A DNA stretch of 37,171 nt from Verrucomicrobiota bacterium (lineage in GTDB: Bacteria; Verrucomicrobiota; Verrucomicrobiia; Chthoniobacterales; Terrimicrobiaceae): NCBI GenBank assembly GCA_026398285.1, contig JAPLTI010000158.1, positions 1 through 37,171 on the forward strand, read 5' to 3'. Below, one piece after another: positions 1-37,171 of the stretch (position 1 is its first letter; each line of letters starts with the position of its first letter). A program made the position numbers and the translations under genes. The notes under the pieces were generated by a model, which was not told the DNA's origin, ran no database searches, and worked only from the letters and a program-made list of their open reading frames with translations.

Positions 1-915
1 CATCGTGGCCACCATAACCGCCAATTGTCCATGCGTGAATCCGAGCACCTTCAGTGTCGTAAAAGCGCGGGCGTTCTCTTTGACAAACATCAGAAAAGTC
101 TGCCCTGAAAATGCGGCACCAACGATCAGCCCGACGGTGATGGTGATGTAGAAGAGGTGTGGCACTCCCTGGTCCGCGTAGAACTGGGAACTGGCCGCCT
201 CAAACTCCTCGCGGGTGAACGCTTTCCAACCAGTCGCCGCACGAATCTCGCGCGTCACTTTCCCCCGATCCGCGTCGGCTTCGAAACGACCGACAACAAA
301 TGTTGTGCATCGGCTTTCGGCCCGATTAAGTTGGATGGCAGTGGAATGACTTACATGAATGATCGGGAATCCGGTGAAAGGAGGTGACGCATTGCTGACT
401 CCTTTAATTTGCAGCCATTTATCATGGATGCGAATCCTCATTCCGGGGCGAAAATTCTCGCCGGGATACAGGAGGGCCATGCCGCCTGGATCGATAACTG
501 CGGAATCGCGCTCGTCAAGGACCGAACTGTCGCCAATTTTCATCCGCGGTTCCCCCACCTTGCTCTGCTCCGGCACTCCCAAGAGGGTGACCATACTCAG
601 TTTTCCGGCTTCCGTGCGGGCGAGGGCATCTACCTTGAGCAAGGGCAAGGCCCACTTCACGCCAGGAAAACCGCGCACAATCTCAGCTGCCGTGTCTTTG
701 AGCGGCTTAGCCTGATCAAAGCATTCGGTTGAGGAATCCATAACCCAAAGATCGGCTTCCCGCACATCGCGAATCTGGGAACCAGACATGGCGAGGAAAC
801 TAACAAGAAACGAGGCTTGGTTTTGCGTCAAAAATGCCGCCATCGCAATGGCCAAGACCATCGCAAGAAACTTTGGACCATCGTGACTCAACATCGTAAA
901 GGCCATCGAAATCAT
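1..915 (-). CDS. ABC transporter permease, FtsX/DevC-like (3' end beyond the window)
   Basis: The visible 305 codons encode the N-terminal part of a membrane permease of the MacB/FtsX/DevC type, which works with an ABC ATPase in export or envelope-related transport. The order is a first hydrophobic helix at about residues 15-40, a soluble extracytoplasmic domain of roughly 190 residues (MacB_PCD-like), and a second helix around HLFYITITVGLIVG. Next comes the cytoplasmic stretch ENARAFTTLKVLGFT, which is typical of DevC/FtsX permeases just before the third helix. The chosen start at 915 overlaps the TGA of the upstream regulator in an ATGA arrangement, so translation is probably coupled; an internal ATG at 906 is the alternative. 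The rest of the permease, and probably its ATPase, should lie left of position 1. The substrate cannot be read from the sequence. The family call is fairly secure. Confidence 0.8.
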   Translation of the reverse strand, partial: MISMAFTMLSHDGPKFLAMVLAIAMAAFLTQNQASFLVSFLAMSGSQIRDVREADLWVMDSSTECFDQAKPLKDTAAEIVRGFPGVKWALPLLKVDALARTEAGKLSMVTLLGVPEQSKVGEPRMKIGDSSVLDERDSAVIDPGGMALLYPGENFRPGMRIRIHDKWLQIKGVSNASPPFTGFPIIHVSHSTAIQLNRAESRCTTFVVGRFEADADRGKVTREIRAATGWKAFTREEFEAASSQFYADQGVPHLFYITITVGLIVGAAFSGQTFLMFVKENARAFTTLKVLGFTHGQLAVMVATM

Positions 916-1562
916 CGCCCTCTGGCCTCCTTGGTTTTGGCTGCTGGCTTTTTCATCGGGCCCTTGATTTTCAGATCAAATGCAGTGCAGATCCATGTTT
1001 GGAAAAGCCGGGAGGACGCGCGCGAGTCCAGGCCAGGATCGCACGCCATCCGGGCTATCAGCCCGTCAACGCACGCGATCATGAAGACGGCCGCCTCGTG
1101 TGGCTGGATGGATCCGTCAATCTCGCCCCTCTCAATAGCAAAGCAGATCAGCGTTTCGATGCGCTTAGTAAGCACTGCATAGTATTTCTTAAGGACAAGA
1201 GCAATTTCGGGGTTGGTGGTGGCCTCAGCCGTGATTTGCAAGAACATGGCGAGCTCATCTCGATTCGCGCACCCCTGCTCTGCGATCGAGCCAAGGGTGG
1301 CAATCACCTCGGAGAAAGGCATCGCTGGAGGAATTTCCGCCACCGCTGCCTCCCAGCGGGCGCGATCCAGATCAATAATGCCCTTGATGATCGCTTCTTT
1401 GGAATCGAAATATCCGTAGAGAGCACCAACGCTGAGAGACTGGAATTCGCAGAGGTCGCGCATGGAAGTGCTGTGGAAGCCCTTTCGGGCGAAGCAGCGC
1501 ATGCACCCATCGAGGATGGCGAGCTTCTGCTTTTCGTAACGTTCGGAAGTGAGTTTAGGCAT
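912..1562 (-). CDS. TetR/AcrR-family transcriptional regulator
   Basis: This 216-residue protein has the size and layout of a TetR repressor. The N-terminal helix-turn-helix lies at about residues 10-55 (ILDGCMRCFARKGFHSTSMR, then SVGALYGYFDSKEAII). It is followed by an all-helical ligand-binding and dimerisation domain. I chose the ATG at 1562 (MPKLTSERYEKQ) rather than an in-frame upstream start at 1616. The longer version would add a non-conserved extension and place the palindromic operator inside the gene. The gene overlaps the following permease gene by 4 bp, so the regulator probably controls an efflux or export operon and itself, with an unknown small-molecule inducer. Recognition of the family is confident; the regulated substrate is unknown. 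Confidence 0.88.
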   Translation of the reverse strand: MPKLTSERYEKQKLAILDGCMRCFARKGFHSTSMRDLCEFQSLSVGALYGYFDSKEAIIKGIIDLDRARWEAAVAEIPPAMPFSEVIATLGSIAEQGCANRDELAMFLQITAEATTNPEIALVLKKYYAVLTKRIETLICFAIERGEIDGSIQPHEAAVFMIACVDGLIARMACDPGLDSRASSRLFQTWICTAFDLKIKGPMKKPAAKTKEARGR

Positions 1563-1577
1563 GGCGATTGATGGAAG

Positions 1578-1603
1578 ATAAAAAACGAATGTTCGTTTTT
1601 TAT
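1578..1603. promoter_or_regulatory. Palindromic operator upstream of the TetR-type gene
   Basis: A perfect inverted repeat with two 12-bp arms (core AAAAAACGAA and TTCGTTTTTT) around a TG centre lies 16 bp upstream of the regulator start. The core ACGAATGTTCGT is close to the ACGAACGTTCGT-like operators bound by many TetR proteins. It is therefore the likely autoregulatory site for the tetR-permease operon. The symmetry is seen directly; binding is inferred. Confidence 0.72.
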
Positions 1604-1667
1604 TTTGAGAAGTCAAAGCTTAATTCTCATTTCTTCAAGATGAGATGTATTTTGCTTCATTGCGTGA

Positions 1668-2232
1668 ATGGCAAGAACCCCCACCATCGACACAAGCCTC
1701 TTCAAGAAGGCTAAAGAAATCGTCAACAGCACCAAATGCGCTGCCACTCTTTTCCTCTGTCAGTCAGTTTTGCTCCCCGTATTCATGGGAGCCTCGCTTG
1801 AACAGACAGCAAAAGTCTGGGTCCGCTAGGGCCTCCACCGTCACCGCCGCCGTCAAATACTGGACCAACCGCCCCGCACACTTGCCCTCTCCGAATTTCA
1901 CCAAAGCCGCGACGTGCGCCTCTTGGAAGACCATAGCCACAACCTGCCCTAAGCCCACTGCCTCGAACTCCTCCTCAGAGACGAAATCCACATCCGCCAG
2001 CAAAGCCAAATCCTGCGCCCCACCCCATCTCAAAACGAACTATGCGTCGAAATCCACGGCCAAGCCAACCCCATCCACGACGCGACCCTCGAGGCCATCT
2101 GCCATGAACTCAACGCCACAGAAATCTGCTATCCTGGAATCGTCCTCCGCCTCGTCTACCGCCCAATCACACCATCCTTCTTCCCGCAAAGTCAGGATGT
2201 CGGAAATTGGCGATATTTTCTTAATAATTTTA
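1668..2232 (+). pseudogene. Decayed coding region with two in-frame stops
   Basis: This roughly 610-bp gap between the TetR gene and the lipoproteins has no intact gene. One forward frame nevertheless looks protein-like over much of its length. It starts with ATG at 1668 and gives 53 codons (SLFKKAKEIVNSTKC; SVLLPVFMGASLEQTAKV), which resembles the N-terminal helices of some helix-turn-helix or transposase proteins. That frame is stopped by TAG at 1827 and again by TAA at 1950. It then continues with plausible sequence (LLLRDEIHIRQQ; ATLEAICHELNATEICYPGI) up to the end of the convergent lipoprotein gene. I do not recognise the family. It may be one gene with nonsense mutations or two unrelated remnants; an out-of-frame artefact is not excluded. 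Confidence 0.3.
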
Positions 2233-2688
2233 CGGCGCGGACCCCGCCGCAGGGGTTGCGGTCGATGAATCCGCACGGCCGCCGGGTGGTTCCGACCAGG
2301 CTGGACGCGGGATGTAGATTTTATCTCCGGTGGATGGGTTGCCAGACACGATGTCGGCGATGAGAAAGGGATGCGCTTTGAGCGATGTCATGCGCAATGT
2401 CCCAGATTCGCGTCCATTCTGAACGGAGAGGTATTTCTCGCCCGGTATGACCGGCGTGGCGGACTCTGACTCGATCAGAACGAAATTTTCGGCCGTGTTC
2501 ACCAACTGGATCGTGCCGGCCCAATTCACCGGTGTGGCGGCAGGCGGGCGCGGCTTTTTTTTAGGGAGGAACTTACCCAGGCCACCAAGCCAAGAAGTGG
2601 GCGGGGCGAGCGGCTTGTTGCCAGACGGGTGCGTGCAGGCTCCGAGCGAAAAAACGACAGCAGCAGCAAGGAGGGGTGTGATTTTCAT
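2230..2688 (-). CDS. Small lipoprotein of unknown function
   Basis: This 152-residue protein begins with a short basic and hydrophobic signal sequence ending in a lipobox (FSLGAC, Cys18), so it is probably exported and lipid-anchored. After a Pro/Lys-rich linker (about residues 25-52) comes a compact, probably beta-rich domain containing WAGTIQLVNTAENFVLIES and a segment ending GDKIYIPRP. The C-terminus is low-complexity (Ala/Ser/Thr/Pro). Its ATG shares one base with the stop of the upstream lipoprotein gene (TGATG), so the two are probably co-transcribed and translationally coupled. I can assign no function; the gene is supported by the signal peptide, the coupling and coding-like composition. 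Confidence 0.78.
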   Translation of the reverse strand: MKITPLLAAAVVFSLGACTHPSGNKPLAPPTSWLGGLGKFLPKKKPRPPAATPVNWAGTIQLVNTAENFVLIESESATPVIPGEKYLSVQNGRESGTLRMTSLKAHPFLIADIVSGNPSTGDKIYIPRPAWSEPPGGRADSSTATPAAGSAP

Positions 2689-3197
2689 CAGGGAAGCCAG
2701 GCAGGGTCGCGGGAAGGCGTTTTAGCAAAAGCCGCCGCACCGGTTTCATCACGGAAAACCGCCCATTGCCCGTCCTTGCGGACGAGCAGGATGGTCTTAT
2801 CGGGTTGCACGAGTTTAAGAAATGCGGTTTCGCCCGAGTCGGCATCGCTCAGATTCGCGATCATCCACTCTTGATCAGACCATTCGCCGGCCTCGGAGGG
2901 GAGGAATCCCTCGCGAATCAGTTTTTCAAAGTAACCCGCCGCAGAATTCGCGCTGACTTCATAGGGCCAGCCGAGATGGTTTTTGCCGAACTGAAACCCG
3001 TCCAGCGCCATTTCTTGGGCCGCGTGGTGGATTGAAAGAGCATTGCGTGAAAAATCCGGCGCCGACACGGCATTGGAAATCGGATTCGGTGCGGGAACAT
3101 CGGGTTCGGTCGGTGTCTGGCTTTTCCGACAGGCGGTTGCCGTAAGCAGGCAGACGATGCCAGCGAAGAAAAAAAATCCGAGCCATCCGGGTCGCAT
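2688..3197 (-). CDS. Predicted lipoprotein of unknown function
   Basis: This 169-residue protein has a hydrophobic signal peptide (GWLGFFFFAGIVCLLTATAC) with a lipobox cysteine, followed by a Pro-rich stretch (about residues 28-42). The folded part contains MALDGFQFGKNHLGWPYEV and SAAGYFEKLIREGFLPSE. This pattern is reminiscent of the C-terminal half of type II secretion/pseudopilin-like proteins in Verrucomicrobiota and Planctomycetota, where GWP and YL.KL..NGYL motifs occur. No pilin N-terminus is present, so that similarity is only a hint. The start at 3197 is preferred over 3233 because it places the signal sequence at the N-terminus. The gene is transcribed away from nusA and coupled to the next lipoprotein gene. 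Confidence 0.75.
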   Translation of the reverse strand: MRPGWLGFFFFAGIVCLLTATACRKSQTPTEPDVPAPNPISNAVSAPDFSRNALSIHHAAQEMALDGFQFGKNHLGWPYEVSANSAAGYFEKLIREGFLPSEAGEWSDQEWMIANLSDADSGETAFLKLVQPDKTILLVRKDGQWAVFRDETGAAAFAKTPSRDPAWLP

Positions 3198-3296
3198 GAT
3201 TGGGATGTATCCGAAGCGGCCCCTGCAATGCAAACCCCAAGCCCCTCCGAACCGTGGCCCACTGGGATTTTTGCATCAAATTAATACCCTTGCCGC

Positions 3297-3325
3297 TTGA
3301 CCCGACTTGGATGACTCGCCATAGT
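3297..3325 (+). promoter_or_regulatory. Candidate sigma-70-type promoter for the nusA operon
   Basis: TTGACC at 3297-3302 and CATAGT at 3320-3325 are separated by exactly 17 bp. They lie about 70 bp upstream of the nusA start, in the gap between divergent lipoprotein and nusA genes. The -35 box matches 5 of 6 consensus bases and the -10 box 4 of 6. It is the best match I see in this gap, but it is a sequence match only. Confidence 0.5.
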
Positions 3326-3393
3326 GACCGATTCCGAAGGGGAAAGCGCTGTGGCTACAGCTCGTCGCTTTCTGTTTCGGCAGAAACGATTTT

Positions 3394-4653
3394 ATGAATT
3401 CCGAACTCATCACAATGCTGGACCTGCTGGAGCGTGAGAAGGGCATCAAACGCGATGTCCTCGTGGAGGCTATTTCCACATCCATCCTGGCGGCTTCGAA
3501 AAAAAGTTTCACCTCGGGCACCCGCGAGCTTCGCATCGAGATCAACCCGCAAAGCGGCGCCATTCGCGCCATGGCGAAGCTTATCGTGGCTGAGAAAATA
3601 TCGAGTCCGCATGAAGAGATTCTCCTTTCCAAGGCTCGCGCCATTAAGCCAGACGCCCAGCCGGGTGAAGAGCTTGATGTCGAGGTGACGCCACGCGACT
3701 TCGGCCGCATCGCCGCACAGGCGGCCCGTCAGGCCATCAACCAGCGCCTCCGCCAGATCGAGCGGGAGATGATTTATGATGAGTTCAAGGATCGCACCGG
3801 AGAGATCGTGACCGGCACCGTCCGCCGCTTCGAGCGTTCGGATGTGATCGTGGATCTTGGCAAATTTGAAGGCGTCATGCCATCCCGCGAGCGCGTGCTC
3901 ACCGAGGAATACAATGTCGGCGACCGCCTGCGCGCCTATGTCGTCGCCGTGGAAAGCGGCAACCGCGGACCGGAGATCATTCTCTCCCGAAGCCATCCGA
4001 ATTTTGTCCGCCGCTTGTTTGAACTGGAGGTCAGCGAAATTGCCGACCGCACTGTAGAACTCAAGGTCCTCGCCCGCGAAGCAGGTTTCCGCACGAAGGT
4101 CGCCGTCCACAGCGCCGATCCGAAGGTCGATCCCGTAGGCGCCTGCGTCGGCATGCGCGGAGCCCGCGTCAAAAATATCGTCCGCGAACTCAACAACGAG
4201 AAAGTGGACATCATCCGCTGGGATGCCGACCCGCTCAAATTCGTGAGCGCCGCGCTCAAGCCGGCTAACATCAAATCCATCACCGCCGACGAAGCGAAAA
4301 AAATCATTCAGGTTCTTGTGCCGAAGGAAGACCTATCGATTGCCATCGGACGCAAAGGCCAGAACGCCCGCCTCACCGCAAAAATGTGCGGATGGGAAGT
4401 TGATATTCAAGAAGACAAACGCGAGGAAAAAGCCCTCAAGCACAAGACTGACGAGGCCGCCCACTCGCTTGCTGAGATTCTTGGAGTTTCCGAGGAAGAG
4501 GCCCTCAAACTAACCGCAGGCGGCATGAATTCCATCGAGGTCATTCAATTGGCCGGCGCAGAGGACATCGCCGAGGCGCTCGGTTCCGACATCGAAACCG
4601 GTCAGCGAATCCTCGCAGCGGCACAGGCTACACAAAAAACTCCCGCCGCCTGA
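3394..4653 (+). CDS. nusA: Transcription termination/antitermination factor NusA
   Basis: NusA binds RNA polymerase and nascent RNA and modulates pausing, termination and antitermination. The 419-residue protein has the full core. The N-terminal RNAP-binding domain covers about residues 1-105. The S1 domain begins near residue 135 (GEIVTGTVRRFERSDVIVDL). The first KH domain is around residues 248-275 (GACVGMRGARVKNIVRELN) and the second around 313-340 (IAIGRKGQNARLTAKMCGW). A short acidic C-terminal domain (about 345-419) contains one LAEILGVSEEEA-type helical hairpin. It is shorter than E. coli NusA (495 aa), as is usual outside Proteobacteria. It is followed by infB after 36 bp. The usual upstream neighbour rimP is missing here, with divergent lipoprotein genes in its place. 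There is no Shine-Dalgarno sequence before the ATG. Confidence 0.97.
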   Translation: MNSELITMLDLLEREKGIKRDVLVEAISTSILAASKKSFTSGTRELRIEINPQSGAIRAMAKLIVAEKISSPHEEILLSKARAIKPDAQPGEELDVEVTPRDFGRIAAQAARQAINQRLRQIEREMIYDEFKDRTGEIVTGTVRRFERSDVIVDLGKFEGVMPSRERVLTEEYNVGDRLRAYVVAVESGNRGPEIILSRSHPNFVRRLFELEVSEIADRTVELKVLAREAGFRTKVAVHSADPKVDPVGACVGMRGARVKNIVRELNNEKVDIIRWDADPLKFVSAALKPANIKSITADEAKKIIQVLVPKEDLSIAIGRKGQNARLTAKMCGWEVDIQEDKREEKALKHKTDEAAHSLAEILGVSEEEALKLTAGGMNSIEVIQLAGAEDIAEALGSDIETGQRILAAAQATQKTPAA

Positions 4654-4689
4654 GGGGTATGAAAACGTTCCCCCGGCTCGCAATTTACC

Positions 4690-6831
4690 ATGGCAGAGAA
4701 AACAAAGAAAAAAACCACCGAGGAGAAGCCGGCCGCCACGAAGCGTCCAGCAGGATCCTCGCGCTCCACGCGCACTCCACGCTCCGCTGAAACTCCCGCG
4801 CCATCTGCCACCCCAGCTCCCGAACCGAAGGTTCAGGGTCCGACGGTCGACCTGCTCGAGCCGGTTAAAAAAGTAAAAAAAACTTCCGATAAGCCTGGCC
4901 TCAAGCCTTTCATCAAGCCTCTCGTAGCCACGCCGGTCTCGCAAACGCCACCTCCGCCTGAACCAGAGCCGATTCCTGAATCAGTTCCTGCAGAAGAGAT
5001 ACCCGCTAACGAGGAATCCGAGCTCGAGGTGTCCAGTGCAGATTTGTCGGGGAAAAAAGTCCTCAACATTAAGCCTCCGATCGCCGTAAAGGCGCTGGCC
5101 GAGGAACTCGGTCTCAAGCCCTTCCAGCTCATCAAGGACCTGATGTCGCTCCAGATTTTTGCGAATCTGAACCAGACTGTTGAGGCGGATGTCGTCGCAA
5201 AGGTCTGCGATATGCATGGCTTTGTTTTCGAGCGTGAGCGCAAGGATACATCGAAGGGACATCATAAGGTCGAAGCGAAGGTCGAGGTTCCCAAAGCTCC
5301 CGAGCCAGCCAAGATCGACGAACTCCAGCTTCGCGCCCCGATTATCACTTTCATGGGTCATGTGGACCACGGCAAAACATCCCTTCTCGATGCCATTCGT
5401 AAGGCCCGCGTCGCAGCCGGTGAAGCCGGTGGCATCACCCAGCACATCGGCGCTTACAGCGTCGAACGCAATGGCCAAAAAATCACTTTCCTCGACACCC
5501 CCGGCCACGCCGCTTTCACCGCGATGCGCGCCCGGGGAGCCAATGTCACGGATATCGTGGTTATTGTTGTGGCAGCAGATGACGGCCTCATGCCGCAGAC
5601 GCTCGAAGCGATCTCCCACGCCAAAGCCGCCAAGGTCAAAATCATGGTGGCGATCAACAAAATCGACATGCCTTCGGCCAATCCCGACCGTGTCCGCACC
5701 CAGTTGCAGGAAAAAGGCCTCACTCCCGAAGATTGGGGCGGTGAAACGATCTGCATTCCGGTGAGCGCCACAAAAGGCACCGGCATAAGCGACCTTCTCG
5801 ACTCCATGCTCTTGGAAGCGGAAATGCTGGAACTCAAAGCCAGCTCGTCCTTGGACGCCCGCTGCACAGTCATCGAAGCCCAGGTCGAGCAAGGCCGCGG
5901 ACCGACAGCCACTGTGATCGTTCGCATGGGCACCTTGAAAGCAGGCGATGTCTTCATTTGTGGCAACCACTGGGGCAAGGTGAAGCAACTCATCAATGAC
6001 CTTGGAAAACCCGTCAAGGAGGCTGGTCCTTCGATGCCGGTGAAAATCCTCGGATTGAGCGGACTCCCGAATGCGGGCGACGAATTGGTCGTGATGGATT
6101 CGGAAAAATCCGCGCGAATTCTGAGTGAAGAGCGCCTGGCCGATCTCCGCGACACCAAACTTTCCACACCTCAGCGCACCACGCTGGAAAACCTCTTTGC
6201 CAGCATCGCCTCCGAGTCGAAGCCCGCGCTCAAAGCCATCGTCAAATGCGATGTGCAAGGCTCGCTCGAAGCCGTCGTGGCGTCGCTCAAGGAGATTCCT
6301 CAAAAGAAAATCACCCTCGATATCATCCACAGCGCCGTCGGCCCGATCACGGAGTCCGATGTCCTTCTGGCCAGCGCGTCCAATGCCGTCATCATCGGCT
6401 TTGGCACCAAGACCGAGAACAGCGCCGCGCAAGCCGCCAAGCGCGAGGGCGTTCAGATCAAGCTCTACAGCATCATTTACGAATTGCTCGACCAGGTCCG
6501 CGAATCCATGAGCGGCATGCTCGCGCCGGAACACCGCGAAGCCATCATCGGCCACGCCGAGGTCAAGCAGGTGTTCGATCTCACCAAGGGCAAGGTGGCC
6601 GGTTGCATTGTCATTGATGGCCGGATCGCCCGCAGCGCCCGAGCCCGCGTGTTGCGCCGCCGCCAGCCGATTTACGACGGCGGCATCGCCACACTCCGCC
6701 GCTTCGCCGACGAGGTTAAGGAAGTGCGCTCGGGTCTCGAATGCGGCATCAAGCTGGGTGATTTCACGGAATACCTGCCCGAAGATATCATCGAGTGCTA
6801 CACGCTCGAGAAGATCGCGCAGCAACTGTAG
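4690..6831 (+). CDS. infB: Translation initiation factor IF-2
   Basis: IF-2 is the GTPase that positions fMet-tRNA on the 30S subunit and promotes subunit joining. The 713-residue protein has a Lys/Pro/Ala-rich, probably disordered N-terminus (about 1-110). A short IF2_N-type helical region follows ([21 protein letters not shown], near 130). The G domain has G1 GHVDHGKT at 223-230, the [10 protein letters not shown] switch region, G3 DTPGH, G4 NKID and a G5 SA element. Domains II, III and IV follow, ending with the tRNA-binding barrel ([21 protein letters not shown]). It is shorter than E. coli IF2-1 because of the compact N-terminus. It sits between nusA and rbfA, the classic order. No alternative internal start was evident. 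Confidence 0.97.
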
Positions 6832-6892
6832 ACTTTAATCCTAATCCCACGACCGACCGCAGGCTGAAGACCTCGTCCGGACAAACAGTGCC

Positions 6893-7261
6893 ATGAAAAA
6901 CCGACTCGTCAGGGTATGCGAAGTGCTGAAACGCGAAATCGGCGTAATCATTCGCCGCGAGCTGGAGTTTGAAAACACTCTCGTGACCGTAAGCGATGTA
7001 GACATCACTCCCGACCTCAAGCAGGCCCATATTTTTATTTCCGCGCTGGGCACGCCCGCCGGACGCCGCAAGGCGATGGAGGCCCTTGAGAACCACCGAG
7101 TCATGTTCCAGACCGAGCTGTCCCGCCGCGTGCAAATGAAACACACGCCCCACTTGAATTTCCGCCTCGACGACGCCATCGAGCGCGGCACCCGGGTCAT
7201 CGACATCATGGATGAGCTCGGCCTAAAGGAGGAATTGCCAAATGACGAAAATGAACTTTGA
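6893..7261 (+). CDS. rbfA: Ribosome-binding factor A
   Basis: RbfA is a small KH-fold protein that helps maturation of the 5' end of 16S rRNA in the 30S subunit. The 122-residue length is normal. Visible family features are the N-terminal RLVRVCEVLKREIGVIIRRE segment, the strand VTVSDVDITPDLKQAHIFIS, and the C-terminal block MKHTPHLNFRLDDAIERGTRVIDIMDEL, with the PxLxFxxD signature. It follows infB after 61 bp. Its last 20 bp overlap the start of the next gene, and the strong AAGGAGG before that gene lies inside rbfA. Confidence 0.95.
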   Translation: MKNRLVRVCEVLKREIGVIIRRELEFENTLVTVSDVDITPDLKQAHIFISALGTPAGRRKAMEALENHRVMFQTELSRRVQMKHTPHLNFRLDDAIERGTRVIDIMDELGLKEELPNDENEL

Positions 7262-8216
7262 CATCATCTCAGATGCACTTCGCGATGCCCGCACGGTGGG
7301 AGTTGCCAGCCATATCCGCCCCGATGCCGACGCGCTGGGATCGACCATTGCCTTTGCCCTCTGGCTGCGCGATTGCGGCAAGGAAGTGACGGCCTACAAC
7401 GAGGAGGGTTCGACTGCGAAGTTCCACTACCTGCCGTGCCACGAGATCGTAAGCCTGCCTCCCGCCACGCCGCAGAAATTCGATGTTTTTGTCGCGCTCG
7501 ATACCTCGGTGAAAAACCGCCTCGGCACGGTGAACAAAGCGATCGCCCCCGGCACGACGGTCCTCAATATCGATCACCACATCAGCAACGAGAACTACGG
7601 CGATGTGAATTTCATCGATGCCTCAGCACCAGCCACCGGGCAGATCCTTTTGGAATTTTTCCAGCATGTCGGCGCCCGCGTTTCTGCAGAGATGGCGACC
7701 AATCTGTTTGCGGCGATCTCCACCGACACCGGCTCATTCCAATACGCCGGCACAAACGAGCGCACCTTCGCCGCTGCCTCGCATCTCATCAGCTGCGGCG
7801 TGGATGTTCCCGGCCTCTCCCGTGCGATGTATGACAGCCAGCCCCGCCGCCGCTTCGAACTTCTCCGGCACGCGCTGAATACTGCCGAGTTTCATTGCGA
7901 CGACCGCATCGCAACTTTCTCCCTCCCGATGGATCTCGTGGAGAGACTGAAGGTCCTCCCCGAGGACAACGAGGGGATCATCGACCATCTGCGTTCCATC
8001 GAAGGCGTCGAAGCCGCCGTGTTTTTCGAGGAACTTCCCGAAGGCAAAGTGCGCGTGAGCGCCCGCTCGAAGTTTCCGAGGATCGATGTCTGCAAAGTGT
8101 GCAAAAAATTTGAAGGCGGCGGACACCCTATGGCCGCCGGCGCTCGCGTCGATGGCACGCTCACCCAAGTCAAAAACGATTTTTTAAAAGCTCTCTCTGA
8201 TGAAATCCGGAACTGA
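7242..8216 (+). CDS. DHH/DHHA1 phosphoesterase (NrnA-like nanoRNase/pAp phosphatase)
   Basis: Members of this family hydrolyse short oligoribonucleotides (nanoRNA), pAp or cyclic dinucleotide breakdown products using two metal ions. The 324-residue protein has the DHH-domain motif I (HIRPDADALGS, about residues 24-34) and a middle Asp motif (ALDTS). The DHH triad (NIDHHISN) is at residues 111-113, and the C-terminal DHHA1 glycine motif GGGHPMAAGA begins at residue 292. The rbfA-nrnA-truB-ribF order is widespread in bacteria. The start at 7242 is supported by an AAGGAGG nine bases upstream, the only strong Shine-Dalgarno sequence I found in this window. Whether the main substrate is nanoRNA, pAp or linear dinucleotide cannot be told from sequence, so no symbol is given. 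Confidence 0.93.
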   Translation: MTKMNFDIISDALRDARTVGVASHIRPDADALGSTIAFALWLRDCGKEVTAYNEEGSTAKFHYLPCHEIVSLPPATPQKFDVFVALDTSVKNRLGTVNKAIAPGTTVLNIDHHISNENYGDVNFIDASAPATGQILLEFFQHVGARVSAEMATNLFAAISTDTGSFQYAGTNERTFAAASHLISCGVDVPGLSRAMYDSQPRRRFELLRHALNTAEFHCDDRIATFSLPMDLVERLKVLPEDNEGIIDHLRSIEGVEAAVFFEELPEGKVRVSARSKFPRIDVCKVCKKFEGGGHPMAAGARVDGTLTQVKNDFLKALSDEIRN

Positions 8217-8922
8217 AATTGACGGCGTCCTGCTCGTAGACAAAGCTCCAGGCATGACATCCCACGATGTCGTGGCGATAACCCGCCGTGCGCTGAACAC
8301 CAAAAAAGTCGGCCACTGCGGCACGCTGGACCCGCTCGCTACAGGGCTCTTGATCATCACCATCGGCCGAGGAACAAAAATCCAAGACCTCCTCATGAGC
8401 GAGGACAAGGAGTATGTCGGCACGCTGGGCCTCGGTGAGATCACGGACAGCCAAGACTCCGACGGACAGGTCATCGAAACCCGGCCGGTCCCCGATTTTA
8501 CCCGCGATCAATTGGATGCGGCGTTCGCCAAATACCATGGCGATTTTTATCAGACGCCGCCGATGGTTAGCGCCATCAAGAAAGATGGTGTGCCACTCTA
8601 CAAGCTCGCGCGTCAGGGCAAGACCGTGGAACGCGAGCCACGCTTCGTTCATGTTTACGCACACGAGATTCAATCCGTGAGAATGCCGGAAGTGGATTTC
8701 CGCGTTGTGTGCAGCAAGGGATTTTATGTCCGCACCTACGCAAACGACATCGGCATGGAGCTCGGCTGCGGAGCACATCTCAAATCCTTGCGCCGCACGA
8801 AATCCGGACGATTCAATGTGGAAGGTGCGGTGACCATTGAAGAACTCAAGGCGGGACCGATTGAAGCCATCGCGCAGCGCGTCCTCAGCCTCCCCGCCGT
8901 TTCGCGGCTTCGCGGTGCCTGA
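8200..8922 (+). CDS. truB: tRNA pseudouridine(55) synthase
   Basis: TruB isomerises U55 to pseudouridine in the T-loop of tRNAs. The 240-residue protein carries the family motif around the catalytic aspartate, GHCGTLDPLATGLL (Asp44). It also has KEYVGTLGLGEITDSQDSDG, the YQTPPMVSAIKKDGVPLY-like block and the C-terminal GFYVRTYANDIG motif. It lacks a PUA domain, consistent with the shorter TruB form. It overlaps the end of the DHH gene by 17 bp, and its stop TGA shares a base with the ATG of ribF. There is no recognisable Shine-Dalgarno sequence. Confidence 0.96.
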   Translation: MKSGTEIDGVLLVDKAPGMTSHDVVAITRRALNTKKVGHCGTLDPLATGLLIITIGRGTKIQDLLMSEDKEYVGTLGLGEITDSQDSDGQVIETRPVPDFTRDQLDAAFAKYHGDFYQTPPMVSAIKKDGVPLYKLARQGKTVEREPRFVHVYAHEIQSVRMPEVDFRVVCSKGFYVRTYANDIGMELGCGAHLKSLRRTKSGRFNVEGAVTIEELKAGPIEAIAQRVLSLPAVSRLRGA

Positions 8923-9863
8923 TGAAAATCCTTCGTTCCATCGAAGCCCTTGCGGAAATCGATGCGCCGGTCGTGCTGGCAGCAGGTGTCTTTGATGGCC
9001 TGCATCTCGGCCATCAGGCAGTGCTCCGCGCGGCCATAGAATCCGCCGCCCGCATTGGAGGCGTTCCAGTCGCACTGACATTCGACCCCCATCCCGCTGT
9101 CATCCTGCGTCCAGACAAGGCCCCAAAACTTCTGACGCCTCTGGATTTCAAGCTGGAACTCATTGAGCGCCTTGGCATCGAACACGCCCTCGTCATCACA
9201 TTCGACGCCGCTTTTGCTGCCATCGAAGCTGAGGACTTTGTTTTGAAGCTCTGCCACACCGCGCCAGAGCTTACCGGCATCTGCATCGGTGAAGGCTGGC
9301 TGTTTGGCAATGGCAGACGGGGAAATGCCCGTTTGCTGCAAACACTCGGAATGAAAAACGGCTTCTTCACTAGCGCCACCGCGCCAGTCCTCATGGATGG
9401 GGAAGTCGTCAGCAGCACACGCATCCGGGAAGCCCTCGCTTCAGGCAATCTGCCCGCAGCCGCACGCCTCCTTGGCAGAGACTTTGCCGTTCGTGGCAAG
9501 GTCACACGCGGTGCCGGACTCGGAGCAAAACTCGGCTTCCCCACGGCCAATATCGCCACCGGCCATCAGCAATATCCAACGGACGGGGTTTACGCCATCC
9601 AAGCAACATGGAACGCCAAGACATACCAAGGCGTGGCAAACATAGGGCTGCGTCCGACCGTTTCGGATGACAAGCAACGCGTTCTAGAGGTGCATCTTTT
9701 TGATTTTTCCGCCGACCTTTACGACACCGAAATCGAAGTCGCGTTTCTTAATTATCTCCGGCCTGAGAAGAAATTTGAAAACAAAGACGCCCTCTGCGTG
9801 CAGATCCGCGAGGATGTGGGCGCAGCGCGTGAGTGGTTTCAAAACCGGACTGCCGCAGCATGA
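8922..9863 (+). CDS. ribF: Bifunctional riboflavin kinase / FAD synthetase
   Basis: RibF phosphorylates riboflavin to FMN and adenylylates FMN to FAD in the cytoplasm. The 313-residue protein has an N-terminal nucleotidyltransferase-like FAD synthetase domain (GVFDGLHLGHQAVLR near residues 23-37; FDPHP near 51-55). The C-terminal flavokinase domain begins near residue 185 (RDFAVRGKVTRGAGLGAKLG, then FPTANI; VANIGLRPTV; EVHLFDFSADLYD). Both domains look complete. It is the last gene of the standard truB-ribF pair. The 4-bp ATGA overlap at its end joins it to the ATP-grasp/alpha-E gene. Confidence 0.96.
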   Translation: MKILRSIEALAEIDAPVVLAAGVFDGLHLGHQAVLRAAIESAARIGGVPVALTFDPHPAVILRPDKAPKLLTPLDFKLELIERLGIEHALVITFDAAFAAIEAEDFVLKLCHTAPELTGICIGEGWLFGNGRRGNARLLQTLGMKNGFFTSATAPVLMDGEVVSSTRIREALASGNLPAAARLLGRDFAVRGKVTRGAGLGAKLGFPTANIATGHQQYPTDGVYAIQATWNAKTYQGVANIGLRPTVSDDKQRVLEVHLFDFSADLYDTEIEVAFLNYLRPEKKFENKDALCVQIREDVGAAREWFQNRTAAA

Positions 9864-12382
9864 ACTCGCCTTGGCATTTCGGCACCTACGACGAAATGTC
9901 CGGCCCAGATGGCCGTCCGCGCGAGGTTTACAAAGCCCTCTCCGAACGGCTTCAAAAAACACCGCGCGCACAATTGCGGAGCCTCGACGAGCAGCTTGAA
10001 GCAACCATGCGCGAGATGGGGGTCACTTTCGACATCCACCGCGACCGCCCATGGGGAGCCCGCGCCTGGTTCTGCGACCTCCTACCCCAGATTTTTACGC
10101 CCACCGAGTGGGGGCCACTGGAAGCCGGAGTGCGCCAGCGTCTGCGGGCTTTCGAGCATTTTCTCAAAGACATCTACGGTCCTAAACAAATCCTGCACGA
10201 CGGTGTGTTGCCGGTTTCCCTTGTTCTGGGCAGCGAGTTTTTCCAGCGCCCGGCAGCCGGCCTCCCGTTGCCGGGGGATGCATTTCTGCACTTGAGCGGT
10301 GTCGCGGTTTGCCGCCTGCCGGATGGAACGCTCGCCGTGAAGCACCATTATTTCAGCCACGCTTCCGGCATGTCCTACATGATCCAGAACCGCCGTGCCC
10401 TCACGCGGGTCATCCCCCAATCCTTCCACGACACCGGCATCCACTCGATTTCCGATGTTCCCACCGGCATTCTGGAAATGCTGCGGTCGCATTCTTCCCA
10501 GCCGGATCCCATGGTCGTGCTCCTGACTCCCGGCCCGCTCAGTCCGGCCTATTCGGAGCATAGCTTTCTTGGCCGCCGTATGGGCATCCCGCTCGTGCAA
10601 GGCGGGGATCTCCTGGTGCTCAATGACGAGGTCTATTTGAAAACCGTCTCGGGCTTGAGCAAGGTGGATGTCATCTACTCGCGCCTTACCGACCGGTGGC
10701 TCGACCCCATGGTTTTCCGTCGTGACTCAATGCTCGGCGTTCCCGGGCTCATACACTGCATCCGCAAAAAAAGCGTGGCCGTCGTCAATGCCATCGGCTC
10801 CCAGCTTTCGGATGACCGCGCGCTGTTGCCATTCTCCTCGCAAATCATCCGCTACTATCTCGGCGAGGCGCCCCTTCTACCCACGCTTCCAACTCATTGG
10901 CTCGGCGATCACGATCAGCGCGAACTGGTGCTGGCGGACATCGAGAAATTCACAATCCGGGGGCTCTACGGCGAACGCATCTACCTTGGAGGTGATGGCC
11001 ATCTCCCGTCGCAGGAAAAAATCGACGCCGTTCGCGCGGAAATCCTCGGCGACCCCGCACGCTATGTGGCGCAACCGCAGGCGTGTGATGCCCAGACCAT
11101 TTCCTTTCAGGATGGGGAGCGCCGGAAAAGCCGTCAGGACCACATTCTTTTCGCTCTTCGCAAAAGCGGCGGGGATATCGAAGTTTTCCCCGGCGCACTC
11201 ACGCGCGTCTCGACGAAAGATTCGGAATTCACCTCCTCCGAACTTGGCGGCGGCAGTAAAGACACTTGGGTTCAAGTGGGCGTGGATAAAAAATCCGACG
11301 AATGGGATCCCTCGCGGCAAGTGGACTCGAAAATTCCGCTCCATGGCGTGACTAGCCGCGTGGCAGAGGCCTACTACTGGCTCGGACGCTATCTCGAGCG
11401 CGCCTACGACCTGGCCGGAATGGTGAGCGTCATCGAATCCCTCGAGCTCGAGGAGCTGAATCCCACCGAGCGGATGAACTACCGTCCCGTCTGGAACCGC
11501 ATCCTCCCTATGCTGGAAGGGTCGGGCTCCGCGTCCCGCCGCACGATTTCAAGCCCAGAGGGCCGCTACCGCCTCACCTTCGATCCCGCTGAGCCCGGCT
11601 CGGTCATCAGCACGATCCACCGTGCCTTCAGCAACGCCGAGTCGGTGCTCGAAACCTTAAGCCTCGATGCTTGGGGCGTGATGAGCGGACTCCGCGCGCG
11701 TTTTGATGCGGTGAATTTCCAACCCGATGCTCCCACCGAGACGCTGGCAAACGCGAGTCGCGAGTTCTGCTTGTTCGCCCGCGAGATGATTCCCCGGTTT
11801 TTTGGAACGGCTAAATGCACGATGCTGGCGGATGATGGATGGAGCTTCTGCGAAATTGGGCAGCTTCTCGAGCGCGCGGCCATCACGGCAAATGCCGTCA
11901 CCTCCATCGCCGGTCCGCTTCTGCAGACCTCCCGCGCAAGCCTGCGGCCGCACGCGGTCGAGATTCGCCTTTCCGCTTTTCTACGCCTCCTAAACAGCCG
12001 CGACATCTACCGGCGCGTTTACCAGATGCGCATCGAGCCGCTGCCTCTTCTCGAGCTTCTTTGGACAAATCCCGTGGCTCCGCGCTCGGTCGTTCGCTGC
12101 CTGCAAGGCTGCGCCGCGCGCATCCGCGAAGGGGAGAATGTGCTCTCGCCCGCCACAGACAAGGCCCTTTCAACAATCGAACGCCTGATCGAATCCATCC
12201 AGGCCAGCGATTGGGAGGCATTGCTCTCCAGTAAAAAATCAGGCGCGTCGAAATCCGCCCTGCAGGCCCATTCCGATGACCTTCTCCAAAGCCTGCTCGG
12301 ACTTCACACCGTGATCTGCGACAGCTTTCTGAACCATCAAGTGCTCATGCACGACGAAACAAAGCCTCTTTTCACCGCCTGA
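9860..12382 (+). CDS. Circularly permuted ATP-grasp type 2 / alpha-E fusion protein
   Basis: This 840-residue protein joins two families that are usually separate neighbours. About residues 1-490 form the circularly permuted ATP-grasp type 2 domain (DUF404/DUF407, COG2308), a predicted amidoligase. Visible blocks are RPWGARAWFCDLLPQIF, VDVIYSRLTDRWLDP, GVPGLIHCIRKKSVAVVNAI and IIRYYLGEAPLLP. From about residue 497 an alpha-E helical domain (COG2307) begins with SRVAEAYYWLGRYLERAYDL. Comparative genomics work (Iyer, Aravind and colleagues) linked these families to transglutaminases as a peptide-synthesis or peptide-modification system; the product is unknown. I chose ATG 9860, which overlaps the ribF stop by 4 bp. 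An ORF start at 9833 would add nine residues. Two transglutaminase genes follow at once. Confidence 0.93.
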   Translation: MNSPWHFGTYDEMSGPDGRPREVYKALSERLQKTPRAQLRSLDEQLEATMREMGVTFDIHRDRPWGARAWFCDLLPQIFTPTEWGPLEAGVRQRLRAFEHFLKDIYGPKQILHDGVLPVSLVLGSEFFQRPAAGLPLPGDAFLHLSGVAVCRLPDGTLAVKHHYFSHASGMSYMIQNRRALTRVIPQSFHDTGIHSISDVPTGILEMLRSHSSQPDPMVVLLTPGPLSPAYSEHSFLGRRMGIPLVQGGDLLVLNDEVYLKTVSGLSKVDVIYSRLTDRWLDPMVFRRDSMLGVPGLIHCIRKKSVAVVNAIGSQLSDDRALLPFSSQIIRYYLGEAPLLPTLPTHWLGDHDQRELVLADIEKFTIRGLYGERIYLGGDGHLPSQEKIDAVRAEILGDPARYVAQPQACDAQTISFQDGERRKSRQDHILFALRKSGGDIEVFPGALTRVSTKDSEFTSSELGGGSKDTWVQVGVDKKSDEWDPSRQVDSKIPLHGVTSRVAEAYYWLGRYLERAYDLAGMVSVIESLELEELNPTERMNYRPVWNRILPMLEGSGSASRRTISSPEGRYRLTFDPAEPGSVISTIHRAFSNAESVLETLSLDAWGVMSGLRARFDAVNFQPDAPTETLANASREFCLFAREMIPRFFGTAKCTMLADDGWSFCEIGQLLERAAITANAVTSIAGPLLQTSRASLRPHAVEIRLSAFLRLLNSRDIYRRVYQMRIEPLPLLELLWTNPVAPRSVVRCLQGCAARIREGENVLSPATDKALSTIERLIESIQASDWEALLSSKKSGASKSALQAHSDDLLQSLLGLHTVICDSFLNHQVLMHDETKPLFTA

Positions 12383-12384
12383 CT

Positions 12385-13263
12385 ATGCTGTTCAACATTG
12401 TTCACACCACGGGCTATGTTTACGCAGACACGGCTATGGAGGCTTACCTGGAAGTGCGCCTCACACCGCCCGTCAGGCCTGAACAGGGTGTCCTCCGCCA
12501 CCGCATCGTATTCAAACCCGCCGCCGAAGCCTCCGACTACATCGACTATTTCGGAAACCGGACGACTTTCTACTCGATGACATTGCGCCACCGGCAACTC
12601 AAGGTGACGAACCGTTTGACCGTCCGCACACTCCCTCGCGTCCTGCCAGAGAGTGGACTCGCACTCACCATTGCTGAGGCCCGGCAGATTTTAAAATCCC
12701 GAACCGGAGTTTTCGACTACTTGCAACCGACCGAGGCGATACCGGTGGATGCCGAATCGAGTGCATGGGCGAGGGACATCTTGCGGGAAAACCGGCCTCT
12801 GCGGGAGGGCCTCGATGAGCTGAACAAAACGATTTACCGGGAGTTCAAATACCGCACGGGTTCGACGGAGATCGAGACGCCTCTTTCGCTGATCTGGAAA
12901 AAACGCGAAGGCGTCTGCCAGGATTTCGCCCATGTGATGATCAGCGTCCTGCGAGCCGCTCGCATTCCCTGCCGCTATGTGTGCGGCTACATCGAGTCCG
13001 AGCCGTCCGTTTCAGCCAACCCTTCCCTCAAGCGCCTGGTCGGATCTCTGGCCACACATGCGTGGGTGGAGGTCCTGGTTCCCGGCATGGCTTGGGTGGC
13101 GCTGGATCCGACAAACAACCAATGGTGCGGCGAGCAACATGTCACAGTCGCCGTGGGCCGCGACTTCCTCGATGCCGCCCCCGTGCGGGGAACTTTCAAA
13201 GGTTCAGCCTCGCAAAAGCTGAAAGTGCATGTGAGCATGCAGCGAATTCCTGAAAAACTATGA
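12385..13263 (+). CDS. Transglutaminase-like cysteine protein (first of two)
   Basis: The 292-residue protein belongs to the transglutaminase-like superfamily of COG1305 type. An N-terminal beta domain (about 1-120; MLFNIVHTTGYVYADTAMEA) precedes the papain-like core. The predicted catalytic triad is complete: Cys178 in GVCQDFAHVM, His225 in THAWVEVLVP and Asp241 in ALDPTNNQW. There is no signal peptide, so it is probably cytoplasmic. It starts 2 bp after the ATP-grasp/alpha-E stop and overlaps the second transglutaminase gene by 4 bp. Context suggests it cleaves, hydrolyses or transfers the amide bonds made by the ATP-grasp partner. Whether it is a protease, amidase or true transglutaminase is unknown. 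Confidence 0.9.
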   Translation: MLFNIVHTTGYVYADTAMEAYLEVRLTPPVRPEQGVLRHRIVFKPAAEASDYIDYFGNRTTFYSMTLRHRQLKVTNRLTVRTLPRVLPESGLALTIAEARQILKSRTGVFDYLQPTEAIPVDAESSAWARDILRENRPLREGLDELNKTIYREFKYRTGSTEIETPLSLIWKKREGVCQDFAHVMISVLRAARIPCRYVCGYIESEPSVSANPSLKRLVGSLATHAWVEVLVPGMAWVALDPTNNQWCGEQHVTVAVGRDFLDAAPVRGTFKGSASQKLKVHVSMQRIPEKL

Positions 13264-14108
13264 AACTCAAAATCAAAAAGGAATCGGTCTACACCTACGA
13301 GGGCAAGGTGTCATTTTCACCACACCATGTGCGAATTTTTCCTCGCATCGACTTGTCCGTAAAGGTCGAGCGCATCCATTTCGATACCCAATCGGGTGCC
13401 GATGTGCAGTTCCGGCAAGACCTCTTCGATAACCATATCGCTTATTGTTTCTACCCGGAGATGTCAGTGACGCTTCCCTTCCGCGTGGAACTCGATCTCG
13501 AAGTGAAGGAGAAAAATCCCTTCCATTTTCTACTGGAGCCACATGCCCTGCAGGTTCCGCCCCAATATACCGAGGACGAACTTGCGGTTCTTGCTCCGTA
13601 TCTCGCACCGGTGGCCGGATGCAAACTTCCAGCCCCTCTAGCGCCCTCCGGTCCGCGCCCAACGGTCGAGACGATTCTAAATTTCAACCACTGGATTTTC
13701 GACAACATCGAGTATGAGACGAGGCCGCAAGGCATGCCGCACACGCCGGAAGAGACTTTGAAAAAAGCCAGCGGCTCCTGCCGGGACTTTGCGGCTCTTC
13801 TCACGGAAAGTCTCCGCCAGAACGGCGTGGCCGCGCGCCTCGTCAGCGGTTTTGTCTGGGAAGGCGATAAGCCCGAGTCCGAAAAACGCGCCTCCAGCTC
13901 CATGCACCTCTGGGTCGAAGCCTGCCTGCCAGGCGCAGGGTGGATTGGCATGGATCCGACCAACGGTGTGCTCACAGACCATCACTTCGTCGCCACGGCA
14001 GTCGGCCGCCGACATGATGATGTGGCACCAATCAGCGGCGTTTACTACAGCAGCACGCCATTTGCCAGCAGCCTTGCCACCAGTATCTCGGTGGAGAAAA
14101 TCGCGTGA
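13260..14108 (+). CDS. Transglutaminase-like cysteine protein (second of two)
   Basis: This 282-residue relative of the preceding protein keeps all three predicted catalytic residues: Cys174 in GSCRDFAALL, His216 in MHLWVEACLP and Asp232 in GMDPTNGVL. Its N-terminal beta region (KESVYTYEGKVSFSPHHVRIFPR) differs clearly from the first copy, so this is an old paralogue pair and not a recent duplication. No signal peptide is seen. Its ATG overlaps the TGA of the previous gene by 4 bp, and it ends the coupled run that starts at nusA. A 108-bp gap then separates it from the dehydrogenase gene. Different substrate specificities for the two copies are likely but unproven. Confidence 0.9.
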   Translation: MKLKIKKESVYTYEGKVSFSPHHVRIFPRIDLSVKVERIHFDTQSGADVQFRQDLFDNHIAYCFYPEMSVTLPFRVELDLEVKEKNPFHFLLEPHALQVPPQYTEDELAVLAPYLAPVAGCKLPAPLAPSGPRPTVETILNFNHWIFDNIEYETRPQGMPHTPEETLKKASGSCRDFAALLTESLRQNGVAARLVSGFVWEGDKPESEKRASSSMHLWVEACLPGAGWIGMDPTNGVLTDHHFVATAVGRRHDDVAPISGVYYSSTPFASSLATSISVEKIA

Positions 14109-14216
14109 GGACTTCACCAACCCTTCACCGCACAATATCGGGAAACCAGCCAGGCCTCCCAATCGTAAATTAAAAAGCAGGCAGGTTCACATGGGCCGAC
14201 CACACGCTCACACATC

Positions 14217-15029
14217 ATGAAATTTTTTGAAGGCTGCACGGCACTGATCACAGGAGCATCCTCCGGACTGGGGGCGGAATTCGCGCGCCAACTCGCCCCG
14301 CTCGCCTCGTGCCTCGTTCTTGTGGCCCGGCGCAAAGATCGTCTCGAGGAACTCGCCTCGACGCTGCGTTCGATCCACCCCCAACTCGATATCCGTGTCT
14401 TCGAGGCTGACCTGACCCTCTCCGACCGTCGCCACGCTCTGGCCGATTGGCTCGCCAACGAAAAGCTCGATATCAATTTCCTCATCAACAACGCAGGCCT
14501 CGGCGATCACGGGCATTTCGAGTCCAGCGACTGGACCCGCGTGCAAGAGATGATCGACCTCAACATCACCGCGCTCACCCATTTGACCCACCTGCTTGCG
14601 GGACGAATGATCGTTCGCGGCCGGGCGGCCATACTCAATGTCAGCAGCGTGGCGGGATTTTTCCCTCTGCCGAACATGGCAGTTTACGCAGCCACAAAAG
14701 CGTATGTCACCAGCCTGTCGGAGGCCCTTGCCATGGAGTTGCGTCCAAGAGGCATCACCGTCACCGCCCTCTGTCCCGGACCCGTGCCGACAGAGTTTTT
14801 CGATATCGCCACCCGGCCTGGCGAGCAGGATCAGGCCTCCCATTTTGAAACCTTCCCGGCCTTTGTCGTTTCCGCTGCCGAAGCCGTGCGCGATGGTCTC
14901 CGCGCCGTGGCCAACGACCGCACCCGCGTCATTCCCGGCCCACTGCTCGCGGCAGCCGTTGCCGTGGCACTTGCCATCCCCTTCTGTATCGTCCGCCGCA
15001 TTCTCACTGCAAAAGCCGCATCTTTTTAG
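14217..15029 (+). CDS. Short-chain dehydrogenase/reductase
   Basis: A classical SDR of 270 residues. It has the N-terminal cofactor motif TGASSGLG (about 12-19), NNAG at the end of beta-4, a serine in LNVSSVAG (about 141-148), and the YxxxK catalytic pair in VYAATKAY (Tyr157, Lys161). The PGPVPTEFF segment is also typical. The C-terminus (about 243-262) is hydrophobic and may be a membrane-associated helix. The arginines after strand 2 (VARRKDR) suggest a preference for NADP, as in the DltE/YqjQ-like subgroup. The substrate is unknown. It lies 12 bp upstream of the prenyl synthase gene and may share its transcript. Confidence 0.9.
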   Translation: MKFFEGCTALITGASSGLGAEFARQLAPLASCLVLVARRKDRLEELASTLRSIHPQLDIRVFEADLTLSDRRHALADWLANEKLDINFLINNAGLGDHGHFESSDWTRVQEMIDLNITALTHLTHLLAGRMIVRGRAAILNVSSVAGFFPLPNMAVYAATKAYVTSLSEALAMELRPRGITVTALCPGPVPTEFFDIATRPGEQDQASHFETFPAFVVSAAEAVRDGLRAVANDRTRVIPGPLLAAAVAVALAIPFCIVRRILTAKAASF

Positions 15030-15041
15030 AAAATCCGTCCG

Positions 15042-16043
15042 ATGCCCACATCCACCACGAGCCACTCCGAGTCCCTCTCCTTCGCCGAGGCATTCGAACT
15101 CATCAATCCACACCTCTACACAGTCGAGGAACGCATCCGCGCCCAGGCCAAATCGTTCGATCCTGCCGTGGAGGGTTATGTCTCCTACATCTGCGGCGCG
15201 GGCGGTAAACGCCTGCGACCCGCTCTGGCGCTTCTCTCCGCCGGAGCCACTGGAAAAATCACCCCCGGCCATGTGGATCTCGCGGTGATCCTTGAACTCA
15301 TACACATCGCAACGCTCGTTCACGATGACATCATCGACGGCGCGGAACTCCGCCGCGACCAACCCTCGGCCAATGCCAAGTGGGGCAACTCCATCAGCGT
15401 CCTCCTCGGCGATGTGCTCTTTGCCCACGCGCTTAAGCTTTCCACAAATTTCAGCAACAGCGAAATCTGCCGCCGCATCGCGGATGCCGCCTCCGAGGTT
15501 TGTTCCGGCGAGATCATCCAGACCCAGCGCCGCTTCGATCTCAAGCTGACCACGGCCGATTACTACCGCATTATCGAAATGAAGACGGCCGCCCTCTTCA
15601 CCGCAGCCTGCGAGCTGGGCGCATTCATCAGCGAGGCCAGCCCCGCTGTGATCGGATCTTTCAAAACCTTCGGCACCAAACTCGGCGTCGCCTACCAGAT
15701 CTACGACGATATTCTCGACTTCGCCGGTAATGAGGAGGAGACCGGCAAAACGCTCGGGACCGATCTCCAAAAAGGAAAATTCACCCTCCCCGTGCTGCTG
15801 ATGCTCCAATCTGGAAAAGATGTCACCGCCCTGCGCGACATGCTGCTCAATGATGAGCCCGGAAGCACAGCCGCCCTCGCTGCTATTCTTCAAGAGGCGG
15901 GAACGATTGAGAATGCGAAAGCTATCGCCAACAGACTCATCGCCGAAGCCGTCGAACAACTCGACGGAGTTCAGGACAACCGCTACGCACGCGGCCTGCG
16001 CGCGATTCCTGAGCACTTGCACAGCCTCCTCAAGGGGCTGTGA
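15042..16043 (+). CDS. Trans-type polyprenyl diphosphate synthase
   Basis: This enzyme condenses isopentenyl diphosphate units onto an allylic primer to make long all-trans chains for quinone side chains or other terpenoids. The 333-residue protein has the substrate-binding GGKRLRP motif. The first aspartate-rich motif is DDIIDGAELRR (Asp95, Asp96, Asp99), and the second is DDILDF (Asp222, Asp223, Asp226). GTDLQKGKFTLPVL follows. The length fits IspB/HepT-type synthases (about 320-340 aa). Chain length cannot be read reliably. Its last 14 bp overlap the end of the convergent flavoprotein gene. Confidence 0.93.
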   Translation: MPTSTTSHSESLSFAEAFELINPHLYTVEERIRAQAKSFDPAVEGYVSYICGAGGKRLRPALALLSAGATGKITPGHVDLAVILELIHIATLVHDDIIDGAELRRDQPSANAKWGNSISVLLGDVLFAHALKLSTNFSNSEICRRIADAASEVCSGEIIQTQRRFDLKLTTADYYRIIEMKTAALFTAACELGAFISEASPAVIGSFKTFGTKLGVAYQIYDDILDFAGNEEETGKTLGTDLQKGKFTLPVLLMLQSGKDVTALRDMLLNDEPGSTAALAAILQEAGTIENAKAIANRLIAEAVEQLDGVQDNRYARGLRAIPEHLHSLLKGL

Positions 16044-17436
16044 CAATCTGATCCGCAATCTCCTCGGCTGGATAGGTCCAAATCTCCGAGAGCGTGGGAT
16101 GATAGTGCGGGACAGCCGCAAACTCCCGCGCGGTGGCGCGGTAGCGCATGGCCATGACGACTTCGTGGATGAGCTCGGACGCCTCCGGGCCCACAACCGC
16201 GCCGCCGAGGATTTCGCCTGTTTCCCGTGATGCCGTGAGTTTCACAAGCCCGTGGGTCTCACCCATGAGAAGGGATTTTCCATGGTCGTTGAAGGGATAT
16301 GTTGCCGTGAGAAAAGGAATCCCCGCCGCCTCTAGCTCCGCCTCGGTGGCGCCGACGCTGGCAAATTGAGGATCCGAGAAGACGGCGAAAAGTTTCAGCC
16401 GGTAGTCCATGGTTGCAGGCTGGCCTGAATGACGGTCCAAGTGGATGGCCGCATTGGTGGCGGCGATCTCGCCCTGCTGAATGGCGATATGGACGACTTC
16501 GAGTCCGCCGCACACATCGCCTGCCGCGAAAATGTGAGGGATCGATGTGGCCTGCGTGGCAGCGACTTTGATGCGCCCGCCATCCATCGCCAGGCCGAGC
16601 GCTTCCAGTCCGCGCAGAACTGGCGTGCGGCCGAGGGCGTTGAGGACGCGCTCTGCATGAAGCGTATTGGTGGTGCCGTCCTTTTCGAAAACGACACGCA
16701 TGCCATCGCCTTCTCTTTCGACGCGCAAAAGTTTAGTCCCCGTGTGGATCGTGATTCCATCCGCCCGCATGCCTTCTTCCAAAGCAGCCGCCGCATCGGA
16801 ATCGCTGCCGCGCAGAATTTGCGGGCTGCGTTGAATTATGGTCACCTCGCACCCGAAAGCTCGGCAATAGGAAGCCATCTCCAGCGCCACCGGTCCCGCC
16901 CCAAGCACAATGATCGACTTCGGAATCTCCTCCAGATCGAGGATGTCATCACTCGTGAGGCAACCCGCCTCCGCCAACCCTGGCACAGGCGGCGTCGATA
17001 TTTCAGAGCCGGTTGCGATGAGAAAGGTTTTGCCACGAAGAGTCGTTGAGGAGCCGTCCGACGAAACAATGCGAACTTCGTTGGCATTCAAAAACTCTGC
17101 GCGTCCTCGAAAAAAATCGAACCTGCCGGATTCCAGCTGTCCCTTGCGGTAATCGGCGAACTCCGCGATGAGGCGGCGTTTCCGGGCAACGATCGCCGAG
17201 GCATCGAAGCGGGGATTGTCACATGCCAAACCGAACTCTTCGGCCCGCATCAGAACGCGGAAGCGCCGCGCGGATTCGAGCAGCGACTTGCTCGGCATGC
17301 AGCCGCGAAGAATGCAAAGCCCGCCAACCTCGCGCCCGCCTTCGACCACAGCCACGCGAAGCCCGAGGGATGCCGCCGTTCTCGCGCCGGCATATCCTGC
17401 GCTGCCTCCTCCAATGACGACGAAGTCGTATTCCAT
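16030..17436 (-). CDS. FAD-dependent pyridine nucleotide-disulfide oxidoreductase (dihydrolipoamide dehydrogenase-like)
   Basis: The 468-residue flavoprotein has the N-terminal FAD motif VVIGGGSAGYAGA and a redox-active disulfide CxxxxC (Cys41, Cys46 in GGLCILRGCMPSK). It also has an NAD(P) Rossmann motif (VLGAGPVALEMASYCRAFG), the second FAD motif (IFAAGDVCGG) and the C-terminal HYHPTLSE catalytic base region. All elements of a class I disulfide reductase are present. The GLCILRGCMPSK site differs from the usual GGTCVNVGCxPSK of lipoamide dehydrogenase, so the electron acceptor may differ. No lipoyl-enzyme genes are nearby. The start at 17436 is preferred because a start at 17538 would run into dcd. 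It lies 29 bp after dcd and is probably co-transcribed. Confidence 0.9.
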   Translation of the reverse strand: MEYDFVVIGGGSAGYAGARTAASLGLRVAVVEGGREVGGLCILRGCMPSKSLLESARRFRVLMRAEEFGLACDNPRFDASAIVARKRRLIAEFADYRKGQLESGRFDFFRGRAEFLNANEVRIVSSDGSSTTLRGKTFLIATGSEISTPPVPGLAEAGCLTSDDILDLEEIPKSIIVLGAGPVALEMASYCRAFGCEVTIIQRSPQILRGSDSDAAAALEEGMRADGITIHTGTKLLRVEREGDGMRVVFEKDGTTNTLHAERVLNALGRTPVLRGLEALGLAMDGGRIKVAATQATSIPHIFAAGDVCGGLEVVHIAIQQGEIAATNAAIHLDRHSGQPATMDYRLKLFAVFSDPQFASVGATEAELEAAGIPFLTATYPFNDHGKSLLMGETHGLVKLTASRETGEILGGAVVGPEASELIHEVVMAMRYRATAREFAAVPHYHPTLSEIWTYPAEEIADQIVTAP

Positions 17437-17465
17437 AATGCTTCTCCGCGCCTTCGCGGGCTGCC

Positions 17466-18035
17466 CTACATTCTCGGAATCGTGATGCCGCGCTGGCCCA
17501 TATATTTCCCGGCGCGGTCGGCGTAGCTCGTCTCGCAAGTCTCCTTGGACTCAAAAAACACAACCTGCGCCAGCCCCTCGTTCGCATAGATGCGGGCGGG
17601 CAGCGGCGTGGTGTTTGAAATTTCTAGCGTCACATGCCCTTCCCACTCGGGCTCAAAGGGCGTCACATTCACAATGATGCCGCAGCGCGCGTAGGTGGAT
17701 TTGCCGACGCAGATGGTGAGCACCTCGCGCGGGATGCGGAAGTATTCCACGCTGCGGGCGAGGGCGAAGGAATTGGGCGGCACTACGCACACATCGGTTT
17801 TCATGTCCACAAAGGAGCGGTCATCGAAGGCCTTCGGGTCCACCACGCTTCCAAAGACATTTGTGAAAACCTTGAACTCGTTCGAAACGCGGAGGTCGTA
17901 GCCGTAACTCGAAAGCCCGTAGCTGATGACGCGCTCGCCGGACTCGGTCTTCTTGATCTGACCATCCACAAAGGGCTCGATCATGCCGCGTTCAACCGCC
18001 ATGCGGCGGATCCATTTGTCGGAGCAGACTGACAT
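17466..18035 (-). CDS. dcd: dCTP deaminase
   Basis: Dcd deaminates dCTP to dUTP, the first step to dTMP in many bacteria. The 189-residue length is close to the E. coli enzyme (193 aa). Recognisable blocks are [35 protein letters not shown], the active-site region [30 protein letters not shown] with the catalytic glutamate, and the C-terminal [10 protein letters not shown]. Some homologues also hydrolyse dUTP; sequence inspection alone does not settle this. Its ATG overlaps the stop of ebfC by one base (TAATG), tying it to the dnaX operon. Confidence 0.95.
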
Positions 18036-18346
18036 TACATCGAGAGGCCGGGAATTTTCATTCCGCCCGTAAGTTTGCCCATTTCATCACTGCCCAGTTT
18101 TTTCGCATCCTCAAGGGCCTGCTTCACTGCCGTGAGAACAAGGTCTTCGAGCATCTCGACATCATTCGGATCCACAACCTGCGGGTCGATTTTGATAGCT
18201 GTCACATCCCCCGTTCCCGTGGCCGTGACCTTCACCTTGCCGCCGCCGGTGGTGGCTTCGACTGTGCGACTGGCCAATGCGACCTGCGCTTCCGCCATGC
18301 GTTCCTGCATGCGCTGCGCTTCCTTCATCATTTTTGCGATATTCAT
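18035..18346 (-). CDS. ebfC: YbaB/EbfC family nucleoid-associated protein
   Basis: A 103-residue member of the small DNA-binding YbaB/EbfC family, which forms dimers and binds DNA with limited specificity. Visible features are the N-terminal [20 protein letters not shown] helix, the strand pair [43 protein letters not shown], and the C-terminal Gly/Met-rich [11 protein letters not shown] tail. Location directly downstream of dnaX with a 4-bp overlap is the conserved arrangement. The common third gene, recR, is absent here and dcd takes its place. Confidence 0.95.
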
Positions 18347-20115
18347 GTTTTTTGAGTTTGTAGAGTGCCCTTGAAAATTTCGAGGGCTTTTTCGATCAGC
18401 GGGTCATTGAGAAATTCTTCCATCGGATCCACCGGCGGCGCTTCAACCACAGGCTCGGTGATCTTGGGCACATCGGGTTCCGGTTCAGGCTCCGGCTCGG
18501 GAGCTGCCGCTTGCAAGGCCTCGTCGAATTCAAAAACGATCTTCGTCGGCTGACCCAAATCCTGGAGCAGGCGGGCTTCGATGTCTTTGATGCCCTTCTC
18601 CATGAACATCGAGCTACCGGCCTCTTGCAGCGCGGCGGGGAAACGAACGATCAGCCGGCCGCCTTCGAGACGGTCGAAAACACCCTCGCGGAACCAGCCA
18701 AAACGGATCACGGAGTTTTTAGAAAACTCCGCCGCGATGCGCTCCCAACAAAGGGCGGCGTCCACCGGAGCAGCGGGTTCGGGATCTGGTGCAGGTGCGG
18801 CTTTTGGCACGACAGGCGGCGGGGTTCGCACAACAGCCGGAGCCGGCTTCGGAGCCTCGATCTCCAAGACAGGCTGCGGCTCAACTGGCGCGCTCACGAC
18901 AGGTGCCGGGGGAGCGGGCTCAGGCACAGGGGCTGGGCTCGGTGGTAAAACCGGTGCTGGAGCAGGCGGAGGCGTTGCCGCTATTGGAGCAACCCTTGCT
19001 GGACGCTCTGGACGCGGCGCGGGCGGCTCGCCATTGCAGAGACCGGTGAGTGTTTCAATGACATCCGTGAGACTGGTCTCATCCAAAAGGTGGAGGGCTT
19101 TGATGACGGCGACATCGAGTTGGAGTTTCTTGTCGGCGACCCACTTCATGGCGGATTCCGCCGCGCTGAAATGATCCACCAGATCCAAAAGCTTGCCTTG
19201 CGGGATCGCACACTCGCCGCCCGTGGCCTGGCTAACCAACAGGTCGCGCAAGTGAGACACAAGCTCGGCCGTGAGGCGGGAGAGGTCTTTGCCGAGGTTG
19301 GACTGCGCCGCCACCGTGTCGAGTGCCGCGCTGGCATCACCCGCAAACAAACTGTCCGCGAGGCTCACCACGACTTCATGTGGGGTGAAGCCGAAGACAT
19401 CCATGACATCACTCGCCCGAATGTGCTCGCCGCAGAAGGCGACCATCTGGTCGAGCATGCTCTCGGCATCGCGCAATCCGCCCTCCGCGCCGCGCGCGAT
19501 GGCATCCGCCGCCTCGCCGTCGAGTTGGATTTTTTCTTTTTCCGCGATGAAAAGGAGGTGCTTTTTGATCAGGTGCGTGGGAATCCGCCGTAGGTCGAAA
19601 CGCTGGCAGCGGCTGGTAATGGTGGCGGGAACTTTTTGCGCCTCAGTGGTTGCGAAAATGAATTTCACATGCGGCGGCGGCTCCTCGAGCGTTTTGAGCA
19701 GTGCGTTGAACGCGCCCGTGCTGAGCATGTGCACCTCGTCGATGAGGTAGATTTTGAATTTTCCACGCGCGGGCGCATAGGCGGCGCTGTCCCGCAGGTC
19801 GCGGATGTTTTCCACGCCGTTGTTGCTGGCCCCGTCGATCTCAATGACATCGAGGCTGCGCCCTTCGGCGATTTCCAGACACGCCGGGCACTTGCCGCAA
19901 GGCTCCGAGGTCGGACCGGCCTCGCAGTTCAAAGCCTTCGCCAGAATGCGGGCGGTGGAGGTCTTGCCGATTCCGCGCGGACCCACAAAAAGATAAGCCT
20001 GCGCAAGCCGACTGGAATTCACCGCATTCTGAAGCGTGCGCGTGATGTGCTCCTGCCCGACGACTTCGGCGAATGTTTGCGGACGATACTTGCGGGCGAA
20101 AACTCGGTAACTCAC
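18343..20115 (-). CDS. dnaX: DNA polymerase III subunits gamma and tau
   Basis: DnaX is the ATPase that forms the clamp-loader core of the replicase. The 590-residue protein begins with FARKYRPQTFAEVVGQEHI, then has the Walker A GPRGIGKTSTARIL (about 44-57). A zinc-binding cysteine cluster follows (CEAGPTSEPCGKCPAC), then Walker B LIDEVHML and the sensor region TSRCQRFDLRRI. Domain III follows to about residue 365. A long Pro/Ala-rich linker (about 375-450) leads to a C-terminal tau-like domain. The start codon is GTG at 20115. I see no typical A AAA AAG slippery site on the coding strand, so there is no sequence support for a frameshifted gamma form. Confidence 0.96.
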   Translation of the reverse strand: MSYRVFARKYRPQTFAEVVGQEHITRTLQNAVNSSRLAQAYLFVGPRGIGKTSTARILAKALNCEAGPTSEPCGKCPACLEIAEGRSLDVIEIDGASNNGVENIRDLRDSAAYAPARGKFKIYLIDEVHMLSTGAFNALLKTLEEPPPHVKFIFATTEAQKVPATITSRCQRFDLRRIPTHLIKKHLLFIAEKEKIQLDGEAADAIARGAEGGLRDAESMLDQMVAFCGEHIRASDVMDVFGFTPHEVVVSLADSLFAGDASAALDTVAAQSNLGKDLSRLTAELVSHLRDLLVSQATGGECAIPQGKLLDLVDHFSAAESAMKWVADKKLQLDVAVIKALHLLDETSLTDVIETLTGLCNGEPPAPRPERPARVAPIAATPPPAPAPVLPPSPAPVPEPAPPAPVVSAPVEPQPVLEIEAPKPAPAVVRTPPPVVPKAAPAPDPEPAAPVDAALCWERIAAEFSKNSVIRFGWFREGVFDRLEGGRLIVRFPAALQEAGSSMFMEKGIKDIEARLLQDLGQPTKIVFEFDEALQAAAPEPEPEPEPDVPKITEPVVEAPPVDPMEEFLNDPLIEKALEIFKGTLQTQKT

Positions 20116-20241
20116 GCGGGCACATTAAGCCCGCCCTCCCGCGTCATCCAGCACGATTTGAAAATGCCACGCCTTCGCAGAGTGAACAATTTGTTGAATA
20201 AAAAACCTTGTTCCTAAAAAAGGCTGCCCAAGACTCAAAGC

Positions 20242-21369
20242 GTGCCAGCATCCATTCTCCTTCGACGGACATCCGCTCTCTCGATCCTTGCCTGCGTCTC
20301 CTTGTTTCAGGCTCACCCGGCTTCCGCCCAAAAGACGGAAATCCTGAATCTTTCCTACGAGAAAAACCCTCCCTACCCGGAAGCTCAAAATCCCCAACTG
20401 CCGCTGGAAGTTTACGATCCCGCGTTTGCTGAAATCCTTGGCAAGCAGCCCGCACTGGTGCATCTCGCCAAGGGCTTTGGCTTCACGGAGGGTCCTGTCT
20501 TTCTCTCGGTGAAAAACTCCGACGAGGGCTTCCTCATTTTCACAGACCAGATCAACGACAACATCAACCTCATCCGCTGGCACGGCCTCACGCCCTACAA
20601 TACCATCACGCCAGCCTCTTGGAGCGAGCCGGTGGTTTTTCGGCATCCCTCGAGTATTGCGGATGGTCAAACGGCCGACCTCAACGCGAATTTGCTCACG
20701 GCCGAGACGACCGGACGCCGGGTTTCCATCACAAAACATGATGGCACGGTCGAAACGCTCGCCGGTTCCTACGAAGGCAAGCCGCTGAATTCCCCAAACG
20801 ACCTGGTGGTGAAATCCGACGGCTCCGTGTGGTTCACCGATCCCAGCTACGGCTCGCTGCAATTTCCGCAGGAGGCGTTTTTGCCGAATAATGTCTACCG
20901 CTACGATCCAAAAACCAAGGCCCTCACCGTGGTAACCGGGAACCTGCAAATGCCCAATGGCATCGCCTTTTCACCGGATGAAAAAATCCTCTACATCATC
21001 GATAGCGGAGCGATCCAGGCGCCGCGCACCTACTACTACGACAAGCCGCACACGATCTATGCGTTCGATGTCTCGGCGGATGGCAAAACGATCTCGAACC
21101 AGCGCGAATTTGCGGTCGTCTATCCCGGTTTCCCCGACGGCATGCGGCTCGACGCGAAAGGCAATGTCTACTCCGGCGCCCTCGACGGCATCCATGTTTT
21201 CAACCCGAAGGGCAAAATGATCGGCAAAATCAAGCTGCCGAAGCAGACGGCTAACCTGACCTTCGGCGGCCGCGACAACAACATCCTCTTCATTTGCTCG
21301 TCCGACTCGGTCTGGGCGATCAAACTCAACACAACCGGTGCGAAACCCGTGCCACAAATCGAACGCTAA
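20242..21369 (+). CDS. SMP-30/gluconolactonase-family protein, exported
   Basis: The 375-residue protein starts at a GTG and carries an N-terminal signal peptide (LLRRTSALSILACVSLFQ, cleavage near ASAQ at 28-31), so it is probably periplasmic or secreted. The mature part is a six-bladed beta-propeller of the SMP-30/gluconolaconase/LRE family. Blocks are GFTEGPVF (metal-ligand Glu), LNSPNDLVVKSDGSVWFTDP (Asn and Asp ligands), MPNGIAFSPDEKILYI and FPDGMRLDAKGNVY. Such enzymes hydrolyse sugar lactones. The GMC oxidoreductase 6 bp downstream could make a lactone from a sugar for it to open. The actual substrate is not shown by sequence. Confidence 0.9.
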   Translation: MPASILLRRTSALSILACVSLFQAHPASAQKTEILNLSYEKNPPYPEAQNPQLPLEVYDPAFAEILGKQPALVHLAKGFGFTEGPVFLSVKNSDEGFLIFTDQINDNINLIRWHGLTPYNTITPASWSEPVVFRHPSSIADGQTADLNANLLTAETTGRRVSITKHDGTVETLAGSYEGKPLNSPNDLVVKSDGSVWFTDPSYGSLQFPQEAFLPNNVYRYDPKTKALTVVTGNLQMPNGIAFSPDEKILYIIDSGAIQAPRTYYYDKPHTIYAFDVSADGKTISNQREFAVVYPGFPDGMRLDAKGNVYSGALDGIHVFNPKGKMIGKIKLPKQTANLTFGGRDNNILFICSSDSVWAIKLNTTGAKPVPQIER

Positions 21370-21375
21370 AAATCC

Positions 21376-22926
21376 ATGAACAACGACTACGACATCATCA
21401 TCATCGGCAGCGGCGCGGGCGGCGGCACATTGGCCCGTCACCTGGCTCCCTCCGGAAAACGCATCCTCATCCTCGAGCGCGGTAGCTGGCTCCCGCGCGA
21501 GCCGGAAAACTGGTCCGCCTCGGAAGTCTTCATCGCAAACCGCTACACATCGAAGGACACCTGGCGCGACAAGCACGGCAAGGAATTCCAACCCGGCGTC
21601 CACTACTTCGTCGGCGGTGCCACGAAACTCTACGGCGCTGCCCTCTACCGCCTGCGCAAAGAGGACTTTGGCGTCCTGAAACACCACGACGGCATCTCCC
21701 CCGCCTGGCCGCTTGGCTACGACGATTTCGAGCCCTACTACTCAAAAGCCGAGCAGATGTATCATGTCCACGGCGCCCGAGGCGAGGACCCCACCGAACC
21801 ACCCTGCTCCGCGCCCTACCCGCACCCCGCCGTCTCCCACGAGCCGCGCATCCAAAAGCTCGCCGACGACCTCAAGCGCGCCGGCTACCACCCGTTCCAC
21901 TCGCCCTGCGGCATCATGCTCAACGAGGCGAACATGCCCTACAGCCAATGCGTGCGCTGCGAGGATTGCGATGGATTTCCCTGCCTCGTCCAGGCGAAAT
22001 CCGATGCCGAAGTCCTCGGCGTCCGCCCCGCGCTCGAGCACTCGAATGTCACGCTCCTCACCGATTCGCAGGTTCTCAAACTCGTCACCGACCCCACGGG
22101 TAAATCCGTTAGCGAAGTCCTCGTGGACCGCGGTGGAAAAACCGAAACCTTCCGCGCCAACATCGTCGTCGTTTCCGCCGGAGCCGCGAATTCCGCCCGA
22201 CTCCTCCTCATGTCGGCCAATGACAAACATCCGAACGGCCTCGCAAATGGCTCCGACCAAGTCGGCCGGAACTACATGTATCACAACAGCCAGGCCGTCC
22301 TCGCCATTTCCAAGGAGCCGAACCCCACGAAATACCAGAAGACTCTTGGGTTGAATGATTTTTATTTCGGCATGAAGGATTTCGAGTTCCCGATGGGAAA
22401 CATCCAGATGGTCGGAAAATCCCAAGGCCCGATGTATAAAGGCGAGAAGCCGATCGAAGCAGGGCTCGCGCCGATGTTCACGCTCGATTTTGTCGCGAAG
22501 CACGCCGTCGATTTCTGGCTCTCCACCGAGGATCTCCCCTCGCCCCACAACCGCGTCATGATCAACCGCGACGGCCAAATCACGCTCAGCTATACGCCGA
22601 ACAACCAGGAGCCGAAAAACCGCCTCTACGCGAAGCTCAAGTCGATGCTCAACCACCTCGACATGCACGAGCACCTCATCCCGAGGAATCTCTACATGAA
22701 AAACGAGATCGACATCGGCGGCGTGGCCCACCAGTCCGGCACCTGCCGCTTCGGCACCGATCCCGCCACCTCCGTGCTCGATACGAATTGCAAGGCCCAC
22801 GAACTCGACAACCTCTATGTCGTGGACACCTCGTTCTTCCCGAGTATCGGCGCCGTGAATCCCGCACTCACCGCGATGGCGAACGCCCTCCGCGTCGGCG
22901 ACCATCTCCTCGAGCGGCTGAAATAA
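21376..22926 (+). CDS. GMC-family FAD-dependent oxidoreductase with a cysteine cluster
   Basis: A 516-residue GMC oxidoreductase (COG2303), which oxidises alcohols or sugars with FAD. The N-terminal FAD motif is IIIIGSGAGGGTLARHL, followed by ERGSWLPREPENW. FVGGATKLYGAALYRLR fits the GMC signature region. The C-terminal catalytic blocks are HQSGTCRFG (His) and AVNPALTAMANALR (Asn). Residues 192-203 contain a CX2CX2CX4C cluster (Cys192, 195, 198, 203) followed by QAK. This resembles the CxxCGxC..GC..GAK element of long-chain alcohol oxidase-like GMC enzymes and may bind a metal or Fe-S centre (inference). No signal peptide is seen. It is co-directional with the lactonase gene and likely in one operon with it. 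Confidence 0.9.
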   Translation: MNNDYDIIIIGSGAGGGTLARHLAPSGKRILILERGSWLPREPENWSASEVFIANRYTSKDTWRDKHGKEFQPGVHYFVGGATKLYGAALYRLRKEDFGVLKHHDGISPAWPLGYDDFEPYYSKAEQMYHVHGARGEDPTEPPCSAPYPHPAVSHEPRIQKLADDLKRAGYHPFHSPCGIMLNEANMPYSQCVRCEDCDGFPCLVQAKSDAEVLGVRPALEHSNVTLLTDSQVLKLVTDPTGKSVSEVLVDRGGKTETFRANIVVVSAGAANSARLLLMSANDKHPNGLANGSDQVGRNYMYHNSQAVLAISKEPNPTKYQKTLGLNDFYFGMKDFEFPMGNIQMVGKSQGPMYKGEKPIEAGLAPMFTLDFVAKHAVDFWLSTEDLPSPHNRVMINRDGQITLSYTPNNQEPKNRLYAKLKSMLNHLDMHEHLIPRNLYMKNEIDIGGVAHQSGTCRFGTDPATSVLDTNCKAHELDNLYVVDTSFFPSIGAVNPALTAMANALRVGDHLLERLK

Positions 22927-22961
22927 AAGCGTGGAGAAAAAGCGCAATCAAAAGAGGGGAG

Positions 22962-23055
22962 CACAGGCGTCCCGCCTGTGTGGGCGTTGATGAATCGGTC
23001 CGAATCCGACTCGCCGACTGCAAAGAGTGTAAGTCTCGACACGGCCGGGACGGCC
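22962..23055. repeat. REP-like element with two hairpins before the MFS gene
   Basis: The gap after the GMC gene begins with a perfect hairpin, CACAGGCG-TCC-CGCCTGTG (22962-22980), and ends with GGCCG-GGA-CGGCC (23043-23055). The second sits directly against the preferred MFS start. About 60 bp of non-coding-looking sequence lie between them. The pair of short GC-rich hairpins resembles a BIME/REP-type repeat. The first hairpin could also act as a weak terminator, though no T-run follows. Copy number in the genome cannot be seen here. Confidence 0.5.
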
Positions 23056-24240
23056 ATGCCCCCTTCTTCATCAAAACCCTCCCGCGCCGCCGTGGGAGCG
23101 GTTTTCGGCGCGGGCGTGGCGCAGGGCATCGCCCTCGTCACATTCCCCGCAGCGGGGGCGATTTTCACGAGCACGCAGCACTACGGCCTGAGCAGCACGC
23201 AATACGGCATGCTCTTCGTGCCGCAGGCCATCATGGCAATCATCAGCTCCCTCCTCGGCCCAACCCTCGCGCGAAGCCTAGGGGCGAAGAATGTCTTTCT
23301 GGCAGGAATGCTGGCGAATCTCCTATCCATGGGGCTTCTCATCGCGAGCCAGTTCCTCATAGCAAACCACACCGCCGCCTACGCGGTGCTCCTACTGGCA
23401 ACAACCTGCATGGGCCTGGCCTTCGGCCTCACCGTTCCCGTCATCAACACCTGCGCCGCCGCGTTTTTTCCAAAAACCGCCGACCGCGCCTTGCTAACAT
23501 TGAATACGCTGCTCGGCCTTGGCACGGCGCTGGCGCCGGCCTTCGTCGCCGTTTTCGTCGGCCTCGGATTCTGGTGGGGATTGCCCGTTCTCGTCGCCGT
23601 CCTTTGTGCCGGACTCTTGGTTTTCGCCATGCCGCTCAGCATTTCGGCAGGTTCGCCAACCGATGATAAAACCTCCGGCGGACTGCCGACTGCCTTTCCA
23701 GCCTTCGCCGCCGCCGCCCTGCTCTACGGAATTTGCGAAACGATGAACGGTAATTGGGCGTCGATCCTCATGTCCGGCGCTCTCTCAAACACGACCGCCA
23801 CAGCATCCCTCTCCCTCACGCTCTTCTGGGGCGCTGTCACCGGCGGACGCTTGCTCTTCGCCTCGATCGACCGATGGATGCCCGAACGGCTCGTTTTCAA
23901 AATCCTCCCCGCTATCATTTGCGCAGCCTTCCTCCTCGTTCCGCTCATTCCCGCAGGAAACCCGCTCGCCGGCCTTGCTCTCTTCGCCCTCGCAGGCCTG
24001 GGTTGCTCTGCAATGCTCCCTCTCATCATCAGCTTTGGCCAAAAAAGCATGCCCACAATCGCCGCCTCGGTCGCCGGCCTGCTGATCGCCTTCTATCAAC
24101 TCGGCTACGGCCTCGCCGCCTTCGGAGTCGGCCCGCTTGAGAACATGGCATCGCTTTCCCTCAATCACATCTTCGCCGCCACCGCAGTCCCCGCAATCGG
24201 CCTCGCGATTCTTGCCGCGTTGCTGAGCAGGAAAAATTAA
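23056..24240 (+). CDS. Major facilitator superfamily transporter
   Basis: A 394-residue integral membrane protein with about twelve hydrophobic segments and a short central loop near residues 195-210 (SAGSPTDDKTSGG). This is the MFS 6+6 layout. The first helices (GAVFGAGVAQGIALVTFPAAG) and the loop GPTLARSLGAKNVF, in the position of the usual MFS motif A, fit the family. The protein resembles the sugar or FucP-like and drug-efflux branches, but the substrate is not identifiable. I chose ATG 23056 because the sequence upstream to 22978, though open, consists of a REP-like repeat; ATG 22990 is the alternative. Its position after lactonase and GMC genes suggests transport of a related sugar or acid. 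Confidence 0.86.
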   Translation: MPPSSSKPSRAAVGAVFGAGVAQGIALVTFPAAGAIFTSTQHYGLSSTQYGMLFVPQAIMAIISSLLGPTLARSLGAKNVFLAGMLANLLSMGLLIASQFLIANHTAAYAVLLLATTCMGLAFGLTVPVINTCAAAFFPKTADRALLTLNTLLGLGTALAPAFVAVFVGLGFWWGLPVLVAVLCAGLLVFAMPLSISAGSPTDDKTSGGLPTAFPAFAAAALLYGICETMNGNWASILMSGALSNTTATASLSLTLFWGAVTGGRLLFASIDRWMPERLVFKILPAIICAAFLLVPLIPAGNPLAGLALFALAGLGCSAMLPLIISFGQKSMPTIAASVAGLLIAFYQLGYGLAAFGVGPLENMASLSLNHIFAATAVPAIGLAILAALLSRKN

Positions 24241-24250
24241 AGCGCTCAAG

Positions 24251-24370
24251 AATGGGACGGCTCGGCGATCCATCCCTACCATGGGTTTTCGATGGGCGCT
24301 GCCGCGCCGCCCGCGCGGTTGGCTCCACCCGTCGTTCCCCTGGGTAGGGATGGCTCGCCGAGCCGTCCCA
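24251..24370. repeat. REP palindrome, copy A (upstream of the RAYT gene)
   Basis: Two 27-bp arms (24254-24280 and 24343-24369) pair with one mismatch. The left arm begins GGGACGGCTCGGCGATCC and the right arm ends GCTCGCCGAGCCGTCCC. The loop contains GATGGGCGCTGCCGCGCCG. A second, related copy lies on the other side of the RAYT gene. The unit is therefore the likely substrate of that transposase. Confidence 0.8.
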
Positions 24371-24445
24371 AGATTCAGGCGCGCAGCGCCGTCTCCGTCG
24401 AAAAAAAGCTCCTCATAACACCCTATTCCCCCCAATCATTATGGG

Positions 24446-24892
24446 ATGGATGTCGGCCGCAAATCGCTACCCCACGAACTTCCGCTGTGGGTTGATGTTC
24501 ACGGGGCCGCGTTTTTCATCACCTGTTGCGCAAAGGATCGCGCGTTGAGTCCATTTGCCTGCCCGAAAACTGCAACCGGACTTTTGGAATCGATCCGTCA
24601 CCGGATGCAAATCCGCATTTGGTATGTCCATGCCGCCATCATCATGCCCGACCATGTCCACCTTGTTCTGGGATTTCCCCCGGAAACGAATGTGGCCAAG
24701 TGCATCCGAGATTGGAAACGATGGACGGCACGCGTCCACGGGTTCGACTGGCAGCGAGATTTTTTTGAACACCGACTTCGCCATGACGAAAGCCTTCAAG
24801 AGAAAATCCAGTATGTCCTCGAAAATCCCGTTCGGGCCGGGCTCGTAGAGGACTGGCAGGATTGGCCTTTTACTATATTGCCTGAAGAGTAG
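24446..24892 (+). CDS. REP-associated tyrosine transposase (RAYT, Y1_Tnp family)
   Basis: A 148-residue HUH single-strand nuclease of the Y1 transposase family. RAYTs cut and join single-stranded DNA at REP palindromes and are thought to spread them. The N-terminal RKSLPHELPLW block is typical. The metal-binding HUH motif is MPDHVHLVL (His70, His72), and the catalytic tyrosine is Tyr123 in IQYVLENPVRAGLV. All key residues are present, so it may be active. The length fits the short RAYT class without a long C-terminal extension. REP-type palindromes lie 75 bp upstream (copy A) and 28 bp downstream (copy B). The start at 24446 has no Shine-Dalgarno sequence. Confidence 0.92.
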   Translation: MDVGRKSLPHELPLWVDVHGAAFFITCCAKDRALSPFACPKTATGLLESIRHRMQIRIWYVHAAIIMPDHVHLVLGFPPETNVAKCIRDWKRWTARVHGFDWQRDFFEHRLRHDESLQEKIQYVLENPVRAGLVEDWQDWPFTILPEE

Positions 24893-24920
24893 GGGAAGAT
24901 GAAGGCGGCTGCGCCGCGAG

Positions 24921-25036
24921 AATGGGGCGTCTACGGCGATCCGCCCCTACCAATTGTTTTCGATGGGCGCTGCCGCGCCGACCGCGCGTTTGGCAGCGCC
25001 GTCGTTCCTCTTGGGACGGCTCGCCGAGCGGTCCCA
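24921..25036. repeat. REP palindrome, copy B (downstream of the RAYT gene)
   Basis: This is a diverged direct repeat of copy A in the same orientation. Shared blocks include CGGCGATCC, TTTTCGATGGGCGCTGCCGC, the following GCCG.CCGCGCG and GACGGCTCGCCGAGC. Its own arms pair less well than those of copy A because of several substitutions (AATGGGGCGTCTACGG against GACGGCTCGCCGAGCG). Together the two copies bracket the RAYT gene. Confidence 0.75.
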
Positions 25037-25041
25037 TTTTT

Positions 25042-25083
25042 GCGGCGAAGCCGCCATTGACTTGGTCAGAAGTTGACTAACAC
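25042..25083 (+). promoter_or_regulatory. Candidate promoter and small hairpin of the antitoxin-toxin pair
   Basis: A GCGGC-GAA-GCCGC hairpin (25042-25054) is followed by TTGACT at 25057 and a weak TAACAC -10-like box at 25078 (15-bp spacing). TTGACT recurs at 25073, giving a direct repeat that could also be an operator for the antitoxin. The spacing would place the transcription start near 25090, next to the GTG at 25091, suggesting a leaderless message. This is a pattern match only. Confidence 0.35.
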
Positions 25084-25090
25084 TACAGCC

Positions 25091-25330
25091 GTGACGGTGA
25101 CGATTTACCAAGCCAAGACCCATCTTTCGCGAATTCTGCAGCGAGTGGAGCAGGGTGAAGAGGTGGTGGTGTGTCGTGGCAAGCAAGCGATCGCCCGGAT
25201 TGTTCCTACCGACTCCGCCAAACCCAAACGCCCGAAAGTCGGTGTGCCTACTTCGCCGCGATTTGAAATTCCGCCCAATGCCTTTGCGCCACTTGGGGCA
25301 GAGGAACTCAAAGAGTGGGGGCTGGAATGA
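25091..25330 (+). CDS. Phd/YefM-family antitoxin
   Basis: A 79-residue protein with the N-terminal Phd/YefM DNA-binding fold: TIYQAKTHLSRILQRVEQGE, then EVVVCRGKQAIARIVP. The C-terminal tail (about 45-79, ending EELKEWGLE) is the part that normally wraps around and inhibits a PIN-type toxin. The antitoxin looks complete. I chose GTG at 25091; a TTG at 25073 or GTG at 25097 are other options. Its TGA overlaps the ATG of the toxin gene by 4 bp, the normal arrangement for such modules. Together with the damaged toxin it may now be a relic or a lone DNA-binding regulator. Confidence 0.85.
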   Translation: MTVTIYQAKTHLSRILQRVEQGEEVVVCRGKQAIARIVPTDSAKPKRPKVGVPTSPRFEIPPNAFAPLGAEELKEWGLE

Positions 25331-25545
25331 CGCTGCTGCTGGATACTTGTGCCTTCATTTGGTTGACGAGCGCGCCCGCGTTGTTGGGGGCGAAGGCGGC
25401 CAAGGCTCTGGATGAGCCGGCAAATGATCGGGTGTTGAGCTTGGCTTCGGTGTGGGAGGTCACGCTCAAGCACCGCACGGGCAAGCTGCCGTTGCCATCA
25501 CAGCGAAAAATCGCGAACTCGAGTGGGTTGGATTTTTTATCGTGA
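25327..25545 (+). pseudogene. PIN-domain toxin (VapC-like), truncated at the C-terminus
   Basis: The 72-residue product begins like a normal PIN ribonuclease: MTLLLDTCAFIWL contains the first catalytic aspartate (Asp6), and SLASVWEVTLKHRTGKLPLP contains the second acidic residue (Glu). Family members are about 125-135 residues long. Here the sequence changes to an unrelated tail (QRKIANSSGLDFLS) after LPLP and stops. The DRxL/AxA segment with the remaining acidic residues is missing. Only 54 bp separate it from the glucosidase gene, too little for the lost half. The toxin is probably inactive. Confidence 0.78.
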
Positions 25546-25599
25546 GATTGTTCTCCTGCGGCGATTGACTTCGCGCCACAAATCACCCATCACCAACCC

Positions 25600-28248
25600 A
25601 TGCCTAAAGACAAAGAATCCCTCCGCATCGAAGCCCGCGATTCCGGCAAAGAAGACTGGCAACTCTGGGGCCCCTACCTGAGCGACCGCCAATGGGGCAC
25701 GGTGAGAGAGGATTATTCGGCGGATGGCGACGCTTGGAGCTCGTTTCCGCACGACCACGCCCGCTCGCGCACCTACCGCTGGGGTGAGGATGGACTTCTC
25801 GGCATTTGTGACAAAAACGGGCTGCTGTGCTTTTCCGCCGCGCTCTGGAATGGCAAGGATCCCATTTTAAAAGAACGCGCGTTCGGGCTTTCCAACCCGC
25901 AGGGCAACCACGGTGAGGACATCAAGGACTACTACTACCACCTCGCCAACACGCCCACGCATTCCTTCATGCGCGGCCTCTACAAATACCCGCAGCAGGA
26001 ATTTCCCTATCAGCACCTCATCGAGGAAAATGGACGCCGCTCCCGCCTGGAGAAAGAATACGAGCTGGTCGATACCGGCATTTTCAACGAGAGCCGCTAC
26101 TTCGATGTGTTCTTCGAATACGCCAAGGCAGCGCCGGACGAGATGGCGATCCGGCTGCGTATCGTGAATCGCGGCCCCGTTGCGGCCCCGCTGACCGTTC
26201 TTCCGACACTATGGTTCCGTAACACATGGACATGGGAAGTCGCCCCTGCCTCGAAGCCTGAAATCCGCCTGTTGCCAGATGGCCAGGGCCTCCGCGCGCA
26301 TTCCACCGAACTGGGCGATTACAGCCTCCAAGCCGAGGGTCGGCCGGAGTGGATTTTTACCGACAACGAAACCAACGACCGCCGCCTCTACAATGCTCCA
26401 AACCGCACGCCGTTTGTGAAGGATGCCTTCCATGATTATGTCGTGAGTGGCGCTACCGGCGCGGTGAACCCGGCCCGCATCGGCACCAAGGCCGCAGCAG
26501 TCTACCAACGCACGCTCGCACCCGGTGAGGAGTGGGTGATCCGCCTCCAGCTCGCCCCGAGTTCACAGGAAAAGTCCTTCGATGCGTCCTTCGACACGCT
26601 TTTTGCCGATCGGGAAAAAGAACACCTCGCCCACTTCGAAGCCGTGGTTCCCGGAATGCCCGAGGAATTGTCGCTCGTCATGCGCAGCGCCATTGCCGGC
26701 CTTCTCTGGGGTAAGAAATTTTATTCCTACCAAGTGAACCGCTGGCTCAGCGGCGATCCAACCATGCCGAAACCGCCGGCCGAACGCTGGAAGGGACGCA
26801 ATGTTTTCTGGCAGGAACTTTACGCGAACGATGTCATCTCGATGCCCGATTGTTGGGAATACCCCTACTTCTGCGCTTGGGATCTCATGTTCCAATCCGT
26901 GGCCTTCGCCATCACCGATCCCGCCACCGCGAAGAGACAGAACATGCTGCTTCAAGGCGAGCGCTACACCTCCCCCAGCGCGCAGCAGCCCGCCTACGAA
27001 TGGGAGCTCTCGGATGCCAACCCGCCCATCGGCGGCTGGGCGGCGTGGAGGATTTATTCCATCGAACGCGGAGAAACGGGCACAGGCGACCGCGCCTTTC
27101 TCAAAAAGGCCTTCAACAAACTCCTCCTCAACTACGGCTGGTGGGCGAACCGCGTCGATCAAACGGGAGACAATGTCTTCGAAGGCGGATTCCTCGGACT
27201 CGACAACATCGGCGTGTTCGACCGCCGCTACCCGCTTCCCGACGGCTCGCGCATCGCCCAGAGCGACGGCACGGCTTGGATGGCGACCTTCTCGCTTAAC
27301 ATGCTCAACATCGCCATCGAACTCGCCCACGAGGAGCCGGAGTTCGAGGACATAGCCGACAAATTCCTCAACGATTTCATCTACCTCGCCGCAGCCATCA
27401 ACTCGACAGGCACGGGCGGCCTCGCCTTATGGGACGATGAGGATGGATTTTACTATGATGTCCTACGGCGTCCGGACGGCTCCTCAGCCTACCTCAGAAC
27501 CCGCTCGGTTGCGGGTCTCACCCCTCTCTTCGCGGTGGAGAGCTTCGATCCCGCGACCGTGTTGAAGTTTCCACTCCTGCGCAAACGCTACCAGTGGTTC
27601 GAACAACACCGCCCGCATCTGATGGCGAAACTTCAGCACATCAAGGAAGATGTCGATGGCCGCAAACTCATCTCGCTTGTCCCGCCTGAGCACCTCCGGC
27701 GCATCTGCGAGCGTTTGTTCGATGAATCGGAATTCCTTTCACCGCATGGCATCCGTGCCCTCTCAAAAATCTACGAAGAGCATCCCTACACCTTCACCGA
27801 AGGAGAAAAAACCGAGACGCTCGCCTATAGCCCCGCCGATAGCCCTGTGGCGATGTTCGGGGGCAACTCAAATTGGCGCGGCCCAGTATGGATGCCGATG
27901 AATTATCTCGTCATTGAGTCACTCCAAAAATTCGGCTTTTACTTTGGCGACACATTCAAAGTGGAGTTTCCGACCGGCAGTGGAGTCCAGATGAACCTCT
28001 GGGAGGTTTCCTTGGAACTCGAAAAACGCCTCGTCGGCATATTCACCCGCGACAAAGATGGCCGCCGTCCCTTCAACGGCGGAGTCGATCTTTTCCAAAA
28101 CGATCCCCACTGGCGCGACCTCCTCCTCTTCAACGAATATTTCAACGGCGATAACGGCTCAGGCGTCGGCGCCAGCCACCAAACCGGCTGGACCGCCCTC
28201 GTGGCCAAAATGTGCCGCCAGCTCCACACATTCCAAAAAAACATCTGA
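25600..28248 (+). CDS. GH63/MGH1-like glucosidase
   Basis: An 882-residue protein of the mannosyl-oligosaccharide glucosidase-like (GH63, MGH1-like) group. An N-terminal beta-rich region (about 1-330, WGPYLSDRQWGTVREDYSADG) precedes an (alpha/alpha)6-barrel. Typical blocks are DCWEYPYFCAWDLMF (about residues 417-431), ANPPIGGWAAWRIY, and GGNSNWRGPVWMPMNYLVIESL (about 754-775). The two acidic catalytic residues probably lie in or near these regions. No signal peptide is present, so it is likely cytoplasmic and acts on an imported or internal alpha-glucoside. The substrate is unknown. The gene stands alone, downstream of the broken toxin, with no Shine-Dalgarno sequence. Confidence 0.9.
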   Translation: MPKDKESLRIEARDSGKEDWQLWGPYLSDRQWGTVREDYSADGDAWSSFPHDHARSRTYRWGEDGLLGICDKNGLLCFSAALWNGKDPILKERAFGLSNPQGNHGEDIKDYYYHLANTPTHSFMRGLYKYPQQEFPYQHLIEENGRRSRLEKEYELVDTGIFNESRYFDVFFEYAKAAPDEMAIRLRIVNRGPVAAPLTVLPTLWFRNTWTWEVAPASKPEIRLLPDGQGLRAHSTELGDYSLQAEGRPEWIFTDNETNDRRLYNAPNRTPFVKDAFHDYVVSGATGAVNPARIGTKAAAVYQRTLAPGEEWVIRLQLAPSSQEKSFDASFDTLFADREKEHLAHFEAVVPGMPEELSLVMRSAIAGLLWGKKFYSYQVNRWLSGDPTMPKPPAERWKGRNVFWQELYANDVISMPDCWEYPYFCAWDLMFQSVAFAITDPATAKRQNMLLQGERYTSPSAQQPAYEWELSDANPPIGGWAAWRIYSIERGETGTGDRAFLKKAFNKLLLNYGWWANRVDQTGDNVFEGGFLGLDNIGVFDRRYPLPDGSRIAQSDGTAWMATFSLNMLNIAIELAHEEPEFEDIADKFLNDFIYLAAAINSTGTGGLALWDDEDGFYYDVLRRPDGSSAYLRTRSVAGLTPLFAVESFDPATVLKFPLLRKRYQWFEQHRPHLMAKLQHIKEDVDGRKLISLVPPEHLRRICERLFDESEFLSPHGIRALSKIYEEHPYTFTEGEKTETLAYSPADSPVAMFGGNSNWRGPVWMPMNYLVIESLQKFGFYFGDTFKVEFPTGSGVQMNLWEVSLELEKRLVGIFTRDKDGRRPFNGGVDLFQNDPHWRDLLLFNEYFNGDNGSGVGASHQTGWTALVAKMCRQLHTFQKNI

Positions 28249-28294
28249 CCTCGGTCGCCACCTCGTGCATCAGAGTTCGAGATGTCTAAAAAAC

Positions 28295-28321
28295 CTCTGT
28301 GTTCTCTGTGAGCTCTGTGGT
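28295..28321. repeat. Three tandem 9-bp CTCTGTGNN units
   Basis: The gap between the glucosidase gene and the convergent sufE-like gene contains CTCTGTGTT, CTCTGTGAG and CTCTGTGGT in direct succession. It is a small but exact 9-bp periodicity. Similar CTCTGTG-rich strings are, to my recollection, common as dispersed intergenic repeats in Verrucomicrobiota. It is non-coding as far as I can see. Confidence 0.5.
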
Positions 28322-28346
28322 CAATTCCTCGCAGGAAACCCCCGCA

Positions 28347-28808
28347 TCAACCCCCGTGCGGAACCGCAGAGCGTTCGCGGTTCAACCACACGCGGGCGAC
28401 CCCCTTCATGCGGGTGAGAATATAATACACCGTCTGGCTGCGCTGGCGCACGAGTTCCGCACCGACAATTTTCGGCACAAAGTCCGCCGGCACTTCCATG
28501 ATCTCCTCGGGGGTCAGGCCATCCAGCCCCTTGCAAAGAATCGCCGTCATGGCCTTCGTGAGAGTCTGCACCTGCGGGCCAAGCGTAATACGGAAGGCGC
28601 AGTTGCGCTGTGGCGTGACTTTTAAAAACACGCCGACCGTGTCGGTGCATTCTTCATCTTTGCGGATGTCCTCGAGGTCGAAGGTCTCTCCGTCGCGCGG
28701 CCCTTGTTTCATGGCGGCGGCGGCATACGAGATGAGTGACTCGCGCTTTTCGGCATCCGGCAAGGACTCGAAGAGCGCGATGATTTGATTGAGCTTACCG
28801 GGATACAC
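28347..28808 (-). CDS. SufE-like sulfur acceptor protein
   Basis: A 153-residue SufE-family protein. SufE takes persulfide sulfur from a cysteine desulfurase and passes it to Fe-S cluster assembly. The acceptor cysteine is Cys54 in DEECTDTVGVFL. The N-terminal IIALFESLPDAEKRESLISYA helix and the C-terminal LTPEEIMEVPADFVPKIVG and LVRQRSQTVYYIL blocks fit the family. The gene starts with GTG at 28808, 8 bp after the rhodanese gene. Pairing with a sulfurtransferase instead of SufS/SufBCD suggests a role in moving sulfur from 3-mercaptopyruvate or thiosulfate, which is inference. Confidence 0.88.
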   Translation of the reverse strand: MYPGKLNQIIALFESLPDAEKRESLISYAAAAMKQGPRDGETFDLEDIRKDEECTDTVGVFLKVTPQRNCAFRITLGPQVQTLTKAMTAILCKGLDGLTPEEIMEVPADFVPKIVGAELVRQRSQTVYYILTRMKGVARVWLNRERSAVPHGG

Positions 28809-28816
28809 AGCGTTCC

Positions 28817-29674
28817 CTAGCCTCTCTCGATCGGAGCCCCCACGCGGTTACCCCACTCGGTCCAAGATCCATCGTAGTTGCGGACATTTTTGTAGCCGAG
28901 GAGGTAGGTGAGCACGAACCAAGTGTGGCTCGAACGCTCGCCGATACGGCAGTAGGCCACGACATCCTGCCCGGGTTGCAGACCGGCCTCGTCCTCGTAA
29001 ATCTGGCGGAGTTCGTTCACGCCTTTGAAAGTGGAGTCATCCTTCACAGCCATCTTCCAAGGAACACTGGCCGCGCCGGGGATGTGACCGCCGCGCAGAA
29101 CACCTTCCTGGGGATACTCCGGCATGTGGGTGACCTCACCGCGAAATTCCGCCGGCGACCGCACATCGATGAGCGCCATGCCGGCACGGCTCTGGGCGAG
29201 GGCCTGATCGTAAAACGCGCGGATTTCCGCATCGCAGCGGGTTTCCAGCGGCGTGTAGTGGCCATGCGCAAAGTGCGGCACGGCGCGCGTGAGGTGCCGC
29301 CCCTCGGCGACCCACTTGTCGCGTCCGCCGTCCATGATTTTCACTTTCGTGTGACCAAACAGCCGGAAGACCCAAAGCGCGTAGCAGGCCCACCAGTTCG
29401 ACTTGTCACCGTAGAAAATGACCGTCGTGTCGTTCGAAATGCCATTGCGTTCGCACAACGCCGAGAATTGCTGCGGAGTGATGTAGTCGCGGATCGTCTG
29501 GTCCTGCAAATCCGAGCGCCAGTCGATATGCACCGCGCCCTGAATATGGCCGGTATCGTAGAGCAGGATGTCCTCGTTGCTTTCGACAATTCTGACATGT
29601 GGATCCGCAAGGTGTCCTTCAACCCACTCGGTGGTGACGAGGGCCTCAGGATGCGCGTAGTTTTTATCGCTCAT
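28817..29674 (-). CDS. Rhodanese-type sulfurtransferase (thiosulfate/3-mercaptopyruvate)
   Basis: A 285-residue two-domain rhodanese. The N-terminal inactive domain (about 10-140) includes [17 protein letters not shown] and [20 protein letters not shown]. The C-terminal catalytic domain has [11 protein letters not shown] and the active-site loop [13 protein letters not shown], with the persulfide cysteine at Cys242. The loop CRIGERS is typical of thiosulfate sulfurtransferases of the actinobacterial CysA/SseA-like group and differs from the CGSGVTA loop of mercaptopyruvate enzymes. Thiosulfate is therefore the more likely donor. It is the first gene of a two-gene unit with the SufE-like protein. 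Confidence 0.92.
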
Positions 29675-29828
29675 ATACGGTCAAAATAAAGATTCGCCGC
29701 CGCTGTGCAAGCCAGACGGGAGCCAATCTCGAAAAAGGCAGCGCACGAAGGCACGATCTGAACGGGCAGTAGCCGTCTTTCGCATTGGCGATTTCAGACG
29801 CGATCTGCTTAAGTCTCGCCTCGATCAA

Positions 29829-30692
29829 ATGGTTTATTTTGTCCTCCACAACGACGCACAGGAAGGCCCATACGAGACAGCGGATGTAAAACGCCTGCTT
29901 CGCGAGGGCCGCTACGCCCCCGAGAATCTGTGCTGGCGCGAAGGCTGGGAGGACTGGCGTCCGCTCTCATCCGTGATCGGCATGGTGGCAAAATCCACCG
30001 ACTCCGGGGAAGACACCCAACCCGCCGAAAACCAGCCAGCCTCATACGAACCCGAAATTTCCGCACCGCCGGTTCCTTGGCAACAAGAACGGACCGGTCG
30101 TGTTGAGAAACGGGTCGTGCTGTTAGTGGTCCTTGTTTTGTTGCTGGGAGCAGTTTCCATCGTTCTCGGTCTCCTCTTGTTCGATTCGCAATCCCACATC
30201 AAGCGGGAGGCGGAACCAGCCGTATCACGCGCCGAACTGGAACGCGGCTTACTCGAGGCAAGCGTAACCCTGCGAGGCCCACAAGCCGCAGATGAAATCC
30301 GGACATGGGTGACCTACGAAGACGCCACGACAAATCGCCCCGTTGCGGTCTCCCGCGCGAACATCCTCATCTATCCCGAAGCAATGGTCGCCGATGTCTT
30401 AAGCACTCCGGCTGTCGGCGGCGCCTCCGAAATGATGTTGCGCCTCCAATCCTCGCTGCCCCCACCCTGGCGCGAAACCATCACCGATTCAAACGGCGTC
30501 GCCTCTGTGAGCGGCATCCAGCCCGGCAAATACATCATCATCGTCTTCGCCCAAAAAACCGGCCAAGCCGAACCCGAAAACTACTTCTGGGTCGCCAGCC
30601 GCGAACTCGACGAGCACCCCTCCCAGTCCCTCATCTTCTCCGAAAAAAACGCAACCACACCCAAAAGCGTTGATTTCATCATCATAAAATAG
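29829..30692 (+). CDS. GYF_2-domain single-pass membrane protein
   Basis: A 287-residue protein with an N-terminal GYF_2 domain (about 1-50: EGPYETADVKRLLREGRYAPENLCWREGW), a cytoplasmic peptide-binding-like module. A charged linker with a Pro-rich part follows. A strong transmembrane helix is at about 98-120 (VVLLVVLVLLLGAVSIVLG). The extracytoplasmic part (about 125-287) ends with a small beta-sandwich-like segment (TITDSNGVASVSGIQPGKYIIIVFAQ), reminiscent of carboxypeptidase-regulatory-like domains. The layout is seen in many Verrucomicrobiota and Planctomycetota proteins of unknown function. It is divergent from the rhodanese gene and ends 6 bp before the end of the convergent oppC-like gene. 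Confidence 0.85.
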   Translation: MVYFVLHNDAQEGPYETADVKRLLREGRYAPENLCWREGWEDWRPLSSVIGMVAKSTDSGEDTQPAENQPASYEPEISAPPVPWQQERTGRVEKRVVLLVVLVLLLGAVSIVLGLLLFDSQSHIKREAEPAVSRAELERGLLEASVTLRGPQAADEIRTWVTYEDATTNRPVAVSRANILIYPEAMVADVLSTPAVGGASEMMLRLQSSLPPPWRETITDSNGVASVSGIQPGKYIIIVFAQKTGQAEPENYFWVASRELDEHPSQSLIFSEKNATTPKSVDFIIIK

Positions 30693-30698
30693 CCCCCC

Positions 30699-31592
30699 TC
30701 ACCGCGCCTTGCTGTCGAAAGCATCCCGCAGGGCGTCGCCAAGGAAGTTCAACGCGAGGAGAGCAAGAGCCATCGAGGCCGCCGGAAAAACAAGGAGCCA
30801 CCAGAAACTGCGGACAGGATTGATCGCGCCTGCCCCATCAGCCAGGAGCGAACCCCAGCTCGCCTGCGGCGCCTGGATTCCAAGCCCCAGAAAACTCAGG
30901 AACGACTCATCGATGATGACCGCCGGAATAGTGAGGGTGAGATAAACCAGGATGATGCCGGCAAGATTCGGCAGCAGGTGACGGGTTAGGATTTTGACAT
31001 GCGACTGCCCGAGCGCGCGGGCTGCTGTGACGAATTGGCGTTCCTTGAGCGAGAGCACCTGACCGCGCACGATGCGGGCCATCGTGAGCCATTCGATGAA
31101 GCCCAGCGTGAGGATCAAAATCGCAATGCGGGACGACTCCACACGCCACTCGAGGCCCTCTCGGTTCGCCCACTCTTGAAGCCCGGCATTGAAAGCATTG
31201 ATCGCGATCAAAATGAAAATCAACCGCGGAACCGAGTAGAGGATGTCCACGAAGCGCATCATGAGCGCATCGGTGCGTCCACCGGCATAACCCGCAACCA
31301 GTCCCCAGGCGGTGCCAATGAAAAGACTCACCACCGCGCCGCACAGGCCGACCAGAAGCGAGATACGGCCACCGGTCAGAACACGGTAGAGCAAGTCGCG
31401 GCCATTCAAATCTGTGCCGAAGGGATGCTCCCACGAGGGCGGCGCGTATTGGTTCGGACCGGGTTCGCCGAGAGCGGATGGCATGAAAAATGGCCCGGCG
31501 ACACAGGCGAGAACCATGAATGCCAGAAACACCGCAGAGAGCACGGCGGCGGGATTTTTTCGGACTCGCTGAAAGACGCGCGGATCAAGCAT
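30699..31592 (-). CDS. Peptide/nickel-type ABC transporter permease, OppC/DppC-like
   Basis: A 297-residue inner-membrane permease of the OppC/DppC type. It has the N-terminal OppC helix (VRKNPAAVLSAVFLAFMVLACVAG), the HPFGTDLNGRDLLYRVLTGGRIS signature, and the EAA-like cytoplasmic loop ending in ALGQSHVKILTRHLLPNLAGII. The final segment LGLGIQAPQASWGSLLADG is highly typical. It imports oligopeptides or similar solutes with OppB, a binding protein and ATPases. The start at 31592 overlaps the upstream oppB stop by 8 bp. No OppA, OppD or OppF gene is in the neighbourhood. Confidence 0.93.
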   Translation of the reverse strand: MLDPRVFQRVRKNPAAVLSAVFLAFMVLACVAGPFFMPSALGEPGPNQYAPPSWEHPFGTDLNGRDLLYRVLTGGRISLLVGLCGAVVSLFIGTAWGLVAGYAGGRTDALMMRFVDILYSVPRLIFILIAINAFNAGLQEWANREGLEWRVESSRIAILILTLGFIEWLTMARIVRGQVLSLKERQFVTAARALGQSHVKILTRHLLPNLAGIILVYLTLTIPAVIIDESFLSFLGLGIQAPQASWGSLLADGAGAINPVRSFWWLLVFPAASMALALLALNFLGDALRDAFDSKAR

Positions 31593-32505
31593 GGGATTTG
31601 ATTCGCGGGTCAAGGAACCCGTAGGCCAGATCAACGAGGAGATTGAAAAAAACCAACATCGCGCAATAGACGATCACCATCCCGCCGAGAAGGAATCCAT
31701 CGCGATTCAGAATGGAATGCACAAAAAATCCGCCCGCGCCGGGGATATTGAAAACGGTTTCGACGACGATGGATCCTGTGAGCAGGTGCGCAGCAAGCGG
31801 CCCCAGATACGAGACCACGGGCAGGATGGCGATACGCAACGCGTGGCGATAGACGACGGTGGATTCCTTCAGGCCCTTCGCTCGTGCCGTCCGCACAAAA
31901 TCCATCTGCAGAGTCTCGACCATGCTCCCGCGCATGAGACGCGCGATCACCGCCGCCGCTGGAGCAGCCAGCGTGAGCGCGGGAAGAATCAAATGCGAAA
32001 ATCCACCCCAGCCCCCGGCCGGCAACCATCCGAGCGTGAGGGCGAACACAAGAATCAAAAGCGGGCCGATGATGTAAGACGGCAACGAAATCGCTGCCAG
32101 CGCAAGAAACATCGCTCCGAAGTCCCGCCAAGTATGGCGATACATCGCCGCCAGCGTCCCAATCCAAACACCAGCGAATGTTGCAAGCAAAAAGGCCGCC
32201 CCACCGAGCGCCAGTGTGACCGGCAATGTCTGCGCGAGGATTTCATTCACCGAGCGGTTGCGATACTTCGTGGAAAGCCGCAAATCCCCGCGCAACAAAT
32301 CGCCAATGTAGCCCGTGTATTGCTGCCACAGCGTCCCATCGAGTTTGTATTTCGCCAAAAGCTGCTTCTCAATCGCCTCCGGAATCTTCCTCTCCCCGTC
32401 AAACGGCCCGCCCGGCGACGCCCGGATCAACAGAAAAGTGATCGACACAACGCAGAACAAAACCACAAGCAGCGAAACAAGGCGTTTTGATAGGAGAGCA
32501 AGCAT
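31585..32505 (-). CDS. Peptide/nickel-type ABC transporter permease, OppB/DppB-like
   Basis: A 306-residue permease with the OppB layout: N-terminal LSKRLVSLLVVLFCVVSITFLLIRASPGGPFDG, then six membrane segments. The EAA-type loop is ARAKGLKESTVVYRHALR. The C-terminal VVETVFNIPGAGGFFVHSI and YGFLDPRI are typical. I chose ATG at 32505; a TTG at 32520 is possible. It partners OppC, with the genes overlapping by 8 bp. The solute-binding protein and ATPase subunits must be encoded elsewhere or lost, so the substrate is open. Confidence 0.93.
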   Translation of the reverse strand: MLALLSKRLVSLLVVLFCVVSITFLLIRASPGGPFDGERKIPEAIEKQLLAKYKLDGTLWQQYTGYIGDLLRGDLRLSTKYRNRSVNEILAQTLPVTLALGGAAFLLATFAGVWIGTLAAMYRHTWRDFGAMFLALAAISLPSYIIGPLLILVFALTLGWLPAGGWGGFSHLILPALTLAAPAAAVIARLMRGSMVETLQMDFVRTARAKGLKESTVVYRHALRIAILPVVSYLGPLAAHLLTGSIVVETVFNIPGAGGFFVHSILNRDGFLLGGMVIVYCAMLVFFNLLVDLAYGFLDPRIKSHA

Positions 32506-32777
32506 GGTGCGCAGGCCCAAAAAAATCCTTGAGCCAGATCCGCAAGTCCTACCGCAACGAACCGCAAAACACCACCACCCACTGCACCCGCTGCCTCACA
32601 GTCTGCAAAAGCGGCGAACCAAAAATTTGGACGATCGTCCAAATTTTTGGTTTGGCGAGAAAGGCGAGAGCGATGGTTTTGGTTCTTTGGTTTGCGTTGA
32701 AGCGGGGGAACCAGCGATGCGAACTTCGTTTGCAATCCTCTCACAGTTTGGCTGAAAACAACGAAGAGGAGGTATGA
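32506..32777. other. Intergenic region upstream of oppB with palindrome
   Basis: This 272-bp gap between the HEPN gene and oppB holds no convincing gene. Short open frames on both strands only reflect the palindrome at its centre. The flanks carry CCAAA/TTTGG-rich strings (for example GGTTTTGGTTCTTTGGTTTG at 32673-32692) that echo the palindrome arms. No clear promoter for oppBC was recognised. Confidence 0.5.
32617..32652. repeat. Perfect 36-bp palindrome
   Basis: Positions 32617-32652 form an uninterrupted inverted repeat without a loop: AACCAAAAATTTGGACGA and its exact complement, centred between 32634 and 32635. Each half also contains CCAAAAATTTGG, itself near-palindromic. It is longer and more exact than a common operator and lacks the GC stem plus T-run of a terminator. 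Confidence 0.9.
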
Positions 32778-33470
32778 TTATTTGGCTGGCCAATGGTGCC
32801 GGAGTTTTTCGATCCAAGGATCCAGCCCGTCAGCGCGTGTCTGGGAATAGCGGTCCAGTGCCTCGGCTAACTCGCGCAGTTCGGGTGCGATCCAGCCGAT
32901 TACTTCCAAAAGCGATGCGTGTTGTTCATCAAGATTTGTCCAGTGAATGATGCGCTCGTGGTGGAAGGCGCGGTTGCGGAGTTCACGCAAACGAGTCAAG
33001 CGGCGGTTCAGAGTCTGGAGGTCTCGCTGGGACTTGGGTGCGGCACAAAAGGTGAGGGTGGCGATGTGAACGATGTCCCGGCTCTGTGCATAATGCTTGT
33101 TGAAAAAGGCAGTCCAAAATCCAAAGGTCAGCTCCGCAACCATCCTCCCCGGAGATACGGGTTTGCTCAGGCGTTGAAGGTTCTCTTTGGCATTGGAAAT
33201 TTGACTTTTCTGGGTCTTGGTGAGCAATTCGTAGCAGGCACTCTTGTCATACCACTGCGCGGTGAGGAAATGGTTTTCCAGAGCCCTTTGAAGTGCGTTA
33301 CGCAGTCCCACCTCCACCATTTGCAGCGGCGAGTAAAGAGACTCGCAAAGCGCCATATTCCAAAGGTAGCGTGCAAGCGTGATGTGCGGCTCGGCTTGAT
33401 CCTGACGATAGGCCTCAAGTCTCTCTGCTGCCAGAGCTGGTTTAAGATTTTCAAAAAAGACCGTATTCAT
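32778..33470 (-). CDS. Abi-like HEPN-domain protein (putative abortive-infection RNase)
   Basis: A 230-residue, mostly helical protein similar to the Abi_2/AbiD-AbiF-like family, many members of which act in phage defence. The N-terminus (ARYLWNMALCESLYSPLQMVEVGLRNAL) matches the usual pattern of this family. The C-terminal LRELRNRAFHHERI contains the HEPN ribonuclease motif RNxxxH (Arg165, Asn166, His170). The active-site residues are therefore present. It stands alone between two palindromic repeats, without a visible antitoxin or partner, which suggests a mobile accessory gene. Actual defence activity is inference from the family. Confidence 0.82.
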   Translation of the reverse strand: MNTVFFENLKPALAAERLEAYRQDQAEPHITLARYLWNMALCESLYSPLQMVEVGLRNALQRALENHFLTAQWYDKSACYELLTKTQKSQISNAKENLQRLSKPVSPGRMVAELTFGFWTAFFNKHYAQSRDIVHIATLTFCAAPKSQRDLQTLNRRLTRLRELRNRAFHHERIIHWTNLDEQHASLLEVIGWIAPELRELAEALDRYSQTRADGLDPWIEKLRHHWPAK

Positions 33471-33510
33471 TCTTGCTTACCAGAATAATTGAGGAAGAGT
33501 AATCGAGTGC

Positions 33511-33569
33511 ACCCCGGGTGCCCTTCTCCCGTCCTTTGCGACGGTGTAGGGTCCGGGGTTTCTTTTTTT
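33511..33569 (+). repeat. Nested hairpin repeat followed by a T-run
   Basis: ACCCCGG (33511-33517) pairs with CCGGGGT (33553-33559), and inside it CCGTC pairs with GACGG (33529-33533, 33540-33544). A T-rich run (TTTCTTTTTTT) follows on the plus strand. It looks like a plus-strand intrinsic terminator, but no plus-strand gene ends here: both neighbours are transcribed on the minus strand. A REP-like repeat is thus an equal explanation. Confidence 0.5.
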
Positions 33570-33580
33570 CAGGCTTTGCC

Positions 33581-34675
33581 TCAACCCCTCAAAGCCTGCC
33601 TGACGGCGGCAATGATACGGTCTTGGTCTTCTTCGCTCAGGTAGGGATTGAGCGGAAGGCTGAGGACTTCGCGGGAGGCGGATTCGGCTGCGGGGAAGTC
33701 GCCGTATTTGTAGCCCAGCGGAGCGAAGACCGGTTGCTCGTGGAGGCACTTCGGGTAGTAAACAGCCGTGGGGATTCCGAGCGTTTTGAGTTTCTCGGCG
33801 AGGGCGTCGCGGTCTGGCACGCGGATTGTGTATTGGGCGTAAACATGGGTGTTCCCTTCACGGATGACGGGAGTCGCACAGACATCGCGGAGCTTTTCGG
33901 AGTAGCGGGCGCCAATGCGGTTGCGGGCCTCGACCTCGGCGGCAAAGCCGGGCCACTTGGCGAGCATGATGGCTGCCTGCAGCGTGTCGAAACGGCCGTT
34001 CATTCCCACGAGGTCGTGGTAGTGGCGGCGGATGCCACCGTGCGTGCGGATGGCTTTCATTTTCACAGCGAGGTCGTCGTCGTTTGTAAACAGCGCACCG
34101 CCCTCGCCGTAGCATCCGAGCGGCTTGGCGGGGTAGAAGCTCGTGCTGGCGATCTCCGTGACATTGCAGCTTTTCACTCCGTGTCGCGTAGCGCCAAAAC
34201 TCTGCGCGGCATCTTCGATGACGGTGAGGCCATGCTTCGATGCGATGGCATTGATAGTATCGTAGTCCGGCATCTGGCCGAAGAGGCTAACAGGCAAAAG
34301 CGCTTTCGTGGCGGGTGTGATGGCTGCCTCGATTTGCTCGACAGCGATATTGAAATCTAAGGGATCAATGTCCACGAACACCGTCTTTGCGCCCACCTGC
34401 GCAATGACCTCCGCCGTGCTGATCCAGGTGAAGGGAACCGTGATGACTTCATCGCCGGGCCCGATCTCCAGCGCGCGCAAGGCTATTTCCAGACTGTCCG
34501 TGCCGCTGGCCACCGTGATGGCATGACGACAGCCTACATAATCGGCGAGTGTGTTTTCCAGCGCCTCGACCTCGGGTCCCATAATGAAGCGCCCGTGCTC
34601 AAGCACGCGGTCGATCGCTTCGTGGATGGCGGGCTTGAATTTGAGATACTGGGTCTTGAGATCGATGAAATCCAT
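33581..34675 (-). CDS. DegT/DnrJ/EryC1 PLP-dependent sugar aminotransferase
   Basis: A 364-residue aminotransferase that would convert a nucleotide-linked ketosugar into an aminosugar using PLP. Typical features are MDFIDLKTQYLKFKPAI, the phosphate-binding region VASGTDSLEIALRAL, PFTWISTAEVI, and VIEDAAQSFGA with the cofactor-binding Asp. The PLP-Schiff-base lysine is Lys184 in FYPAKPLGCYGEGG. The start and overall sequence resemble WbpE/WlbC-type enzymes that act on UDP-3-keto-GlcNAcA, but specificity is not certain. No other sugar-nucleotide genes are adjacent; the WecG-like glycosyltransferase lies 1.5 kb away. Confidence 0.93.
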   Translation of the reverse strand: MDFIDLKTQYLKFKPAIHEAIDRVLEHGRFIMGPEVEALENTLADYVGCRHAITVASGTDSLEIALRALEIGPGDEVITVPFTWISTAEVIAQVGAKTVFVDIDPLDFNIAVEQIEAAITPATKALLPVSLFGQMPDYDTINAIASKHGLTVIEDAAQSFGATRHGVKSCNVTEIASTSFYPAKPLGCYGEGGALFTNDDDLAVKMKAIRTHGGIRRHYHDLVGMNGRFDTLQAAIMLAKWPGFAAEVEARNRIGARYSEKLRDVCATPVIREGNTHVYAQYTIRVPDRDALAEKLKTLGIPTAVYYPKCLHEQPVFAPLGYKYGDFPAAESASREVLSLPLNPYLSEEDQDRIIAAVRQALRG

Positions 34676-34913
34676 GGCTCGGTTTTAGCACTTCATACGC
34701 AGGGAGGAAATACACCAAATCACCCTTGGCTTATTTCACAGGGGTATTCTTTCCAAAATTCATCGATACAAACTTGCACGACGAGATGGCTTCAAAGGTC
34801 GCGAGAATTTTTTGTCACACATTTCAGTAATTTTGTTCATTCAATCTATCTTCTATTGCCGGATTCGCAGGCAGGCTTTTGTTTTGCAGGAGGGGCTGAT
34901 CTGATCGGACATC
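34676..34913. other. AT-richer intergenic region
   Basis: A 238-bp gap between the divergent aminotransferase and hypothetical genes, clearly richer in A+T than its surroundings. It probably holds both promoters. I found no convincing paired -35/-10 boxes, inverted repeat or RNA gene in it. Confidence 0.4.
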
Positions 34914-35309
34914 ATGGATTTTCTCCTCTTTCTCATCGGCACAGACGAGCCTCTCGAAGGCCGCTGGGAGCGCTTGGACGACGCCTTCGCGGGTTGCGTG
35001 ATCCAGATCGAAAAAACGGGCGAGGGAATTCTCGGTCGCATCGTCTCACTGCCCCAAACCATGGCCGAGGCAGGCTGGCAAATCGGCGAACCCAAATGGC
35101 AGGACATCCGGCCCCAGGGTCAATCCCGCTGGCTCATTCGCGATCTGCGCAAGCACTTCGACACGCGCACCGGACGCGTTGTCGGCATCGACCTTCAGGA
35201 ATACAACCTCTCGCTCGCCGCCGGCGGACGCCTCCGCCTTCACACCGGCAGCCTCCCGATGTTTCCCGTTCAATCGTGGAAACGCATCGCTTCCCCTTCC
35301 CAAAAATAA
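34914..35309 (+). CDS. Small hypothetical protein, possibly DUF2147-like beta-barrel
   Basis: A 131-residue protein without a signal peptide. It has a beta-rich pattern (GRWERLDDAFAGCVIQIEKT, GILGRIVSLPQTM, KWQDIRPQGQSRWLIRDL, GRLRLHTGSLPMFPVQSWKR). The G.W...DD.FAG..I.IE..G....G.I opening loosely recalls DUF2147/lipocalin-like domains, but I do not recognise a named family. The balanced composition and lack of competing frames support a real gene. It precedes the GbsR-like regulator by 50 bp and may be co-transcribed with it. Confidence 0.65.
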   Translation: MDFLLFLIGTDEPLEGRWERLDDAFAGCVIQIEKTGEGILGRIVSLPQTMAEAGWQIGEPKWQDIRPQGQSRWLIRDLRKHFDTRTGRVVGIDLQEYNLSLAAGGRLRLHTGSLPMFPVQSWKRIASPSQK

Positions 35310-35324
35310 AATTCATTTTGAATT
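35310..35324. promoter_or_regulatory. Small inverted repeat before the GbsR-like gene
   Basis: AATTCA-TTT-TGAATT lies 35 bp upstream of the regulator start. It could be an operator for autoregulation by the MarR/GbsR-type protein. It is short enough to occur by chance in AT-rich sequence. Confidence 0.3.
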
Positions 35325-35359
35325 GAACTCTCCGGCTGTTCGTGGAAGGCTGTCCCCCG

Positions 35360-35902
35360 ATGAGCCTCGCCGCACCGCCTCTTCCTGAAACGCAAGCCAC
35401 CGATACGGCTTCCCGCGAACACTTTGAAAACACGCTCGTCGAGGTCTTTTCCGAGCTGGCCGATCTCTTCGGCAACCCCCGCTCCCACGGCCAGATCTAC
35501 GGCATACTCTTCGCCTCGCCCGAACCGCTGACGATGGATGACATCGCCGCGCGACTCGGCATCAGCAAAGGCTCCGCAAGCCAAGGCCTCCGCGCCTTGG
35601 AGACGCTGGGAGCCATCGAGCGCGACGCCAGCACACGCACCGCCACCTACGCAGCCAAGCTCGAGCTGAAACTCCTCATTTCCGGCTTCGTCCGCCAGCG
35701 CCTACTCCCCCGCATCGACTCCAGCAAAACCCAACTCGCCACGCTCAAGCCCCTCCTGCCCAGCCTGCCCCAAAAGCACAGCGCCGACTACCAACTCCGC
35801 CTCAAGCGCGTCACCCAATGGCACGACCGCGCCCTCCGTTTCCTCCCACTGGCCCAAAAACTCCTCGATACCGCCTCGAAGTTCCCCACATCCATCGACT
35901 AA
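35360..35902 (+). CDS. GbsR/MarR-type transcriptional regulator
   Basis: A 180-residue regulator with a winged helix-turn-helix at about residues 35-95. GQIYGILFASPEPLTMDDIAARLGISKGSASQGLRALETLGAIERD is the pattern of GbsR-like proteins (COG1510), with a helical C-terminal part for dimerisation. In other bacteria such proteins respond to choline or glycine betaine or control envelope and polysaccharide genes. Nearby sugar aminotransferase and glycosyltransferase genes make a link to polysaccharide expression conceivable (inference). I chose ATG 35360; a GTG at 35342 would add six residues. Confidence 0.87.
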   Translation: MSLAAPPLPETQATDTASREHFENTLVEVFSELADLFGNPRSHGQIYGILFASPEPLTMDDIAARLGISKGSASQGLRALETLGAIERDASTRTATYAAKLELKLLISGFVRQRLLPRIDSSKTQLATLKPLLPSLPQKHSADYQLRLKRVTQWHDRALRFLPLAQKLLDTASKFPTSID

Positions 35903-36220
35903 AAAAAACGCGTGCTGGAAACGCCACCACCTGACTCCTCTCGCCATGGAACGACTACTCACAAAAGTCGCAACCAAGGGCGGCAGCATGGGTTGAAATA
36001 ATCAGCCCACCGGCTTCTTTGCCTGGCACCTCAAAGCCACTTTGCTGAGCCACCAGAACCAGAAAGAGTAAAAAATCATTTTGCTGTCCAAGATTTTGTC
36101 AAAAAAAGTCGAGCGGCAAGTGTCGAAGTGCTGATACCAACGCCCGGCGCTCACAGAGACGCCGCTACAAACTGACAACCAGCGACTCGTCACTCGCCAC
36201 TTCTTCCCGCTTTTCCCCGC
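35903..36220. other. Intergenic region with a REP-like half-element
   Basis: This 318-bp gap has no believable gene. At 36144-36169 it contains CGGCGCTCACAGAGACGCCG followed by CTACA, which matches in inverted orientation the element at the right edge of the window (21 of 25 positions over 36145-36169). An A-rich patch (AAAAAAAGTC, 36110-36119) precedes it. The rest shows nothing that I can name. Confidence 0.5.
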
Positions 36221-36952
36221 ATGCCCTCAACCCGCCGAGTCCTCTCCACCGACCTCGCCTGCACCGATTATGAGGCCCTCGGCGCGCACCTCCTTACCCG
36301 CTGCCGACAACCTGGCTCCTATGCTGTCGATTTTTCCAATACCCATATCGTCACCATGCGGCGGCACGACCCCGCATTCGCCGCCACCACAGCCAGCATC
36401 GACCTCTTCGTCCCCGATGGAATGCCCCTCATCTGGTGCCTTAATCGCCAAGGCGCCGCGCTCCGAGACCGCGTATACGGCCCCACCTTCCTGCGAAAAT
36501 TCCTCGCAACCTGCCCAGCTGAATTCTCGCACTACTTCCTCGGCGGCAGTCCAGAATGCAGAAAAAAACTCCGCGAACGCCTGCTCAAAAAAAATTCTCA
36601 GCTGAATATCGTTGGCTCACAGCATGGCTATTTCACAAGCGAGGAGGAGCCTAGTATTTTTAAAACTATCACTGCCAGTCGTCCCGACTTCATCTGGATC
36701 GGCCTTGGCACACCAAAGCAGCAGGAACTCCTCCAACGCCTCAAGCCCCTCCTTCCCAGTGGCATCCTTCTCGCAGTAGGCTTCGCCTTCGATGTCAACG
36801 CCGGCACCAAACCCGACGCCCCCGCCTGGATGCAGCGCGCAGGCCTCACATGGACCTACCGTCTTGCCACCGAACCCCGCCGTCTCGCAGGCCGCTACTT
36901 CTATTGGAACTCGCTCTTCATGTATTACTTGCTGAAATACAAACGTCCATAG
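36221..36952 (+). CDS. WecG/TagA/CpsF-family glycosyltransferase
   Basis: A 243-residue glycosyltransferase of the GT26 WecG/TagA/CpsF family. These transfer N-acetylmannosamine(uronate) or similar sugars to lipid-linked intermediates of surface polymers on the inner face of the membrane. Visible blocks are NTHIVTMRRHDPAF, FVPDGMPLIWCLN, RVYGPTFLRKFL, HGYFTSEEEP and DFIWIGLGTPKQQELL. The final VGFAFDVNAGTKPDAPAWMQRAGLTW region and the C-terminal RLAGRYFYWNSLFMYYLLK membrane-associating tail are also typical. The family is clear. Donor and acceptor are unknown. The aminotransferase 1.5 kb upstream, on the other strand, could supply an aminosugar donor. Confidence 0.94.
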   Translation: MPSTRRVLSTDLACTDYEALGAHLLTRCRQPGSYAVDFSNTHIVTMRRHDPAFAATTASIDLFVPDGMPLIWCLNRQGAALRDRVYGPTFLRKFLATCPAEFSHYFLGGSPECRKKLRERLLKKNSQLNIVGSQHGYFTSEEEPSIFKTITASRPDFIWIGLGTPKQQELLQRLKPLLPSGILLAVGFAFDVNAGTKPDAPAWMQRAGLTWTYRLATEPRRLAGRYFYWNSLFMYYLLKYKRP

Positions 36953-37120
36953 CGCGATACGAAGAGATAGAACCGCGGAGGACAAAAAGGTTAAGAAACC
37001 TTTGCAACATCCCGTGCATTCTGGACACTCAACCTGCTCTTCCAAATCAAGATTTCCTCGACGACGCCATAAAAACTCACGCCCTCACAGACATCTGGTC
37101 CACAAACCAACAGCCACCCC

Positions 37121-37171
37121 TGTAGCGGCGCGTCTATGACCGCCGAAAATCGCCCCAACCCCGGCGGTCAC
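37121..37171. repeat. REP-like palindrome cut by the window edge
   Basis: TGTAGCGGCG at 37121 leads into TGACCGCCG (37137-37145), which pairs with CGGCGGTCA (37162-37170) around a 16-bp loop. The outer part of the right arm should lie just beyond the window and read roughly as the complement of TGTAGCGGCG. A related half-element lies at 36144-36169 in the opposite sense, so the two flank the WecG-like gene. The gap 36953-37120 shows nothing else. Confidence 0.6.

Follow-up and report, generated by a model that had tools for sequence, protein, structure and literature searches.

Perfect palindromes dispersed in company with a PaaX/Cas2-like gene in Verrucomicrobiota and Patescibacteria

Introduction

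Does an exact palindrome of 36 bp (AACCAAAAATTTGGACGATCGTCCAAATTTTTGGTT) located between an oppB-like permease gene and an Abi gene serve these two neighbours, or is it one copy of something larger? The question is raised by the stretch of 37,171 nucleotides analysed here, called the window throughout, in which a first-pass annotation had considered a binding site for a dimeric regulator, a recombination or resolution site and the core of a short repeat family. Where dispersed bacterial palindromes are served by a protein of their own, REP/REPIN repeats and their RAYT (TnpA-REP) transposases, together called REPtrons (PMC3733652, PMC3116915, PMC8049555, PMC8266576), are the established example. 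Each RAYT gene occurs as a single copy, is inherited vertically and is linked to its repeats (PMC8049555), perfectly palindromic REPs whose proteins co-evolve with them are already known (PMC8266576) and Y1 transposase genes situated between long inverted repeats have been designated TIRtrons (PMC3733652).

The palindrome in the window

The palindrome at 32617-32652 is loopless and perfect with arms of 18+18, as initially read, and equally its estimation as far beyond chance was borne out by an expectation of 8e-7 perfect 36-bp palindromes per window. It is the sole loopless palindrome with arms of at least 8 in the whole window. With two mismatches tolerated the arms grow to 23 nt (32612-32657), and this stretch, folded as + strand RNA, forms a hairpin of -29.6 kcal/mol (z -6.8). 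Gene and domain coordinates place the palindrome between oppB and the Abi gene as noted before, the repeat search delivered no additional copies downstream, where echoes of the CCAAA/TTTGG arms had been suspected, and an Rfam search of the window matched no family. The features of the region are the following.

31585-32520, minus strand: oppB-like permease gene (PF00528), a constant neighbour of the window copy, not of the family
32612-32657, no strand: locus-specific arm extension with 23-nt arms, 91% complementary, folding into a hairpin
32617-32652, no strand: perfect loopless palindrome, a copy of the dispersed family, with the conserved 34-bp unit ACCAAAAATTTGGACGA/TCGTCCAAATTTTTGGT
32653-32777, no strand: variable segment bounded by the palindrome, missing in G012; 303 bp and a second palindrome are found instead in G024
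32778-33470, minus strand: Abi_2-family gene (PF07751; PADLOC PD-T4-5/AbiD-like, E 3e-12), an accessory neighbour, missing here in G024 and G025

The Abi_2/AbiD-like gene (32778-33470, minus strand) can be described as a defence-like accessory gene at a variable site.

A dispersed repeat family

A genome search identified about 20 near-identical copies of the palindrome, located between genes, in the window's own genome (G000). Allowing at most one mismatch, 19 matches were retrieved in G000, 24 in G012 (UBA5019), 14 in G024 and one in G025, with none in the other 22 of the 26 family genomes. The repeat unit is 34 bp long, and symmetry across 34 copies falls abruptly to background beyond approximately 17-20 bp from the centre; extension of the arms was thus dismissed as a general sign of hairpin-primed copying, with L027 as an exception. 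Among 48 classifiable copies, 43 are intergenic (21 between convergent, 14 between tandem and 8 between divergent genes) in a count that uses a simple coding-potential model and includes each orthologous copy separately; the five copies scored inside genes are probably due to gene calls that run too far. A variant palindrome, CCAAAAAAATGAACGATCGTTCATTTTTTTGG, occurs in eight copies in G013, one of which precedes and one of which trails the PaaX-like gene introduced below. Core matches in Vibrio, Lysobacteraceae, Acidobacteria, Planctomycetota and Siminovitchia were discarded as unextended chance hits.

Doublets with a distance of 110-111 bp from centre to centre are present at four loci (L002, L006, L010 and L011). 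Since their interiors are weakly similar once oriented consistently (z 3-4 for three pairs), descent from a shared ancestor is more probable than a fixed-spacing rule, which was abandoned.

Contigs end or start inside palindromes (C12, C27 and C322 of G013, C272 of G000, C218 of G024) and runs of N begin in palindromes at L042 and L055. Palindromes seem to break short-read assemblies, and copy numbers in draft genomes are therefore lower bounds; the genomes compared are mostly incomplete drafts.

Comparison of the window locus across four genomes recovered the palindrome in G000, G012, G024 and G025, and the Abi gene in G000 and G012 only. The proposed regulatory tie to oppB or the Abi gene consequently fails, because about 20 copies reside elsewhere in the genome and the Abi gene is absent at the orthologous sites of G024 and G025; family copies, when checked for constant company, are independent of both neighbours. 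What remains of the early suggestions is the core of a short repeat family, with a site for a dimeric protein as its likely molecular nature. The informative partner of the palindrome is not a local neighbour but lies on a different contig and is a PaaX/Cas2-like gene.

The PaaX/Cas2-like partner

This gene (G000:C143:1791-2549), situated between gltX and thiL (names assigned by reading translations), matches PaaX_M (PF20803, Cas2-like) and PaaX_C and is accompanied by one palindrome upstream, about 35 bp ahead of its start codon, and two downstream. Among the 26 family genomes it is found only in G000, G012 (97%), G024 (95%), G013 (69%), G014 and G004, and the dispersed motif occurs only in the four that carry the gene at 69-100% identity. 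The proteins of G014 and G004 are more diverged, and imperfect palindromes of different sequence adjoin their genes. A Y1/RAYT transposase was rejected as the partner, being present in 25 of 26 family genomes regardless of palindromes. The window itself contains an open reading frame (24446-24892, plus strand) overlapping a Y1 transposase match (PF01797, 24572-24736), possibly a RAYT-like gene.

Three domains make up the protein: a winged helix at the N-terminus, a Cas2-like domain in the middle and a PaaX domain at the C-terminus. The best solved-structure match of its AlphaFold2 model (mean pLDDT 81.7) is E. coli PaaX (8a39, E 3e-10), followed by Cas2 structures for the middle domain. Order and fold of the three domains are those of the PaaX repressor (PDB 8a39; TIGR02277) and the assignment to the PaaX superfamily is supported by both domain matches and the fold; TIGR02277 scores of 50.6-64.5 bits against a cut-off of 264.55, however, set these proteins far below the PaaX equivalog. 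No paa operon neighbourhood surrounds the G000 gene between gltX and thiL, and no relatives of its product were detected in the viral contigs searched. Unlike the known repressor, the protein comes with many dispersed cognate palindromes and with a gene flanked on both sides.

Among 37 sequences W84, W88, W92, D98, R107, G120, Q123 and S125 are invariant and a C-terminal motif, DPxLP..LxPxxYxG, is largely so. Asp98, absent from E. coli PaaX and Rv0674, aligns in a weak match (E 0.6) with residue 10 of the Cas2 protein SSO1404, the catalytic Asp of that protein; the conservation of Asp98 hints at a retained nuclease function. The likeness to Cas2 of CRISPR adaptation thus concerns the fold of the central domain and this position, whereas the Cas2-like domain is here fused to a winged helix.

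Generality across two phyla

In Verrucomicrobiota, the surroundings of 37 PaaX-like genes contain 24 strong palindromes at most 250 bp from the gene (18.3 kb) and none in the 73.8 kb beyond. Strong palindromes flank both sides of the gene at eight loci and at least one side at 16; when remaining loci were checked with a softer scan, most of them had imperfect palindromes, and some loci show imperfect palindromes only, or none. G211 and G124 are single-contig genomes and the flanking pattern is therefore no artefact of draft assembly.

The palindrome sequence is wholly different between lineages (GCAAAAAATGTCTCAG, AACAAATAAGTTCACGA and GTTTCATTTAGCGTCACGA, among others, given as first halves), and within a lineage the palindromes on the two sides of the gene are usually identical and match dispersed copies in the same genome. 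Equally, G182 and G272 possess several PaaX paralogues, each with a separate palindrome family; comparison of two paralogues gave identities of 70% and 40%. In G231, 17 copies of a 38-46 bp palindrome resemble each other over little more than the palindrome itself, and in G182 doublets with shared interiors recur at two to three loci. A core, TGTCNCANNTGNGACA, in the copies of G340, G048 and G182 resembles the parS site of ParB, TGTTTCACGTGAAACA, a likeness which is probably convergent.

A prediction fixed beforehand stated that genomes with the core inside a longer palindrome should carry palindrome-flanked PaaX-like genes. All four such genomes (three Patescibacteria and one Akkermansiaceae, with different arms) have PaaX-like genes with flanking palindromes. 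In the contrast set with unextended core matches, six of seven genomes are devoid of a PaaX-like gene; the exception, Siminovitchia, carries two such genes, which have no palindromes. In Doudnabacteria, CTGGTCAAAATTGGACGATCGTCCAATTTTGACCAG adjoins a PaaX-like gene (L190) and TTGGTCAAATTTGGACGATCGTCCAAATTTGACCAA is dispersed in L026, as is a second palindrome family (L193). All four Patescibacteria proteins scanned contain PaaX_M. Three Patescibacteria genomes of about 1 Mb (G412, G413 and G414) harbour between two and five PaaX-like genes apiece, and several of these genes are flanked by perfect palindromes of their own that measure up to 52 bp.

The repeat family, the flanking of the gene on two sides and the cognate specificity across lineages and paralogues are established by these comparisons.

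Evolution at fixed sites

Most palindrome sites are common to G000, G012 and G024. Over 14 orthologous pairs, palindromes differ at 7 of 476 positions (1.5%), their adjoining flanks at 411 of 1680 (24%). At two sites (L008 and L009) G013 displays a different perfect palindrome, CCAAAAAAATCGACGATCGTCGATTTTTTTGG, at the same place, and hybrid copies fuse two half-site types at the centre in G013 (L203, L204 and L135) and in G000 (L006 and L011).

G025 does not carry the PaaX-like gene, and one of its sites is deleted, one half-deleted, two are decayed and one is intact. The palindrome is conserved as long as the PaaX-like gene is present and mostly decays or vanishes after its loss. The intact site, the orthologue of the window copy, is perfect and includes a compensatory change (CCTAAAA...TTTTAGG). 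Between gltX and thiL, G025 retains just one palindrome, in decayed form, exactly at the place of the palindrome, gene, palindrome and third palindrome of G000 and G013; since both of the latter carry the gene at this locus, the G025 remnant looks like the scar of a deletion from palindrome to palindrome.

DNA is also gained and lost at the window site, with 303 bp and a second palindrome in G024, the Abi gene in G000 and G012 and neither in G025, and L005 has an extra 153 bp and a second palindrome compared with G012 and G024. Palindrome-bounded inserts restricted to one species are 153 bp (L005, 1806-2026) and 303 bp (L016, 2204-2575) in length. For the most part, orthologous sites are either shared or decayed; none of them captured a recent insertion that has clean boundaries and a matching empty site, and no target-site duplication was seen.

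A repeat-protein pair or a regulon

These observations can best, and by a modest preponderance, be explained by a pair of repeat and protein resembling REP/RAYT, in which a PaaX/Cas2-like protein takes the place of the HuH transposase. The protein would bind the palindrome as a dimer or tetramer, with one unit on each 17-bp half-site, and binding together with rare copying, conversion or recombination at palindromes might keep four to about 25 copies per genome matched to the protein, an upkeep that would parallel the role of RAYT for REP/REPIN repeats. Judged from the indels, palindromes may act as ends for gain and loss of intervening DNA, including the PaaX-like gene.

Alike in REP/RAYT and the system described here are short intergenic palindromes arranged as singlets and doublets, a flanked gene for the cognate partner, co-evolving pairs and long vertical persistence. 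The repeat is dispersed, intergenic, palindromic and within 20-40 bp, and the cognate gene is flanked by the same repeats, as in REPtrons. Membership in this class nevertheless fails because the partner is not a Y1 HuH tyrosine transposase but PF20803 PaaX_M, with a PF01797 distribution that does not match, and because no constant GTAG or CGTC tag ends the aligned copies. Moreover, the palindromes are perfect and loopless and count tens of copies versus hundreds, and any mobility of theirs is putative. TIRtrons equally have a gene bounded by inverted repeats belonging to a dispersed family, with a protein unrelated to the PaaX-like protein.

Alternatively, the protein could be an ordinary transcription factor or nucleoid organiser, with the approximately 20 palindromes as selected operators or architectural sites and the upstream copy in autoregulation. 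We consider such a regulon possible, though doubtful. PaaX proteins are a family of repressors (8a39) and most sites are old, orthologous, shared and much better conserved than their flanks, as expected of operators, which favours the regulon over the repeat-protein pair. Site sequence changes along with the protein and mostly decays after its loss, the copy ahead of the start codon occupies the position of an autoregulatory operator, and regulatory PaaX proteins being repressors, a nuclease role is here putative. The perfect copy that G025 retains without the gene equally speaks against the repeat-protein pair, as do the want of a clean recent insertion or target-site duplication among the sites compared, the PaaX-like loci with imperfect palindromes or none and the incompleteness of most genomes. 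On the other hand, a second copy right after the stop codon, recurring from one lineage to the next, is unexpected for an operator, copies prefer convergent and tandem junctions over promoters, doublets with shared interiors have been duplicated into new places and perfect symmetry of 34-46 bp exceeds usual operators. Two-sided flanking, duplicated doublets and palindrome-bounded indels favour the repeat-protein pair over the regulon.

A stronger proposal, at present tentative, regards the PaaX/Cas2-like protein as an active nuclease or recombinase whose substrates are its cognate palindromes. The invariant Cas2-type acidic residue missing from E. coli PaaX would cut or resolve the palindrome and would drive its copying, the exchange of half-sites and the gain and loss of DNA bounded by palindromes.

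That the palindromes are repeated intrinsic or factor-dependent terminators or hairpins at mRNA ends is very improbable. The RNA hairpin is strong and about half of the sites lie between convergent genes, but at 32617-32652 the GC-rich stem-loop with T run of an intrinsic terminator was not found, the T tract and the terminator call both being absent; the palindrome has no loop and is symmetric on both strands, copies also occur between divergent genes, and the pairing with PaaX-like genes and lineage-specific cognates would stay unexplained. Equally remote are terminal repeats of a classical DDE/HuH transposon family with the PaaX-like gene as a passenger: an IS630-type gene (L006, 1949-2986) directly adjoins a palindrome doublet and Y1 transposases are widespread in the family, yet Y1_Tnp in 25 of 26 genomes is distributed unlike the palindromes, no transposase recurs beside the copies inspected and the PaaX-like gene is the one flanked across two phyla. 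Regulation of oppB or the Abi gene alone, suggested by the place of the palindrome between them, is the least credible reading and was rejected at the family level in view of the dispersed copies and the absence of the Abi gene in G024 and G025.

Outlook

In the open-access literature searched, taken without preprints and most subscription journals, no paper links PaaX-family proteins to dispersed palindromes, and PaaX is never found together with Cas2, Cas2 and palindromes, or Patescibacteria. Palindrome and PaaX-like protein, in a matching pair peculiar to each of many bacteria of two phyla, appear as an undescribed repeat system. If the repeat-protein pair is real, it would be a second solution, unrelated to REP/RAYT, that is based on a Cas2-like fold and present in two distant phyla and more than once within a single genome. 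Proteins at present annotated as PaaX-family regulators would gain a substrate open to testing, one class of repeats that break draft assemblies would be accounted for, and the co-evolved pairs of protein and DNA would form a natural series from which a recognition code could be read. Furthermore, it bears on the action of Cas2-like domains outside CRISPR; should the protein indeed be a nuclease, a class of minimal mobile or domesticated elements founded on the Cas2 fold would extend across Verrucomicrobiota and Patescibacteria.
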